From the NCBI GenBank assembly GCA_020850755.1, contig JADZEB010000037.1, positions 1-64,000 on the forward strand: a DNA stretch of 64,000 bases, in the 5' to 3' direction. The notes under the pieces were generated by a model. That model made no database searches, was not told the origin of the DNA, and saw nothing but the letters and a program-made list of their open reading frames with translations. The translations under genes and the position numbers were made by a program. Positions within the stretch are counted from its first letter, which is position 1; each line of letters opens with the position of its first letter. This document shows, in pieces, positions 1 to 64,000 of this stretch. The DNA comes from Alphaproteobacteria bacterium (lineage in GTDB: Bacteria; Pseudomonadota; Alphaproteobacteria; Acetobacterales; Acetobacteraceae).

Positions 1-516
1 CTCGAACTGCCCGTAGATGTCCTTCTGCACCGCCTCGAAATTGGCGTCCTTGCTGCGCTTGGCGAACTCGGTGCCGAGGATCTCCTCCCAGTTCGGGCCC
101 CACTCGATCTTCTCCATCCGCTGCCCGGTGATCAGGCTGACGGGACGGGCCACCGGCATCGCCTGGCTTTCGGGCGCGGTCTGCAGGTGGGTGTAGTCGA
201 AGGTGAAGGGCTCGTAATAGTCGTCGATCTCCGGCAAATGCGGGTTGGCGAAGATCTTGGCCAGGAGCCGCCAGCGCCCGCCCATGCGCGGGCGGATGCC
301 GCCCGAGCGCGTGCGGACCCAGCCGCCCTGCCACTTCGCCTGGTTCTCCCAGTCCTTGGGATAGCCGATGCCCGGCTTGGTCTCGACATTGTTGAACCAG
401 GCGTATTCCACGCCCTCGCGGCTGGTCCAGACCTGCTTGCACGTGACCGAGCAGGTATGGCAGCCGATGCACTTGTCGAGGTTCAGGACCATCGCGATCT
501 GCGCGCGGACCTTCAT
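1..516 (-). CDS. narH: Respiratory nitrate reductase beta subunit (N-terminal part)
   Basis: This is the iron-sulfur electron-transfer subunit of the membrane-bound nitrate reductase. It passes electrons from the NarI haems to NarG on the cytoplasmic face. Only the first 172 codons lie in the window; the 3' part runs off the left edge. The start ATG (514-516) is preceded by a clear AGGAGA ribosome binding site. The N-terminus begins MKVRAQIAMVLNLDKC and carries the first 4Fe-4S motif, with cysteines at residues 16, 19, 22 and 26. The gene follows narG by 28 bp, so it is a co-transcribed operon member. narJ and narI would be expected beyond the edge, but this cannot be seen. Confidence 0.97.
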   Translation of the reverse strand, partial: MKVRAQIAMVLNLDKCIGCHTCSVTCKQVWTSREGVEYAWFNNVETKPGIGYPKDWENQAKWQGGWVRTRSGGIRPRMGGRWRLLAKIFANPHLPEIDDYYEPFTFDYTHLQTAPESQAMPVARPVSLITGQRMEKIEWGPNWEEILGTEFAKRSKDANFEAVQKDIYGQFE

Positions 517-544
517 GGCTTGCTCTCCTTTCCCGCGTGCGATG

Positions 545-3500
545 CTATTCGGCGGCCTGCAGATCGGCGTCCGGCGCGGTCAGCCGCGGCCCGTCCAGCC
601 AATCCACCTTGGCCATCTTGCGCACCACCACGAATTCGTCGCGGTTGACGCCGATCGTGCCGTGGTAGTTGAAGCCCCAGGCGAGCTGCGCGTAGCCGCC
701 GATCATGTGCGTGGGCTTGAGCACCGCGCGCGTGACCGAGTTGTGGATGCCGCCGCGCGCGTTGGTGATCTCGCTGCCCGGCACGTTCACGATCTTCTCC
801 TGGGCGTGGTACATCATGATCATGCCTTCGGGCACGCGCTGGCTCACCACCGCGCGCGCAACCAGCGCGCCGTTGATGTTGAAGGCCTCGACCCAGTCAT
901 TGTCCTCGATGCCGGCCTTCTTCGCGTCCACCTCCGACAGCCACACGATCGGCCCGCCGCGCGAAAGCGTGAGCATGATCAGGTTGTCGGTATAGGTGGA
1001 GTGGATGCCCCATTTCTGGTGCGGTGTGATGAAGTTCAGCACCACCTCCTTGTTGCCGTTGCTGCGCGTGCCCAGCATCGGCGCGATCGTCTTGAGATCG
1101 ACCGGAGGCTTGTAGAGGCAGAGCGCCTCGCCGAAGGCCAGCATCCAGGGGTGATCCTGGTAGAGCTGCTGGCGACCCGACAGCGTGCGCCAGGGGATCA
1201 GCTCGTGCACGTTCGTATAGCCGGCGGTGTAGCAGACCTCCTCGCTCTCGAGTCCCGACCAGGTGGGAGAGGAGATGATCTTGCGCGGCTGCGCCTGGAG
1301 GTCGCGGAAGCGCAGCGCCTCGTGCTCGCGCGGGATGGCAAGGTGGGTGTGGTCGCGGCCGGTGATCTTGGACAGCGAGGCCCAGGACTTCACCGCGACA
1401 TGGCCGTTCGTCTCGGGCGCGAGCGAGAGCACCACCTCGGCCGCGTCGATGTCGGTCTCGATGCGGGCGAGCTTGCCGTCCACGCCCGGCACGCTGGTCT
1501 CGCCGTTCAGCTTGCGCAGGAACTCGACCTCGGCCTCGGTCTTCCAGGCGATGCCCTTGCCGCCGTTGCCGACCTTGGCCATCAGGGGCCCGAGCGCGGT
1601 GAAGCGTGCGTAGGTGCTGGGATAGTCGCGTTCCACCACCGTGATCGCCGGCATGGTCTTGCCCGGCACCGGATCGCACTCGCCCTTGCGCCAGTCCTTG
1701 ACGCTGTGCGTCTGGCCGAGTTCCTGCGGGCTGTCATGCATCAGGGGCGTCAGCACGATGTCCTTCTCGACGCCGAGATGGCCCTTGCAGACGCTGCTGA
1801 AGCGCTTGGCGATGCCCTTGAAGATCTCCCAGTCCGAGCGCGCCTCCCAGGCCGGATCGACCGCGGCCGAGAGCGGGTGGATGAAGGGATGCATGTCCGA
1901 GGTGTTGAGGTCGTGCTTCTCGTACCAGGTGGCGGTGGGCAGCACGATGTCGGAATACATGCAGGTCGTGCTCATGCGGAAGTCGAGCGTGACCAGCAGG
2001 TCGAGCTTGCCTTGCGGCGCCTCGGCATGCCACGCGACATCCTCGGGCTTCTGGCCGCCTTCCTCGCCCAGATCCTTGCCCTGCACGCCATGCTGCGTGC
2101 CGAGCAGGTGCTTGAGGAAATACTCGTGCCCCTTGCCCGACGAGCCGAGCAGGTTCGAGCGCCAGACGAACAGGTTGCGCGGGAAGTTGCGCGGATTGTC
2201 CGGGTCCTCGCAGCTCATCTGCAGGGCGCCGGATTTCAGCCGCTCGACCAGATAAGGCGCCGGCTCCTTGCCCGCCGCCGCCGCCGCCTTCGAGAGCGCG
2301 ATCGGATTGTCGGCAAGCTGCGGCGCGGAAGGCAGCCAGCCCATCCGCTCGGCGCGCACGTTGAAATCGATCAGGCTGCCCGAGAGCGAACCGGCATGCG
2401 TGGGCGAGAGGATCTCGCCGAGCGACAGCCGCTCGTAGCGCCACTGGTTCGTGTGCGCATACCAGAAGCTGGTCGAGTTCATCTGCCGCGGCGGGCGGTG
2501 CCAATCGAGCGCGAAGGCGAGCGGCGTCCAGCCGGTCTGCGGGCGCAGCTTCTCCTGGCCGACATAGTGCGCCCAGCCGCCGCCCGACTGGCCGACGCAG
2601 CCGCACATCGCAAGCAGGTTGATGATGCCGCGATAGATCATGTCGCCGTGATACCAGTGGTTGATCGCCGCGCCGAGGATCACCATCGACTTGCCGTTGG
2701 TCTTCTCGGCATTGTCGGCGAATTCGCGCGCGGTGGTGATGATCTTGGCGCGCGGCACGCCGCACACCGCCTCGGCCCAGGCCGGGGTGTAGGGAGCGTC
2801 GGCATCGTAGGTGGCGCCCACGGGCTCCGCGCCGAAGCCGCGATTGACGCCGTAGTTGGCCAGGAACAGGTCATAGACCGTGGCCACGCGCGCGGTGGAG
2901 CCGTCCTTCAGCGTGACCGTCTTCACCGGCACGGTGCGCGTGACGATCTCGCCGCGGCTGGTCTTGTTGAAGAAGTCGGGCGCGCGGTCGCCGAAATAGG
3001 GGAAGGAGACCTCGGCCATGCCGTCGCCGCCTTCGGCCAAGCTCAGGCGCGGCTTGACCTCCTCGCCCGTGCTGCCGTCGCGGCCTTCCAGGTTCCACTT
3101 GCCCTGCTCGCCCCAGCGGTAGCCGATAGAGCCGGTGGGCACATAGAGCGCGCCGGTGGCATCGTTGATCGCCACCGTCTTCCAGTCGGGGTTGTTGGCC
3201 TGCCCGCCATCGCCGGGCAGGTCGGAGGCGCGGAGCTGGCGCTCGGCGACCAGCTTGCCGTCCTTCTCGGCCAGGCGCACCAGCATCGGCATGTCGGTGT
3301 AGCGGCGGCAATAGTCGAGGAAGTACTCGCCGCGGCCCTTGGCGTGCCACTCGGACAGGATGACGTGGCCCATCGCCATCGCCAACGCCGCGTCGGTGCC
3401 CTGCTTCGGATGCAGCCAGAGGTCGGCGAACTTCGACGCCTCGGAATAGTCGGGCGTCACCGTGACGATCTTGGTGCCCTTGTAGCGCGCCTCGGTCATG

Positions 3501-4300
3501 AAGTGGGCGTCGGGCGTGCGCGTCTGCGGCACGTTCGAGCCCCACATCATGATGAAGCCGGCATTGTACGAGTCCGCGCTCTCGGGCACGTCGGTCTGCT
3601 CGCCCCAGGTCTGCGGCGAGGACGGAGGCAGGTCGCAATACCAGTCGTAGAAGCTCATGCACACGCCGCCGATGAGCGAGAGGTAGCGCGTGCCGGCGGC
3701 ATAGGAGACCATGCTCATCGCCGGAATGGGCGAGAAGCCGATCACGCGGTCGGGCCCGTAGGTCTTGACCGTGTAGGCGTTGGCCGCGGCGATCGCCTCC
3801 TCGGCCTCGTCCCAGGTCACGCGCACGAAGCCGCCCATGCCGCGCGCGCTCTTGTATTCGCGGGCCTTGGCCGGGTCCTCGACGATCGAGGCCCAGGCCA
3901 GCACGGGGTCGCCGAACTTGTTCTTCGCCGCGCGCCAGAGCTGGACCAGCCGCTTCCTCATCATCGGGTATTTCAGCCGGTTCGCGCTGTAGAGATACCA
4001 GCTGTAGGAGGCGCCGCGCGAACAGCCGCGCGGCTCGTGGTTGGGCAGGTCGGGGCGCGTGCGCGGATAGTCGGTCTGCTGCGTCTCCCACGTCACGATC
4101 CCGCCCTTGACGTAGATCTTCCACGAGCAGGAGCCGGTGCAGTTGGTGCCGTGGGTGGAGCGCACGATCTTGTCGTGCGCCCAGCGCTGGCGGTAGGCCT
4201 CCTCCCAGGCGCGGGATTCGTTCGTCACCGTGCCGTGCTGGCCGGAGAAGCCGTCCACGTTGCGCCGGAAGAACATCAGCCGGTCGAGGAAATGGCTCAT
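545..4300 (-). CDS. narG: Respiratory nitrate reductase alpha subunit
   Basis: This is the catalytic molybdenum-bisMGD subunit that reduces nitrate to nitrite in anaerobic respiration. It has 1251 residues, the usual full length for NarG. The FS0 cluster ligands are visible as His50, Cys54, Cys58 and Cys93. The molybdenum-ligating aspartate lies at about residue 223 in the motif WYCDLPPSSP. The ATG at 4298-4300 has a GGAGA ribosome binding site. The gene sits between narK2 and narH in a leftward operon. There is no twin-arginine leader, consistent with a cytoplasm-facing Nar enzyme rather than periplasmic Nap. Confidence 0.98.
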   Translation of the reverse strand: MSHFLDRLMFFRRNVDGFSGQHGTVTNESRAWEEAYRQRWAHDKIVRSTHGTNCTGSCSWKIYVKGGIVTWETQQTDYPRTRPDLPNHEPRGCSRGASYSWYLYSANRLKYPMMRKRLVQLWRAAKNKFGDPVLAWASIVEDPAKAREYKSARGMGGFVRVTWDEAEEAIAAANAYTVKTYGPDRVIGFSPIPAMSMVSYAAGTRYLSLIGGVCMSFYDWYCDLPPSSPQTWGEQTDVPESADSYNAGFIMMWGSNVPQTRTPDAHFMTEARYKGTKIVTVTPDYSEASKFADLWLHPKQGTDAALAMAMGHVILSEWHAKGRGEYFLDYCRRYTDMPMLVRLAEKDGKLVAERQLRASDLPGDGGQANNPDWKTVAINDATGALYVPTGSIGYRWGEQGKWNLEGRDGSTGEEVKPRLSLAEGGDGMAEVSFPYFGDRAPDFFNKTSRGEIVTRTVPVKTVTLKDGSTARVATVYDLFLANYGVNRGFGAEPVGATYDADAPYTPAWAEAVCGVPRAKIITTAREFADNAEKTNGKSMVILGAAINHWYHGDMIYRGIINLLAMCGCVGQSGGGWAHYVGQEKLRPQTGWTPLAFALDWHRPPRQMNSTSFWYAHTNQWRYERLSLGEILSPTHAGSLSGSLIDFNVRAERMGWLPSAPQLADNPIALSKAAAAAGKEPAPYLVERLKSGALQMSCEDPDNPRNFPRNLFVWRSNLLGSSGKGHEYFLKHLLGTQHGVQGKDLGEEGGQKPEDVAWHAEAPQGKLDLLVTLDFRMSTTCMYSDIVLPTATWYEKHDLNTSDMHPFIHPLSAAVDPAWEARSDWEIFKGIAKRFSSVCKGHLGVEKDIVLTPLMHDSPQELGQTHSVKDWRKGECDPVPGKTMPAITVVERDYPSTYARFTALGPLMAKVGNGGKGIAWKTEAEVEFLRKLNGETSVPGVDGKLARIETDIDAAEVVLSLAPETNGHVAVKSWASLSKITGRDHTHLAIPREHEALRFRDLQAQPRKIISSPTWSGLESEEVCYTAGYTNVHELIPWRTLSGRQQLYQDHPWMLAFGEALCLYKPPVDLKTIAPMLGTRSNGNKEVVLNFITPHQKWGIHSTYTDNLIMLTLSRGGPIVWLSEVDAKKAGIEDNDWVEAFNINGALVARAVVSQRVPEGMIMMYHAQEKIVNVPGSEITNARGGIHNSVTRAVLKPTHMIGGYAQLAWGFNYHGTIGVNRDEFVVVRKMAKVDWLDGPRLTAPDADLQAAE

Positions 4301-4357
4301 CGTTCAATCTCCGTCTTGATCAATCGTCGTTGCCGATCGCTGCCATGGGCCGCGCGA

Positions 4358-5719
4358 TCAGCACGGCTTCTCCGCGCCGCGGCGCGCGTAGTACCACCAG
4401 TTCAGGCCGAGGCAGACCGCGAAGTAGACGATCGCCCAGTAGAAGAATGCGTTCGGCGTGCCGAAGAAGGCGAAGGACTGGCCCAGCAGCATGCCGAAGG
4501 CGAAGGGTCCGTAGGCCGCCATCGCCGATGTCCAGCCGATCACGCCGGCGGCCTGGCGCGGGGCGAACAGCATCGGCATTTGCTTGAAGGTAGACGCGTT
4601 GCCCACGCCCGAGAAGAAAAACAGGCCCAGCATCAGCCACAGGAAGGGCGCGAACTCGGCCATCGAGCTCGGGGTGGTGTAGAGGGTTACGCCGATGGTG
4701 CAGGCTATCATGCCGGCGGCGGCGATCTGCGTTACCCGCGCACCGCCAAGCTTGTCGCTGAGCGGACCGCCAATGATGCGCGAGATCGATCCCACCAGCG
4801 GGCCGAGATAGGCGTAGGTGAGCGGATCAGGCGCGCCCGGCAACTGGCCGAAGCACTGGCGGATCAGCAGCGGGAAGGTGGCCGACAGGCCGGAGAAGGT
4901 GCCGAAGGTCATGATGTAGAGCAGCGTCATGACCAGCGCGTGCTTCATGCGGAAGATGTCGAACTGCTCGCGGAAGTTGGCGCGCACCGGCACGCTGCGC
5001 AGCCAGAGCAAGGCGGCAATGCCCATCAGCGCGATCAGCGGCACGTAGATCGCGGTCGCGTTCTGCAGCCACATCGGGGATGTGGCCTGGCCGCGGGTGA
5101 AGGTCTGCGGCGTGCCGATCAGCGTGCCGGCCAGCGCGAAGCCGATCACCCAGGGGGTGATGAACTGCACCACGCTGACGCCGAAATTGCCGATGCCCGC
5201 CTGGATCGCCAGCGCCGTGCCTTGCAGGCGCTTGGGGAAGAACAGGCTGGTCGAGGGCATGAAGGAGCTGAAATTGCCCCCGCCGAGGCCGGCCAGGAAC
5301 GCAAGCAGCATCAGGATCCAGTAGGGCGTGGCCGGATCCTGCACCGCATAGATCCAGCCTACCGCCGGGATCAGCAGCGACAGGGTGGAGAAGCCCACCA
5401 CGTGCCGCGTGCCGTAGATCGGGATCAGGAAGGTGTGGATGATGCGCAAGGTGCCGCCGGCAAGGCCGGGCATCGCCGCCAGCCAGAAGAGCTGCCCGGT
5501 GGTGAGCTGGAAGCCCACCCCCGGTAGGCGCACCACCAATGCCGAGACCACGAACCAGACGATGAAGGCCAGGATCAGGTTGGCGGTGGTGATGATCAGC
5601 GTGCGCCAGGCCAGCGTGCTGCCGCCGCTTTCCCAGAAGCCCTTGTCCTCGGGCTCCCAGCGCTCGATCCACGTGCCGCGCACCACGGGGCCGGCTGCGG
5701 CGGCTGCTTGGTTGGCCAT
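4358..5719 (-). CDS. narK: NarK2-type nitrate/nitrite transporter
   Basis: This is a major facilitator superfamily transporter of the nitrate/nitrite porter family, 453 residues with about 12 membrane segments. It resembles E. coli NarK: it has the N-terminal WEPEDKGFW box, nitrate-signature-like motifs GLGGGNFSSFMPS and FSGVGNASTFKQMP, and arginines in LRIIHTFLIP and SRIIGGPLSDKLG at the expected substrate-binding helices. In two-transporter nar operons the NarK2 type is usually a nitrate/nitrite antiporter. AGGAGA precedes the ATG. It lies between narK1 and narG, so it is co-expressed with the enzyme it feeds. Confidence 0.95.
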   Translation of the reverse strand: MANQAAAAAGPVVRGTWIERWEPEDKGFWESGGSTLAWRTLIITTANLILAFIVWFVVSALVVRLPGVGFQLTTGQLFWLAAMPGLAGGTLRIIHTFLIPIYGTRHVVGFSTLSLLIPAVGWIYAVQDPATPYWILMLLAFLAGLGGGNFSSFMPSTSLFFPKRLQGTALAIQAGIGNFGVSVVQFITPWVIGFALAGTLIGTPQTFTRGQATSPMWLQNATAIYVPLIALMGIAALLWLRSVPVRANFREQFDIFRMKHALVMTLLYIMTFGTFSGLSATFPLLIRQCFGQLPGAPDPLTYAYLGPLVGSISRIIGGPLSDKLGGARVTQIAAAGMIACTIGVTLYTTPSSMAEFAPFLWLMLGLFFFSGVGNASTFKQMPMLFAPRQAAGVIGWTSAMAAYGPFAFGMLLGQSFAFFGTPNAFFYWAIVYFAVCLGLNWWYYARRGAEKPC

Positions 5720-5794
5720 GTACTTTTCTCCTGTCAGCGGAGCGATAGGTCGGCGTGCTGCACGCGCGGGTGGGCGGGAGGACGGGGGGCCTTC

Positions 5795-7192
5795 TCAGGC
5801 CACCTTCGCCCCCGCCAGCGCCTCGCGTGCACGCTCGTTGGCCTGACGCAGCTTTTGCAGTTCGAGGTGAAGCGATTCGAGTTCCGGCAGGTCGCGCGGG
5901 CCGCGCAGCTCGGGATGGGCCTGCTTCTCCATCCGCCGGATGGCGCCGTGCATCCAGACCAGCGACACGGCGACGATCAGGAACATCAGCATGAAGCAGG
6001 ATGTCCAGACGCCGGTCAGGTCGTTCAGCGCGCCGAAGGCGATCGGCAGGATCCAGCCGCCCAGCCCGCCGATCAGCCCGACGATGCCGCCGACCGAGCC
6101 GACATGGCCCGGATAGTAGACCGGGATGTGCTTGTAGACCGCCGCCTTGCCCAGGCTCATGAAGAAGCCGAGCGCGAAGGTGAACAGGGTGAAGGGAACG
6201 AAGCCGAGCGCGATCGTGAACTCGATCGGGCCGCGGATGCCGTTCACCACGTAGCGGGTGGCCGGGTAGGACAGCACGAAGCAGCAGACGACCGAGCCGA
6301 TGAAGGTCCAGTACATCACCTTGCGCGCGCCATACTTGTCCGACAGCGTGCCGCCGAGGATGCGGAACACCGAGCCGGGCACCGAATAGGCGGCGCCGAG
6401 CAGGCCCGCGGTGATGATGTCGAGCCCGTAGACGCCGACATAGTAGCGCGGCAGCCAGAGCGCCAGCGCCACGAAGCCGCCGAACACGAAGAAGTAGTAG
6501 AGCGAGAAGCGCCAGACCTGGATGTTGGCCAGCGGCTTCAGCATCGCCGACATCGGCTCGGGCTTCAGCCCGGCGGCGCGGCGCGCGGCAAGCTGCGGAT
6601 CGTCGCGGGTGGTGAACCAGAACACGATCGCCGTGACCACGAGGCCGATGGCCCAGAGCTGCGCCACCATCTTCCAGCCGAAGGCGACCATTACCACCGG
6701 CGCGAGGAACTTGGTCACCGCCGCACCGACATTGCCGGCGCCGAAGATGCCAAGCGCAGTGCCCTGCTTCTCTTTCGGGAACCACTTCGAGACATAGGCG
6801 ATGCCGACGGCGAAAGACCCGCCGGCGATACCCACGCCAAGCGCGGCGATCAGGAAGGTGGTGTAGTCATAGGCGAAAGTGAGCAGCCAGGTCGCCACCG
6901 CGGCCGACAGCATCACGCCGGTATAGACGATGCGTCCGCCATACTGGTCGGTCCAGATGCCGAGCATCAGCCGCACCAGGCTGCCGGTCAGGATCGGCGT
7001 GCCGATCAGCAGGCCGAACTGCGTGTCGTTGAGGTTGAGATCGCGTTTGATCTGCACGCCGATGATCGAGAAGATCGTCCACACGGCGAAGCAGACGGTG
7101 AAGGCCCCGGTGCTCATCCACAGGGCGACTTGCTGGCCCGGAACGGCGCCGGTTACTGGCCCGGAGGGCATGGCTTGCGATTGGGCGGTCAT
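5795..7192 (-). CDS. narK: NarK1-type nitrate transporter
   Basis: This is the second nitrate/nitrite porter of the operon, about 465 residues. The start at 7190-7192 (MTAQSQAMPSG) is preferred over an in-frame upstream extension that would run through the promoter. It has paired MFS motifs (VRLMLGIWTDQYGGR and FRILGGTLSDKYGARK) and nitrate-signature helices GIAGGSFAVGIAYVSKWFP and FFMSLGKAAVYKHIPVYYP. The C-terminus is a charged coiled-coil-like tail rich in Leu, Glu and Arg. NarK1-type proteins are generally nitrate/proton symporters that start uptake before nitrite accumulates. This is the first gene of the leftward nar operon, downstream of an FNR-like site. Confidence 0.94.
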   Translation of the reverse strand: MTAQSQAMPSGPVTGAVPGQQVALWMSTGAFTVCFAVWTIFSIIGVQIKRDLNLNDTQFGLLIGTPILTGSLVRLMLGIWTDQYGGRIVYTGVMLSAAVATWLLTFAYDYTTFLIAALGVGIAGGSFAVGIAYVSKWFPKEKQGTALGIFGAGNVGAAVTKFLAPVVMVAFGWKMVAQLWAIGLVVTAIVFWFTTRDDPQLAARRAAGLKPEPMSAMLKPLANIQVWRFSLYYFFVFGGFVALALWLPRYYVGVYGLDIITAGLLGAAYSVPGSVFRILGGTLSDKYGARKVMYWTFIGSVVCCFVLSYPATRYVVNGIRGPIEFTIALGFVPFTLFTFALGFFMSLGKAAVYKHIPVYYPGHVGSVGGIVGLIGGLGGWILPIAFGALNDLTGVWTSCFMLMFLIVAVSLVWMHGAIRRMEKQAHPELRGPRDLPELESLHLELQKLRQANERAREALAGAKVA

Positions 7193-7271
7193 GGCTGGCT
7201 CCCGCAGAACACATCGCGGCAATCGAACCGCGTTGCGTGCGCCAACCATGACCGCGCTATGGGCGCAGGAC

Positions 7272-7285
7272 TTGCGCCAGATCAA
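7272..7285 (-). promoter_or_regulatory. Imperfect FNR-type box upstream of the nar operon
   Basis: TTGCGCCAGATCAA matches the FNR/Dnr consensus TTGA-N6-TCAA at 7 of 8 informative bases. Its centre lies about 86 bp upstream of the narK1 start. A CATGGT hexamer at 7245-7250 on the minus strand would place transcription start near 7238, which puts the box at about -41. The geometry of a class II activator site is seen in the sequence; binding is inferred. Confidence 0.5.
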
Positions 7286-7365
7286 TTTCGCCGCGACTGC
7301 ACAAGGTTTTTGCACTGCGGCACGAACTGCGCCAAACTGGCACTTGCGGAGTGCCGGCTTTTCGC

Positions 7366-7379
7366 TTGATTTTTGTCAA
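7366..7379 (+). promoter_or_regulatory. Perfect FNR/Dnr box upstream of the regulator gene
   Basis: TTGATTTTTGTCAA is a full match to the TTGA-N6-TCAA operator of FNR/Anr/Dnr proteins. Its centre (7372.5) is exactly 41.5 bp before the A of the regulator's ATG at 7414. A TATCAG hexamer at 7401-7406 sits where a -10 element would be. This predicts positive autoregulation and a leaderless transcript. Confidence 0.7.
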
Positions 7380-7413
7380 GCACATCCACGCCCGGGGTTG
7401 TATCAGTATACCA

Positions 7414-8184
7414 ATGATCACCTCTCGCACCACGACATGGGAGCTTGCGCGCTCCACGCCGCTGTTCAGCGCGGTGGGCGAGGCGGTGATGTCGCGCCTG
7501 ATGCGCGGCGCCCTGGTGCAGGTGCTGCCCAAGGGCGCGGTGCTGTTCGAGGAAGGCGCCGAGGCGAACTTCGTGCACCTGATCCTATCCGGCTCGGTCG
7601 GGCTCACCGCCTCGGCGGGGAAGCCGGACTCGACCGTGGTCGAAATCTTCCGCGACGGCGAACTGTTCGTCGCGCCGGCCGCGATCCTCGAACTGCCCTA
7701 TCTCGTCTCGGCGGTGGTGCTGGCCGATTCGCGCATCCTGTTCCTGCCGGCCGACAATTTCCGCGCCGCGCTCGATGCCGAGCCCAAGCTCGCGCGCGCG
7801 ATGGTGAATGTGCTCGCGCGCCATTGGCGCCTGCTGGTCGAGCAGATCAAGGACCTCAAGCTGCGCCAGGCGGCCGAGCGGCTGGCCGCCTTCCTGGTGG
7901 CCCAGGCCGAGGCGGCGGGCGGGCCGGCCGCGGCGGCTGCCGGTAAGCCGGTCGGCAAGGAGGGTGCGGCCCCGGGCGCGCCGGCCGGTTCGGCCAGCGG
8001 CGGGGCGAGCACGATCGCCCTGCGCGAGCCGCGCAACATGCTCGCCGCGCGGCTCGGCATGACGCCGGAGAGCCTGTCGCGCGCCTTCGCCCAGCTCGAG
8101 GCCGAGGGTGTGGTCTCGGAGGGGCGCGCCGTGCACATCGCCGACCTTGCGCGGCTGCGCCGCTACTGCGCGCTGGAAGGCTGA
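7414..8184 (+). CDS. CRP/FNR family regulator, Dnr-like
   Basis: This is a 256-residue CRP/FNR-superfamily activator that probably controls the divergent nar operon. A cyclic-nucleotide-binding-type beta roll spans about residues 15-120, followed by a dimerisation helix and a helix-turn-helix at about 205-232. The recognition helix reads TPESLSRAFAQL with E219, S222 and R223, the E-x-x-S-R pattern that reads TTGA half-sites. The FNR N-terminal cysteine cluster is absent; the only cysteine is C252. It is therefore not an FNR-type Fe-S oxygen sensor and is more like Dnr/NNR. A roughly 30-residue Ala/Gly/Pro insert (about 167-198) precedes the HTH. No Shine-Dalgarno is seen before the ATG at 7414. 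An in-frame ATG at 7351 lies upstream of the FNR box and is not favoured. Confidence 0.88.
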   Translation: MITSRTTTWELARSTPLFSAVGEAVMSRLMRGALVQVLPKGAVLFEEGAEANFVHLILSGSVGLTASAGKPDSTVVEIFRDGELFVAPAAILELPYLVSAVVLADSRILFLPADNFRAALDAEPKLARAMVNVLARHWRLLVEQIKDLKLRQAAERLAAFLVAQAEAAGGPAAAAAGKPVGKEGAAPGAPAGSASGGASTIALREPRNMLAARLGMTPESLSRAFAQLEAEGVVSEGRAVHIADLARLRRYCALEG

Positions 8185-8226
8185 GGCGGGCGGGCGCGGC
8201 CGCCGGCGGGGCGGCGCCAAACGAAA

Positions 8227-8252
8227 CGGGGCGGGGTTCGCGCCCCGCCCCG
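8227..8252. terminator. GC hairpin between convergent genes
   Basis: A perfect 10-bp stem (CGGGGCGGGG / CCCCGCCCCG) with a TTCGCG loop lies between the convergent regulator and monooxygenase genes. There is no U-tract on either strand, so intrinsic termination is uncertain. It may act as a bidirectional stop or as an mRNA 3' stabiliser. Confidence 0.45.
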
Positions 8253-8280
8253 ATCCGTTGGCAGTGTTGGTGCGCGGCGC

Positions 8281-9339
8281 CTATTCGGCGGCGGCGGCCA
8301 TGCGGCGGTTGAACTCGGGCATCACCTGCTCGGCGAAGCGCTTCATTGATGCCGCCGCGACCTCGGCCGGCATCGAGCCGAGGCGGAACTGCATCATCAC
8401 CCCGCCCGGACCCATCCGGGCGATCTTCGCCATCCGCTCGGCCACCGTGGCCGGGGAGCCGGCCAGCAGCCCCACTTTGGGGTCGCGATAGACCGGGTTC
8501 TTGTTGGTGATCGACTGGCCCTGCTCGGACGAGACGCGCTCGCGCATCGAGGAGCGGTGATCCACCATGCCCAGGAAGTAGGGCAGGCCGACGCGCTCGG
8601 CCTCGGCGTCGGTCTCGCCGACATAGACGTTGCGCCAGACCCAGCACTGCTCGAGCGAGCGGGTGAGATGGGCCTCGGAATGGCCCGCCTCGCGCATCGC
8701 CGCCTTGTAGGTGGTCAGGCGCGCCAGCGTGTTCTCGTCGGACTGCACGTTCATCATGAAGGGCAGGCCGCGCTTGGCCAGCCCCGCCGTGCCATGGTCG
8801 GAGGAGGCGGCGCGCAAGACGAACGGATGCGGCCTGGTGAAGGGGCGTGGGCGCAGGGTGGGGCCCTTGACCTGCCAGAACTTGCCCTCGTGGGCGAAGC
8901 CGGTCTCGCCGGTCCAGGCCTTGATCATGATCTCCTCGGCTTCCTCGTAGCGCGCCGAGGCCTCGGTGTGCGGGATGCCGTAGCCCTGGTATTCGTAGAC
9001 ATTGTAGGCGGTGCCGCGCCCGACGCCGACGATCAGCCGCCCGCGGCCGAGATTGTCGAGCAGCGACATCTGCTCGGCCAGGCGGATCGGGTGATAGAGG
9101 CTCACCTGCGCCACCGCGAAGCCGACCTTGAGCGTCTTCGTCGCCCCCAGCACCGCCCCGGCGAAGGTGACCGGATCGACATAGGCGCAGTTGCCGTCGA
9201 AATGATGCTCGGCCAGCCAGACGCTGTCGAAGCCGAGCCGTTCCGTCAGCCGCGCTTCCTCGAGCGCCTCGGCGATATACTCGGCATCGCGGCTCGGGTC
9301 CTTGGCCTCGGGGAAGATGAAGTTGGCGAAACGCAGCAT
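8281..9339 (-). CDS. Luciferase-like monooxygenase family protein
   Basis: This 352-residue protein belongs to the bacterial luciferase-like flavin monooxygenase superfamily (TIM barrel). Family features are the N-terminal segment RFANFIFPEA, the VWLAEHHF motif and the segment GRGRLIVGVGRGTAY. The start at 9337-9339 follows an AGGGGG ribosome binding site; an in-frame ATG 18 codons upstream lacks one. The substrate cannot be deduced. It is divergent from a tripartite-type solute receptor gene, but the 183-bp gap gives no proof of a shared pathway. Confidence 0.9.
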   Translation of the reverse strand: MLRFANFIFPEAKDPSRDAEYIAEALEEARLTERLGFDSVWLAEHHFDGNCAYVDPVTFAGAVLGATKTLKVGFAVAQVSLYHPIRLAEQMSLLDNLGRGRLIVGVGRGTAYNVYEYQGYGIPHTEASARYEEAEEIMIKAWTGETGFAHEGKFWQVKGPTLRPRPFTRPHPFVLRAASSDHGTAGLAKRGLPFMMNVQSDENTLARLTTYKAAMREAGHSEAHLTRSLEQCWVWRNVYVGETDAEAERVGLPYFLGMVDHRSSMRERVSSEQGQSITNKNPVYRDPKVGLLAGSPATVAERMAKIARMGPGGVMMQFRLGSMPAEVAAASMKRFAEQVMPEFNRRMAAAAE

Positions 9340-9522
9340 GTAACCCCCTGTTGGTCGCAGCGCGGCGCCTGGAATAAGGACCGCGTCCAGCATCGCGCAA
9401 AACTATCATCACCGACGCGTGCCGGCTACTCCCCGCGACTTGGTTTCCATGCTAGCGTTTCTGGCACGCAACAAAACAGGTCGGCACCGCACGCCGCCCA
9501 TTCAGCCGGGAGATCCATACGC

Positions 9523-10503
9523 ATGCCCCGTTCCCTGCCCGCCGCGATTCGCCGTCTTGCCGTTGCCCTCGGCCTTGGCGCGGCCATGATCATGCCCGCC
9601 GGCGGCGCCGCCGCCTTCCCCGAGCGGCCGATCCAGCTGATGGTGGGCTTCCCGCCGGGCGGCAATATCGACATCGCCGCGCGCCTCGCCGCGCCCTTCC
9701 TCGAACGCCATCTCGGCGGGGGCGCGCAGGTCGTGGTGGTGAACAAGCCCGGCGCCAACGGCGTGATCATGCTGAACGACCTGGCCGCCGCGCGCCCGGA
9801 CGGGCACACGATCGGGCTGATGACCTTCCCTGGGCTCGTCACCGCCATCCATGACAGCCGGCCGCGCTACACGACCGACAGCTTCAGCTTCCTCGGCATG
9901 TTCACCGACGAGCCCTACACGCTCTATGTCGGCACCCAGCAGCCGATCCGCACGGTGCAGGAGCTGATCGAGCGGGCGCGCACCGCGCCCGGCGCGGTCA
10001 CGGTAGCCGGGGCCGGCGTCGGTAGCGCGGTGCATCTCAGCGCCGTCCTGATCGAGCGGGCGGCGGGGGTGAAGTTCACCTGGGCGCCCTTCGTCGGCCA
10101 GGCCCAGGCCCAGGCCGCGATCCAGGGCGGGCATGTGATCGCCGGCATCTCCTCGGTCAGCGGCACGGTGCGGCTGCACCGCGAGGGCCAAATCCGCGTC
10201 ATCGGCATCATGCAGCGCGAGCGCTGGGGCGTGGCGCCCGACATCATGACGATGCGCGAAGGCGGCGTCGCGGTCGACAGCAGCGCCGCGCGCGGCATCG
10301 GCGGCCCGCGCGGCATCCCCGAGGCGGTGGCGGCGCGCTACGAGGAGGCGGTGCGGCGGATGGTGGCCGACCCCGAGTTCCAGGCGATCGCGCAGCGCGA
10401 TTTCGTGGTGGCGCGGTTCATGGACCGGGCCGAGATGGGTGCGCTGGTGGCCGAGCAGAACCGTACCTATGGCGAGATGTGGCGCACCGCCCCGTGGCGG
10501 TAG
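9523..10503 (+). CDS. Tripartite tricarboxylate-type (Bug family) substrate-binding protein
   Basis: This 326-residue periplasmic receptor is of the TctC/Bug family. A signal peptide covers about residues 1-31 (twin Arg at 10-11, then a hydrophobic stretch, then GGAAA), and the mature protein starts near FPERPIQLMVGFPPGG. The conserved segments PPGGNIDIAAR, VVNKPGANG and a glycine-rich turn near VTVAGAGVGS are typical of the fold. GGGAGA lies before the ATG. No tctA/tctB-like membrane genes are nearby, so this is an orphan receptor, common in Acetobacterales and Burkholderiales. The ligand is unknown. Confidence 0.92.
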   Translation: MPRSLPAAIRRLAVALGLGAAMIMPAGGAAAFPERPIQLMVGFPPGGNIDIAARLAAPFLERHLGGGAQVVVVNKPGANGVIMLNDLAAARPDGHTIGLMTFPGLVTAIHDSRPRYTTDSFSFLGMFTDEPYTLYVGTQQPIRTVQELIERARTAPGAVTVAGAGVGSAVHLSAVLIERAAGVKFTWAPFVGQAQAQAAIQGGHVIAGISSVSGTVRLHREGQIRVIGIMQRERWGVAPDIMTMREGGVAVDSSAARGIGGPRGIPEAVAARYEEAVRRMVADPEFQAIAQRDFVVARFMDRAEMGALVAEQNRTYGEMWRTAPWR

Positions 10504-10673
10504 CGGCGCGCGAGCGTCCCAAGCACGCGGGCCAAGGGCGCAGGCAAAGCGGGCGGGCGGGGGCGGGGCGCTGCCGCGCCCCGCCTCTGGCCGGGGTTGG
10601 GCGCGGCTTGAACTCGCGGGGAGATCGACGCGGAACGGTGGGGCGCCTCGCCGTCCCGGCGCCCCGGAACGAC

Positions 10674-10695
10674 AAAACCGCCCTTGCGGGCGGTT
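10674..10695 (-). terminator. Rho-independent terminator of the tRNA-Gly gene
   Basis: On the minus strand an AACCGCCC / GGGCGGTT stem with a 4-nt loop is followed by TTTT and then GTCG. It lies 87 bp downstream of the tRNA 3' end. The rest of the gap 10504-10782 shows only GC-rich sequence with a second short hairpin near 10565-10585 and no coding signal. Confidence 0.75.
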
Positions 10696-10782
10696 GGGGG
10701 CGGGGAGGACGCGTCCCTGCGTTGATCCTGGCTGCGACGATTGCCGCTGCACCTGCCGGCCCCGTAACCGGGACCGGGAAAC

Positions 10783-10857
10783 TGGAGCGGGCGAAGGGAT
10801 TCGAACCCTCGACCCCAACCTTGGCAAGGTTGTGCTCTACCCCTGAGCTACGCCCGC
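10783..10857 (-). tRNA. tRNA-Gly (anticodon GCC)
   Basis: The minus strand folds as a 75-nt tRNA. The acceptor stem is GCGGGCG/CGCCCGC, the D-arm contains AGGGGTA, and the anticodon arm has the loop TTGCCAA giving anticodon GCC. The T-arm contains GTTCGAAT. The 3' CCA is encoded (10783-10785) after discriminator U. Confidence 0.97.
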
Positions 10858-10917
10858 GCTCCGCGTCCGCCGCCATCCGCACCCTTCAGGGCTCGGGCCG
10901 GCGCGAACAGGGCGCGG

Positions 10918-10945
10918 ATATTACCCAAAGGCGCCGGCTTTGCAA
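10918..10945 (-). promoter_or_regulatory. Promoter of the tRNA-Gly gene
   Basis: On the minus strand, TTGCAA (10940-10945) and TAATAT (10918-10923) are separated by 16 bp. Transcription would start near 10911, giving a leader of about 54 nt before the mature tRNA. This is the most AT-rich stretch of the gap 10858-11208; the remainder of that gap up to 11208 shows nothing recognisable. Confidence 0.7.
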
Positions 10946-11208
10946 GGCTGGGTTTGGGTCCGGCCCGCGCCGCCCGCGCATCGCGACGCCCGGCGATGAT
11001 CAGGGCCGGGCCCGACGCCAAGCCTCGACCCGCGCCCTTGGCCGGCGCGCCCGCGCATCCCGCCGCCCGGGCGCCGACCGGCTCTCCGGCCACGATCCCT
11101 ACCAAGGCCCGAGGCCGCTTCCCTGGGCCTGGCAGCCGCCTGCCAGGAACGCGTCCGGGTCGGCGAGGGGGCTGCACCGGCGCGCCCGCTCTGGTATGGG
11201 GTTAAGTC

Positions 11209-12189
11209 ATGGCCGAGCCGCCCACCCCGCCCCACCGCCCGCCCCCGCCCGCGCGGCCCGATCGGGGCCGCTACGGCCCCTGGCTGGAAGCGCCGCGCCG
11301 GCGCGTGCATGCCGCGCTCGACCGCCTGCACCCCGGGCTCGCCGAGTTCCTGATCTTCGGCTTCAAGCAGGGCTGGGCCTGCCTGTTCGGCGGCGTGATG
11401 GTGGGGCTGATCATCGCCACCAGGCTGGTCTGGCGCCCCGACTGGCCGCTGCACCGCTACGACGCCCTGTTCCTGGCCGCGCTGGCGGTGCAGGGCCTCC
11501 TGCTCGGGCTCCGCCTCGAAACCTGGCGCGAAGCCAAGGTGATCGCGATCTTCCATCTCGTCGGCACGGTGATGGAGATCTTCAAGACCGCGCAGGGCTC
11601 CTGGACCTATCCCGAGGCGGCCTTCTTCCGCATCGGCCATGTGCCGCTGTTCTCGGGCTTCATGTATGCCTGCGTTGGCAGCTACATCGCGCGCGCGACA
11701 CGCATCCTCGATCTGCGCTACAGCCACTATCCGCCGCTCTGGGCGACGGCGCTGCTGGCGGTAGGCATCTATGTCAACTTCTTCACCCACCACTACATGA
11801 CCGACCTGCGCCTCGTCCTGTTCGCGGCGGCGGGGCTGATGTTCCGGCGCACGCGCGTCCATTTCACGGTCGATCGCGCGGTGCGCTGGATGCCGCTCCT
11901 GCTCGGCTTCTTCCTGGTGACCTTCTTCATCTGGATCGCCGAGAATGTCGGCACCCTGACCGGCTCCTGGCTCTATCCGCACCAGGCGGCGGGCGGCTGG
12001 CGGATGGTGACGCTGGGCAAGCTCGGCTCCTGGTATCTCTTGATGATCATCTCCTTCGTGCTGGTCTCGCTGGTGCATCCGCCGCGCCGGCCCGACTGGG
12101 CCGCCGCCGGGGCTGATGCGGAGGCAGAGCGCGCGCCCGCCCGTTACGGCGCCGTCCCGCTCGGCGCCGAGGCGCGCGAGCGCGAGTAG
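11209..12189 (+). CDS. DUF817 family integral membrane protein
   Basis: This 326-residue multi-spanning membrane protein matches the DUF817 (YoaT-like) family. Conserved segments include FLIFGFKQGWACLFG, MEIFKTAQGSWTYPE, the central GHVPLFSGFMYACVGSY and the C-terminal ENVGTLTGSWLYP. Seven to eight hydrophobic segments are visible. The first 35 residues are a Pro/Arg-rich cytoplasmic tail. The ribosome binding site is weak. Biochemical function is unknown; no enzyme motif is obvious beyond conserved His, Tyr and Glu in the membrane part. Confidence 0.88.
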   Translation: MAEPPTPPHRPPPPARPDRGRYGPWLEAPRRRVHAALDRLHPGLAEFLIFGFKQGWACLFGGVMVGLIIATRLVWRPDWPLHRYDALFLAALAVQGLLLGLRLETWREAKVIAIFHLVGTVMEIFKTAQGSWTYPEAAFFRIGHVPLFSGFMYACVGSYIARATRILDLRYSHYPPLWATALLAVGIYVNFFTHHYMTDLRLVLFAAAGLMFRRTRVHFTVDRAVRWMPLLLGFFLVTFFIWIAENVGTLTGSWLYPHQAAGGWRMVTLGKLGSWYLLMIISFVLVSLVHPPRRPDWAAAGADAEAERAPARYGAVPLGAEARERE

Positions 12190-12248
12190 GGACGCGAGCC
12201 GCATCGCGGGGGCTGCGCGGGGCGCCCTGCTCTGCTAAGGGGTGCGCC

Positions 12249-12827
12249 ATGGCCGACGACATCGCACCCGCACCCGCCCCCGCGCCCGCACCGCCCACCA
12301 GCCCCGAGGCGCTGCTGGCGCTGCTCGCCCGCCTCGGCATCGCCACCACCACGCACCGCCACCCGCCCTTGTTCACGGTCGAGCAGAGCAAGGCGCTGCG
12401 CGGCAGCCTGCCCGGCGCGCACACCAAGAACCTGTTCCTCAAGGACCGCGAGGGGCAGTTCTGGCTCGCCACCATGCTGGAGCATCGGCGCGTGCCGATG
12501 GGCCCCTTCGCCCGCGCGCTCGGCGCGCCGCGCTTCTCCTTCGGCAGTGCCGAGGACCTGTTCGCCCATCTCGGCGTCACGCCCGGGGCGGTGACGCCCT
12601 TCGGCCTGGTCAACGATCGCGCCCATCGCGTGCGCTTCATCGCCGACCAGCGGATGATGGCGGGCTTCGAGCTGCTGAACTTCCATCCCCTGACCAACGA
12701 GGCGACGACCGCGATCACGCCCGCGGGCTTCGCCCGCTTCCTGGCCGAGACCGGCCATGCCCCGCGCCTGTTCGACTTCGAGGCACTGGAAGCAAGCCTG
12801 CCGCCCGGCCCCGCCGGCGGCCCCTGA
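12249..12827 (+). CDS. YbaK/ProXp-type aminoacyl-tRNA deacylase
   Basis: This 192-residue trans-editing domain protein belongs to the prolyl-tRNA editing superfamily, PrdX/ProXp-ala group. These proteins hydrolyse mischarged tRNA such as Ala-tRNA-Pro. Family signatures include HPPLFTVEQSKALRG, the GAHTKNLFLKD segment with its conserved lysine, and the C-terminal NFHPLTNEATTAI. An Ala/Pro tail of about 15 residues precedes the domain. AAGGGG precedes the ATG. Its stop codon abuts, with zero spacing, the stop codon of the convergent glycan gene. Confidence 0.9.
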   Translation: MADDIAPAPAPAPAPPTSPEALLALLARLGIATTTHRHPPLFTVEQSKALRGSLPGAHTKNLFLKDREGQFWLATMLEHRRVPMGPFARALGAPRFSFGSAEDLFAHLGVTPGAVTPFGLVNDRAHRVRFIADQRMMAGFELLNFHPLTNEATTAITPAGFARFLAETGHAPRLFDFEALEASLPPGPAGGP

Positions 12828-13892
12828 TCACCAGCGATCAAGCCCGACGCGCGCGGCGCGCGCGCGCACCACTGCCAGCCAGGCGAACTGCACCGCGAGC
12901 AGCGGCGCGAGTGCCAGCGCCGGACCTGCGGCGCCGACCTCGGCCCCGCGCGCGAGCAGCAATGCCGCATTGCCTTGCAGCAGCGCGAAGCCGAAATGGA
13001 TCAGGCTGACGCGCGCGGGGGGCATGCCGGCGCGGCTGGCGACCTGGTAGAGGTGGCCGCGATGCGCCTCTGTCACGCGCTCCCCGGCCAGGGCGCGGCG
13101 CAGGATGGTGAAGGCAGTGTCGAACAGGAAGGCGGCGAACAGGGCCGGCACCACCCAGAAGCTCGCCGCCGCCGCCCCGCCATGCCCGCGCGCCAGCCAC
13201 ACGCCCAGCGCGGCGAAGGCGAAGCCGAGCGCCTGGCTGCCGACATCGCCCAGGAAGATGCGCGCGCGCGGGAAGTTGAAGGGCAGGAAGCCCATGCAGC
13301 CCGCCGCCAGCATCAGCGCGGCCGCCTGCACGAAGGCCGCGTCATGGCCCTGCGCGATCACGGCCAGGAAGGCGGCGGCGATCAGGCACACCCCGGCGCA
13401 GAGCCCGTTCAGCCCGTCGATGAAGTTCATCGCGTTGGTCAGGCCCACCAGCCACAGCGCCGTGAACGGCCAGGCCAGCGCCCCGAGCGCCACCTGCCCA
13501 AACCCGGGCAGGCTGACATGCGTCAGCACCAGATCGCCCGCCATCGCCACGGCGGCGGCGGCAAGCTGCACGAGGAGCTTGGCGGCGAAACGCATGCCGC
13601 GCAGGTCGTCCCAGAGGCCGAGGGCGGCGACGATCACCACGCCTGCCGCGAAGGAAGCCGCGCGGCCATCGGCCTCGAACACCGGGCCGGGGCCGAGGGC
13701 GTGCAGCACGCCAAGCCCGCCGACCAGGGCGGCGACGACGCCCACCCCACCGCCGCGCGGCGTCGGGGCCGAGTGCGAGGAGCGCGCGTTCGGCTGGTCC
13801 AGGATGCGCGCCGCGATCATCGCGCGCACCAGGAGCGCGGACAAAAGCGCCGCCGCCAGCCCGAGCGGATAGAGCAGTCCGGGAGCGAACAT
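12828..13892 (-). CDS. WecA/WbpL-type undecaprenyl-phosphate glycosyl-1-phosphate transferase
   Basis: This is a polytopic membrane enzyme of the MraY/WecA (GT4-type PNPT) family, 354 residues with about 10-11 membrane segments. It transfers a sugar-1-phosphate from UDP-HexNAc to undecaprenyl phosphate and so initiates glycan assembly. Visible motifs are RSSHSAPTPRGGG near residue 37, ALGLWDD (catalytic Asp pair), LTNAMNFIDGLNGL, FNFPRARIFLGDVGS and the C-terminal EAHRGHLYQ. It lies 15 bp after the WbpM-type dehydratase gene, the same pairing as wbpL-wbpM in Pseudomonas O-antigen loci. Specificity cannot be told from sequence. Confidence 0.92.
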   Translation of the reverse strand: MFAPGLLYPLGLAAALLSALLVRAMIAARILDQPNARSSHSAPTPRGGGVGVVAALVGGLGVLHALGPGPVFEADGRAASFAAGVVIVAALGLWDDLRGMRFAAKLLVQLAAAAVAMAGDLVLTHVSLPGFGQVALGALAWPFTALWLVGLTNAMNFIDGLNGLCAGVCLIAAAFLAVIAQGHDAAFVQAAALMLAAGCMGFLPFNFPRARIFLGDVGSQALGFAFAALGVWLARGHGGAAAASFWVVPALFAAFLFDTAFTILRRALAGERVTEAHRGHLYQVASRAGMPPARVSLIHFGFALLQGNAALLLARGAEVGAAGPALALAPLLAVQFAWLAVVRARAARVGLDRW

Positions 13893-13907
13893 CGCCGCGC
13901 CCCCGCC

Positions 13908-15827
13908 CTAGCGCGCGTTGGGCTGGTGGTCGAACTCGGGCACCAGCGCCTTGAGCGCGGCGATGGTCCCCGCCGCGTTGCCCGCCGCCGCCAGCGCCGC
14001 CAGCCGCTCGATCCCGGCCGCGATCGCCGCGCGCTCGGCATAGCGGGGCGCGGCGATCAAGAGGCCCGGATGCCCCGAGGGCGCGGGCGGCTCGGCGCCG
14101 TGGAAGATCTCCTCGAACAGCTTCTCGCCCGGACGCAGGCCGGTGAGCCTGATCTCGACATCGAGGTGCGGGCGCAGCCCGGCCAGCCGGATCATCTGCT
14201 CGGCCAGGTCCATGATCCGCACCGACTCGCCCATGTCGAGGACGAAGATCGCGCCATCCTGCGCCACCGGCCCGGCGGTCTCGGAGGCGCCGAGGCGGCT
14301 TGCCTCCAGCACCAGCGACACCGCCTCCTGCACGGTCATGAAGTAGCGGCGCATCTCGGGGTGCGTCACGGTCAGCGGCCCGCCGCGGCGGAGCTGGCGC
14401 TCGAACAGCGGCACGACCGAGCCGGTCGAGCCGAGCACATTGCCGAAGCGCACGGTGACGAAGCGCGTGCCGCCATCCTGGCGCGCCTCGGCATCGAGCG
14501 CCTGGCAGTAGAGCTCGGCCACGCGCTTGGCCGCGCCCATGACGTTGGTCGGGTTCACCGCCTTGTCGGTGGAGATCAGCACCATCGCCCGCGCGCCGGC
14601 CGCGCGCGCGGCATCGGCCACGACACGCGTGCCGGCGACATTGATCAGCACGCCCTCGCACGGATTGGCCTCGACGATCGGCACATGCTTGAGCGCGGCG
14701 GCATGGAACACGATCTCGGGGCGGGCCTCGGCGAACAGGGCGGCCATGCGGGCGGCATCGCGCACATCGGCGATCACCCCGCGCCGGCGCAAGGTGGGCG
14801 CGCGCTCGGCGAGGTCAAGCTCGATGCCGTAGAGCGCGAATTCGGACAGCTCCACCAGCACGAGCTCGTCCGGGCCGTAGCCCGCGATCTGGCGCGCAAG
14901 CTCGGCCCCGATCGAGCCGCCGGCGCCGGTCACCAGCACGCGCCGGCCGGACAGGAACTGGCGCATGCCGGCGCGGTCGAGCACCGCCTGCGGGCGGTTG
15001 AGCAGATCCTCGAGCGCCACCGGGCGCAGCTCGATCCCGCCGCCCGGCGCGCCCTCGGCGCGCAATTCCGTCGGCGCCGAGGCGCGCGAGAGCGTCAGGC
15101 CGAGCTTCTGCGCCGCCGGCAGCAGGGCGGCCGCCGCCTCGGCGCCGGCATCAGCCAGCACCACGCGCTGCGGGCGCACATCGTGGCGGGAAAGCTTCTC
15201 CACCACCGCGCCAAGATCGTCGAGCAGGCCATAGACCTTGACGCCGTGGATGCGCCGGCCGAGCCAGTCGCGCGTGGGCGAGAGGATGCCCACCACCGCG
15301 TAGGGCGAGGCGGGGTCGGCCTGGGTTGCGCGCAGGAACAGCTCGGCCCCCTTGTCGACGCCGGCCAGCAGCACCGGGATGCGCCTGGCGCCCGCGGCCC
15401 CGTTCGCCGCCGCCGCGCCGCCGCCGACCAGGCTGCGATAGAGGTAGCGCGGCCCGGCCAGCAGGGCCACCAGCACCAGCCAGTTGATGACGGGCTGGCT
15501 GCGCGGGAAATCCTCGAGCCGGGTGGCCAGGAACAGGGCCGGGACGAACACCAGCACGGTGGCCGTGACCGCCTGCAGGATGGTGCGGAACTCGCGCACG
15601 CTGGCATAGCGCCAGGAGGCGCGCGGCAGGCGCAGCGCCAGGAAGGCGCCGGCGGCGATGGCCACGAACATCGCCCAGGCAAGGGCGAAGCCCTCGGGCG
15701 GCGCCTCGGCCAGCGTGGTCGTGCCGACACGCAGCCACAGCGCCAGCGGGAAGGACACCGCGGCGGCGGCCAGATCATGCGCGAACGCCAAGGGCGCGCG
15801 GGGCAGGAGGGCGGCGAGTCGCCTCAT
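13908..15827 (-). CDS. Membrane-anchored NDP-sugar 4,6-dehydratase, WbpM/PglF type
   Basis: This 639-residue two-part protein starts with four membrane segments (about residues 12-130) and a CapD-type N-terminal Rossmann-like region. The C-terminal extended SDR domain begins with VLVTGAGGSIGAELARQIA. The catalytic region reads LISTDKAVNPTNVMGAAKR, where Met replaces the usual Tyr of the YxxxK motif, as in WbpM, PglF and FlaA1. Family members convert UDP-GlcNAc to the 4-keto-6-deoxy intermediate that feeds bacillosamine, QuiNAc or FucNAc synthesis. The start at 15825-15827 directly precedes the first hydrophobic helix; upstream in-frame codons are poorly coding. Confidence 0.92.
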   Translation of the reverse strand: MRRLAALLPRAPLAFAHDLAAAAVSFPLALWLRVGTTTLAEAPPEGFALAWAMFVAIAAGAFLALRLPRASWRYASVREFRTILQAVTATVLVFVPALFLATRLEDFPRSQPVINWLVLVALLAGPRYLYRSLVGGGAAAANGAAGARRIPVLLAGVDKGAELFLRATQADPASPYAVVGILSPTRDWLGRRIHGVKVYGLLDDLGAVVEKLSRHDVRPQRVVLADAGAEAAAALLPAAQKLGLTLSRASAPTELRAEGAPGGGIELRPVALEDLLNRPQAVLDRAGMRQFLSGRRVLVTGAGGSIGAELARQIAGYGPDELVLVELSEFALYGIELDLAERAPTLRRRGVIADVRDAARMAALFAEARPEIVFHAAALKHVPIVEANPCEGVLINVAGTRVVADAARAAGARAMVLISTDKAVNPTNVMGAAKRVAELYCQALDAEARQDGGTRFVTVRFGNVLGSTGSVVPLFERQLRRGGPLTVTHPEMRRYFMTVQEAVSLVLEASRLGASETAGPVAQDGAIFVLDMGESVRIMDLAEQMIRLAGLRPHLDVEIRLTGLRPGEKLFEEIFHGAEPPAPSGHPGLLIAAPRYAERAAIAAGIERLAALAAAGNAAGTIAALKALVPEFDHQPNAR

Positions 15828-15888
15828 GGGCCTCGGATGTAGCGCAAAGCAGGGCGCGCGTCGCCTGTCTCGGTGGCGGCGGCGGCGG

Positions 15889-15912
15889 TGTGGCGGTGTG
15901 GCGGTGTGGCGG
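15889..15912. repeat. Three tandem 8-bp units
   Basis: TGTGGCGG is repeated three times without error in the 113-bp gap between the UDP-sulfoquinovose synthase and the membrane dehydratase genes. The array could change length by slippage, but it lies outside both coding regions. Confidence 0.8.
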
Positions 15913-15940
15913 CGGGGGGGCGAGGGCTGCCCCGGCCGGC

Positions 15941-17107
15941 TCAGCCGGTGCGCTTGCGGTTCTTCCAGGCCACGCGCGGCAGCACGCGCGCCGGCACGAT
16001 GCGATCGCGCAAGGGCAGGATGCGCTGGATCATGTCGGCCAGCACCTCGTCGGTCATCGGGTGCGGCTCCAGCCCGAGCGCGGGCAGCTCGCGGCGCACC
16101 ACATTGTAGTAGTGCTCCTCCATCTCGCGGCGGGGATTGTCGATATGGTCGACCGCGACCTTGAGGCCCATCGCATCGCCGACCCGCTTCACCCGATCGG
16201 CAAGGTCGTTCACGCTGAACAGCTCGGTGAACTGGTTGGCGATGCGCAGTTCGCCCGGCTTGACCGGGTTGCGCGCCGCCAGCTCGATGCATTGCAGAGT
16301 GTCGGTGAGGTTGAGGTAGCCGCGCGTCTGCCCGCCCTTGCCATAGACCGTCAGCGGGATGCCGGCGATGGCCTGGACGATGAAGCGGTTCACCACCGTG
16401 CCGAAGATGTCGTCATAGTGGAAATTGACGCCGAGATCGGGGTGGATGTCGGTCTCGGCGGTGGCGAGCCCATAGACCGGGCCCTGCATCAGGTCGGTCA
16501 CGCGCAGCCCGTAGGTGCGGACATAGAACCAGAGCAGGTCGGTATCGAGCACCTTGGTGGTGTGGTAGAGCGAGCTTGCCTGGCGCGGATAGAGGAACTT
16601 CTCGCGCCGGCCCTTGTGCTCGATATCGATCCAGCCTTCCTCGATGTCGATGTTGGGCGTGCCGTATTCGCCCATGGTGCCGAGCTTGACGATGTGGCAG
16701 TCGGGCGCCTTCTCCAGCACCGCCCAGATCAGGTTGTGGGTGGCGGTGAGGTTGTTGTCGAGCGTGAGCTTGGCCTCGGCGAAGGACTTCATCGAATAGG
16801 GCGCGGAAGGCTGCTCGGCATAGTGCACGGCGCAGTCGGGCTGGAACTCCTCCATCAGCCGGAACAGCCGGTCATGCTCGGCAAGGTCGAAGATCTCGCA
16901 GCGGATGCGGCGGTTGGTGTGGGCAGCGAACAGCGCGCAGCGCGCATCGAGCAGGGGATTGTCCGACAGCGCCTCGCTGTCGGTGTCGCGCGCGATCTTG
17001 CGGCGCAGATAGTTGTCGATGACGCAGACCTCGTCGCCGCGCGCGGCGAAATGCATCGCCGTCGCCCAGCCGAGATAGCCGTCGCCGCCAAGGATCATGA
17101 TGCGCAT
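15941..17107 (-). CDS. sqdB: UDP-sulfoquinovose synthase
   Basis: This 388-residue extended SDR closely resembles plant SQD1 and bacterial SqdB. These make UDP-sulfoquinovose from UDP-glucose and sulfite. Diagnostic segments are ILGGDGYLGWATA at the NAD site, KLGTMGEYGTPNIDIEEG with Thr144, QASSLYHTTK with Tyr181 and Lys185, and VYGKGGQTRGYL. The length agrees with the family. It sits inside a glycan cluster rather than beside the sqdX/sqdC/sqdD lipid genes. The product may therefore enter a polysaccharide, although SQDG lipid synthesis with unlinked genes cannot be excluded. Confidence 0.9.
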   Translation of the reverse strand: MRIMILGGDGYLGWATAMHFAARGDEVCVIDNYLRRKIARDTDSEALSDNPLLDARCALFAAHTNRRIRCEIFDLAEHDRLFRLMEEFQPDCAVHYAEQPSAPYSMKSFAEAKLTLDNNLTATHNLIWAVLEKAPDCHIVKLGTMGEYGTPNIDIEEGWIDIEHKGRREKFLYPRQASSLYHTTKVLDTDLLWFYVRTYGLRVTDLMQGPVYGLATAETDIHPDLGVNFHYDDIFGTVVNRFIVQAIAGIPLTVYGKGGQTRGYLNLTDTLQCIELAARNPVKPGELRIANQFTELFSVNDLADRVKRVGDAMGLKVAVDHIDNPRREMEEHYYNVVRRELPALGLEPHPMTDEVLADMIQRILPLRDRIVPARVLPRVAWKNRKRTG

Positions 17108-17198
17108 CGGGCAAGCCTTCTTCGGGAAATCATGCGGGTTGGAATGCGGATCAAGCGCGCCGGCGCGTCTGCGGCCGGACGGCGCGGCGCGGCGGGGC

Positions 17199-18257
17199 CT
17201 AGACCTCGCGCTCCAGCACCTGGTGCTTCTCCAGATAGGCGCGCACCTCGGCGCGGCTCATGCAGGGCTCGTCGTCCGAGCGGTAGGGGCGATCGACGCG
17301 CCGCCCGCCATTGGCCTTCTTCGGATCGACCATCGCCGGCACGACCGAGAAATGGGTGGGATACTCGAAGGCGCGGCGGATCTCCTCCTCGTTGAGGAGC
17401 TCCTCGAACATCTTCTCGCCGATGCGCGGCCCGACCTCGCGCACCTCGATGTCGCCCGCGCGCCAATTGTGCTGCGGGGCCAGCATCTCGATCATCACCT
17501 CGGCCAGGTCGCGGATGCGCATCACCGGCATCTTGGTCACGAACACCTCGCCGCTTTTCGCGGTCTCGACGCCGAACAGCACCAGCCGCGCCGCTTCCTC
17601 CAGGCTCATCATGAAGCGGGTCATCTGCGCCGAGGTGAGGGTGAGCGGCCCGCCGGCGGCGATCTGGCGCTTGAACAGGGGCACCACCGAGCCGCGGCTG
17701 CCGATGATGTTGCCGAAGCGGACGGAAGCGAATTCGCTGCCGCTCGCCCCGTCATGGACGGCGGCGGCCGAAAGCAGCCGCTCGCACATCAGCTTCGAGG
17801 TGCCCATCACCGAGGTCGGGTTCACCGCCTTGTCCGAGGAGGTGAACACCGTGCGCTTCACGCCGGCGGCGATCGCCGCCTCGATCACGTTCTGGGTGCC
17901 GATGATGTTGGTGTTCACCGCCGAGCGCGGGCTGCGCTCGCACACCCCGACATGCTTGAGCGCGGCGGTGTGAAGGATGATGTCGATGCCGCGGCAGCGG
18001 AAGGCGAGCGCCTTGTCGTCGGTGATGTCGCAGTGATAGACGCTGAAGCGGTCCTCGGCGGCGTGGCGCTCCTTGAGGAAGAACAGCTCGCTCTCGTCAT
18101 TGTCGAGCCCGACGATGCGCGCCACCGGCGTTTCCAGGAGCTGGCGCAGAAGCTCGCCGCCCACCGTGCCGCAGACGCCGGTGATGAGCACGCTGCGGTC
18201 GCGCCAGAAATCCGCCGAGGGGCCGGCGATCGCGCCGGCGCTGTAGGCGGCGTTCAT
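17199..18257 (-). CDS. Soluble CapD/FlaA1-like NDP-sugar dehydratase
   Basis: This 352-residue extended SDR lacks membrane segments. The NAD-binding motif is VLITGVCGTVGGELL near residue 22. The active-site segment is TSSDKAVNPTSVMGTSK, with the Met-x-x-x-Lys variant also seen in the membrane dehydratase of the same operon. VRFGNIIGSRGSVVPLF is typical of the CapD/PseB group. It probably produces a second 4-keto-6-deoxy-HexNAc (UDP-GlcNAc 4,6-dehydratase, inverting or retaining unknown). The start ATG at 18255-18257 begins MNAAYSAG. It is the second gene of the leftward arm. Confidence 0.88.
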   Translation of the reverse strand: MNAAYSAGAIAGPSADFWRDRSVLITGVCGTVGGELLRQLLETPVARIVGLDNDESELFFLKERHAAEDRFSVYHCDITDDKALAFRCRGIDIILHTAALKHVGVCERSPRSAVNTNIIGTQNVIEAAIAAGVKRTVFTSSDKAVNPTSVMGTSKLMCERLLSAAAVHDGASGSEFASVRFGNIIGSRGSVVPLFKRQIAAGGPLTLTSAQMTRFMMSLEEAARLVLFGVETAKSGEVFVTKMPVMRIRDLAEVMIEMLAPQHNWRAGDIEVREVGPRIGEKMFEELLNEEEIRRAFEYPTHFSVVPAMVDPKKANGGRRVDRPYRSDDEPCMSRAEVRAYLEKHQVLEREV

Positions 18258-18370
18258 GGGCGCATCCTGTCGGTCTGTCGCTGCATCCCTGTGCCTTCGT
18301 TCCTGCAGGCCCGATGCGCGCGACCCGGCGCCGCGCCTGTGTTGGTCCTGCTCATGCTTGCCCCCGCCCG

Positions 18371-19366
18371 CTAGCCCGTGGCCCGGCGCGGATCGGCCAG
18401 GAACCAGTCTAGGGTGCGGCAGAGCCCTTCGGGAAGCGGGGTCTCGGCCCGCCAGCCCAGCCGCTCCGCCGCCTTGCTGGTGTCGGAATAGTTGCGCGCG
18501 ACATCGCCCGCCCGCCGCTCGCCATGGCGCATGGCCGGGCGCGGGCGCCCGGCCGCCTCGAAGGCGCCGGCGAGCGTGTCGGCCAGCTCGTTGATGGTGG
18601 TCTCGCGCGCCGAGGCGATCTGGAACACCTCGCCCCCGAGCGGGGCGGCGGTGCCGGCGGCGATCACCGCGCGCACCAGGTCGCCGATGAACACGAAATC
18701 GCGCGTCTGCCCGCCATCGCCGTGGATCTCCCAGGGCTGGCCGGCCAGCGCCTGGCGGATGAACAGCGCCACGACGCTGCCCTTGTGGCCCGAGCGCGGG
18801 CCATAGACATTGCCGAAGCGCAACACCGCCGAGGACAGGCCATAGGCGTGGTGGTAGGCGAGGCAATAGGCCTCGGCGGCGAGCTTGGCCGCGCCATAGG
18901 GCGAGACCGGATTGGGGGCGCGGCCCTCATGCGCCGGGGGCTCGACCGCGCCGAGCGCGGCGTTCGAGGAGGCGAGCACGAAGCGGCCGCAGCCGGCGGC
19001 GCGCGCGGCTTCCAGCATGCCGAGCGTGCCGGCAACGTTCACGTCCATGTCGGCGCGCGGATTGGCGATCGACTGCATCACCCCGGCATTGGCGGCCAGG
19101 TGCACCACCACCGCGGCGCCGCGGCAGGCGGCGGCGGCGGCATCGGCGTCGCGGATGTCGCCCACCATCAGCTCGACGGCGCCGCGGGTCCAGCCCGCCG
19201 CCGCGCCCTGGGCCTCGATCCGACGCAGCGGGGCGATGTCGGCCAACGCCTCGGGCTTGCCCACGGACAGGTTGTCGAGGACGCGCACGGCATGGCCTTC
19301 CGCGACCAGCCGTTCGGCCAGGGCGCTCCCGATGAACCCGCAACCGCCGGTCAGCAGCCACTGCAT
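18371..19366 (-). CDS. NAD-dependent epimerase/dehydratase, GalE-like
   Basis: This 331-residue extended SDR begins MQWLLTGGCGFIGSALAERL. Catalytic residues are SSN with an upstream Ser and the pair Tyr-x-x-x-Lys in PVSPYGAAKLAAE. The substrate side carries RFGNVYGPRSG and GDGGQTRDFVFIGD, typical of UDP-glucose/UDP-GlcNAc 4-epimerases and related sugar epimerases. The start at 19364-19366 is chosen because the 53 residues upstream are Arg-rich and not conserved. This is the first gene of the leftward arm of the glycan locus. Confidence 0.88.
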   Translation of the reverse strand: MQWLLTGGCGFIGSALAERLVAEGHAVRVLDNLSVGKPEALADIAPLRRIEAQGAAAGWTRGAVELMVGDIRDADAAAAACRGAAVVVHLAANAGVMQSIANPRADMDVNVAGTLGMLEAARAAGCGRFVLASSNAALGAVEPPAHEGRAPNPVSPYGAAKLAAEAYCLAYHHAYGLSSAVLRFGNVYGPRSGHKGSVVALFIRQALAGQPWEIHGDGGQTRDFVFIGDLVRAVIAAGTAAPLGGEVFQIASARETTINELADTLAGAFEAAGRPRPAMRHGERRAGDVARNYSDTSKAAERLGWRAETPLPEGLCRTLDWFLADPRRATG

Positions 19367-19551
19367 GCTATAGCATTCCAGTCTGAGGGACGCAGAACGC
19401 CCTTCTCCGTCCCGGCGCGGACGCCGGCGGCCAAGCGAGTTGGGCCTTGTAGCGCCGCGGGAGCCTCGGATCAAGGCGCCAAGTCCTTTCCGTGGCTGTG
19501 GATAGCTGCCGCCTGATGCGACCATGTGCCCTGGCGGGACGATCGTCCAAT

Positions 19552-19581
19552 AATGCGAGATGGCCTGGTGCCTATTGTCAA
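19552..19581 (-). promoter_or_regulatory. Possible leftward promoter of the glycan locus
   Basis: On the minus strand, TTGACA (19576-19581) is followed after 18 bp by CGCATT (19552-19557). It would drive the epimerase-dehydratase-sqdB-dehydratase-transferase arm with a leader of about 180 nt. The divergent gap 19367-19872 is otherwise GC-rich. It has an imperfect hairpin at about 19645-19682, no JUMPstart/ops element that I can see, and no convincing -10 for the rightward arm. Confidence 0.35.
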
Positions 19582-19872
19582 AAAAGAGTGTTCAGATTCC
19601 GTAAGCTCGCCATGCGGGTGGCAGGCCAGGATGGCTCGCCCCATGCTCCTCCCGGCCGGCTTGCACCGCCGGGGAGGCGTGATTATGGTGCGCCCCCGCC
19701 AGGCTGCGGCGGCAGGCCAGTGAGGCCGAGTCGGCACGGTTCCGCCGATGGCTGCCCAGGATGCCGAGCCGGTCAATGATTTGGCCACCCGGATCGCTGA
19801 TCCTCGGACCGGTCCCCTTATCGCCGCGTCGGCGCCCACGCGCTGCCCGGCCTGCCAAGAGCGCCGCGCCGC

Positions 19873-21285
19873 ATGCCGAAGCCCCGCCCCGCCAAGCCCA
19901 TCGCTGCCGCCAAGGCCCGGAGCCCGCGCCCGCGCCCCGGGCCGGCGCGGGGCAAGTCCCTGGCCCAGGCGCTGGCCGCGCGCATCGACGCGCGCAAGGC
20001 CCGCGTCGGCATCGTCGGCATGGGCTATGTCGGGCTGCCGCTGGCGCTGGCCTTCGCCGCCAAGGGCTTCGCCGTTACCGGCTTCGACCTCGACCCGGCC
20101 AAGGTGGCGCGGCTGAACGCGGGCGAGAGCTATATCCGCCACATCCCCGCCGCCGCCATCGCCAAGGCGCGGCAGGCGGGCCTGCTGTCGGCCTCCGGCG
20201 ATCCGCGCTCGCTGCGCAAGGCCGATGCGATCCTGATCTGCGTGCCGACGCCGCTGACGCGCCATCGCGAGCCGGACCTCTCCTATATCGAGAACACGGC
20301 CGGCATGCTGGCGCGCGTGCTGCGCAAGGGCCAGCTCATCGTGCTCGAAAGCACCACCTATCCCGGCACCACCGACGAGGTGCTGGCGCCGATCCTGGCG
20401 CAGAGCGGGATGGTGCCCGGCAAGGATTTCTTCCTCGCCTTCAGCCCCGAGCGCGAGGACCCCGGCAACCCCGACCACGGCACGACGACCATCCCGAAGG
20501 TGGTGGGCGGCGACGGGGAGGAGGCATCGCGGCTCGCCAACCTGCTCTATGGCCAGGTGGTGGCGCGCACCGTGCCGGTCTCCTCCACCCGCACTGCCGA
20601 GGCGGTGAAGCTCACCGAGAACATCTTCCGCGCCGTCAACATCGCGCTCGTCAACGAGCTCAAGCTCGTCTATGCGCGCATGGGCATCGACATCTGGGAG
20701 GTGATCGAGGCGGCGAAGACCAAGCCCTTCGGCTACATGGCCTTCTATCCGGGGCCGGGCCTGGGCGGGCACTGCATCCCGATCGATCCCTTCTACCTCA
20801 CCTGGAAGGCGCGCGAATACGAGGTCGCCACCCGCTTCATCGAGCTCGCCGGCGAGATCAACACGGCGATGCCGCGCCATGTGGTGGCCGCACTGGCCGA
20901 GGCGCTGGACACGCGCGCGCGCAAGGGCCTGCGCGGGGCGCGCATCCTCATGCTCGGCGTGGCCTACAAGAAGAATGTCGATGACATGCGCGAGAGCCCC
21001 TCGCTCAAGCTGATGGAACTGCTGGAGGAGCGGGGCGCCAGGGTGGACTATCACGACCCCTTCATCCCGGTGATCCCGCGCACGCGCGAGCATCCCGAAT
21101 TCGCCGGCCGCCGCTCGATCCGCTGGAGCGCGCGCGCGATCGCCGCCTACGACGCGGTGCTGATCGCCACCGACCACAGCGCGGTCGACTATGCCGGGCT
21201 GGTGCGCGCGGCCAGGCTGGTGATCGACACCCGCAACGCCACCAGGGCCGTGCCCGACCGGCGCGGCGTCGTGGTGAAGGCATGA
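19873..21285 (+). CDS. wbpA: UDP-N-acetylglucosamine 6-dehydrogenase (WbpA type)
   Basis: This 470-residue nucleotide-sugar dehydrogenase oxidises C6 of UDP-GlcNAc to the uronic acid using two NAD+. The N-terminal Rossmann domain starts VGIVGMGYVGLPLALAFA at about residue 45. The catalytic cysteine is C301 in GPGLGGHCIPIDPFY. The UDP-binding C-terminal domain has GVAYKKNVDDMRESPSLK. The sequence fits the WbpA/WecC branch (UDP-HexNAc) better than UDP-glucose dehydrogenase. The first roughly 43 residues are a basic Pro/Arg/Ala extension. It opens a rightward operon carrying the rest of the ManNAc3NAcA pathway. Confidence 0.93.
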   Translation: MPKPRPAKPIAAAKARSPRPRPGPARGKSLAQALAARIDARKARVGIVGMGYVGLPLALAFAAKGFAVTGFDLDPAKVARLNAGESYIRHIPAAAIAKARQAGLLSASGDPRSLRKADAILICVPTPLTRHREPDLSYIENTAGMLARVLRKGQLIVLESTTYPGTTDEVLAPILAQSGMVPGKDFFLAFSPEREDPGNPDHGTTTIPKVVGGDGEEASRLANLLYGQVVARTVPVSSTRTAEAVKLTENIFRAVNIALVNELKLVYARMGIDIWEVIEAAKTKPFGYMAFYPGPGLGGHCIPIDPFYLTWKAREYEVATRFIELAGEINTAMPRHVVAALAEALDTRARKGLRGARILMLGVAYKKNVDDMRESPSLKLMELLEERGARVDYHDPFIPVIPRTREHPEFAGRRSIRWSARAIAAYDAVLIATDHSAVDYAGLVRAARLVIDTRNATRAVPDRRGVVVKA

Positions 21286-21342
21286 GCGGCGGCGCCCCGG
21301 CGCCGTCCCGCCCGGCGCGGGGCTGAGGCGGGTCCCCGCGCC

Positions 21343-22419
21343 ATGCCCGGCCCCTTGCGCATCCTCAGCGTCGTCGGCGCGCGGCCGCAATTCATCAAGG
21401 CCGCGCCGGTCTCGCGCGCCATCGCCGCCAAAGCCGGCCTGGCCGAGATCATGGTCCATACCGGCCAGCACCATGATGCCGGCATGTCGGACGTGTTCTT
21501 CGCCGAACTGGGTATTCCGGCACCCGCGCACCATCTCGGCATCCATGGGGGCAGCCATGGCGAGATGACCGGGCGGATGCTGGCCGCGCTGGAAGCGGTG
21601 ATGCTGGCCGAGCGGCCCGGCCGCGTGCTGGTCTATGGCGACACCAACTCGACGCTGGCGGGTGCCCTGGCCGCGGCCAAGCTTGCGATCCCGATCGCCC
21701 ATGTCGAGGCCGGGCTGCGCAGCTTCAACCGCCGCATGCCCGAGGAGATCAACCGCGTCCTGACCGACCATCTGTCGGACCTCTTGTTCGTGCCGACGCA
21801 GGCGGCGATCGCCAACCTCGCGCGCGAGGGCATCACGCAGGGCGTCCATCATGTCGGCGACGTGATGTATGACGCGACGCTTGCCGCCGGGGCGCGCGCG
21901 GCCGGGGCAAGCGGCATCCTCGCCCGCCTCGGCCTTGCCGCGCACGGCTTCTTCCTCGCCACCATCCACCGCGCCGAGAACACCGATGATCGCGCCGCGC
22001 TCGCCGCCGTGCTCGACTGGCTCAAGGCGCGCGCGGCCGAGGCGCCGGTGGTGCTGCCGCTGCATCCGCGCACGGAGAAGATGGCGCGCGCGCACGGGCT
22101 GTCGCTCGATCCGCTGCGCGTCATCGCGCCCGTGGGTTATCTCGACATGGCGCGCCTTCTTTCCGCCTGCCGGATGGTGTTCACCGATTCGGGCGGCGTG
22201 CAGAAGGAGGCCTATTTCCACCGCAAGCCCTGCGTCACGCTGCGCGGCGAGACCGAATGGGTGGAAACCGTCGCCGCCGGCTGGAACCGGCTCTGGCGCG
22301 GCCCCGATTTCGTCGCGCCCCGGCGCGAGATTCCCGATTACGGCATGGGCGATGCCGCCGCCCGGATCGCCCGGCTGATGGCCGCTTGCGGCCGGAACGG
22401 CGCCGCGCGCCCGCCGTAA
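21343..22419 (+). CDS. wecB: UDP-HexNAc 2-epimerase, non-hydrolysing (WecB/WbpI)
   Basis: This 358-residue GT-B-fold epimerase has the family motifs VVGARPQFIKAAPV, HTGQHHDAGMSD, VYGDTNSTLAG, HVEAGLRSFNRRMPEE, DHLSD and TDSGGVQKEAYFH. In this context it is expected to act as WbpI, inverting C2 of UDP-2,3-diacetamido-glucuronic acid to the manno form, rather than as WecB on UDP-GlcNAc. Sequence cannot separate the two roles. It follows the 6-dehydrogenase gene by 57 bp in the same operon. Confidence 0.93.
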   Translation: MPGPLRILSVVGARPQFIKAAPVSRAIAAKAGLAEIMVHTGQHHDAGMSDVFFAELGIPAPAHHLGIHGGSHGEMTGRMLAALEAVMLAERPGRVLVYGDTNSTLAGALAAAKLAIPIAHVEAGLRSFNRRMPEEINRVLTDHLSDLLFVPTQAAIANLAREGITQGVHHVGDVMYDATLAAGARAAGASGILARLGLAAHGFFLATIHRAENTDDRAALAAVLDWLKARAAEAPVVLPLHPRTEKMARAHGLSLDPLRVIAPVGYLDMARLLSACRMVFTDSGGVQKEAYFHRKPCVTLRGETEWVETVAAGWNRLWRGPDFVAPRREIPDYGMGDAAARIARLMAACGRNGAARPP

Positions 22420-22568
22420 CCATCCGAAACCCGAATTGACCGCGCCGGGCGCCGTTCCGCCCCGCCGCGCTCTTGCCCGCCTCCGGGCGGTTTTGCATCT
22501 TCCCGCGCGCCGGAGCTCCGTTGCGGAGTCGCCCCGGCGCCCAACGCCGCAAGCCCGACGACCCCTGC

Positions 22569-24236
22569 ATGACCAAAGAAGCCGCCCCCGCTTCCCTCGC
22601 CGCCGCTTCCCCCGCCGCCGCACCGGCTCCCGCCATCGGCGTGGTGGGCTGCGGCTATTGGGGCCGCAACCTGGTGCGCAACTTCGCCCAGCTCGGCGCG
22701 CTCGCCGCGATCACGGACGCGCATGGCCCGACCGCGCAGCAATTTGCCGCGCAATACTCGGTGCCGGCGCGCGATTGGGGCGCGCTGCTGGCCGACCCCG
22801 CCATCACGGGCGTGGCGATCGCCGCGCCGGCCGCGCAGCATGGCGCGCTGGTGCGCGAGGCGCTCGCCGCCGGCAAGGACGTGTTCGTGGAGAAGCCGCT
22901 GGCGCTCGACCTGGCCGAGGCCGAGGCGCTCTGCCGCCAGGCCGAAAGCGCGGGCCGGGTGCTGATGGTCGGGCATCTGCTGCAATACCACCCGGCCTTC
23001 CTCAGGCTGCGCGAGCTGGTGTCCTCGGGCGCGCTCGGGCGGTTGCAGTATGTCTATTCCAACCGCCTCAATCTCGGGAAGATCAGGACCGAGGAGAACA
23101 TCCTCTGGTCCTTCGCGCCGCACGACATCTCGATGATCCTGGCGCTGGTGGGCGCCGCACCCGAGCATGTCGCGGCCGAGGGCGCGGCCTATCTCCATCC
23201 GCGCATCGCCGATGTGTCGACCACGCATATGCGCTTCGCCAACGGCGTGCGCGCGCATGTGTTCGTCTCCTGGCTGCATCCGTTCAAGGAGCAGAAGCTG
23301 GTGGTGGTGGGCGAGCAGGGCATGGCCGTGTTCGAGGACGGCCAGCCATGGGAGCGCAAGCTCCTGCTCTATCGCCACCGCATCGAGTGGCGCGCCGGCT
23401 CGCCCGAGCCCGCGCGCGCCGAGGGCGAGCCGGTGGTGCTGGCCGCCGAGGAGCCGCTGCGCGCCGAATGCGCCCATTTCCTCGACTGCATCGCCACGCG
23501 CGCCCGCCCGCGCACCGACGGGCGCGAGGGGCTGGCCGTGCTGCGCGTGCTCGATGCGGCGCAGCGCTCGCTCGAAGCGCTGGTGCCGAACGGCGCGGGA
23601 GCGCCCGCGCCCGCCGCCGTCGCCGACGTACCTGCGCCCGCGCCCGAGGCGGCCGCCAACCCCGGCATCGACCCCAAGGCCTTCGTGCACGAAAGCGCCT
23701 ATGTCGATCAGCCGAGCCGGATCGGGGCGGGCACGCGCATCTGGCATTTCAGCCATGTGCTGGCGAACACCAGTATCGGGCGCGACTGCTCGATCGGGCA
23801 GAATGTCGTGCTCGGCCCCGACGTGACCGTGGGCGATGGCTGCAAGATCCAGAACAACGTCTCGCTCTACAAGGGCGTGACGCTGGAGGATGGCGTGTTC
23901 TGCGGCCCCTCCTGCGTCTTCACCAACGTCGTCAATCCGCGCGCCGGCATCCGCCGCATGGACGAGGTCCGCGAGACGCTGGTGCGCCGCGGCGCCACCA
24001 TCGGGGCGAATGCCACCATCGTCTGCGGCCACAGCCTGGGCGAATACTGCTTCATCGCCGCCGGCGCCGTGGTGACGAAGGACGTGCCGGCCTTCGCGCT
24101 GATGGCGGGCGTGCCCGCCCGCCGCATCGGCTGGATGAGCCGCGCCGGCCACCGCCTCGGCCCCGACCTCGTCTGCCCGCAGACCGGCGCGCGCTATCGC
24201 CAGACCGCCCCCGACCGCCTCGAGGAGATTGCCTGA
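22569..24236 (+). CDS. WbpB-WbpD fusion: UDP-GlcNAcA 3-dehydrogenase / N-acetyltransferase
   Basis: This 555-residue bifunctional protein has two domains. Residues 1-343 form a Gfo/Idh/MocA oxidoreductase with the NAD motif [12 protein letters not shown] and the catalytic-type [10 protein letters not shown] near 106-114 (WbpB role, oxidising C3 of UDP-GlcNAcA). An Ala/Pro linker (about 344-362) joins it to a left-handed beta-helix acyltransferase (363-555). That part has hexapeptide repeats, the segment [10 protein letters not shown] and the C-terminal [11 protein letters not shown] of WbpD (3-N-acetylation). The two activities are separate genes in Pseudomonas. The start ATG 22569 is chosen over an upstream in-frame start because the 32 extra residues are non-conserved. 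WbpE follows 2 bp later. Confidence 0.93.
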
Positions 24237-24238
24237 CC

Positions 24239-25384
24239 ATGACCAGCCAGCCCGCGCCGATCCCGTTCATCGACCTCAAGGCGCAGCGCCGGCGCATGGG
24301 CGCGGCGGTGGACGAGGCGATCCTGCGCGTGGTCAACCACGGTGCCTACATCATGGGCCCCGAGGTGGCGGAGCTGGAACGCCAGTTGGCCGCCTTCTGC
24401 GGGGCGAAGCACTGCCTCTCCTGCGCCAACGGCACCGATGCGCTGGCGCTGGTGCTGATGGCGCAAGGGGTGGGGCCGGGCGATGCCGTGTTCGTGCCGG
24501 CCTTCACCTTCGTCGCCACCGCCGAGGTGGTGGCCTGGGTCGGCGCCACCGCCGTGTTCGTCGATGTCGAGCCGGCGAGCTTCAACATCGACCCGGCCAG
24601 CCTGGAGGCGGCGATCATCTGGGCGGCGCAGAACGGGCTGCGCCCGCGCATGGTGATGCCGGTCGATCTGTTCGGCCAGCCGGCCGACTACCGGCGCGTG
24701 CTGCCGGTGGCGCAGAAGCACAAGCTGTTCGTGCTGTGCGATGCCGCGCAAAGCTTCGGCGCGAGACTCGGCAACAAGGCGGTCGGCACTTTCGGCGATG
24801 CCACCTCGACCAGCTTCTTCCCGGCCAAGCCCTTGGGCTGCTACGGCGATGGCGGGGCGGTGTTCACCGACAGCGACGCCATGATCGAGGTGATGCGCTC
24901 CTTGCGCGTGCACGGCCAGAACAAGGACGACAAGTACGACAATGTCCGCGTCGGCATGAATGGCCGGCTGGACACGATGCAGGCCGCGGTGCTGATCGAG
25001 AAGCTGAAGATCTTCCCCGAGGAGATCGAGGCGCGCAACCGCATCGCCCTGCGCTACAACGCCGCCCTCGGCGATGTCGCGATCGTGCCGACGCTGATGC
25101 CGGACGCCACCTCGGTCTGGGCGCAGTATTGCATCCGCGTGCGCAACCGCGACGCGCTCGCCGCCGCCTGCAAGGCCGCCGGCATTCCGACCGCGATCTA
25201 CTATCCGATCCCGCTCAACCGCCAGTCGGCCTACAAGCATTTCCCCTCGGCGCCGGGTGGCGTGCCGGTGTCGGACCGGCTGGCGGGCGAGGTGATCGCG
25301 CTGCCGATGCACCCCTATCTGGACGCGGCGACGCAGGACCGCATCATCGCCACCGTGCGCGCGGCGATGGGCGGCAAGGGCTGA
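24239..25384 (+). CDS. wbpE: PLP-dependent 3-aminotransferase (WbpE type)
   Basis: This 381-residue sugar aminotransferase is of the DegT/DnrJ/EryC1/StrS family. PLP-binding segments are CANGTDALAL, FTFVATAEVV, CDAAQSFGA and the Schiff-base lysine in SFFPAKPLGCYGDGGA. C-terminal motifs include VRVGMNGRLDTMQAA. It is predicted to aminate the 3-keto group produced by the WbpB domain, using glutamate, to give UDP-GlcNAc3NA. The start is 2 bp after the stop of the fused WbpB-WbpD gene, so translation is tightly coupled. Confidence 0.94.
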   Translation: MTSQPAPIPFIDLKAQRRRMGAAVDEAILRVVNHGAYIMGPEVAELERQLAAFCGAKHCLSCANGTDALALVLMAQGVGPGDAVFVPAFTFVATAEVVAWVGATAVFVDVEPASFNIDPASLEAAIIWAAQNGLRPRMVMPVDLFGQPADYRRVLPVAQKHKLFVLCDAAQSFGARLGNKAVGTFGDATSTSFFPAKPLGCYGDGGAVFTDSDAMIEVMRSLRVHGQNKDDKYDNVRVGMNGRLDTMQAAVLIEKLKIFPEEIEARNRIALRYNAALGDVAIVPTLMPDATSVWAQYCIRVRNRDALAAACKAAGIPTAIYYPIPLNRQSAYKHFPSAPGGVPVSDRLAGEVIALPMHPYLDAATQDRIIATVRAAMGGKG

Positions 25385-25614
25385 GCGGCGGGCGGCTGAG
25401 CGACGGGCAGCTGGGCGGCGCGCGCGAAGGGTGCCGCGCATCGGCCGTTAACCGCTTGTCCGCTGCAAGCGGGGCAAGCTCCGGGGCGCGATGGCGCGTT
25501 TCGCTGCCGCCGGGTGCGATCCGGCCTTCCGCTCGGCCCTCGCCCCCGGCAAGATGGCGCCGCGGCTTTCCCCAGGCCCAGGCATCGGGCCCTCTCAGGT
25601 GCGCCTAGTCCGGC

Positions 25615-26883
25615 ATGCGCGTTCTGTTCGTCACCAACTCCTTCTCGCTGCCGAACCAGCCCGGCATGCCGCGCCCGTTCGAGGTGGCGCAATGGTTCGC
25701 CCGCCAGGGCCATGCCGTCACCGTGCTGGCCAATGCGCGCCACTATCTCGACGAGACGCTGCCGGTGGGTGGCCCGCCCGAGGCGCCGCAGATGGTCGAT
25801 GGCATGCGCATCGTCGGCCTGCCGACACCGCCCGGCCGGCGCCGCAGCCTGGTGCGCCGGGTGTGGAACTATCTCGCCCTGGCCCATGCGGTGTGGCGGG
25901 CGGGGCGCCGGCTCGGCCCGTTCGATGTCGTGATCGCGGGCACGCCCCCCTTGCTCGTGCCGGCCGCGGCCCTGCGCGTCGCCCGCCGCTTTGGCGCGCG
26001 CGCGGTGCTGGAAATCCGCGACTTCCATCCGCATTCGGCGCTGACGCTCGGGCTGGTGCGCAATCCGCTTGCCGTGCGGGTCTGGACCTGGTGGGAGCAG
26101 CGGCTGCGCCGGCGCTTCGACCGGATCGTGGCGGTCGTGCCGCGCATCAAGGCGATGTGCGAGCGCGAGGGGCTGCCTGCCGCCAAGGTCACGGTCATCA
26201 CCAACGGCTATGACCGCAGCAATGACGAGATCGCGCCCCTGCCGGCCGAGCTGGAGTCGTACTTCGCCGCCGAGGCGGGCGCCGGGCGCTTCGTCATCGG
26301 CTATGGCGGCAATATGGGCCATTCGATGAACATCCCGGCGATCATCGCCGCCGCCGCGCGCTGCAAGGACGATCCGCGCCTCTCCTTCGCCCTGTTCGGC
26401 GAGGGCGAGCAGAAGGCCGCGGCGGAAGCGGCGGCGCGCGCGCAGGGGCTCGATCGCGTGCGCTTCTTCGCGCCCGAGCCGCGCCGCGTGATCGGGGCGG
26501 TGTTCCGCCGCTGTGATGCGCTGGTGCACGCCTTCCCGCCGTCGGAATTCTTCGCCTACGCCCTGCCCAACAAGATCTTCGAATATATGGGCGCGGGCCG
26601 GCCGATCGTGTTCGGTGGCACGGGCGACACCGCCGACCTGATCGCGCAGGCCGGCTGCGGTTTCGCCTGCACGCCCGACGATGCCGCGGCGATGGCCGCC
26701 CTGTTCCGCCGCCTCGCCGATGACCGCGCCGAGGCGGCGGCGATGGGCGCGCGCGGGCGCGCCTATGTCACCGAGCATTTCGCGCGCGAGCGCATCTTCG
26801 AGCGCTGGAACGCCGTGATCGACGGCGCCGGCCCGCCGGCCGCGGCGGCGCCGCCGGTCTCGCCCGCGCCCGCGCGCGCCTAG
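25615..26883 (+). CDS. Glycosyltransferase family 4 protein
   Basis: This 422-residue GT-B glycosyltransferase is WbuB-like. The N-terminus MRVLFVTNSFSLPNQPGMPRPFEV is a typical start. The donor-binding half carries IGYGGNMGHSMN, ALFGEGEQK and the E-x7-E-like segment in PNKIFEYMGAGRPIVFGG. It probably adds an amino sugar, perhaps ManNAc3NAcA made by the preceding genes, to the lipid-linked oligosaccharide; donor and acceptor are inferred from context only. The C-terminal 20 residues are Ala/Pro low complexity. Its TAG stop (26881-26883) is part of the CTAG boundary of a dispersed repeat. Confidence 0.88.
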   Translation: MRVLFVTNSFSLPNQPGMPRPFEVAQWFARQGHAVTVLANARHYLDETLPVGGPPEAPQMVDGMRIVGLPTPPGRRRSLVRRVWNYLALAHAVWRAGRRLGPFDVVIAGTPPLLVPAAALRVARRFGARAVLEIRDFHPHSALTLGLVRNPLAVRVWTWWEQRLRRRFDRIVAVVPRIKAMCEREGLPAAKVTVITNGYDRSNDEIAPLPAELESYFAAEAGAGRFVIGYGGNMGHSMNIPAIIAAAARCKDDPRLSFALFGEGEQKAAAEAAARAQGLDRVRFFAPEPRRVIGAVFRRCDALVHAFPPSEFFAYALPNKIFEYMGAGRPIVFGGTGDTADLIAQAGCGFACTPDDAAAMAALFRRLADDRAEAAAMGARGRAYVTEHFARERIFERWNAVIDGAGPPAAAAPPVSPAPARA

Positions 26884-27009
26884 GGCACGTTCCGTTCGGC
26901 TTCGATCAGCCGAACGGATGTCGTGCCCGAGGAACTGATGTTCTGCGAGCAGCTTAGTCCGATCTGGTGGAACCGCGCTGCGGTTCCACCAAATCGGACG
27001 CTGCTCTAG
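26880..27009 (+). repeat. CTAG-bounded two-hairpin repeat, copy 1
   Basis: This 130-bp element begins CTAGGGCACG and ends GCTGCTCTAG. Two hairpins are visible. The left one pairs GGGCACG with CGTGCCC and, inside it, CCGTTCGGCT with AGCCGAACGG apart from small changes. The right one has about 20-bp arms around GGTGGAACCGC. It differs from the copy at 36781 at about a dozen positions. It fills the convergent gap between the GT4 gene and a leftward exported-protein gene. Confidence 0.95.
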
Positions 27010-27067
27010 CGCGCCAGCGACATCCGCGCGCGCCTGTGCGATTCGCGGCCTGAGCGTTTCGCGCGCG

Positions 27068-27436
27068 CTATTCGGCCCAGGCCGAGCAGATCGGCGCGGC
27101 GTTGGCCGCGCTGCCGGCAGCCGGGGCGCGGCAGAGGCGCACCGCGCCGGTGCGCTGGTTGACAATCCACGCCGCCTCGCCCGAAGCGCTCGACGAGACG
27201 CCGAAGAAGGGCAGGCCGCCGCGCTGGGTCTGCTGGCGCGGGGCGCGGGCACGACGCTCGCCCCGTTCGCCGCGCTCGCCCCGCTCGGTGCGATCCCCGC
27301 GCTCGGCGCGCGCGGGGCGGCCATCCTGCGCCAGCGCCTCGGCCGCTGGCAGCGCGGGCAGCGCGATCAGCGCGCAGGCGCAGGCCAGGGCCAGACGGCG
27401 CAGACAGGCGGCGAGGGAAGCGGGATCAGGGCGCAT
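27068..27436 (-). CDS. Small exported Arg/Glu/Gly-rich protein
   Basis: This 122-residue hypothetical protein has a likely signal peptide at residues 1-36, a hydrophobic core ending near AEALAQ. A charged low-complexity stretch follows (about 38-70) in which ERG-type tripeptides recur. A short folded-looking end contains GEAAWIVNQRTGAVRLC and a second cysteine near the C-terminus, so one periplasmic disulfide is possible. GGGAGT lies upstream of the ATG. I do not recognise a family. Confidence 0.6.
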   Translation of the reverse strand: MRPDPASLAACLRRLALACACALIALPALPAAEALAQDGRPARAERGDRTERGERGERGERRARAPRQQTQRGGLPFFGVSSSASGEAAWIVNQRTGAVRLCRAPAAGSAANAAPICSAWAE

Positions 27437-27567
27437 GGCGGGGGAACTCCCGGTTGCGGCGTGGGGATGAATTGCGCGCCGGATACGTTATCCGCTCGGC
27501 CGGGCGGCGCCAATCCGCTGCGGCGTGGCCCGGCTCGGCCCGGCCCGGCCCGGCCCGGCCCGGCCCC

Positions 27568-28407
27568 TCAGCCGCCGGGCGGAGCCTGGAGGATCGCACG
27601 CTCCTCGCCCCACAGCACGAGGCAGGTGAGCGGGCCGCCGAAGGCCGCGCCGGTATCGAGCCCGATGCGGTTGGCGCGAAGCTGCGGCTCGGGCGCCGGC
27701 GTATGGCCATGCACCACCACCGCGCCATGCCAGGCGGTCGAGGACAGGAAGGGCTCGCGGATCCACATCATGTCGTGCGGCTCCTGCGCGCCGAGCGCGA
27801 CGCCGGGGCGGATGCCGGCATGGACGAACAGATAGTCGCCGACGCGGTGCTGGTGGCGCAGCCCGCGCAGGAAGGCTGCATGCGCATCGGGCAGCGCCGC
27901 GCCCCAGGCCGAGGGACGCATCAGCGGCGAGAGGCGGTAGCTTTCCAGCGTCGCCTCGCCGCCATTGACCAGCCAGCGCACGCCCCCGCCGGGCGGTCCC
28001 ATCGGCGCGAACATCACGTCGAGCATCATCTCCTCGTGGTTGCCGCAGAGATGCACGGTCGTGGCCGCGACCGGCGGCGGCTCCAGCAGATGCTCGATCA
28101 CCCCGCGCGTATCCGGGCCGCGATCGACATAGTCGCCGAGATAGACGATGACGCGCTCCGGCTCGGGCGCGGCGGCGGCATCGGCGGCGATCATCGCGTG
28201 CAGCGCGCGCAACTGGCCGAGCTGGCCGTGGATGTCGCCCACCGCGTAGACGCGCACCCCCTCGGGCACGGCGGGGGCGCGGCCCGGGTCGGCGGCGGGA
28301 TCGGCCGCGCGGGCAGCATGCGCGTGCGTGGAGGATCGGGCAGGAGCCGCGGCGGCGGATGCGATCGAATACGCGCTATGGGCGGCGGATAACCGAACGT
28401 CAATCAT
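27568..28407 (-). CDS. Calcineurin-like metallophosphatase (Ser/Thr phosphatase type)
   Basis: This 279-residue protein is of the PPP-like bacterial metallophosphoesterase family. The metal ligand motifs appear in order: VGDIHG near residue 57, YLGDYVDRGPD, LCGNHEEM, and later FVHAGIRPG and VVHGHTP. These resemble phage-lambda-type PrpA/ApaH-like phosphatases. The first 50 residues are Ala-rich and poorly conserved, so the true start could lie further in. It is divergent from the degenerate GGDEF/EAL gene pair. The substrate (phosphoprotein or dinucleotide) is unknown. Confidence 0.9.
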   Translation of the reverse strand: MIDVRLSAAHSAYSIASAAAAPARSSTHAHAARAADPAADPGRAPAVPEGVRVYAVGDIHGQLGQLRALHAMIAADAAAAPEPERVIVYLGDYVDRGPDTRGVIEHLLEPPPVAATTVHLCGNHEEMMLDVMFAPMGPPGGGVRWLVNGGEATLESYRLSPLMRPSAWGAALPDAHAAFLRGLRHQHRVGDYLFVHAGIRPGVALGAQEPHDMMWIREPFLSSTAWHGAVVVHGHTPAPEPQLRANRIGLDTGAAFGGPLTCLVLWGEERAILQAPPGG

Positions 28408-28549
28408 GGCCACGCCAAGGTAGGGCCGAAGCCGCGCGCCGGGAATCCCCCGCGCCGCGCGCGCCGTGGGACGATGCGCCTTGGCTCCATCCGCCGCCAC
28501 CGCCGCCGCATTGCGCACCGATGCCGCCGCATCCCCGCCGGGGACGGCG

Positions 28550-30130
28550 ATGCACGCAGCGCCGGCCGCACATCTGGCGGCACCGCGCGAGTCCGCCGGC
28601 ACGCCGCGCCCGGCTCCGGCTCCGGGACGCAGCATCGCGCGCAGCGGGGCCGCGCTGATCGAGCGCATCTGCGAGGCGGCGCGCCGGCCCGGCCGGCATG
28701 TGGCGATCGTGCTGCCACTGGCGCGCCAGCCGCTGGCGCGCCGGCGGCCCTACCATCTGCGCGTGGCCAAGGTGCTGTTGCAGGACCTTGCCATGCTGTG
28801 CCAGGGCCAGGTGTTCCCGCTCGGCGGCGGCACGCTGGCCCTGCTTGGCCGCGAGCCACCCGAGACCGAGCGCGCGCGCCTCGCCGCCACGCTCGATCGC
28901 CTGTTCCATCCGCGTGCGCCCGAGGCTCCGGCGGCACGCCTGGCGCTGCCGGCGCCGGAGCCAGGGCCGGACACGAATGCGACCGGGCCGGAGGCCGATG
29001 CGACGGCACCCGCAACGCCCCCGCCTGCGTCCGCCACCGAGGCCGCGCCGATCCGAACGCCGCCGCCGCCGACGGCCCTGCCGGGCGCCGGCGCCTCGCC
29101 CGGGTCGCAGGCCGCCGCCGCCGAGGCCGCGCCGCTGATGCTGTCCTGGGCCTTGCCCGAGCGGCTGGCCGAGGCGATCACCTTCATCGCCGACATCGCG
29201 ATCGACGAGGCGCCGTGCGAGCCGCCTGCCTCGCCCGAGCTGCCGGTGGCGCCGGCGCTGCTGCGTGCGGTGCTGCATCTCCTGGCGGCCGAGCCGGTCG
29301 AGCGGCTGGCCCAGCGCCAGGCGGCCATGTTGTTCCTGCCCGGCCACGGCCATCGTGTCCTGTTCCACGAGGTCACCGTCTCGCTCCAGCTTCTCGCCCT
29401 GCGCCTGCCCGGCCTGGCGCGGCTGCACGAGGACCCGTATCTCCTGCGTCATCTCGGCACCCGGCTTGATTCGCACATGCTCGCCCTGTCGCGCGCGCTC
29501 GCCGGCCGCGCCGCGCTCATGCCCGGCGCGTGGCAGGCCGAGGCGCCGGGCATAGCCATCAATCTCGCGCTCTCCACCGTCCTGTCGCCCGCCTTCACCG
29601 CCTTCGACGCGGCGCTCGCGATCGACGGGCGCCCGCGCCTCTGGGTCGAGATCGCCGCGCAGGAGGCCTTTGCCGATCTTGCCGCCTTCGCCGAGGCCTG
29701 CCGGCGGCTGCGCGCGCTCGGCCATGGGGTTACGCTCGATGGCGTCAGCCCGACCATGTTCGCGCTGACCGATCCCGAGGCGCTCGGCTGCGACCTGGTC
29801 AAGCTGGATGCGCCCGAGAACCCGCACGCGCCCGCGGCCGAGGCGCTTGCCGCCGCCCTGCGCCGCGCCGATCCCGAGCGCATCCTGCTGATGCGCTGCG
29901 AGACGCGCGGGCAGCTCGCCTGGGGCGTGGGGCTTGGCATCATGCGCGCGCAGGGTCTGCACATCGATGCGATCCTGGCCGAGGAGCGGCTTCGGCTCTG
30001 CCATGCGGCGCGCCGGTCGGGCTGCTCTGCCGCGCAATGCGCCGCGCGCGCCGCCGCCCTTCATCCGGAAGGTCGCACCGGCTGCGGCAACCTGCCCGCG
30101 CTCGACGCCAATCCGTTCGAGGCGGCATGA
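28550..30130 (+). CDS. Degenerate GGDEF/EAL-like protein 1
   Basis: This protein of about 526 residues is paralogous to the next gene. The N-terminal region ends in QVFPLGGGTLALLGRE, in the place of a GGDEF loop but lacking its acidic residues. A variable Pro/Ala linker follows. The C-terminal EAL-like barrel has AINLALSTVLSPAF, LWVEIAAQEAFADL, RALGHGVTLDGVSPTMF and CDLVKLDAPE, but it lacks the catalytic Glu/Asp set and the DDFGTGYSS loop. It is expected to be a non-catalytic c-di-GMP receptor or scaffold. Start uncertain: ATG 28550 was chosen; an in-frame GTG at 28466 is possible. It overlaps the next gene by 4 bp (ATGA). Confidence 0.75.
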   Translation: MHAAPAAHLAAPRESAGTPRPAPAPGRSIARSGAALIERICEAARRPGRHVAIVLPLARQPLARRRPYHLRVAKVLLQDLAMLCQGQVFPLGGGTLALLGREPPETERARLAATLDRLFHPRAPEAPAARLALPAPEPGPDTNATGPEADATAPATPPPASATEAAPIRTPPPPTALPGAGASPGSQAAAAEAAPLMLSWALPERLAEAITFIADIAIDEAPCEPPASPELPVAPALLRAVLHLLAAEPVERLAQRQAAMLFLPGHGHRVLFHEVTVSLQLLALRLPGLARLHEDPYLLRHLGTRLDSHMLALSRALAGRAALMPGAWQAEAPGIAINLALSTVLSPAFTAFDAALAIDGRPRLWVEIAAQEAFADLAAFAEACRRLRALGHGVTLDGVSPTMFALTDPEALGCDLVKLDAPENPHAPAAEALAAALRRADPERILLMRCETRGQLAWGVGLGIMRAQGLHIDAILAEERLRLCHAARRSGCSAAQCAARAAALHPEGRTGCGNLPALDANPFEAA

Positions 30131-31398
30131 ACGGCGCGGCCGCCTTGTCGCAGCGCCCCGGGAAGGCGGCGGCCGGGCCTGCCGCCGCGGCTGCCGATGC
30201 GGCGCGCCTGCTTGCGCTCCTGGCCGAGGCGAGGGCCAACGCGCTTGCCCGCCGCGTGCTCTATCTTCGCACCTCGCTGGTCAGCGCCGAGAGCAAGCGC
30301 GCGCACCATCTGCGGCTCGCCGCCGAACTGCTCTCGCCCGTGCGCGAGGCGGGCACCGGCACGCTGTTCGCCCTGCCCAACGATGATCTCGTGCTGGTCT
30401 GGCGGCGCGGCGCCGATGCCGAACTGGCCGAGGCCCGCGCCCAGCTCGACTTCCTGTTCGCGGCAGATGCGGCGATCGGGCGCGATCCGGTCGCGGCGGG
30501 TGCGCTGCACCGGCTGTTCGCGCTGCCCGCCGATGCCGAGGCGCTTGCCGCGCTGGTGCAGGCGGTGATGGCGCAGGCGCGCCCCGGGCCTGCCGCCGCA
30601 CCGCCCGACGACGCGACGCCGCCCGGCCTTGCCAGCGTGCCGCTGCCGCCCGCGGGCGGGGCCGAGATCCAGGCGCTCGAGCGGATCGAGCGCGCGCTCG
30701 CCCAGGCCGACATCGAGGCCTGCCTGCGCCGCCAGAGCATCGCCGCCTTCGACGGCCAAGGCGCGCCGGTGCCGCAATGGCAGGAATGTTTCGTCTCCAT
30801 CGCCGATCTCGCCCAGCGCCTCCAGGTGCCGGACATGCTGACCGGCGATCCCTGGCTGTTCCGCCGCCTGACCCTTTCGCTCGACCGGCGCGTGCTGTCG
30901 CATCTGGCCCAGCCCGGCGCGCTGGCCGGCGCCGACGGGCTTGCGCTCAACCTCAATCTCGCCACCCTGCTCGGCCCTGATTTCCCGCGCTTCGATGCGG
31001 CGCTGCCGGCGGGCCTGCGCGGGCGGATCGTGCTGGAGCTGCAGCGCGCCGATATCTTCGCCGACCTCGACGCCTTCCTGTTCGCGCGCGATTTCGCCCG
31101 CGCGCGAGGCTACCGGCTGTGCCTGGACGGGCTGACGCACCACGCCCTGCCGCTGGTCAGCCGCGCCCGGCTCGGCTTCGATCTCGCCAAGCTGCTCTGG
31201 ACCGGGGACCTCGCCGGCACGCCGGCCGACAAGGCGCTTGCCCATCTGCCGGACAAGGCCGAGCGCGCCGCGATCGTGCTCTGCCGCTGCGAGAGCGAGG
31301 CGGCTATCGACTGGGGCCGGCAGCGCGGCTTCTCGCTGTTCCAGGGCCGGGCGGTGGAGCGCTTGCTGTCGGTCGGGGCGGGGGCGCATCGCGCCTGA
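30127..31398 (+). CDS. Degenerate GGDEF/EAL-like protein 2
   Basis: This 423-residue paralogue of the preceding protein has the N-terminal stretch ending FALPNDDLVLVWRR, which aligns with a GGDEF motif turned into PNDDL. The EAL-like domain starts near LRRQSIAAFDG, where QWQECFVS replaces the EALLRW motif. It continues ALNLNLATLLGPDF, IVLELQRADIFADL, RLCLDGLTHHALPL and ends GFSLFQGRAVERLL, matching the QGYLF end of EAL domains. Catalytic residues are missing, so phosphodiesterase activity is unlikely. Start and upstream stop share ATGA, so translation is coupled. An ABC exporter follows 82 bp later. Confidence 0.82.
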   Translation: MNGAAALSQRPGKAAAGPAAAAADAARLLALLAEARANALARRVLYLRTSLVSAESKRAHHLRLAAELLSPVREAGTGTLFALPNDDLVLVWRRGADAELAEARAQLDFLFAADAAIGRDPVAAGALHRLFALPADAEALAALVQAVMAQARPGPAAAPPDDATPPGLASVPLPPAGGAEIQALERIERALAQADIEACLRRQSIAAFDGQGAPVPQWQECFVSIADLAQRLQVPDMLTGDPWLFRRLTLSLDRRVLSHLAQPGALAGADGLALNLNLATLLGPDFPRFDAALPAGLRGRIVLELQRADIFADLDAFLFARDFARARGYRLCLDGLTHHALPLVSRARLGFDLAKLLWTGDLAGTPADKALAHLPDKAERAAIVLCRCESEAAIDWGRQRGFSLFQGRAVERLLSVGAGAHRA

Positions 31399-31480
31399 GG
31401 CGGGGCTCTCGCCCGACGCAGGGCAGCCGCGCCAACGCATCGCTTGGGCGGGCCGGCACGCTGGCCTAGAGTGCCGGCCC

Positions 31481-32350
31481 ATGACTGCGCCCGACACCGC
31501 CCCCGACACCGCCCCCGACACCGCCCCCGATACGGCGCTGCCCGCCGCCGCCGCTGCCCGCGCGCCTGCCGCCTATCCGCCGCCCGGCGCGCCGCTGGCG
31601 ATCATCGCCGAGGGCCTGTCCAAGCGCTATGGCGAGGTGGTGGCGGTGGACGACATCTCCTTCGCCGTGCCGGCTGGGCAGACAGTGGCGCTGTTGGGCG
31701 GCAACGGCGCCGGCAAGACCACCACCATCGCGATGCTGCTCGGCCTGCTCCTCCCCGATGCCGGGCGCATCACCATCCTGGGCGAGGACATGCTGCGCCA
31801 CCGCTTCCGGGTGCTGCCGCGCATGAACTTCTCCTCGCCCTATGTCAGCCTGCCCAACCGGCTGACGGTGCGCGAGAACCTGACCGTGTTCGGCCATCTC
31901 TACGGCGTGCAGGGCACGGCCGCGCGCATCGCCGAGCTGGCCGAGGCGCTCGATCTCGGCGCCTTCCTGAACCGGCCCTCGGGCGACCTGTCCGCCGGGC
32001 AGAAGACGCGCGTGGCGCTGGCCAAGGCGCTGATCAACCGTCCCGCGCTGCTGCTGCTCGACGAGCCCACGGCCAGCCTCGATCCCGATACGGGCGACCA
32101 GGTGCGCGGCTGGCTCGAGCGCTACCGGGTCGAGACCGGCGCCACCATCCTGCTCGCCTCGCACAACATGGCCGAAGTCGAGCGCATGGCCGGCCATGTG
32201 CTGATGATGAAGCGCGGCAGGATCGTCGATCAGGGCGCGCCGGCGGCGCTGATCGCGCGCTATGGCCGCGGCACGCTGGAGGAGGTGTTCCTGGACATCG
32301 CGCGCGGGCGCGGCAACGGAGCCGCGGCGGACGGGGGCGCGCGGCCATGA
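31481..32350 (+). CDS. ABC transporter ATP-binding protein
   Basis: This 289-residue ATPase belongs to the ABC-2 drug/polysaccharide exporter type. Walker A is GGNGAGKTT, the signature is LSAGQKTRVALAKAL, Walker B is LLLLDEPTASLD, and the switch histidine is in LASHNMAEVE. The N-terminus carries four tandem 12-bp units encoding TAPD before the domain begins near residue 38. It is followed by its permease gene, whose start is preceded by three tandem copies of a GGCCATGAGGA-type unit. It probably exports an unknown substrate as a dimer with two permease subunits. Confidence 0.92.
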   Translation: MTAPDTAPDTAPDTAPDTALPAAAAARAPAAYPPPGAPLAIIAEGLSKRYGEVVAVDDISFAVPAGQTVALLGGNGAGKTTTIAMLLGLLLPDAGRITILGEDMLRHRFRVLPRMNFSSPYVSLPNRLTVRENLTVFGHLYGVQGTAARIAELAEALDLGAFLNRPSGDLSAGQKTRVALAKALINRPALLLLDEPTASLDPDTGDQVRGWLERYRVETGATILLASHNMAEVERMAGHVLMMKRGRIVDQGAPAALIARYGRGTLEEVFLDIARGRGNGAAADGGARP

Positions 32351-32374
32351 GGAACCGGCCATGAGGAGCCGGCC

Positions 32375-33211
32375 ATGAGCCCGCGCGACAATCCCTTCGC
32401 CCTGCCGCCCTTGCACGGTTCCACCGCGCGGCGCATCTGGGGCATGGTCTATCGCCATGTCTGCCTGTTCCGCTCCTCCTGGCCCCGGCTGGTGCAGCTT
32501 GCCTACTGGCCCACGGTGCAGATGTGCATCTGGGGCGTGTTCTCGACCTTCATGCAGCAGAATTCCGGCTGGGTGGCGCAGGCCGCCGGCGTGCTGATCG
32601 GCGGCGTCCTGCTGTGGGACGTGCTGTTCCGCGGCCAGTTGGGCCTCAGCCTCTCCTTCTTCGAGGAGATGTGGTCGCGCAATCTGGGCAACCTGTTCGT
32701 CAGCCCCTTGCGGCCGTGGGAGTTCGTCGCCTCGATGGTGGTGATGAGCCTGTTGCGCACGCTGGCCGGGCTGGTGCCGGCCGCCTTCCTCGCGGTGCCG
32801 CTGTTCGGCTTCTGGCTCGGCGATCTCGGCTGGGCGCTGCCGCTGTTCTTCGGCCTGCTCATGGCGATGGGCTGGGCGATCGCGCTGGTGGTGGTGGCAC
32901 TCGTGCTGCGCAAGGGGCTCGGCGCCGAGGAACTGGCCTGGGCGATCATCTTCGGCCTGGCCCCGCTCTCCTGCATCTACTATCCGGTCTCGGCCCTGCC
33001 GGGCTTCATCCAGCCGATCGCGCTCGCCCTGCCCTCGACCCATGTCTTCGAGGGCATGCGCGCGGTGATGTTCCGGGGCGAGGTGCCGCTTGGGCACCTG
33101 GCCTGGGCGGCGGGGCTCGACCTGCTCTATCTCGGGATCGGGGCCGTCGTGTTCGTGCTGATCTTCCGCGCTGCCCGCCGCCGCGGCCTGTTGCTCAGCA
33201 TCGGCGAATAG
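32375..33211 (+). CDS. ABC-2 type permease
   Basis: This 278-residue integral membrane protein has six predicted helices and the ABC-2 permease pattern, including the segment FVSPLRPWEF before helix 3 and the C-terminal YYPVSALPGF re-entrant region. It pairs with the adjacent ATPase. ATG 32375 is the third ATG in a tandem GGCCATGAG array and was chosen because it leads directly into MSPRDNPFA; the earlier two are followed by in-frame stops. The substrate is unknown; the nearby phosphatase and degenerate EAL genes give no clear clue. Confidence 0.9.
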   Translation: MSPRDNPFALPPLHGSTARRIWGMVYRHVCLFRSSWPRLVQLAYWPTVQMCIWGVFSTFMQQNSGWVAQAAGVLIGGVLLWDVLFRGQLGLSLSFFEEMWSRNLGNLFVSPLRPWEFVASMVVMSLLRTLAGLVPAAFLAVPLFGFWLGDLGWALPLFFGLLMAMGWAIALVVVALVLRKGLGAEELAWAIIFGLAPLSCIYYPVSALPGFIQPIALALPSTHVFEGMRAVMFRGEVPLGHLAWAAGLDLLYLGIGAVVFVLIFRAARRRGLLLSIGE

Positions 33212-33277
33212 CGCAACAGTCTCGCCACGTCCCCGCTGCCCACAATTGCCGCCTCCAATTGCCGAGCCAAGTCCGCC

Positions 33278-33949
33278 ATGCCGCGCAAGGGTCCCACCCG
33301 AATCTTCCTGGTCCGCCACGCGCCCGTGCCCAAGCGCGAGCTTCATCGCTGCTACGGCCAGCTCGACCTCTCCGCCTGCCCCGAGCAGATGGAACGCGAC
33401 CGGCCGCGCTACGCCGCGCTTGCCGGTCGGCTGCCGCGCCCGGCGCGCTGGCTGGTCACGCCGCTTGCCCGCACGCGCCAGACCGCGGCGGCGATCTTCG
33501 CCGCCGGCTACCCGGCACCCGCCCCGGCCGAGGCCCTGCCCGCCGAGCCCAGCTTGATGGAGCAGCATTTCGGCGTCCTGCACGGGCTCCTGCACGACGA
33601 GATCCCGGCGCGCATCGCCGCCCCGCCGCATCCCTTCTGGCCGATCGATCCGCACGAACGTCCCGAGGGCGGGGAGAGTGTGGCCGACATGATGGCCCGC
33701 GTCGGCCGCGCGCTCGACATGCTGGCCGAGGCGCATGCCGGCCATGACGTGGTGATCGTCGCCCATGGCGGGCCGATCCGCGTGGCGGTGGGCCATGCGC
33801 TCGGGCTCGATCCGCACCGGGCGCTGAACTTCTCGATCAAGAACCTGTCGGTGACGCTGATCGAGCATCACCGCCCGCACCATCGCACCGGCTTCGCCCC
33901 GGCCGAGGGCTGGCGGGTGATGGCCGTCAACGAGGTCGCCGGCAACTGA
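33278..33949 (+). CDS. Histidine phosphatase family protein (phosphoglycerate-mutase-like)
   Basis: This 223-residue protein has the branch-1 histidine phosphatase motif FLVRHAPVP, in which the usual RHG is RHA. The second histidine is in VVIVAHGGPIRVAV, with a conserved TPLARTRQTAAA arginine segment. The CobC/GpmB-like fold is expected. It follows the ABC permease by 66 bp and may be in the same transcript. The substrate is not predictable; there are no cobalamin genes nearby. Confidence 0.9.
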   Translation: MPRKGPTRIFLVRHAPVPKRELHRCYGQLDLSACPEQMERDRPRYAALAGRLPRPARWLVTPLARTRQTAAAIFAAGYPAPAPAEALPAEPSLMEQHFGVLHGLLHDEIPARIAAPPHPFWPIDPHERPEGGESVADMMARVGRALDMLAEAHAGHDVVIVAHGGPIRVAVGHALGLDPHRALNFSIKNLSVTLIEHHRPHHRTGFAPAEGWRVMAVNEVAGN

Positions 33950-34207
33950 GCGGCCGGGCATGGCGCGGCGGAACCGCCCGCCCGCGCACCATTCTGCCGT
34001 GCTGATGCCACAGCTTTGTCCCCAGTATCTGGTTGGCTTGGACGGGGCTGCATCCCAATATGCGGTGGACTGGCCCGAAGCCCGCGCCGAGTCGCGCGCC
34101 TGCCCGCGCCCCGCCCGCGCTCCCTTTCCGGCCCGACCGGGAGCGGCGGCAGGGTGCCAGCCCGCAGCCACGCCGCGCCTTCCGGGCCGCCCAGGAGGAG
34201 ATTGCCC

Positions 34208-34918
34208 ATGCCCGTCCTGACCCGACGCTTTCTTGCCACCCTGGCGCTCGCCGCCGCGTTCGCCGCCCCAGCCCTGTTCGCACCGCGCCCCGCGGCCGCC
34301 CAGGTCGAGGAACAGGCGCTGGTCGATCGCGCCACCCTGTCGACCAACGAGATCTTCGGCACCGGCGATGGCGGCGATGCACGCAAGCTGTTGCAGCGCG
34401 CCCGCGCCGTGCTGGTGCTGCCGCGAGTCTTCCGCGCCGGGCTGATCATCGGCGGCGAGGGCGGCGGGGGCGTGCTGCTTGCCCGTGACGGGGTCGGCAA
34501 CTGGTCCTACCCTGCCTTCTACGGCATGGGATCGGGCTCGGTCGGCTTCCAGATCGGCATCCAGGATGCGCAGATGGTGCTGATCATCATGAACGACCGT
34601 GCGCTGCGCGCCGTGATGGACAGCCAGTTCAAGTTCGGCGCCGATGCCTCGGTGGCGGTGGCGACGATGGGCGCGGGCATCGAGGGCGCCACCACCGCCA
34701 ACCTCAATGCCGACATCGTCGCCTTCTCGCGCACGCGCGGGCTGTTCGCGGGCATCTCGCTCGAAGGCACGATCCTGTCGCGCCGGGGCGAATCGAACCG
34801 CGCCTATTACGGCCGCGACCTCACGCCCGAGCAGATCGTGATCGGCATGGAAGTGCAGAACAGCGGCGCCGATCCGCTGCGCGCCGCCCTGTCGCGCTGG
34901 GCCCAGCCGGCGCAGTAG
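34208..34918 (+). CDS. SYLF-domain (Ysc84-like) exported protein
   Basis: This 236-residue protein has a signal peptide (about 1-31, ending AAAQ). The SYLF/Ysc84 lipid-binding domain follows, with AVLVLPRVFRAGLIIGGEGG, WSYPAFYGMGSGSVGFQIG and the C-terminal GLFAGISLEGT. These proteins are periplasmic in proteobacteria and bind phosphoinositide-like or other lipids. A strong AGGAGGAGA ribosome binding site supports the ATG at 34208. It appears monocistronic, with a 258-bp gap upstream that holds no recognised gene. Confidence 0.9.
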   Translation: MPVLTRRFLATLALAAAFAAPALFAPRPAAAQVEEQALVDRATLSTNEIFGTGDGGDARKLLQRARAVLVLPRVFRAGLIIGGEGGGGVLLARDGVGNWSYPAFYGMGSGSVGFQIGIQDAQMVLIIMNDRALRAVMDSQFKFGADASVAVATMGAGIEGATTANLNADIVAFSRTRGLFAGISLEGTILSRRGESNRAYYGRDLTPEQIVIGMEVQNSGADPLRAALSRWAQPAQ

Positions 34919-35050
34919 TCGGGGCAGTAGGCGGCGCTGTAGGCGGCGCGGTCGCCGGGGCCGGCGCATCAGGCTGGCCGGGCAGGCGGCGCCGCGCTAG
35001 CCTCCGCCCAGGGCAGAGGGAACCCGGCGGGGCGGCAGGCAGGCGCAGCG

Positions 35051-35668
35051 GTGGCGGGCAAGCAATCAGGCAAGGCGGCGCGGGCGCCAGGACGCGACGG
35101 CACCGGGCGCGGGGCCGACGCCAAGAATGGCGCCGGCGGCGGCCTGCGCGGCTGGTGGCGCAAGCTCATCGTCGCGGCCGGCAAGGCCGAGACGAAGCCC
35201 TTCTGGCGACGCAAGACCCTGGCACAGATGACGACCGAGGAATGGGAATCGCTCTGCGACGGCTGCGGGCGCTGCTGCCTGCACAAGCTGCGCGATGCCG
35301 CCACCCGCAAGCTCGACTTCACCAACGTCGCCTGCCAGCTCCTCTCCACCCGCACCGGGCGCTGCCGCGACTATGCCAACCGCTTCGCCAAGGTGCCCGA
35401 TTGCGTGCAGCTTTCGCCGCGCAACGTGCCGAAGCTCGACTGGCTGCCACCCACCTGCGCCTATCGGCTTGTCTCCGAGGGCAAGGACCTCTATTGGTGG
35501 CACCCGCTCGTCTCCGGCGATCCGGAGACGGTCTTTGCCGCCGGCGTTTCGGTGCGTGGACGCATCGTCAGCGAACGGCGCGCCGGGCCGCTTGAGCATC
35601 ACGTCATCAGCTGGCCCGCCGAGATCCCGAAAACCGCGCGGCGATCCGCGCGCCCCAGGCAGGAGTGA
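35051..35668 (+). CDS. YcgN/UPF0260 cysteine-cluster protein
   Basis: This 205-residue protein matches the YcgN (UPF0260) family. The core [20 protein letters not shown] is followed by a four-cysteine cluster (CDGCGRCC), then [12 protein letters not shown] and [10 protein letters not shown], giving a zinc/iron-like Cys set. The start at 35051 is GTG. The 45 residues before the conserved part are a Gly/Arg-rich extension absent from E. coli YcgN, so a shorter in-frame start cannot be ruled out. It ends 9 bp before the aldolase gene, implying co-transcription. Confidence 0.85.
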
Positions 35669-35677
35669 CCGCGCCCC

Positions 35678-36601
35678 ATGATGAAGAACGCGCTTTTCGG
35701 CGGCGTGAATGCCGCCATCCTGACGCCGCAGAAGGACGACCTGTCGCCCAACATCCCGATGCTGGTGCGCCATGCGCAGTGGCTCCTGGCCAATGGCTGC
35801 GACGGGCTCGGCCTGCTCGGCACCACGGGCGAGGCGAACAGCTTCTCGCTCTCCGAGCGCACGGCGATCATCGAGGGCGTGGTCGCGGCCGGCGTGCCGG
35901 CGGCGAAGCTGATGCCGGGCACCGGCGCCTGCGCCATCACCGATGCGGTCGATCTCACCCGCAAGGCGGCCGAGGCGGGCTGCCGCGGCGTGCTGATGCT
36001 GCCGCCCTTCTACTACAAGGGCGTGTCCGATGACGGGCTGTTCGCCTTCTTCTCGGAAGTCGTGCAGCGGCTCGGCACCGACAAGACCAAGATCTACCTC
36101 TACCATTTCCCGCAGCAATCGGCGGTGCCGTTCAGCTTGGCGCTGATCGAGCGGCTACTGAAGGCCTATCCCACGGTCATCAAGGGCGTGAAGGACAGCT
36201 CGGCGCAGTGGGCGAACATGAAGGCGATGATCGACGCCTTCGCCCGTGACGGCTTCGAGGTCTATTCCGGCTCGGACGAGTTCGTGCTCGACATTCTGAA
36301 GTCGGGGGGCGCGGGCTGCATCACGGCGGCCTCGAACATCAACAGCTCGGTCGGGGCCAAGGTGGTGCAGACCTGGACCACGCCCGAGGCCGAGGGCTGG
36401 CAGAAGATCCTCACCGCGACGCGCAAGGCGACGACGATCTTCCCGCCGATCTCCTGCCTCAAGGCGATCATGGCGCACCATACCGGCACGCCGTCCTGGA
36501 CCAATCTCCGCCCGCCGCATACGCGCCTTTCGGCCGAGCAGACCCAGAAGCTGCTTGCCGCCCTGGGCGAGACCGGGCTGACGCTGCCCAAGGCGGCCTG
36601 A
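35678..36601 (+). CDS. DapA/NanA-superfamily aldolase (dihydrodipicolinate synthase-like)
   Basis: This 307-residue class I aldolase of the DapA/NanA family has GTTGE at 48-52, the active-site tyrosine Tyr142 in YLYHFP and the Schiff-base lysine Lys172 in GVKDSS. The family includes dihydrodipicolinate synthase, N-acetylneuraminate lyase and sugar-acid dehydratases. The insertion-free length and the segment SGSDEFVLDILKSGG are compatible with several. It is not in a lysine operon here, so a catabolic keto-acid role is as likely as lysine synthesis. A Rho-independent terminator follows. Confidence 0.85.
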   Translation: MMKNALFGGVNAAILTPQKDDLSPNIPMLVRHAQWLLANGCDGLGLLGTTGEANSFSLSERTAIIEGVVAAGVPAAKLMPGTGACAITDAVDLTRKAAEAGCRGVLMLPPFYYKGVSDDGLFAFFSEVVQRLGTDKTKIYLYHFPQQSAVPFSLALIERLLKAYPTVIKGVKDSSAQWANMKAMIDAFARDGFEVYSGSDEFVLDILKSGGAGCITAASNINSSVGAKVVQTWTTPEAEGWQKILTATRKATTIFPPISCLKAIMAHHTGTPSWTNLRPPHTRLSAEQTQKLLAALGETGLTLPKAA

Positions 36602-36645
36602 CGGACACCGCGCGCGGCCGGCCGCGCGACAAGCGCCGACACCGC

Positions 36646-36684
36646 AACCGCCGCCCTGCGCAACCGGGGCGGCGGTTTCGTTTT
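36646..36684 (+). terminator. Rho-independent terminator after the aldolase gene
   Basis: A stem of AACCGCCGCCC with GGGCGGCGGTT is followed by TCGTTTT. It lies about 45 bp after the stop codon at 36599-36601. A second GC palindrome lies just before it at about 36610-36629. Confidence 0.7.
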
Positions 36685-36780
36685 CGCGCCGTGCGCGCGG
36701 TCGTGCGCGCCCGTCGGCCGAGTATCTCCGGCACCTCGCGCAGGGGGGCGTGACCGGCGGCGCGCATCCGGCGCCGCTGG

Positions 36781-36910
36781 CTAGGGCACGTTCCGTTCGG
36801 CTTGAATCAGCCGAACGGAAGTCGTGCCCGAGAAACTTAAGGTTTGCGAGCAGCTTAGTCCGATCTGGTGGAACCGCAGCGCGGTTCCACCAGATCGGAC
36901 GCTGCTCTAG
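36781..36910 (+). repeat. CTAG-bounded two-hairpin repeat, copy 2
   Basis: This is the cleanest 130-bp copy. Left hairpin: GGGCACG/CGTGCCC outside and CCGTTCGGCT/AGCCGAACGG inside. Right hairpin (36858-36900): perfect 20-bp arms, GTCCGATCTGGTGGAACCGC and its reverse complement, with a 3-nt loop. GAGCAGC and GCTGCTC flank the right hairpin as an outer stem. It lies in the convergent gap between the aldolase and pnp genes. The rest of the gap 36602-37034 holds two terminator-like hairpins. Confidence 0.96.
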
Positions 36911-36963
36911 CCGCGCGCGGCGGCGGGGCCGGTTTGCGTCGGCTTCACCCGCCCCAACGCAAA

Positions 36964-36991
36964 CCGCCGCCCCGGTTGCCCGAGGCGGCGG
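36964..36991 (-). terminator. Possible terminator after pnp
   Basis: On the minus strand a CCGCCGCC / GGCGGCGG stem is followed by TTTGCG, 44 bp beyond the pnp stop codon. The U-run is short, so this is a weak intrinsic terminator at best. It marks the end of the leftward 37-62 kb gene chain. Confidence 0.5.
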
Positions 36992-37034
36992 TGTTCGCCG
37001 GGCGCCGGCCGGTCAGGGCCGGGGCGCGGTAGCC

Positions 37035-39323
<2,289 letters not shown>

Positions 39324-39677
39324 GCTGTCGGTCCTTTGCGTTGGTAGCGATCGGACCTCGGCAGGCTGTGAGCAGCGCCGCGCGCCCGTGGACGGGACGC
39401 GGCGTCTCGGGCGGCATGGGCCGCGGGCAGGAGCCGGCACGCGCGCCCTAGCGGCGCGCGGGCAGCCCTGCCTGCAACGATCCATGTGGCCGGAAACGCC
39501 GTCGTTCGGCCCGGTTCCAGCGGGTATGCGGGGCGGATGGTCACGATATCCTGCCGAAGCCCAAGCCGGGGCCGCCCGCAAGCGGGCGCGCCCCTGCCGC
39601 AGCAAGCGCCGGGGGAGCCGCCGTCGGCCCCCATGAACCAGCCTTGCCGGGTTCGGTCGGCGGGGAAGCGGGGCGTG
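39324..39677. other. rpsO-pnp intergenic region
   Basis: This 354-bp gap carries no recognisable gene. A short perfect hairpin (CGCCCGC-AA-GCGGGCG, 39573-39588) lies about 90 bp beyond the rpsO stop codon on the minus strand and may mark the RNase III-type processing region usual between rpsO and pnp. Several GC palindromes follow; no clear promoter was found. Confidence 0.5.
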
Positions 39678-39947
39678 TCAGCGCCGCAGCCCCAGCCGCT
39701 TGATGATGGTGTCGTAGCGGTTGGCATCCACGCGCTTGACATAGTCGAGCAGGCGGCGGCGCTGGCCGACCATCATCAGAAGCCCGCGCCGGGAATGGAA
39801 GTCCTTGGCGTGGGTTTTCAGATGCTCGGTGAGGTTCCTGATCCGCTCCGACAGGAGCGCGATCTGAACCTCGGGCGAGCCGGTGTCGCCCGGCGTGCGG
39901 GCATATTCGGTGATGAGCGCCGCGCGGCGCTCGTCGGTGATCGACAT
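39678..39947 (-). CDS. rpsO: Small ribosomal subunit protein uS15
   Basis: This is the 89-residue ribosomal protein S15, which binds the central domain of 16S rRNA. The sequence starts [20 protein letters not shown], contains the diagnostic [19 protein letters not shown] and ends [12 protein letters not shown] 39945-39947 is chosen because residues upstream in the same frame are not part of S15. It lies between truB and pnp, the classical arrangement. uS15 usually represses its own mRNA, but I did not identify the regulatory pseudoknot. Confidence 0.98.
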
Positions 39948-40097
39948 CGGGTTGCTCCGTTCATGTTGGCCCGGCGGCACGCCGCCCTGGGCAGGCTTCA
40001 GGGGTTCGGCCGCATCGCCCCGCACTGGCTTGCGCCTGCGGGGCATCCGGCCGGGCCTGGGCTGGCCGCGCCTCGATGGCGCGGTGCCGCTTCGCGA

Positions 40098-41036
40098 TCA
40101 CTCTTCCCTCGGGCGCTCCAGCAACCTTTGCGGCTGCAGAAGCCCCTCGGACAAGCGGCCGATCGCGATGGCCCTACCTTCCGCAACGACGCGGACCAGA
40201 CCCCCATCGGGGTCGGCCGCCTGCGGCACCCGGCCCAGGAGCTCGATCAAGGAGATCGCCTGCCCCTGGCGCAGCCGGGCCGCCTCCTGCAGGGTCAGGG
40301 CCAGCGCCGGGATGTCGTCCAGCGCGGTCTCGACCGGCAGCAGGGGCTGCAAGGCGGCGCCCTTATCGGACAGTTCGGCCAGCAGGTCCAGCGAAATCGC
40401 CCGGTCGAGCCCGAACGGGCCGACGGCCAGGCGGCGCAGCGCGACCACATGCCCGGCGGTGCCGAGCGCGTGGGCGATGTCGCGGGCCAGCGCACGCATA
40501 TAGGCGCCCTTGCCGCAATCGACCTCGAACTCGGCGGTATCGGGGTCGGGGCGGGCGATCAGCGCCAGCCGGTCGATGCGCACCTGGCGCGGCGGCAGAT
40601 CGACCGCCTGGCCCTCGCGGGCAAGGTCGTAGGCGCGCTCGCCCGCCACCTTGATCGCGGAATATTGCGGCGGCATCTGCTCGATCAGGCCGGTGAAGGC
40701 CGGCAGGGCGGCCTCGATCTCGGCATTGCTCGGGCGATGAGGGCTTTCGGCGATCGGCCTGCCCTCGGCATCGTCGGTGTCGGTGTCCTGGCCGAAGCGC
40801 AGGGTGAAGCGGTAGCGCTTGGCCCCGTCCATCGCGTAGGGGACGGTCTTGGTGGCCTGGCCGAGCGCGATCGGCAGGATCCCGGTGGCGAGTGGGTCGA
40901 GCGTGCCGCCATGCCCGACCTTGTCGGCCTGCAACAGCCGCTTCACCCGCGCCACGACATCGGTCGAGGTCATGCCGGAAGGCTTGTCGATGATCAGCCA
41001 GCCATCGATCGGGCGGCCCTTGCGCCTGCGTGCCAC
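40098..41036 (-). CDS. truB: tRNA pseudouridine-55 synthase
   Basis: This 312-residue pseudouridine synthase modifies U55 in the T-loop of tRNAs. The catalytic aspartate is Asp47 in HGGTLDPLATGILP. Other conserved parts are GWLIIDKPSGMTS at the start and GKGAYMRALARDIAHALG. The start is GTG at 41034-41036, 14 bp after the rbfA stop. No in-frame ATG is better placed. It is a member of the rimP-nusA-infB-rbfA-truB-rpsO chain. Confidence 0.95.
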   Translation of the reverse strand: MARRRKGRPIDGWLIIDKPSGMTSTDVVARVKRLLQADKVGHGGTLDPLATGILPIALGQATKTVPYAMDGAKRYRFTLRFGQDTDTDDAEGRPIAESPHRPSNAEIEAALPAFTGLIEQMPPQYSAIKVAGERAYDLAREGQAVDLPPRQVRIDRLALIARPDPDTAEFEVDCGKGAYMRALARDIAHALGTAGHVVALRRLAVGPFGLDRAISLDLLAELSDKGAALQPLLPVETALDDIPALALTLQEAARLRQGQAISLIELLGRVPQAADPDGGLVRVVAEGRAIAIGRLSEGLLQPQRLLERPREE

Positions 41037-41050
41037 GCTGCCGGGTCCGC

Positions 41051-41527
41051 TCAGTTCTCGGTGTCGGCGGGGCGCCTGCGCGCGCGCGGGCGGCGGGCGG
41101 GCGCAGGTGCGGGTGGCTTGGCCAGGTCGCGCGCGACATCGGGGCGGTGCAGCAGCGCGTCGATATGCGCCGCGTGGTCGATCGCGGTCTCGGCCAGGAA
41201 ATGCAGGTCGGGGGCGAATTTCAGCCGCATGGCATGCGCCACCTCGCCGCGCAGGAAGGCCTTGGCGCGTTCGAGCGCGGCCACCAGCGCCTGCGCGTCG
41301 CCGCCGCCGAGCGGGGCGACATAGACATGGGCGTGGCGCAGATCGGGGCTCGTGCGCACCTCGGTGATGGTGATGTGGGCGCGGGCAAGCTCGGGGTCGC
41401 GGAAGGGGGCGCGCGCGAACAGCTCGGCCAGGATGTGGCGGATCGATTCCGCGACGCGCAGCTGGCGCTGGCTCGGGCCGGCGGCGGCGGGGTCGTCGTG
41501 GCGGGGCGGCTGGCGGTGGCGGCTCAT
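41051..41527 (-). CDS. rbfA: Ribosome-binding factor A
   Basis: This 158-residue cold-shock-associated 30S maturation factor has a single KH-like domain: QRQLRVAESIRHILAELFAR, then ITITEVRTSPDLRHAHVYV and LKFAPDLHFLAETAID. The C-terminal 25 residues are a Pro/Arg-rich tail. It lies between infB (192-bp gap) and truB. The infB-rbfA gap includes a 14-bp direct repeat (GGCTATGGCGCGCT twice, about 41558-41585). Confidence 0.95.
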   Translation of the reverse strand: MSRHRQPPRHDDPAAAGPSQRQLRVAESIRHILAELFARAPFRDPELARAHITITEVRTSPDLRHAHVYVAPLGGGDAQALVAALERAKAFLRGEVAHAMRLKFAPDLHFLAETAIDHAAHIDALLHRPDVARDLAKPPAPAPARRPRARRRPADTEN

Positions 41528-41719
41528 GGCGATGGCGCTTGGCGGGGCTGTCCGGGCTGGCTATGGCGCGCTGGCTATGGCGCGCTGGCGGTCGGATGGC
41601 GGCAAGGTCCCCGCGGCGCCAGGTCCGGCACAAGGCCCTCGCGCGCCGCAGGGGCCGCCGGCCGCCGGGGCGAAGGATGGGTGCGCGGAACGGGCGGTAG
41701 GGCCGGTGCCTGCCCCGGC

Positions 41720-44479
<2,760 letters not shown>

Positions 44480-44497
44480 CGACACTCCAAACCCAGT

Positions 44498-45334
44498 TCA
44501 CTCCGTGCCGTCGGCGGACGCCACGATGCCCCCGCCGGGGGCGAAACCTTCAAGTCGGGCGGCCTCGGCCGCGATCTGCCCGGCCAGCCGGCCCGGGGCC
44601 AGCGCGACATGCACCACATGCTCGCGCCCGAACGGACGGCCGAGCAACGCTGCCGGCAGCGGCGCCACGACCGGCACCCCGGCCCCCGACACCGCATGCG
44701 CGGCGGCGAGCAGCTTGGCCCGCCCCTCGGCGGCGCCATCGGCGGCCTCGACCAGCAGGCCCGCCCGCCCGGCGGCGATCCACTCCCGCACGGCCTCGAA
44801 ACCGAAAACCGCCTGCCCGGCGCGCCGGGCAAGCGCGATCAGATCGATCAGCCGCCGCACAAGACCCTCGGCCACACGCCGGGACAGATCGGCCGGCACG
44901 GCAAGCTCGGCGCGGGCCGCGCGGGAAAAGACCCGCCGCGCGGCGGCCTTATCTAGCACATCGGCCCGCGCGCTCAACCACATTCCCCGTCCGGGCAGCC
45001 TTGCGGCTAGGTCGGGATGGACGGCGCCGTCGGGTCCGGCGACGAAACGGATCATCCGTTCCTTGGGCCCCCGCGCGCGCGTGAGCAGGCAGGTGCGGGT
45101 CGGGCCCTGCTCCTCTGCCTCTGTCTCTGCGGTATCCGTGTCCGCAGCGGCGATGCCGGCAGCTCCCGCCGCCGCCTCGGCGCGGGCGCCGCCCTTGCGG
45201 TGGGTCTTGCGCCGCTTCTGCTGCCCCTGTGCGGCGGGCTTGGCATCGTCCTGGCGGGCGGGCGCGCGCGGCCGCGCGTCCCCGCCGGGGACGTCAGGTT
45301 CGCGGGCGCTCGGGTCGGCCTCCGCCAGGGTCAT
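44498..45334 (-). CDS. YlxR-family RNA-binding protein (DUF448)
   Basis: This 278-residue protein has the YlxR fold: TRTCLLTRARGPKERMIRFV, then PGRGMWLSARADVLDKA. A C-terminal L7Ae-like half begins LIDLIALARRAGQAVFGFE, the usual alphaproteobacterial two-domain form. The first 75 residues are an Ala/Arg-rich extension. The gene lies between nusA (17-bp gap) and infB, its standard place. YlxR proteins bind RNA and have been linked to RNase P activity in other bacteria. Confidence 0.93.
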   Translation of the reverse strand: MTLAEADPSAREPDVPGGDARPRAPARQDDAKPAAQGQQKRRKTHRKGGARAEAAAGAAGIAAADTDTAETEAEEQGPTRTCLLTRARGPKERMIRFVAGPDGAVHPDLAARLPGRGMWLSARADVLDKAAARRVFSRAARAELAVPADLSRRVAEGLVRRLIDLIALARRAGQAVFGFEAVREWIAAGRAGLLVEAADGAAEGRAKLLAAAHAVSGAGVPVVAPLPAALLGRPFGREHVVHVALAPGRLAGQIAAEAARLEGFAPGGGIVASADGTE

Positions 45335-45351
45335 GCGCGCCCATCTCCCGC

Positions 45352-46989
45352 TCAGCCGGCAGTGGGCGTGGACGGGGGCGCGGCAGGCGGTGCGGCAGGC
45401 GCGTCGGCGCCGTCCTCGCCCTCGAACCAGTGCGCGCGCGCGGCCATGATGATGGCGTTGGCCTGCTCGGGCTCGAGCGCCTTCTCGCCCACGATCTCGA
45501 TCAGCTCGTCGCCGGCGAGATCGGCGAGATCGTCGAGCGTCTTGACGCCCTTCTCGCCCAGCTTGACCAGCATCTCGGGCGTGATGCCCTCGATCGCGGC
45601 CAGCTCGTCGGCGACACCGAGGGTCTTGCGCTGATCCTCGAACGCCTCGTCGCGCTTGATCAGCCAGGCCTCGGCACGGCGCTTGAGCTCGGCGCCGATG
45701 CTCTCGTCGAAGCCCTCGATCTCGGCCAGCTCCTCAAGCGGCACGAAGGCGATCTCCTCGACCTTGGTGAAGCCTTCCGTGACCAAAAGGCCGGCGATGA
45801 CATCGTCGACATCGAGCGCATCGACGAACAGCTTCGAGCGCGAGCGGAACTCCTCCTGGCGGCGTTCGCTTTCCTCGGCCTCGGTCAGGATGTCGATGTC
45901 CCACTTGGTCAGCTGCGAGGCGAGCCGCACATTCTGCCCGCGCCGCCCGATCGCCAGCGAAAGCTGGTCGTCGGGCACCACCACCTCGATGCGGCGGCGA
46001 TCCTCGTCCAGCACGACCTTGCTCACCTCGGCCGGGGCCAGCGCATTGACGACGAAGGTCGCCGGATCGACCGACCAGGGGATGATGTCGATCTTCTCGC
46101 CCTGGAGCTCCTGCACCACCGCCTGCACGCGGCTGCCGCGCATGCCGACGCAGGCGCCGACCGGGTCGATCGAATTGTCGTGGCTGACGACCGCCATCTT
46201 GGCGCGGCTGCCGGGGTCGCGCGCCACCGCCTTGATCTCGATGATGCCGTCATAGATCTCCGGCACCTCCTGGGCGAACAGCTTGGCCAGGAAGTTCGGA
46301 TGCGTGCGGCTGAGGAAGATCTGCGGGCCGCGCTGTTCCTCGCGCACATCGTAGATGTAGGCGCGCACGCGATCGCCGTTGCGGAAGCTCTCGCGCTGGA
46401 TCAGCTCGTCGCGGCGCAGGAGCGCCTCGGCGCGGCCTAGATCGACCATCAGGTTGCCGAACTCGGTGCGCTTGACGATGCCGTTCACCACCTCGCCGAC
46501 GCGGTCCTTGTATTCGGCGAACTGGCGCTTGCGCTCGGCCTCGCGCACCTTCTGCACGATCACCTGCTTGGCGGTCTGGGCCGAGATGCGGCCGAAATCG
46601 ATCGGCGGCAGGGGATCGATGATGAACTCGCCGGCCTGGATGCCGGGCTTGATCTTCTGCGCCGTCCGGAGGTCCATCTGCGTGGCCTCGTTCTCCACCG
46701 TCTCGACCGCCTCGGTGTAGCGCTGCAGCGTGATCTCGCCGGTCTTGGGATCGATCGTGGCGCGGATGTCCTTGTCGTGGCCGTACTTGGTGCGCCCGGC
46801 CTTCTGGATGGCCTGGGCCATCGCCTCCAGCACCTCCTCGCGCTCGATGCCCTTGTCGCGGGCGACCGCGTCGGCGACCTGGAGAAGCTCGGGGCGCGCG
46901 ATCGACAGGGGCTCGATCGGCGCGGGCGCCTCGCTGCGGGCGGTGCGGCTGCGCTTGGTCGTGGTCTTGGCGGTCTTGGCGGCTGGCAT
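45352..46989 (-). CDS. nusA: Transcription termination/antitermination factor NusA
   Basis: This 545-residue RNA polymerase-binding factor starts with the N-terminal domain (about 28-150). The S1 domain follows ([20 protein letters not shown]), then KH1 and KH2 ([20 protein letters not shown] and [20 protein letters not shown]). Two acidic C-terminal repeats end the protein. It pauses or terminates RNA polymerase and works in rRNA antitermination. It starts with ATG at 46987-46989, 74 bp after rimP, and precedes ylxR. Confidence 0.98.
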
Positions 46990-47063
46990 GGCGTGGTGTC
47001 TTCCGTTCGCTTGCTCGGTCTCGGGCGGGGCGACCGGGCGCCCCTCTGTTCAGGTTCGTGATC

Positions 47064-47615
47064 TCAGTGCGGCGGCGGCCGCTTCGGCTCGGTCGCGGCG
47101 ATCAGGGCATCGGTGAGCACGAGGCGGGCGCGGCGCAGGCCCGCCAGGGGCAGGAGCGCCTCGCTGCCGTCATCGAGCCGCAGCCGCGCGGCGGCGGCGG
47201 CGCCCTCGCCGTCGAGGCCGAGGATCGTGCCCTTGAAGCGCTGGCGCCCGTCGATCGGCTCGGCGAGTTCGGCGGTGGCGAGGTGGCCGGCGAAGCGCGT
47301 CCAGTCCTTGGCGCGGGTCAGCGGGCGGTCGATGCCCGGGCTGCTCACTTCCAGCGTGTAGGTGCCGGCGATCGGGTCGTGCACGTCGAGCAGGGCCGAG
47401 ACGGTGGTGCTCACCGCCTCGCAATCCTCGACCCGCATGGCGGCCGCGTCGCTGCGCTCGACCATGATCTGCAAGGTCGGGCGGCGGTCGCCCTGGAGGA
47501 CGATGCGCACCAGCTCGTAGCCCATCGCCGCCAGCGCCGGCTCGATCAGGCCGGCCACGCGCCCTTCGATGGCGCCCGGATGGGTGGCGTTTGGCGTGAC
47601 CAGATGTTCTGCCAT
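47064..47615 (-). CDS. rimP: Ribosome maturation factor RimP
   Basis: This 183-residue 30S maturation factor has the conserved parts [31 protein letters not shown] and [20 protein letters not shown], followed by an SH3-like C-terminal domain. ATG 47613-47615 (MAEHLVTPN) gives the normal length; an in-frame start 60 codons upstream would run through a terminator region and is rejected. It heads the rimP-nusA-infB operon and lies downstream of a terminator-like hairpin. Confidence 0.93.
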
Positions 47616-47709
47616 GGCGGCTTCGCGCATTGCGCCGTTCGTCGGTTGCGGCTGTTGCCGAGCGCGGCCGGTCGGGGACATGGGGGCAAGGGTGGAGCCA
47701 GGGGCCCCG

Positions 47710-47740
47710 AAAAGCAAAAGGGCGGGCCGCCGGCCCACCC
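47710..47740 (-). terminator. Rho-independent terminator between trmB and rimP
   Basis: On the minus strand a 9-bp stem, GGGTGGGCC with GGCCCGCCC (one G-U pair), is followed by TTTTGCTTTT. It would end transcripts from metK-trmB before the rimP-nusA operon. No promoter between it and rimP is obvious. Confidence 0.8.
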
Positions 47741-47904
47741 CCGAATATCCCTGAGGACACACGCTCGAAGATGACGGCAGGAGACATAGCGCCATGCGCG
47801 GCCGGAATCAAGGGCGGGGGCGGGGGCGTGGCTTGGGTGGAGCCGGGGGAAAGTCGGTCGCCGGGGCCTGGGTGGCCAGGGGCCGCTTGCCCAATCCTCC
47901 TGCG

Positions 47905-48735
47905 CTACCGCCGCCGCAGCCGCCAGTAGAGCGGACACCGGCCCTCGCGCAGCGCCTTGGCCTCGTAGCGCGTCGGTGGCCAGTCCTCCGGGCGCGCCCG
48001 CACGCCCCGCGGCGCGGTCGGGTCGGCCGGGACGAAGTAAGGCTGCGCGGCGGGGTCGAGCACCGCCAGCATCCAGTCCTGGTAGGTCGGATCGTCGCTC
48101 GCCACCCGCAACTCGCCCCCCGGCGCCAGCGCGCGCGCGATCAGCGCCAGGTTGGCCGGGTGGATGAAGCGCCGCTTGGCATGCCGCGCCTTGGGCCAGG
48201 GGTCGGGGAACAGCAGGAACAGCCGGTCGAGCGCGGCTTCCGGCAGCAGCGCGAGCAGGGTGCGCGCATCCTCGGGCCACAGGCGGAGATTGGGCGGCGG
48301 CGGGGCGCTAGCCTCCTCGCCCTCGGGCACGAGGCGGGCCAGCAGCGCGGCGAGCCCGTTCTCGAACACCTCGCAGCCGATCAGGGCGATGTCGGGGTGG
48401 GCGGCGATCTGGGCCAGCGTGTGCTCGCCGGCGCCGAAGCCCACCTCCAGCCACAGGGCGCGCGGGACGAAGGGGGCGAAGGTGGCGAGCGGATCGGCGG
48501 CCTGGGCGCGGGTGAGGCGGAAGCGGGGCAGGGCAAGCTCGATCAGCCGGGCTTGGCGGGCGCGCAGAGGGTGGCCGCGGCGGCGGCCATAGAGGCGCTC
48601 GGGCGGCGGCCGGGCGCCGACCGAGGAGGCGACCGGCGGGGTGGCCGGCGGAGCGGCCGGAGGGGCGGCCACAGGCTTGGCGCCCGACCCGTCCTTGCGG
48701 GGCATACCGGTGCCGGTCTTGCCGGTGCCGGTCAT
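47905..48735 (-). CDS. trmB: tRNA (guanine-N7-)-methyltransferase
   Basis: This 276-residue SAM-dependent enzyme methylates G46 of tRNA. Family motifs are LWLEVGFGAGEHTLAQIAAH for SAM binding, LFLLFPDPWPKARHAKRRF, and a C-terminal TRYEAKALREGRCPLYWR. The first roughly 50 residues are Ala/Pro/Gly-rich and unlike the family. ATG 48733-48735 overlaps, as ATGA, the stop of a short upstream frame. An alternative in-frame start at 48703-48705 (MPRKDG) is possible. Confidence 0.93.
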   Translation of the reverse strand: MTGTGKTGTGMPRKDGSGAKPVAAPPAAPPATPPVASSVGARPPPERLYGRRRGHPLRARQARLIELALPRFRLTRAQAADPLATFAPFVPRALWLEVGFGAGEHTLAQIAAHPDIALIGCEVFENGLAALLARLVPEGEEASAPPPPNLRLWPEDARTLLALLPEAALDRLFLLFPDPWPKARHAKRRFIHPANLALIARALAPGGELRVASDDPTYQDWMLAVLDPAAQPYFVPADPTAPRGVRARPEDWPPTRYEAKALREGRCPLYWRLRRR

Positions 48736-49025
48736 GGCGCACAGCCCAGGCGGGCCAGAGGCGGGCGGGCCAGAGGCGGGCGGGCCAGAGGCGGGCGGGC
48801 CAGAGGCGGGCGGGCCAGAGGCGGGCGGGCCAGAGGCGGGCGGGACGCATGCACGCGGGCGGGGCGGGTCATCGGCATGCGGTGCGGCCGGGCGCCGACC
48901 GAGGAGGCGACCGGGTGCACCGTCGGCGCGGCGGTTGCCGCACGCACCCCGACGGGCGTGGCCTCGCCCTTGCCCGTGCCATTCGCCTTGCCCGCGCCCT
49001 TCGCCTTGTCCTCGTTGCCGGACAT
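48732..49025 (-). CDS. Short leader ORF ahead of trmB
   Basis: This 97-codon frame starts at 49023-49025 with AGGTGGGCG upstream and stops in the ATGA of trmB. It contains VASSVGARP, also present in the trmB N-terminus. The DNA behind it is a perfect 31-bp duplication (48606-48636 equals 48884-48914). Its C-terminal third consists of LARPP pentapeptides from a 15-bp tandem array. It may be a translated coupling leader, or debris of a duplicated trmB 5' end. Confidence 0.35.
   Translation of the reverse strand: MSGNEDKAKGAGKANGTGKGEATPVGVRAATAAPTVHPVASSVGARPHRMPMTRPARVHASRPPLARPPLARPPLARPPLARPPLARPPLARLGCAP
48747..48843. repeat. 15-bp tandem array before trmB
   Basis: Six to seven units of CGGGCGGGCCAGAGG follow each other with almost no variation. 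Read leftwards they encode LARPP pentapeptides in the trmB leader frame. The repeat period is a multiple of three, so copy-number change would keep that frame open. Confidence 0.95.
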
Positions 49026-49203
49026 GTTCACGCCCACCTGTCCGATGATGCCGCCATGCGCCGGGCGCGACCGCGCGGCGCCCCTCCGCGCGCGGCAGCT
49101 CGATCGACGTTCGGATGGGCGGACGCCGGACAAGGCCGTGCGCGCCCCCCACGGCCAGGACCAGGCTTGGCCCGCCGCGCCGGCCGCTGCTCGCGCGCGC
49201 CTG

Positions 49204-49336
49204 TCCGGGCGCCGCTTCCGGTCGGCGTCGATCAGCCGAACCGGGATCGCGCCCGCGAAGCCTGATGCTCGCGGCCAAGCCTGCTCCGCCCAGGTGGAAC
49301 CAGGCCGCGGTTCCACCCGGCCCGATGCTGCCCTAG
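49204..49336 (+). repeat. CTAG-bounded two-hairpin repeat, copy 3 (diverged)
   Basis: This diverged copy keeps the overall layout: GTCGGCGTCGATCAGCCGAAC in the left half, GGTGGAACCAGGCCGCGGTTC in the right hairpin, and GATGCTGCCCTAG at the end. The initial CTAG is lost. The final CTAG (49333-49336) contains the metK stop codon on the minus strand. The gap 49026-49203 to its left shows no other recognisable feature. Confidence 0.85.
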
Positions 49337-50526
49337 CGCCCGAACGCGCCCTTGAGCGCGGCCACGAGGTCGGTCTGCTCCCAGCTGAAGGTGCCCTTGG
49401 CGCTGTCCGGCTCGCGGCCGAAATGGCCATAGGCCGAGGTCGGCACATAGATCGCGCGGTTGAGCTTGAGATGGGTGCGGATGCCGCGCGGCGACAGGCT
49501 CATCAGGTCGCGCAGCGTGCGCTCGAGCTTGACCTCGTCCACCTCGCGGCCGGTGCCGTGCAGATCGACATAGACCGAGACCGGCTGGGCCACGCCGATC
49601 GCATAGGCGACCTGGATGGTGCAACGCTCGGCCAGGCCGGCGGCGACCACGTTCTTGGCGAGGTAGCGGCAGGCATAGGCGGCCGAGCGATCGACCTTGG
49701 TCGGGTCCTTGCCCGAGAAGGCGCCGCCGCCATGGAAGGCCGCGCCGCCATAGGTATCGACGATGATCTTGCGCCCCGTCAGGCCGGTATCGCCGTCGGG
49801 GCCGCCGATCTCGAACTTGCCGGTCGGGTTGACGTAGAACTTCTCGTCCTTGCACATCCAGCCCTCGGGCAGGGCCGCCTTGACGATCGGGTGCAGGAGC
49901 GCCTTGATGCGGCCCTGGTCCATGCCCGGCACATGCTGGGTGGAAACGACGATCGCATCGGCCCCGACCGGGCGGCCATCGACATAGCGCAGCGTGACCT
50001 GGCTTTTCGCGTCGGGCAGCAGGCCGGCCACCGACTTGTCGTTCTTGCGGCGCAGTTCCGAGACGCGGCGCAGGATCAGGTGCGCATAGTAGATCGGCGC
50101 CGGCATCAGCGCGCCCGGCACTTCGTTGCAGGCATAGCCGACCATCATGCCCTGGTCGCCCGCGCCCTCGTCCTTGTTGGCGCCGGCATCGACGCCCTGG
50201 GCGATGTCGGCCGACTGGCTGTGCGTGTAGTTCTCGATCTTCAGCGTGCGCCAGTCGAACCCGTCCTGCTCGTAGCCGATGTCCTTCACCGCCATGCGGG
50301 CGAGATGGTTCATCAGGTCCTTGGTCAGGTGGCCCGGGCCGCGGAACTCGCCGGCGATGGTGATCTGCTGGGTGGTGACCAGCGTCTCACAGGCCACGCG
50401 CGCCTCGGGCTCCTCGCCCAGGAACAGGTCCACGATGGTGTCAGAGATCCGGTCGGCCACCTTGTCCGGATGGCCCTCGGAGACGCTTTCGCTCGTGAAA
50501 AGATACTCGCCCTTCGTCCGCAGCAC
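49333..50526 (-). CDS. metK: S-adenosylmethionine synthetase
   Basis: This 397-residue enzyme makes SAM from methionine and ATP. Diagnostic motifs are [20 protein letters not shown] at the start, [12 protein letters not shown] (ATP-binding hexapeptide GAGDQG) and [19 protein letters not shown]. The start is GTG at 50524-50526 with AAGGA about 10 bases upstream. The TAG stop lies in the terminal CTAG of a dispersed repeat. It precedes trmB. I looked for SAM-II and SAM/SAH riboswitch cores upstream and saw none. Confidence 0.97.
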
Positions 50527-50864
50527 GGTGGGGAATCCTTATCCGGAAGGTTGGCGCCGCAAGCCCGGCGCGGGAGATGGACACACTTGGCGCCCGCGGC
50601 GATGGGCCGAAGGCGGTTCGGGGCCGGGCGCGCGCGGCGCTTCCTGTGGCAAGGATTGCCGCGCCGGTCAAGAGCGCAGAGGCCCCGCCCGCTTGCGCCG
50701 GCCAGGCCGGGACGGGAAGGATGGGGCGGGTGCGGACCCTTGGCGGGGGCGCTGCGGCGCGCCGGCCGGGCGCCTTGTCGCAAAGGATGATGGTCGAACC
50801 GTGGCGGAAGGCGGGGCCCCGGATCGGGCCGTCGGCCGGGCCTCGGCACGACCGGGGCGGCCGG

Positions 50865-50980
50865 GAGCGGCGCGGCGCGGGGCCAGGGGGCGGGATGGTC
50901 ATGGCGCGAAATGCGGCGCGGCGCGGGGTCAGGGGGTGGGATGGTCATGGCGCGAAATGCGGCACGGCGCGGGGCCGAGG
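50865..50980. repeat. 46-bp tandem repeat upstream of metK
   Basis: A 46-bp unit containing GGGATGGTCATGGCGCGAAA occurs twice in full with a partial third copy. It lies in the 601-bp gap 50527-51127 between xre and metK. That gap carries no recognised gene and no good promoter that I could assign. Confidence 0.9.
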
Positions 50981-51023
50981 GGGCCGCGCGCCGCGGGATG
51001 CGTCCGTCCGGGACGGATCGTCT

Positions 51024-51120
51024 CAAGCCGGGCCGTTTCAAGCCGGGCCGTTTCAAGCCGGACCGGGTCAGGCCGGGGCGGGTAAGGCCGGGGCGGGTAA
51101 GGCCGGGGCGGGTAAGGCCC
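51024..51120. repeat. 15-bp tandem arrays just after xre
   Basis: Two consecutive 15-bp arrays are visible: about two and a half units of CAAGCCGGGCCGTTT, then about three and a half units of GGCCGGGGCGGGTAA. They end 7 bp from the xre stop codon. Confidence 0.93.
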
Positions 51121-51127
51121 TAGCCGA

Positions 51128-51631
51128 TCAGGCCGGGCCGGGGGTGCCGCCCTCGATTGGCGCCAGGCTCTTGATCAGGTCGAAGACGCGCTTGCGCACC
51201 GCCGGGTCTGTGATCCGGTAGTAGGCGCGCACCAGCTCCAGCGTCTCGCGCCGGTGCAGCGTGTCGTCGCCGAAGCTCTCCACCTGCTCGGCGAAGCCGG
51301 CGGCCTTGCGCACCGGCGGCACGCCATAGGCGGTGGCAAGTGGCTCGGGCATGTCGTCGAAGAAGAAGCTCACCGGCACATCGAGCACGCGGGCGAGGTC
51401 GAACAGGCGGCTGGCGCCGACCCGGTTCACGCCGCGCTCATACTTCTGGACCTGCTGGAAGGTCAGGCCCAGCGCCTCGCCCAGCTTCTCCTGGCTCATG
51501 CCCATAAGAGTGCGGCGCAGCCTTATCCGGCTACCGACATGGACATCGATCGGGCTCGGGCGGTGTTCTTTTTCCGGCGCTTCGGCGCCGGCGCGGACGC
51601 CTTCGGCGTCGTTGGTACTGCTGGTGGCCAT
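51128..51631 (-). CDS. XRE-family transcriptional regulator
   Basis: This 167-residue DNA-binding protein has an N-terminal helix-turn-helix (VGSRIRLRRTLMGMSQEKLG, then GLTFQQVQKYERGVNRVG) at about residues 32-85 and an alpha-helical C-terminal part. It belongs to the alphaproteobacterial regulator group often found between lnt and metK, as here. The start is ATG 51629-51631; a GTG six codons upstream has no ribosome binding site. The target is unknown; SAM/methionine control of metK would be a guess from position. Confidence 0.88.
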   Translation of the reverse strand: MATSSTNDAEGVRAGAEAPEKEHRPSPIDVHVGSRIRLRRTLMGMSQEKLGEALGLTFQQVQKYERGVNRVGASRLFDLARVLDVPVSFFFDDMPEPLATAYGVPPVRKAAGFAEQVESFGDDTLHRRETLELVRAYYRITDPAVRKRVFDLIKSLAPIEGGTPGPA

Positions 51632-51749
51632 CAAGGCTCGAAATCCCACACGATCGGCGTGCCCGACTGGCCGGGCACATTGCGGCAGCGTTGGCGAACG
51701 TTTTCACCGTCAGCCGGTCGCTACTCGTCCTGAGTTAGCGTTGCAGAAA

Positions 51750-51777
51750 CCTATACGAGTGCACCCAAGCACGTCAA
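51750..51777 (-). promoter_or_regulatory. Promoter of the xre gene
   Basis: On the minus strand TTGACG (51772-51777) and TATAGG (51750-51755) are 16 bp apart, in the most AT-rich stretch of this part of the window. Transcription would start near 51743, giving a leader of about 110 nt. A second candidate TTGACA lies farther upstream at about 51819-51824. Confidence 0.65.
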
Positions 51778-51866
51778 CCGATTGGTGTAGTGGTTTACAA
51801 TTCGCGTCTGAATATGTGCGTGTCAACATCCACAATGTTAGAGCGTCTCAAATTCAGAAAGTTCGT

Positions 51867-53525
51867 TTAATGACTTGATCCAAGCGGTATCCGGCGCCGC
51901 CCGAGCCAAAGCCCAAGGCCGTAGACCAGACCCGCCAGCAGGAGAGGAATCCATGTCCCCCATTGCGCGAAGAGGGTGGGGGGCAGTGCGCCCGGCAGGG
52001 GAGCCTCGACCACGCCGGTCTGGTTGAGGCCGAGACTCGCCACCACGCGCCCGCGCGCGTCGAACACGGCCGAGATGCCGGTATTTGCGGCGCGCGCCAT
52101 CGGCAGCCCCTCCTCGACCGCACGCAGACGCGCCGCCGCGAGATGCTGGTAGGGGCCCGAGGAGGTGCCGAACCAGGCATCGTTGGTGACATTGACGATC
52201 CAGCCCGGCCGTTCGGCCCGGCTCACCACCGCGCCGGGGAAGATCGCCTCGTAGCAGATCAGCGCCGAGAAGGGCGGCAGGCCGGGCACGCGCAGCGTCT
52301 CCTGGCCCGGTCCGGCGCTGAAATCGAGCCCGCCGCGCACGATCGTGCCGAAGGGCAGAAGCCAGCGCAGCGGCACATACTCGCCGAACGGCACGAGGTG
52401 GGACTTGTCGTAGCGGGCCCGTATCTCGCCTGCCCGGTCGATCGCATAGAGGCTATTCCAGAGCTGGATGCGCGGATTGCCGCCCGGATTGCCGCCCGGA
52501 TTGCCGCCCGGATTGCTGGCCGGATTGCTGGCCGGCTCGCGCTCGGCCACCCGCACCGAGCCGGCGAGCAGCACGGCGCGCTCAGGCAGGGCCTGGGCGG
52601 CGAGCGCGCGCGCCTGCGGCACGGTCTCGAGCGGATAGGGCGAGGCGGTTTCCGGCCAGATCACGGCCAGGAGCGCGCCCTCGGGCGGGGTGCTGCCGGC
52701 CTGGGTCAGCATCAGGTGGCGGCGGAAATTGCGCAGCCGCACCTCGTCTTCCCATTTCTGCTCCTGCGGCACGTTGCCCTGCACCAGCCGCAGGACGGGG
52801 CCGGGCGGCTCGGGTTCCTCGGGCCAGAGGCGGGCAAGGCCGATGCCGAGCCCGGCGAGCAGGATCGCGCCGGCGCAGGCAGCGAGGCGGCGGGCGGAGG
52901 CGGGCGGCGCCTGCTCCGGCGTCTGGTCTGGTGCCGGGGCCACCAGCAATGCGGGCAGCCCGGCCAGGATCATGGTCGCGAGCGACAGGCCGTAGGCGCC
53001 GACCAGTGCCGCACCTTGCAGCGGCAAGGCGTCGAAGGCCCAGACGGTGCCGATCAGGTTCCAGGGAAAGCCGGTGAACAGGACGCCGCGCAGCATCTCG
53101 CCCAGCGTCCAGGCCCCGGCCAGCGCCAAGAGGCGCGGCAGGCCGGCCGGGGCCAGCCAGGCGGCAGCCACGCCGGCGGCGAGGAACAGGGCGAGGCCCG
53201 CCGCGATCGCCGGCACCGCGATCGGCACCAGCCAGAAGAAGCGCTCGGCCTCGTGCAGGATGGCGAAGGTGATCCAGTAGAGCCCGGCCAGGAAGAAGCC
53301 GAGCCCGAACCAGAAGCCGGTGGCGAAGGCCCCGCGCAGGCTGGTCCGCCCGTCGAGCAGGAACAGGAGGCCCGGCACCGAGAGCCACAGCACCGGCACG
53401 GCGAAGACCGGCGGCAGGGCGAGCGCGGCCAGCGCGCCGAGCCCGAAGCCGGTCGCAGCACCACGCCAGCCGGTGCGGCTGGAAAGATGGCGGCGGGCGC
53501 GGGCGGCGAGGGCGGCGAGGCTCAT
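51867..53525 (-). CDS. lnt: Apolipoprotein N-acyltransferase
   Basis: This 552-residue inner-membrane enzyme adds the third acyl chain to lipoproteins. Hydrophobic helices fill about residues 15-205, followed by a nitrilase-like periplasmic domain. Catalytic elements are visible: VIWPETASPYP (Glu), YDKSHLVPFGEYVP (Lys) and ALICYEAIFP with Cys424. Residues near 330-350 contain NPASNPGGNPGG-type repeats from a 12-bp tandem array. ATG 53523-53525 overlaps the stop of a short duplicated leader frame as ATGA. Confidence 0.95.
   Translation of the reverse strand: MSLAALAARARRHLSSRTGWRGAATGFGLGALAALALPPVFAVPVLWLSVPGLLFLLDGRTSLRGAFATGFWFGLGFFLAGLYWITFAILHEAERFFWLVPIAVPAIAAGLALFLAAGVAAAWLAPAGLPRLLALAGAWTLGEMLRGVLFTGFPWNLIGTVWAFDALPLQGAALVGAYGLSLATMILAGLPALLVAPAPDQTPEQAPPASARRLAACAGAILLAGLGIGLARLWPEEPEPPGPVLRLVQGNVPQEQKWEDEVRLRNFRRHLMLTQAGSTPPEGALLAVIWPETASPYPLETVPQARALAAQALPERAVLLAGSVRVAEREPASNPASNPGGNPGGNPGGNPRIQLWNSLYAIDRAGEIRARYDKSHLVPFGEYVPLRWLLPFGTIVRGGLDFSAGPGQETLRVPGLPPFSALICYEAIFPGAVVSRAERPGWIVNVTNDAWFGTSSGPYQHLAAARLRAVEEGLPMARAANTGISAVFDARGRVVASLGLNQTGVVEAPLPGALPPTLFAQWGTWIPLLLAGLVYGLGLWLGRRRIPLGSSH
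52474..52535. repeat. 12-bp in-frame tandem repeat inside lnt
   Basis: Three units of GGATTGCCGCCC and two of the variant GGATTGCTGGCC encode NPGG/NPAS tetrapeptides in the periplasmic domain of Lnt, between the catalytic Glu and Lys segments. Loss or gain of units keeps the frame. Confidence 0.93.
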
Positions 53526-53755
53526 CGCGCCCGTCCCGTCTGTCGGTCCGGGCCGCGGGCCAGGTCCCGGCCTGCTCCGGCCCGGAGGCGGCGGGCGCCG
53601 TTGCCGGCGCGGGTCACGGGCCGCTTCGCCCACTCATGGTGCCCGCCGGCGCCCCGTGCCAAGGCATCAGGCGTGGGTCCATGCGCCTCTGCGCGCCAGC
53701 CGGAGCGGTGGGCGAGATGGCGGCGGGCGCGGGCGGCGAAGGCGGCGAGGTTCAT
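53522..53755 (-). pseudogene. Duplicated lnt 5' end forming a leader frame
   Basis: The 40 bp at 53716-53755 match the first coding bases of lnt at 53486-53525 with two mismatches, 230 bp apart. The duplicate encodes MNLAAFAARARRHLAHRSGW against MSLAALAARARRHLSSRTGW in Lnt. After about 20 codons the frame loses similarity and stops in the ATGA of the real lnt start. It may be non-functional debris or a translated coupling leader. Confidence 0.4.
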
Positions 53756-54080
53756 GGCCGGCCCTGCCGGGCGCGAAATCGGCGAAATGCCCCGCGCGCG
53801 GCAGCATTCGTGGAGGCCAGGGCTGCGCTGCGGTGCCGTCCGGCGCGGCTGCGATGCTGGCGCGTGCTGCCGATCTGGGCCGCTCGTGGCACGTCTCGTT
53901 CCCTTCGCTCGTTGGCGCGGCAACGCCGCCCTTCGCCGGCGCAGGAGCAAACACGCCAAGCCGTTCCGCCGCAAGGGCGCCGTCGCGGCCCGGCCGCGCC
54001 ACCCGGCCAGGGGCGCATCGGCTGGCCCGGGCGAAACGGGCGCTGTGCCGGGGCGGGCATCGTTCCGGCGGGCGTGACGC
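53756..54080. other. Gap between corC and the lnt leader
   Basis: These 325 bp hold no recognisable gene, terminator or promoter. Several open frames cross it, but their composition looks like GC-rich shadow sequence. Confidence 0.5.
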
Positions 54081-55028
54081 TCAGTCCTCGGCCGGGGCGG
54101 AGGGGCGGGCCGGAGGGCGGGTCAGGCGGAGCCTTCGCACCCGGCGCGGATCGGCATCGAGGATGCGGAACTCGGCGCCCGACGGGTGGGTGATGACCTC
54201 GCCCTTGGTCGGCACCCGGCCGGCCAGCGCCGTGACCAGCCCGGCGACGGTCTCGATGTCGGCGTCGCGCTCCTCGCGCGTGAGGAGCGCGCCGAAACGC
54301 GATTCGAAATCCTCGACCGTCAGCCTTCCGTCGAGATCGGCGGTGCCGTCGATGCGCTCCACCACCAGCGGGCCGCCCACCTCGTCATGCTCGTCGGCGA
54401 TGTCGCCCACGATCTCCTCGACCAGGTCCTCGATCGTCACCAGCCCGTCGATGCCGCCGAACTCGTCCACCACCAGCGCCAGGTGCGTGCGCTTGAGCCG
54501 CATCTCCAGCAGCAGGTCCAGCACCGGCATGGATGGGGCCACGAACAAGGGCTTGCGCAGGATCGCGGTGAGCTTCTCCTGCCCGCCGCGTGCCTGCGCG
54601 GCGATGACGTCCTTGACATGGACGAAGCCTGTCACCTCGTCGAGCGTCTCGCGATAGATCGGCACGCGGCTGTGCGCCTCGCGCGCGAGGAAGCGGATCG
54701 CGGCATCGACCGTGGTGCCTTCCTCCAGCGCGATGATGTCGGTGCGCGGCACCATCGCGTCGAAGGCGCGCACGTTGCGCAGGCGCAGCACGTTGGCGAT
54801 CAGCGCACGCTCATGCGGGTCGATCGGCGAGGGCTCGCCATTGGCGGTGCCGTCGCCGGCCTCTTCGCGCCCCTCGATCAGGTCCTCGATCTGCTCGCGC
54901 AGCTGGTCCTCGGCGGCGCGCGCCCGGCGCACGCCGCGCAGCCGCTCGCGCAGGCGCGCGAGCAGGCCGGGCCTTTCGGCCTCCGCTCCCGGGTTCGAGG
55001 CAAGGGCGGGCGGCGGATCGTTGCTCAT
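54081..55028 (-). CDS. CorC/HlyC-family CBS-domain protein
   Basis: This 315-residue cytosolic protein has a CBS pair (about 85-205; [19 protein letters not shown] and GFVHVKDVI) and a C-terminal CorC/HlyC transporter-associated domain ([14 protein letters not shown] onward). The motif [20 protein letters not shown] is diagnostic. Relatives act in magnesium/cobalt efflux or as adenosine-nucleotide sensors. The start overlaps the ybeY stop by 4 bp (ATGA), and lnt follows after a long gap, the usual alphaproteobacterial order. Confidence 0.93.
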
Positions 55029-55753
55029 GGTCTCCGTCTCTTTGGTGGCGAGGGCGCGGCGGCGGTCGCCGCGTAGGGATCGGCCACGCCAAGGCCGGCC
55101 AGGATGGCGCGTTCGCGCCCCTCCATGCGCCGGGCGCGGGATGGCGTGTCATGGTCGGCGCCGCAGAGATGCAGGACGCCATGCACGACCATGTGGACGA
55201 GGTGGTGCGCGGGCGCCTTGCCCAGGGCGGCGGCTTCGCGCAGCACGGTCTCGCGCGCGATCGCGATGTCGCCGAGCTGCGCCGCGGCGGGGGGTGCCGG
55301 GAAGGACAGCACGTTGGTGGGCTTGTCGATGCCGCGATGGCGGCGGTTGAGCGCGCGCAGGGCGGCATCGTCGGCCAGCAGCACCGAAAGCCCCTTGCTG
55401 GCGCGCGCTCCGGCGGCAAGCGCCGCCTGTGCCGCGCGCGCGACCAGCAACGCCGGCGCTGGCACGGCGCGGCGCCAGCCGGGATCGGCCAGCACCACCT
55501 CGATCGCCGCATCCGCCAGGGGTCGGCGCGCCGCGCGCGATCGCGGGCGCGCGCGTCTACTGCCTTCGGGCTGCGCCGCCTTCTCGGCCGTGGCGGGCCT
55601 GGCGGAAGCTGCCGCCTGCGCCCCGTCGGCCCCCGCGCCGCGCCGTGCCGCGGCCGGCTTGCGGGCCGGTCCGCGTGGCCGCAGCGAACGGCTCCCCGCA
55701 CGGGCACGACCCGCGCGGGGGCGGCCAGAGCAGGGGCTACTTGGTCCCGGCAT
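55025..55753 (-). CDS. ybeY: Endoribonuclease YbeY
   Basis: This metal-dependent RNase is involved in 16S rRNA 3' maturation. The zinc motif is [12 protein letters not shown] near the C-terminal third, preceded by NVLSFPAPP and [11 protein letters not shown]. The domain starts only at about residue 85; the first 80 residues are an Arg/Ala/Pro-rich extension unusual for the family. ATG 55751-55753 overlaps the end of phoH by 17 bp. A shorter in-frame start (for example a GTG/ATG nearer the domain) cannot be excluded. Confidence 0.9.
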
Positions 55754-56858
55754 CGCCGCCCTCGCTGGCGCGTGCGCGCGCCCCGCCGCGTGCGGTCGTG
55801 CGGTTCCGCGCTTCCTGCGCGTCATAGGCCTCGACGATGCGCGTGACCAGCGGATGGCGCACCACGTCGCGGTTGGAGAAATGCACCATCGCTACGCCCT
55901 TGACCTGGGCCAGCGTCTCCACCGCATCGCGCAGGCCCGAGCGCTGGCCGGGCGGCAGGTCGATCTGCGACAGATCGCCGGTCACCGCCATGCGGCTGTT
56001 CTCGCCCAGCCGTGTCAGGAACATCTTCATCTGCGTCGTGGTGGTGTTCTGCGCCTCGTCGAGGATGACATAGGCATTGGCCAGCGTGCGCCCGCGCATG
56101 AAGGCCAGGGGCGCGATCTCGATCTCGCCCGCGCTCAGCCGGCGCACCACCTGCTCGCCCGGCAGCATGTCGTAGAGCGCGTCATAGAGCGGGCGCAGAT
56201 AGGGGTCGATCTTCTCGCGCAGGTCGCCGGGCAGGAAGCCGAGCCGTTCGCCGGCCTCCACCGCCGGGCGCGAGAGCACGATGCGATCGACCTGCCCGCC
56301 CAGCAGCATCGACACCGCCTGGGCCACCGCGAGATAGGTCTTGCCGGTGCCGGCGGGGCCGAGCCCGAACACCAGCTCGTTGGCGGCGAGCGCGCGCAGA
56401 TAGTCGGCCTGCACCGGCGAGCGCGGCGCGATCAGGGCCTTGCGCGTGCGGATCACCGGCATCTCCGCCTCCGCTGCCGCGGGCGGCGCGCCTTGCGCCT
56501 CGCGGCGCAGCATCGCGGGCGCCGCCTCGGCGTCGGGCGCGGCGGCGGCAACGCCCGCGCGCGCCTCGCGCCGCCCCTCGGCCATGCGCAAGGCGGCGTC
56601 CACCTCGGCCGGGCCGACCGGCTGGCGGCGTTCGAGCTGGCGCCAGAGCGACAGGAGCGCCGCATGCGCCGTATCGACATCATCCGCCGCGCCGGCGATT
56701 TCCAGGCGGTTGCCGCGCGAGGAAAGCTGCACCTCGAGCTGCTGCTCGATCCGCGTCAGGTAGCGGTCATGCTCGCCATAGAGCAGCGGCAACAGGGCGT
56801 TGTCGTCGAACTGGAGATAGACCGATTTGCGCTCGGTCGCGGCGGGGTTCGCTCTCAC
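55737..56858 (-). CDS. phoH: PhoH-family ATPase
   Basis: This 373-residue protein is of the PhoH/YbeZ family. An N-terminal KH-like part ([20 protein letters not shown]) precedes the ATPase core. Walker A is [15 protein letters not shown], Walker B is [12 protein letters not shown], and the segment [20 protein letters not shown] is typical. It likely assists YbeY in RNA handling. The start is GTG at 56856-56858, overlapping the miaB stop as GTGA; the long upstream frame belongs to miaB in another frame. Confidence 0.93.
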
Positions 56859-58330
56859 GCGCAGGCACGCTCCTCCGACAGAAGCCGCCCGGCCAGGCTG
56901 TTCGGATGGGCGGCGGTGATGCGCACCGGCGCCACGGTGCCGATCACCGTCTGCGGGCCGAACAGGTGCACCGGTTGCAGATAGGGGCTGCGCCCGACCA
57001 CCTGGCCGGGGTGGCGGCCGGGCTTGTCGAACAGCACCGGCAGGACGCGGCCTTCCTGGGCGGCGTTGAAGGCGTGCTGCTGCTCCGTCAGCAGCGCCTG
57101 CAGGCCGGCAAGCCGCGCCTCCTTCTCGGCCTCGGCGACCTGGGCGGGGGCGGCGGCGGCGGGCGTGCCGGGGCGGGGCGAGAACTTGAAGCTGAAGGCC
57201 TGGGCGAAGCCCACGCGGCGCACCAGCGCCAGCGTTGCCGCGAAATCGGCCTCGCTCTCGCCCGGATGGCCGACGATGAAATCCGAGGACAAGGCGAGGT
57301 CGGGGCGGGCGGCGCGCAGCCGCTCGACCAGGCGCAGATAGTCGGCGGCGGTATGGCGGCGGTTCATCGCCGCCAGCACGCGGTCCGAGCCCGACTGCAC
57401 CGGCAGGTGCAGGAAGGGTTGCAGCGCCGCCACCTCGGCATGGGCGGCGATGAGCTCCTCGTCCATGTCGCGCGGGTGGCTGGTGGTGTAGCGGATGCGC
57501 GCCAGCCCCTCGATCTCCGCCAGTGCGCGGATCAGCCGGCCGAGGCCCCATTCGCGCCCGTCCGGCCCCTCGCCGTGATAGGCGTTGACGTTCTGGCCGA
57601 GGAGCGTGATCTCGCGCGCCCCGCGCGCCACCAGGTCTTGCGCCTCGGCCAGCAGCTTGGCCGCGGGGCGGGAGAATTCGGCCCCCCGCGTATAGGGCAC
57701 GACGCAGAAGGCGCAGAACTTGTCGCAGCCCTCCTGCACCGTGAGGAAGGCAGAGATGCCGGCGGGCGCGTCGGTGCCGGGCAGGAAGTCGAACTTGTCC
57801 TCGGCCGGGAAGTCGGTGGCGACGATGCCGCGCCCGGCGCGGGCGGGGCGGCGCGAACCCGCGGCAGCGCCCTCGGCCGCGCTCTCCTCCTTGCCGTCGG
57901 CGGCGCGATGGGCGCGCGCGATCAGCTCGGGCAGGCGGTGATAGACCTGGGGGCCGACGACGATATCGACGTAAGGGGCGCGCGCCGTGATCTCGGCGCC
58001 CTCGGCCTGGGCGACGCAGCCGGCGACCGCGATCAGCATCCGCGCCCCCGCGGCCGCGCGCGCCTCCTTGAGCGGGCGCAGCCGGCCGAGTTCGGAGAAC
58101 AGCTTCTCGGCCGCCTTCTCGCGGATGTGGCAGGTGTTGAGCAGGATCATGTCGGCGCCGTCCGGCCGGTCGGCCGGGGCATAGCCGAGCGGGGCGAGCA
58201 GCTCGGTCATGCGCGCGGAATCATAGACGTTCATCTGGCAGCCCCAGGTCTGCACATAGAGCCGCTTCTTGTTGCCGGCGGCGGCGGCAGGACCAGGGGG
58301 GGTGGGCAGGGGCGTGGCGATGTCGGTCAT
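56855..58330 (-). CDS. miaB: tRNA-2-methylthio-N6-dimethylallyladenosine synthase
   Basis: This 491-residue radical-SAM methylthiotransferase acts on ms2i6A37 of tRNAs. The UPF0004 cluster cysteines are Cys31, Cys67 and Cys105. The radical SAM CxxxCxxC is Cys202, Cys206 and Cys209 in GCDKFCAFC. The C-terminal TRAM domain ends the protein. ATG 58328-58330 gives the normal length. It overlaps phoH by GTGA and leads the miaB-phoH-ybeY-corC block. Confidence 0.96.
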
Positions 58331-58560
58331 CGTGATGCGGGTCGGGCTCCGACCGGATGGTTGCGGTGCTGGCGGGGCGCGGCGATGGCGGCGCCGGAGG
58401 TGCAGGCACGCCCGCCCACCCGCACCCGGCGACGGGGCGGTATGCAATGGGGCGGACGGGGCCCTGGGTCAAGCACGATGACGCAGCAGGGCCGGTCCTG
58501 GGGGCTCGATCCGTTCACGGCCGCAACCACGCCAAGGCCGCCATATCGGGGGCGCCCTTG

Positions 58561-58800
58561 TCAACCATGATCCGACGACCGGCCCGCCCCGGGTGCGGCG
58601 GCGGCTGCGGCGGCGGGGGAGGCGGGCGAGGCGGCAGCCCCTCCGGCCGGGGCTGCGGGTTTGTCTGTCGGCGGCGCGGGCGCCAGCGACGGCGTGGCCG
58701 CGGCGGGCGCCGGGGCCGGGGCCGGGGCGGGGGCGGGGGCCACGACCGGCAAAGGTCCGGCGGGTCCGAAGGCGATGGTGGCGGCGCCAGCCTCAGCCAT
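58561..58800 (-). CDS. Short Ala/Pro-rich ORF downstream of the acyltransferase
   Basis: This 79-codon frame starts 8 bp before the end of the acyltransferase and is very rich in Ala and Pro. It repeats part of the acyltransferase C-terminus (APPTDKPA against APPTDNPA) in another frame. It could be the older C-terminal tail cut off by a frameshift, or a chance frame. Nothing else is recognised in the gap 58331-58560. Confidence 0.3.
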   Translation of the reverse strand: MAEAGAATIAFGPAGPLPVVAPAPAPAPAPAPAAATPSLAPAPPTDKPAAPAGGAAASPASPAAAAAAAPGAGRSSDHG

Positions 58801-60400
58801 CGCCGGCACCGCGAACCGGGATCGTGGCCGACCGTGCCAGGGACGCCTGTGCCAGGGATGCCTGTGCCAGGGACGCCTGTGCCAGGGATGCGGTGGCGCC
58901 GGCGGGGTTGTCGGTCGGTGGCGCGGGCGACGCTGCCGCGTCGCCGCCCAGCCCGGACCCGGCCCGCTCCGGAACCCCCTGCCCTGCGGCCCCCTGCCCT
59001 GCGGCCCCCTGCCCTGCGGCCCCCTGCCCTGCGGCCCCCTGCCCTGCGCCTGCCGTTTCGGCTCCCGCCTTTTCAGCTCCTCCCTGGTCGGCGCCGGGGG
59101 GCTCCATGCCCGTAGCGGCCGTCGCCTCGGGCCCTGGCCGCGGGGTGGCATCGAGCGGCGCCAGCGGATGGCCCATCCGTGCCGCCGCCGCGCCCTCGGC
59201 CACCACCCGCGACACCGCCTCGGCCAGCGCCTTGCGCGAGGGGAAGGCGGCCGGGTCGATCGGCGCGTGCAGAACGATCGAGGCCCGCATCGAGGCGAAG
59301 CCCAACATGCGCAGGGCGTGGGGGCCGAGATCGACATCGGCATACCAGGCGAACATCGGCGCGAGACGCCGACCCGCCGGCAGCCCGTCGAGCCGGTCAT
59401 AGACGATCGAGACCGGCTGCACCGTGGGCAGGCGCGCGGCCTCGGCCGCGCCGTTCTCGCCTGCCCGTGCCTCGCCTGCCCGTGCCTCGCCTGCCCGTGC
59501 CTCGCCCGCGCGCGCCTCGGCCACCGCCAGGAAGGAGGAGCGGAATGGCAGCACCCGGACATGGTCCGAGGTAGTGCCTTCCGGGAACAGGATCAGGCTG
59601 TCGCCCTGCGCCAGGCGCTGCTCCATCTCGCTGCGCTCGCGCCCCGTGTCCGAGCGCCGGCGCGAGACGAACACGGTGCGCCCGAGCCGCGCCACCGTGC
59701 CCACCAGAGGCCAGCCATTGATCTCTGCCTTGGAGACGAAGTTCGCCTCCAGCACGCCGCCGAGGGCGAGGATGTCGAGATAGCTGGTGTGGTTGGAGAG
59801 ATAGAGCACCGGCCCGCCGCCGGCCGGGCGGCCAACGATGTTGAGCCGGAGCCCGATGATGCGGCAGAGCGTGCGGTGATAGAGCCGGGCGAAGCGGCGC
59901 GGGGGCGTGCCGCCGATCGCCACCAGCACCGCCTGCACCGGTATGCAGAGGAGCGTCCAGAGCGCCGCCACCGGCACGCGCCAGGCGATGCGCAATGCGG
60001 CGCGCAGGCCACGGCCGACGCGCGCCGGCTCGTCCATCGGGCCACCGGGAGCGGCGGCGGCGATGCGTGCGCGCCAATCGAGCTTTCGGTCGGGGCGCAG
60101 GAGGCGCGGCTTGAGCCGGCGCAGGGGCTTGCTGGCGCGCAAAGCCGATATGCCCGCGGCGATCCCGGCGCCCGCTGCGGTGCCTGCGGCGGTGGGGATG
60201 GCGCTGCCGCCTGCGGCGGTGGGGATGGCGCTGCCGCCTGCGGCGGCGGGGATGGCGCTGCCGCCTGCGGCGGCGGGGATGGCGCTGCCGCCTGCGGCGG
60301 CGGTCGGCGGCGTGGCCGTCAGTGCCACGGAGCCCGGCGGCGGGGCGTCCGGGGTGGCGTGAGCCGAATCCGACGGGGAGGGCGGCGCAGCGTCAGGCAT
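58793..60400 (-). CDS. 1-acyl-glycerol-3-phosphate acyltransferase-like protein (PlsC family)
   Basis: This 535-residue protein has a PlsC domain, with the catalytic motif NHTSYLD (His204, Asp209), FVSKAEINGWPLVG and FPEGTTS at 272-278. A hydrophobic segment precedes it (about 135-165). It probably makes phosphatidic acid, or acylates lyso-ornithine lipid, as an OlsA-like partner of the upstream OlsB. The domain is embedded in unusual low-complexity sequence with four tandem-repeat tracts (about 37-72, 295-314, 451-475 and 505-523). ATG 60398-60400 is assumed; the first 120 residues are poorly conserved and the true start may be lower. Confidence 0.85.
   Translation of the reverse strand: MPDAAPPSPSDSAHATPDAPPPGSVALTATPPTAAAGGSAIPAAAGGSAIPAAAGGSAIPTAAGGSAIPTAAGTAAGAGIAAGISALRASKPLRRLKPRLLRPDRKLDWRARIAAAAPGGPMDEPARVGRGLRAALRIAWRVPVAALWTLLCIPVQAVLVAIGGTPPRRFARLYHRTLCRIIGLRLNIVGRPAGGGPVLYLSNHTSYLDILALGGVLEANFVSKAEINGWPLVGTVARLGRTVFVSRRRSDTGRERSEMEQRLAQGDSLILFPEGTTSDHVRVLPFRSSFLAVAEARAGEARAGEARAGEARAGENGAAEAARLPTVQPVSIVYDRLDGLPAGRRLAPMFAWYADVDLGPHALRMLGFASMRASIVLHAPIDPAAFPSRKALAEAVSRVVAEGAAAARMGHPLAPLDATPRPGPEATAATGMEPPGADQGGAEKAGAETAGAGQGAAGQGAAGQGAAGQGAAGQGVPERAGSGLGGDAAASPAPPTDNPAGATASLAQASLAQASLAQASLARSATIPVRGAGDG
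58832..58888. repeat. 15-bp in-frame array (SLAQA) in the acyltransferase gene
   Basis: Four units of TGCCAGGGA(T/C)GCCTG encode SLAQA-type pentapeptides at residues 505-523, near the C-terminus. Confidence 0.95.
58976..59050. repeat. 15-bp in-frame array (GAAGQ) in the acyltransferase gene
   Basis: Five units of CCCTGCCCTGCGGCC, the last slightly altered, encode GAAGQ pentapeptides at residues 451-475. The units are almost error-free, suggesting recent expansion. Confidence 0.95.
59459..59518. repeat. 15-bp in-frame array (EARAG) in the acyltransferase gene
   Basis: Four units of GCCTGCCCGTGCCTC-type sequence encode EARAG at residues 295-314, inside the catalytic domain, between FPEGTTS and the C-terminal half. 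Confidence 0.95.
60185..60292. repeat. 27-bp in-frame array (GGSAIP) in the acyltransferase gene
   Basis: Four units of a 27-bp sequence encode nonapeptides of the form GGSAIP(A/T)AA at residues 37-72. The units differ only at a few positions. Confidence 0.93.
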
Positions 60401-60757
60401 GGTGGCTATCCTAGCCCCAGCAGGCACCGGGCGCGAGACGGGCGTAGGGTCGGGACCGAAGGTGGCGGGCGGCATGGGCGCGGCGGAGCAGACGGAGAGG
60501 CAGGCCGGCAGGCGGTTGGAACCCCGGCCGATCGGCGCAGTCCGCGGCCGGCATGCCGGCCGCGCGACGGCCGGCTCCTGCCTCCGGTTGGAGGGCCAGG
60601 CCGGCTCGCTTGGCGGCCCGCTTGTTGGCCCCGGGGCCGCCCCGGCAGTCGTCGCGGTGCGGCCGGGTTGCGATGCTCCGGCCGGCGGCTGCGCCCTGGC
60701 CGTTCGCCGCCGGCCCGCTTCCCGCTGTCCCGCTTGCCGCCGGCCCGCTGTCCGCAG
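60401..60757. other. Gap between olsB and the acyltransferase gene
   Basis: These 357 bp carry no gene, promoter or terminator that I can support. They contain GC-rich palindromes (for example around 60545-60560). Confidence 0.5.
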
Positions 60758-61624
60758 TCAGCGCGGTTCGCCGTCAAGTGCGTCGCGCAGCTTGCGCTCG
60801 TAGTGGCGGTAGTACTTGTCCGTCACCAGGTCAGTCTTGACCACCACGCACACATCGACCGTGTTGAACTCGCTGTCGATCACGGCGCCATCGCCCACGA
60901 AGCCGCCCAGACGCAGATAGCCCTTGATCAGCGGCGGCAGCTCGTTGAGCACCGCCTTGCGGTCGATCGCTTCCTCGGGGCAGAGGCGCATATCGACATA
61001 GCGGTGGGCAAGGGCGCGCGGGCGCAGGGCCGGCGGGGCGAGGTGGTTGAGGTAGAGATAGGTCAGCGAGGGGGCGAGCTGGTCGAGATCCGTCCCCGGC
61101 AGGCTGGCGCAGCCGAACATCAGGTCGATGCGGTGGCGGAAGACATAGGCGGCGATGCCTTTCCACAGCAATTGCAGCGTGCCGCGCGTGCGGTAGCGCT
61201 GGTCGACGCAGGAGCGGCCAAGCTCCAGCACCTCGCCCGGATAGGCGACCAGGTTGGAGATGTCGTACTCGCTTTCCGAATAGAACCGGCCGAGCCGGGA
61301 CGCCGCCTGCCGGCGGATCAGCCGGTAGGTGCCGACGACCGATTCCGGCCCCTCGCCCAGAGCATGGTCCACCACCAGGAGGTGGTCGGCGATGTCGTCG
61401 AACTCGTCGAAATCGCGGCTGCGGGCAGCCATGGCCGGGGTCGGCTTGGCGTGCATCTCGGTATAGAAGACGCGCCAGCGCAGCATCTGCGCCGCATCGA
61501 TCTCGCTCGGCGATTCGGCCAGCCGCACGCCGAGATTGCCAAGGCGGAGTTCGCCGAAGCCCGGTCCCTCATCGGGGCCGGCAGCGGGCCGGGGCATGCC
61601 CGGCAGGATGGCCTCGTTGCTCAT
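60758..61624 (-). CDS. olsB: OlsB-like L-ornithine N-acyltransferase
   Basis: This 288-residue GNAT-type acyltransferase adds a 3-hydroxyacyl group to ornithine, the first step of ornithine lipid synthesis. Conserved segments are RLAESPSEIDAAQMLRWRVF, VVGTYRLIRR, the ELGRSCVDQRYRTRGTLQLL acyl-binding region and LPPLIKGYLRLGG. The start overlaps the fur stop by 4 bp (ATGA), so Fur and OlsB are translationally coupled. A PlsC-type acyltransferase downstream could supply the O-acyl step. Confidence 0.9.
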   Translation of the reverse strand: MSNEAILPGMPRPAAGPDEGPGFGELRLGNLGVRLAESPSEIDAAQMLRWRVFYTEMHAKPTPAMAARSRDFDEFDDIADHLLVVDHALGEGPESVVGTYRLIRRQAASRLGRFYSESEYDISNLVAYPGEVLELGRSCVDQRYRTRGTLQLLWKGIAAYVFRHRIDLMFGCASLPGTDLDQLAPSLTYLYLNHLAPPALRPRALAHRYVDMRLCPEEAIDRKAVLNELPPLIKGYLRLGGFVGDGAVIDSEFNTVDVCVVVKTDLVTDKYYRHYERKLRDALDGEPR

Positions 61625-62148
61625 GGAGCCTCCGGCTTGTTGCGGGGGCGCGTGCTGGCGTCCCCGTTGACGGGTCCGCGCGCGCCACGCGATCCGGACC
61701 CTTGCTTGGCGCGGTCGCCCGCGCGGGATGGTGCCACCGCCTCGCGGCGGCGGCCGAACAGCTCCAGCCGGTGCCCGGCCAGATCGTAGCCGAGCCGGGT
61801 GGCGATCGCCTCGGCCAGCCTTTCGTGCTCGGCATCCTCGAACTCGATCACCTTGCCGGTGTCGATGTCGATCAGATGGTGGTGATGGCCGCGCTCGACC
61901 GGCTCGTAATGCGCCCGCCCGCCGCCGAAATCGCGCCGTTCCAGGATGTTCTTCTCCTCGAACAGGCGGACGGTGCGGTAGACGGTGGCGATCGAGATGC
62001 GCGGGTCTATCGCCAGCGCCCGGCGATAAAGCTCCTCGACATCGGGATGGTCGGTGGCATCGGAAAGCACCCGCGCGATGAGCCGGCGCTGGCCGGTCAT
62101 CTTCAGGCCCTTTTCGATGCACAGACGCTCGATGCGCGAGGGCTCCAT
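61621..62148 (-). CDS. fur: Ferric uptake regulator family protein
   Basis: This 175-residue Fur-family metalloregulator has a winged helix at 1-85 (TGQRRLIARVLSDA, then ISIATVYRTVRLFEE). The dimerisation domain carries the metal site GHHHHLIDIDTGKVIEFED. No cysteines are present, so the structural zinc site of E. coli Fur is missing; alphaproteobacterial Fur/Mur proteins often lack it. AAGGAGG precedes ATG 62146-62148. The C-terminus is extended by about 35 Arg/Gly/Pro-rich residues. The gene overlaps olsB. Confidence 0.92.
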   Translation of the reverse strand: MEPSRIERLCIEKGLKMTGQRRLIARVLSDATDHPDVEELYRRALAIDPRISIATVYRTVRLFEEKNILERRDFGGGRAHYEPVERGHHHHLIDIDTGKVIEFEDAEHERLAEAIATRLGYDLAGHRLELFGRRREAVAPSRAGDRAKQGSGSRGARGPVNGDASTRPRNKPEAP

Positions 62149-62327
62149 GAGCCTCCTTCGGGAACCTTGGTCGGGACAGCGCGCCCGGTGCGCAGGCGGC
62201 GGGGCGGCAGCCGGTCCTGCCGCGCCGCCTCGGTCCGCGCCCAGGCTGGTTGCCCGCATCCCGCATGGGGCGGTCCGGGCCTGTCCTCGCGGCGCGGCGG
62301 GGGCTATCCCCGCTTGGCGCGCCCGCC

Positions 62328-62358
62328 ACTATACAGGAACGCTTCGCGCCGCCGCCAA
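62328..62358 (-). promoter_or_regulatory. Candidate promoter of fur-olsB
   Basis: On the minus strand a strong -10 (TATAGT, 62328-62333) follows TTGGCG (62353-62358) after 19 bp. Transcription start would be near 62321, with a leader of about 170 nt. It is likely to drive the leftward chain beginning with fur. Confidence 0.5.
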
Positions 62359-62433
62359 TGGTTGCGTGGCAAGCCTATGTCACGATGCCGGGGCGCCGGG
62401 GCTTGCGCCCGGGCTCCGCCCCGCGTCTCTGCC

Positions 62434-62844
62434 CTAGCCGCGGCGGCCGCGCTTGGTGCCGAGCCCGATCTTCTTGGCCAGGCTGGAGCGGTGCTTGGCA
62501 TAGTTCGGCGCCACCATCGGATAGTCGGGCGGCAGGCCCCAGCGCTCGCGGTAGGATTCGGGCGTCATGTTGTAGGCGGTCTTGAGGTGGCGCTTCAACA
62601 TCTTGAGCTTCTTGCCGTCCTCAAGGCAGATGATGTAGTCGGGCGTGACCGAACGCTTGATCGGCACGGCCGGCTGCGGGCGCTCGGCCTCGGCCGGAAC
62701 GGTGCCCACGCGCGAAAGGGTGCGATAGACATCCTGGATCAGCGCCGGAATGTCGCTCGCGGCAACGGTGTTGTTCGACACATGGGCCGATACAATCTCT
62801 GCTGTCAGGCTGAGTAGTTCCTGGTTGTTGACCTGGTCGGCCAT
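62434..62844 (-). CDS. mucR: MucR-family transcriptional regulator
   Basis: This 136-residue Ros/MucR zinc-finger regulator has the diagnostic core SVTPDYIICLEDGKKLKMLK followed by RHLKTAYNMTPESYRERWGL, PDYPMVAPNYAKHRSSLAKK and a basic end. MucR proteins bind AT-rich promoters and control exopolysaccharide, motility and cell-cycle genes in alphaproteobacteria. Only one of the two classical zinc cysteines is kept; Asp probably replaces the other. ATG 62842-62844 (MADQVNNQELLSL) gives the family N-terminus. It is divergent from a TusA-like gene. Confidence 0.95.
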   Translation of the reverse strand: MADQVNNQELLSLTAEIVSAHVSNNTVAASDIPALIQDVYRTLSRVGTVPAEAERPQPAVPIKRSVTPDYIICLEDGKKLKMLKRHLKTAYNMTPESYRERWGLPPDYPMVAPNYAKHRSSLAKKIGLGTKRGRRG

Positions 62845-62948
62845 GATACGACTCCGTGGTAATGGGCCAGCAGCGTGGCGCTTCTTGGCACGGTTTACTG
62901 GCCCAGGCAACAAGTTACGACATGACAGATACAATCGGGGTGCGGGGA

Positions 62949-63224
62949 ATGGACAGGAAGGCTACAGAGGCTGCCCCGATTACCGACTACAGCCTCGATA
63001 TCACGCAAGCGAAGTGCCCGATGACCTTCGTCCGCACCCGGCTGATGCTCGACCGGATGGCGTCGGGGCAGACGCTGGAGGTGCGCCTCAAGGGCGCCGA
63101 GCCGCTGGAGAACGTGCCGCGATCGGCGCGCGGCCTCGGCCACGAGGTGGTTTCGCTCCGTCCCGAGGACCCGGCCGCCGCCGGCCCGGCCGACACCTGG
63201 CGGCTGGTGCTGCGCAAGCGTTGA
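62949..63224 (+). CDS. TusA/SirA-like sulfur-carrier family protein
   Basis: This small 91-residue protein has the TusA fold. The segment LDITQAKCPMTFVRTRLMLD contains the conserved Cys-Pro at the N-terminal helix, followed by GQTLEVRLKGAEPLENVP. In TusA the cysteine carries persulfide for tRNA thiolation; this group has CPMTFVRT instead of CPxP, and its job is less clear. ATG 62949 has GGGGA directly upstream; in-frame starts at 62922 and 62856 are possible. It is divergent from mucR with a roughly 100-bp AT-richer gap. Confidence 0.85.
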   Translation: MDRKATEAAPITDYSLDITQAKCPMTFVRTRLMLDRMASGQTLEVRLKGAEPLENVPRSARGLGHEVVSLRPEDPAAAGPADTWRLVLRKR

Positions 63225-63292
63225 CCGGCCCGCCCGACCGCGACGCCCGGCGCGCCCCCATCGCCCCGCCGCGCCGACGGGCGGGGCCTTAC

Positions 63293-63337
63293 TGGTTCCG
63301 GGCCTTTTGGTTCCGGGTCTTCTGGTGCCGGGTCGCC
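63293..63337. repeat. Three tandem 15-bp units
   Basis: TGGTTCCGGGCCTTT is followed by two diverged copies, ending TGGTGCCGGGTCGCC. The array lies in the gap between the TusA-like gene and the rimI end. The rest of 63225-63411 is featureless GC-rich sequence. Confidence 0.85.
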
Positions 63338-63411
63338 GCGGCGCGGACGGGCCAGCCGGGGCCGGGCTGCCGACGCACCGATCCCGGCACCCGCTCCCCC
63401 TCCCTCGGCCC

Positions 63412-63594
63412 AGGGCCGGGCCTTCGCGGCATTGATCAGCCGGCCCGACGCGCTGTCCGTGAGAGACGAGGTTCGCGGGCAGCCTGGTCCGCGCCATCGG
63501 AACCGCCAGGGCACGACATCCGTTCGAGCTAAGTCAGCCGAACGGATGTCGTGCCCTGGCGGAAGTCGTGCCCGGGAAACGGACGCTGCTCTAG
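63412..63594 (+). repeat. CTAG-bounded repeat, copy 4 (chimeric)
   Basis: This copy has a diverged left part (GATCAGCCGG at about 63435), then an extra inverted repeat with perfect 24-bp arms (63503-63526 and 63539-63562; arms begin CCGCCAGGGCACGACATCCG; 12-nt loop). It ends with the standard GGACGCTGCTCTAG. The final CTAG (63591-63594) contains the rimI stop codon on the minus strand. Confidence 0.9.
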
Positions 63595-64000
63595 TCCGGC
63601 TCGTCGGCGCGGAGGCCCCCCTGGCCGAGGTCACTAGCCAGGATCAGCGCGTCGACCGGCGCGGCGCCGGACCGGTCGTAGTAGCCGCGCCGCCGCCCGA
63701 CCTCGACGAGGCCCGCCTGGCGATAGAGCGCCGCGGCCGCCGGGTTGTCGGTCGCCACCTCCAGGAACAGGCGCCGCGCCCCCGCCGCGCGCGCCCCCTG
63801 CGCCGCTGCCGCCAGGAGCGCGCGGCCATGACCCTTCCGGCGCGCCCCGGGCAGAACGGCGATGGTTAGGATCTCGGCCTCGTCGGCGGCCACGCGCGCC
63901 AGCACGAACCCGGCCGGATCCGGCGCGCCCGCCTGCGCCCCGGGCCGGAGGGCCAGGAAGCCGAGGCTGCCGGGCGATGCCAGCAGCGTCGCCATGGCGG
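63591..64000 (-). CDS. rimI: RimI-like N-acetyltransferase (5' end outside window)
   Basis: This GNAT-fold protein matches RimI, the N-alpha-acetyltransferase of ribosomal protein S18. Visible motifs are GFVLARVAADEAEILTIAVL, the acetyl-CoA site RRKGHGRALLAAA (R-x-x-G-x-G/A with His in place of one Gly) and FLEVATDNPAAAALYRQAGL. The reading frame runs off the right edge. An ATG at 63993-63995 would leave out the first helix of the fold, so the true start is probably beyond 64000. The TAG stop is part of the repeat's CTAG. It faces the TusA-like gene. Confidence 0.85.
   Translation of the reverse strand, partial: AMATLLASPGSLGFLALRPGAQAGAPDPAGFVLARVAADEAEILTIAVLPGARRKGHGRALLAAAAQGARAAGARRLFLEVATDNPAAAALYRQAGLVEVGRRRGYYDRSGAAPVDALILASDLGQGGLRADEPD

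Follow-up and report, generated by a model that had tools for sequence, protein, structure and literature searches.

A partial copy of the lnt start upstream of lnt in an Acetobacteraceae genome, probably left by a short local duplication

In the stretch of DNA analyzed here (64,000 nucleotides, hereafter the window), the beginning of lnt occurs a second time upstream of the gene, and the reading frame opened by this second copy runs into the start codon of lnt itself. An earlier note on this DNA had seen the same arrangement at trmB and had suggested a repeated process, such as the tandem duplication of gene starts retained for translational coupling, rather than a single accident. This raises the question of whether the upstream copy is a control element of lnt or an accidental product of duplication.

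The repeated lnt start

On the minus strand, lnt opens with ATGAGCCTC, starting at 53525. The copy attached to the gene and the upstream copy (Table 1) form an ungapped alignment of 62 positions that contains 7 mismatches (89%), at a start-to-start spacing of 230. Since 2 of the 7 mismatches lie within the first 41 positions, the earlier observation that approximately the first 40 bp of lnt recur 230 bp upstream with 2 mismatches is confirmed. The region is GC-rich and of low complexity, and weak matches to the lnt-start region are found elsewhere in the genome at 41–45 bits, as could be expected if the repeat represented a chance similarity of GC-rich, Ala/Arg-rich sequence. However, the local alignment score of 89 compares with a maximum of 44 among 2000 dinucleotide shuffles (Gumbel P ~2.5e-11), and the match of the upstream copy to the lnt start reaches 82 bits; chance similarity was therefore rejected. 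A simple duplication introduced during assembly is likewise unlikely, judging from the 7 of 62 positions at which the copies differ. Overall, chance or an assembly error is an extremely improbable source of the repeat.

Table 1. Coordinates of the features at the lnt, trmB, and kinase gene loci.
Feature	Position	Strand	Remarks
lnt	51867..53525	-	Apolipoprotein N-acyltransferase, 552 aa; Pfam LNT_N 1.7e-26, CN_hydrolase 2.4e-23
Gene-attached copy of the lnt start	53464..53525	-	lnt bases 1–62 (codons 1–21)
Upstream copy of the lnt start	53694..53755	-	55/62 bases identical
Spacer between the lnt-start copies	53526..53693	no strand	168 bases
Frame opened by the upstream copy	53522..53755	-	77 codons; its stop is the TGA within the lnt-start ATGA; not coding-like
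corC (CBS/CorC-type gene)	54081..55028	-	Pfam CBS, CorC_HlyC; 555 bases upstream of the lnt start
Repeat inside trmB (47905-48735)	48606..48636	-	31 bases; begins 99 bases from the called start
Upstream copy of the trmB repeat	48884..48914	-	Identical; inside frame 48732-49037 (101 codons)
Five short-repeat loci	48606-53767		trmB leader, two tandem arrays after metK, 12-base-type array inside lnt, lnt start
Tandem unit at the kinase gene	L252:12043-12140 and 12141-12238		98 bp, head-to-tail, 95% identical

Both ends of the 62-base repeat are sharp, and one boundary nearly coincides with the start codon. In gapped alignments, the 60 bases flanking each copy were no more similar to each other than shuffles, either before or after the copies (P = 0.64 and 0.54), and the spacer resembled neither the upstream flank nor lnt codons 22–77 beyond shuffles. 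An extension of the repeat into the spacer or flanks was therefore rejected. Furthermore, no tandem unit was found at lnt, as the copies comprise 62 bases at a spacing of 230 with no similarity in the spacer, and no shared breakpoint word was seen in the flanks inspected.

A staggered break or a 168-base inserted element, filled in so as to leave 62 bases on each side, would account for the sharp repeat ends and for a spacer unlike either neighbor. However, a whole-genome search with the lnt-corC intergenic DNA returned the region itself, the lnt start, and one weak match (77%, ~65 bases), with no full copy of the spacer elsewhere, and 62 bases is very long for a target duplication. Flanks of an insertion or of break repair are thus an improbable origin of the copies.

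A gene for lnt is present in 384 of the 397 genomes of the family (this genome included), with the best others approximately 60% identical. The relatives searched all belong to other genera, with no genus-mate among them. They were compared as 83 locus rows from two collections, in which some genomes occur twice; 2 rows lack upstream DNA, leaving 81 testable. This set took in 26 of the 80 loci of one earlier-compared set and left out L080. None of the 81 testable rows from other genera contains an lnt-type repeat (best score 34, compared to 89 here), and the duplication hence appears to be lineage-specific. Many of the closest relatives possess a similar short Lnt N-terminus ending in R-x-GWRA, so that both copies in the window look like true lnt starts. 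L080, which belongs to another Acetobacteraceae MAG and scored up to 94, was rejected as a relative with an lnt-start repeat, since it carries a tandem array of three 57-bp units before lnt (L080:2765-2935) with a sequence unrelated to the lnt start.

The frame ending in the lnt ATGA

The frame opened by the upstream copy indeed has its stop within the lnt-start ATGA, as the earlier note had stated. It could accordingly be read as a translated leader, in which ribosomes terminating in the ATGA would re-initiate on lnt and the copy would set lnt expression. This reading is favored by the overlap of its stop with the lnt start, by the start in register, and by the strict coupling reported at ATGA overlaps for 13 of 14 pairs tested in other species (PMC6728339). 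The pairs described there resemble lnt in that the upstream frame overlaps in ATGA; they differ from it in that the upstream frame of lnt does not look gene-like. With −0.003 per codon, the codon score of this frame lies below the 1st percentile (0.04) of 76-codon gene pieces, and it drops to −0.11 past codon 22. Scored separately, its first 22 codons reach 0.26 per codon and are thereby more coding-like than the first 22 codons of lnt itself (0.06), which may be expected for copied coding DNA. Within the first 20 codons, very few changes separate the copies (dN 0.149, dS 0.067); these are mostly non-synonymous, and the frame shows no evidence of purifying selection. No Pfam domain was found in it at E 0.01. 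A regulatory RNA at this position was also rejected: no Rfam family matched the window between 47500 and 55100 at gathering scores, and the RNA fold was no better than shuffles (z +1.1).

Moreover, frames of this kind are common by chance. Among the 1241 genes called in the first 1.54 Mb of the sample described below, 453 have an NTGA start. Isolated genes, defined by a free upstream stretch of 250 bases or more, number 276; in 22 of them, among which is lnt, the start is NTGA and a frame of 60 or more codons terminates in it. The +1 frame is open for at least 76 codons in 90 of 274. The genome has a GC content of 70%, and the combination of high GC (few stops) with a common A after the start codon makes an open frame ending in the lnt ATGA ordinary in this genome. 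In bacteria generally, A is overrepresented as the fourth coding base (PMC5850271); this fits the ATGA of lnt without a coupled partner but leaves the repeat unexplained. On the minus strand, another open frame of 102 codons (53752-54060) terminates within the ATGA at the start of the upstream copy. Open frames thus follow one another through ATGA overlaps all the way from near corC to lnt, which is probably a by-product of high GC.

The coupled short upstream frame reported for iraD (PMC5574718) is similar to that of lnt in directly preceding the gene. The lnt frame, in contrast, copies the start of its own gene and bears no sign of selection. The proposed retention of the duplicated start for coupling is thus not supported, given a frame without coding signature and with dN above dS, the lack of a counterpart in the relatives tested, all of other genera, and the frequency of NTGA starts that close long frames.

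Copied gene starts in the genome

Further copied starts were searched for in a sample of 2,335,671 bases including the window (2.34 Mb, 52% of the genome), in which 2032 genes were called by codon usage with a gene caller seeded with metK, lnt, and corC, the called starts being approximate. The first 150 bases of each gene were compared to its own 600 upstream bases. At a threshold score of 60, 3 of 1808 testable genes were found: a kinase gene on L252 (164), lnt (89), and trmB (62). In the first 1.54 Mb alone, the partial start copies were those of lnt and, weaker, trmB, and the kinase gene surfaced at 2.34 Mb. Gene starts compared to random upstream DNA reached the threshold in 1 of 9034 cases. 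In the start-register test, 4 of 1883 genes stood out, namely lnt (score 38), the L252 kinase gene (77), and two members of a tandem family on L152. Start-to-start pairs on L152 and L184 were set aside as tandem copies of whole genes. The L152 family consists of three tandem genes (L152:3607-4447) for a small, secreted-looking, glycine-rich protein that is weakly YjbE-like (Pfam E 0.003, below the cut-off). In the loci of relatives, 0 of 443 genes had a start copy, in a set too small for a comparison (P = 1.0).

In the scan for start copies with an ATGA that the earlier note had proposed, here of 52% of the genome, a third case, the kinase gene, came to light, with a start-register score well beyond the shuffled pairings of starts and upstream regions (at most 12, n = 7532). 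However, gene starts were not significantly richer in copies than gene ends compared to their own downstream DNA (3 of 1808 vs 0 of 1797 at the same threshold, P = 0.25), and gene middles compared to the preceding DNA gave a higher count (11 of 1808).

As to trmB, for which an architecture identical to that of lnt had been claimed at an unlinked position, a repeat exists, and the ATGA at the called trmB start is indeed where an upstream frame stops. However, the 31-base repeat begins 99 bases inside the gene, and trmB, judged by this position, is not a duplicated start. The copies are not start-aligned, and the start-register test did not detect them. Nor are the two genes unlinked, since their starts lie only 4.8 kb apart. 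Among 23 relatives, no trmB repeat was found (best score 26).

The kinase gene on L252 follows tsaE (Pfam TsaE 4e-31); it encodes an APH-family kinase (4.9e-31) and precedes a nucleotidyltransferase gene, a pair for which we take the names AmgK and MurU to apply. The 98-bp unit repeated here holds the end of tsaE and the start of the kinase gene and spans their ATGA overlap; its length equals the spacing of 98, the copies being adjacent in tandem. From the first copy, a 33-codon frame results that comprises the kinase N-terminus followed by the TsaE tail residues GALKP and stops within the ATGA at the second start, so that tsaE, the mini-frame, and the kinase gene are successively joined by ATGA. 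Over 30 codons, 2 synonymous and 2 non-synonymous changes distinguish the copies. In six of the relatives closest by lnt (G212, G140, G060, G191, G169, and G325), the start of the kinase match falls within a range from 15 bases upstream to 18 bases downstream of the point where the tsaE match ends, even though the first kinase residue matched is only residue 4–14; the corresponding distance in this genome is 98. These six thus have no room for an extra 98-bp unit. The more distant G308 and G102 have wider gaps between tsaE and the kinase gene, and neither gene was matched in G304, G248, or G065. On L252, a gene start has simply been duplicated in tandem.

Tandem duplication of a short segment between short direct repeats is a known type of mutation. 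The L252 case resembles it in its head-to-tail unit and in the 9-base word CGGGGCGCT, which is present at both breakpoints (in the tsaE end and in kinase codons 28–31), and the duplication probably arose by slippage or recombination between these copies. The lnt case differs from it, with copies 168 bases apart and without a breakpoint word found. The idea of a repeated process is supported by the tandem start duplication at the kinase gene, whereas selection for coupling is not. The like layout of tsaE, mini-frame, and kinase gene could be counted in favor of a translated leader at lnt, but a tandem unit that contains an ATGA overlap yields this layout from its length alone. Similarly, the spacings of both start-register partial copies (98 and 230) are 2 mod 3, as coupling requires. 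This is weak evidence, because a spacing of 0 mod 3 without a stop would read as a longer gene, leaving approximately a 1-in-2 choice for each. Considering also that the frame lacks a coding signal and a counterpart in the other genera, we regard a leader that sets lnt expression as quite unlikely.

Origin of the upstream copy

We consider it likely that the upstream copy is the fossil of a short, lineage-specific segmental duplication and thus accidental rather than a purpose-built control element of lnt. Approximately 62 bases (lnt codons 1–21) would have been duplicated in this lineage and would now lie 168 bases apart, and the copy detached from lnt would have drifted afterward. This origin is in keeping with a genome that occasionally makes small duplications, of which the head-to-tail 98-bp unit at the kinase gene behind tsaE is an example. 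The observed repeats and their boundaries, the absence from the relatives tested, the missing coding signal, and the background frequency of frames of this kind form its basis. The upstream copy would then be functionless, and slippage would be the presumed mechanism at the kinase gene. Counting for a lineage-specific duplication are the likeness of the copies beyond chance and their absence from all 81 testable rows. Counting against a fossil are a spacer that resembles neither flank and the failure to find a tandem unit or, in the flanks inspected, a breakpoint word at lnt, and also a repeat edge that nearly coincides with the start codon although neither drift nor accident would call for this, the coding-like first 22 codons, the 2 mod 3 spacings, and the few changes between the copies.

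A more speculative and, in our view, rather unlikely extension is that a tandem duplication over an ATGA overlap, with a length of 2 mod 3, would automatically create a new mini-frame with the downstream N-terminus, the upstream C-terminus, and ATGA at both ends. The kinase gene would be a fresh instance and lnt possibly an old, decayed one, and the process would constitute a general route for coupled mini-genes in operons. Judging from titles and the openings of abstracts, we found no paper that describes bacterial ATGA-coupled frames arising from the duplication of gene starts. The kinase gene would be a clean example of a one-step mutation that creates such a frame, and the idea that mini-frames are born in this way can be tested by counting across many species. 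When small duplications fall on gene junctions, the short frames left behind resemble regulated leader genes and might be annotated accordingly.

Local duplications of small size are a recurrent feature of this genome and are concentrated around trmB-lnt. A 6-kb stretch from 48.7 kb contains 5 distinct repeat loci, the highest number of all 6-kb stretches in the 2.34-Mb sample. For the window, 12 distinct repeat loci compare with 3.9 predicted from the sample mean (Poisson P ~0.0007, a rough and optimistic value, as the locus had been selected because of its repeats and a few masked-N rows may be counted in the total). Two rows of the repeat table are masked-N artefacts, and the sample total of 142 repeat loci may include such rows. 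Elsewhere in the window, a 27-bp tandem array (60182-60363) lies at the upstream end of a gene called at 58793-60328.
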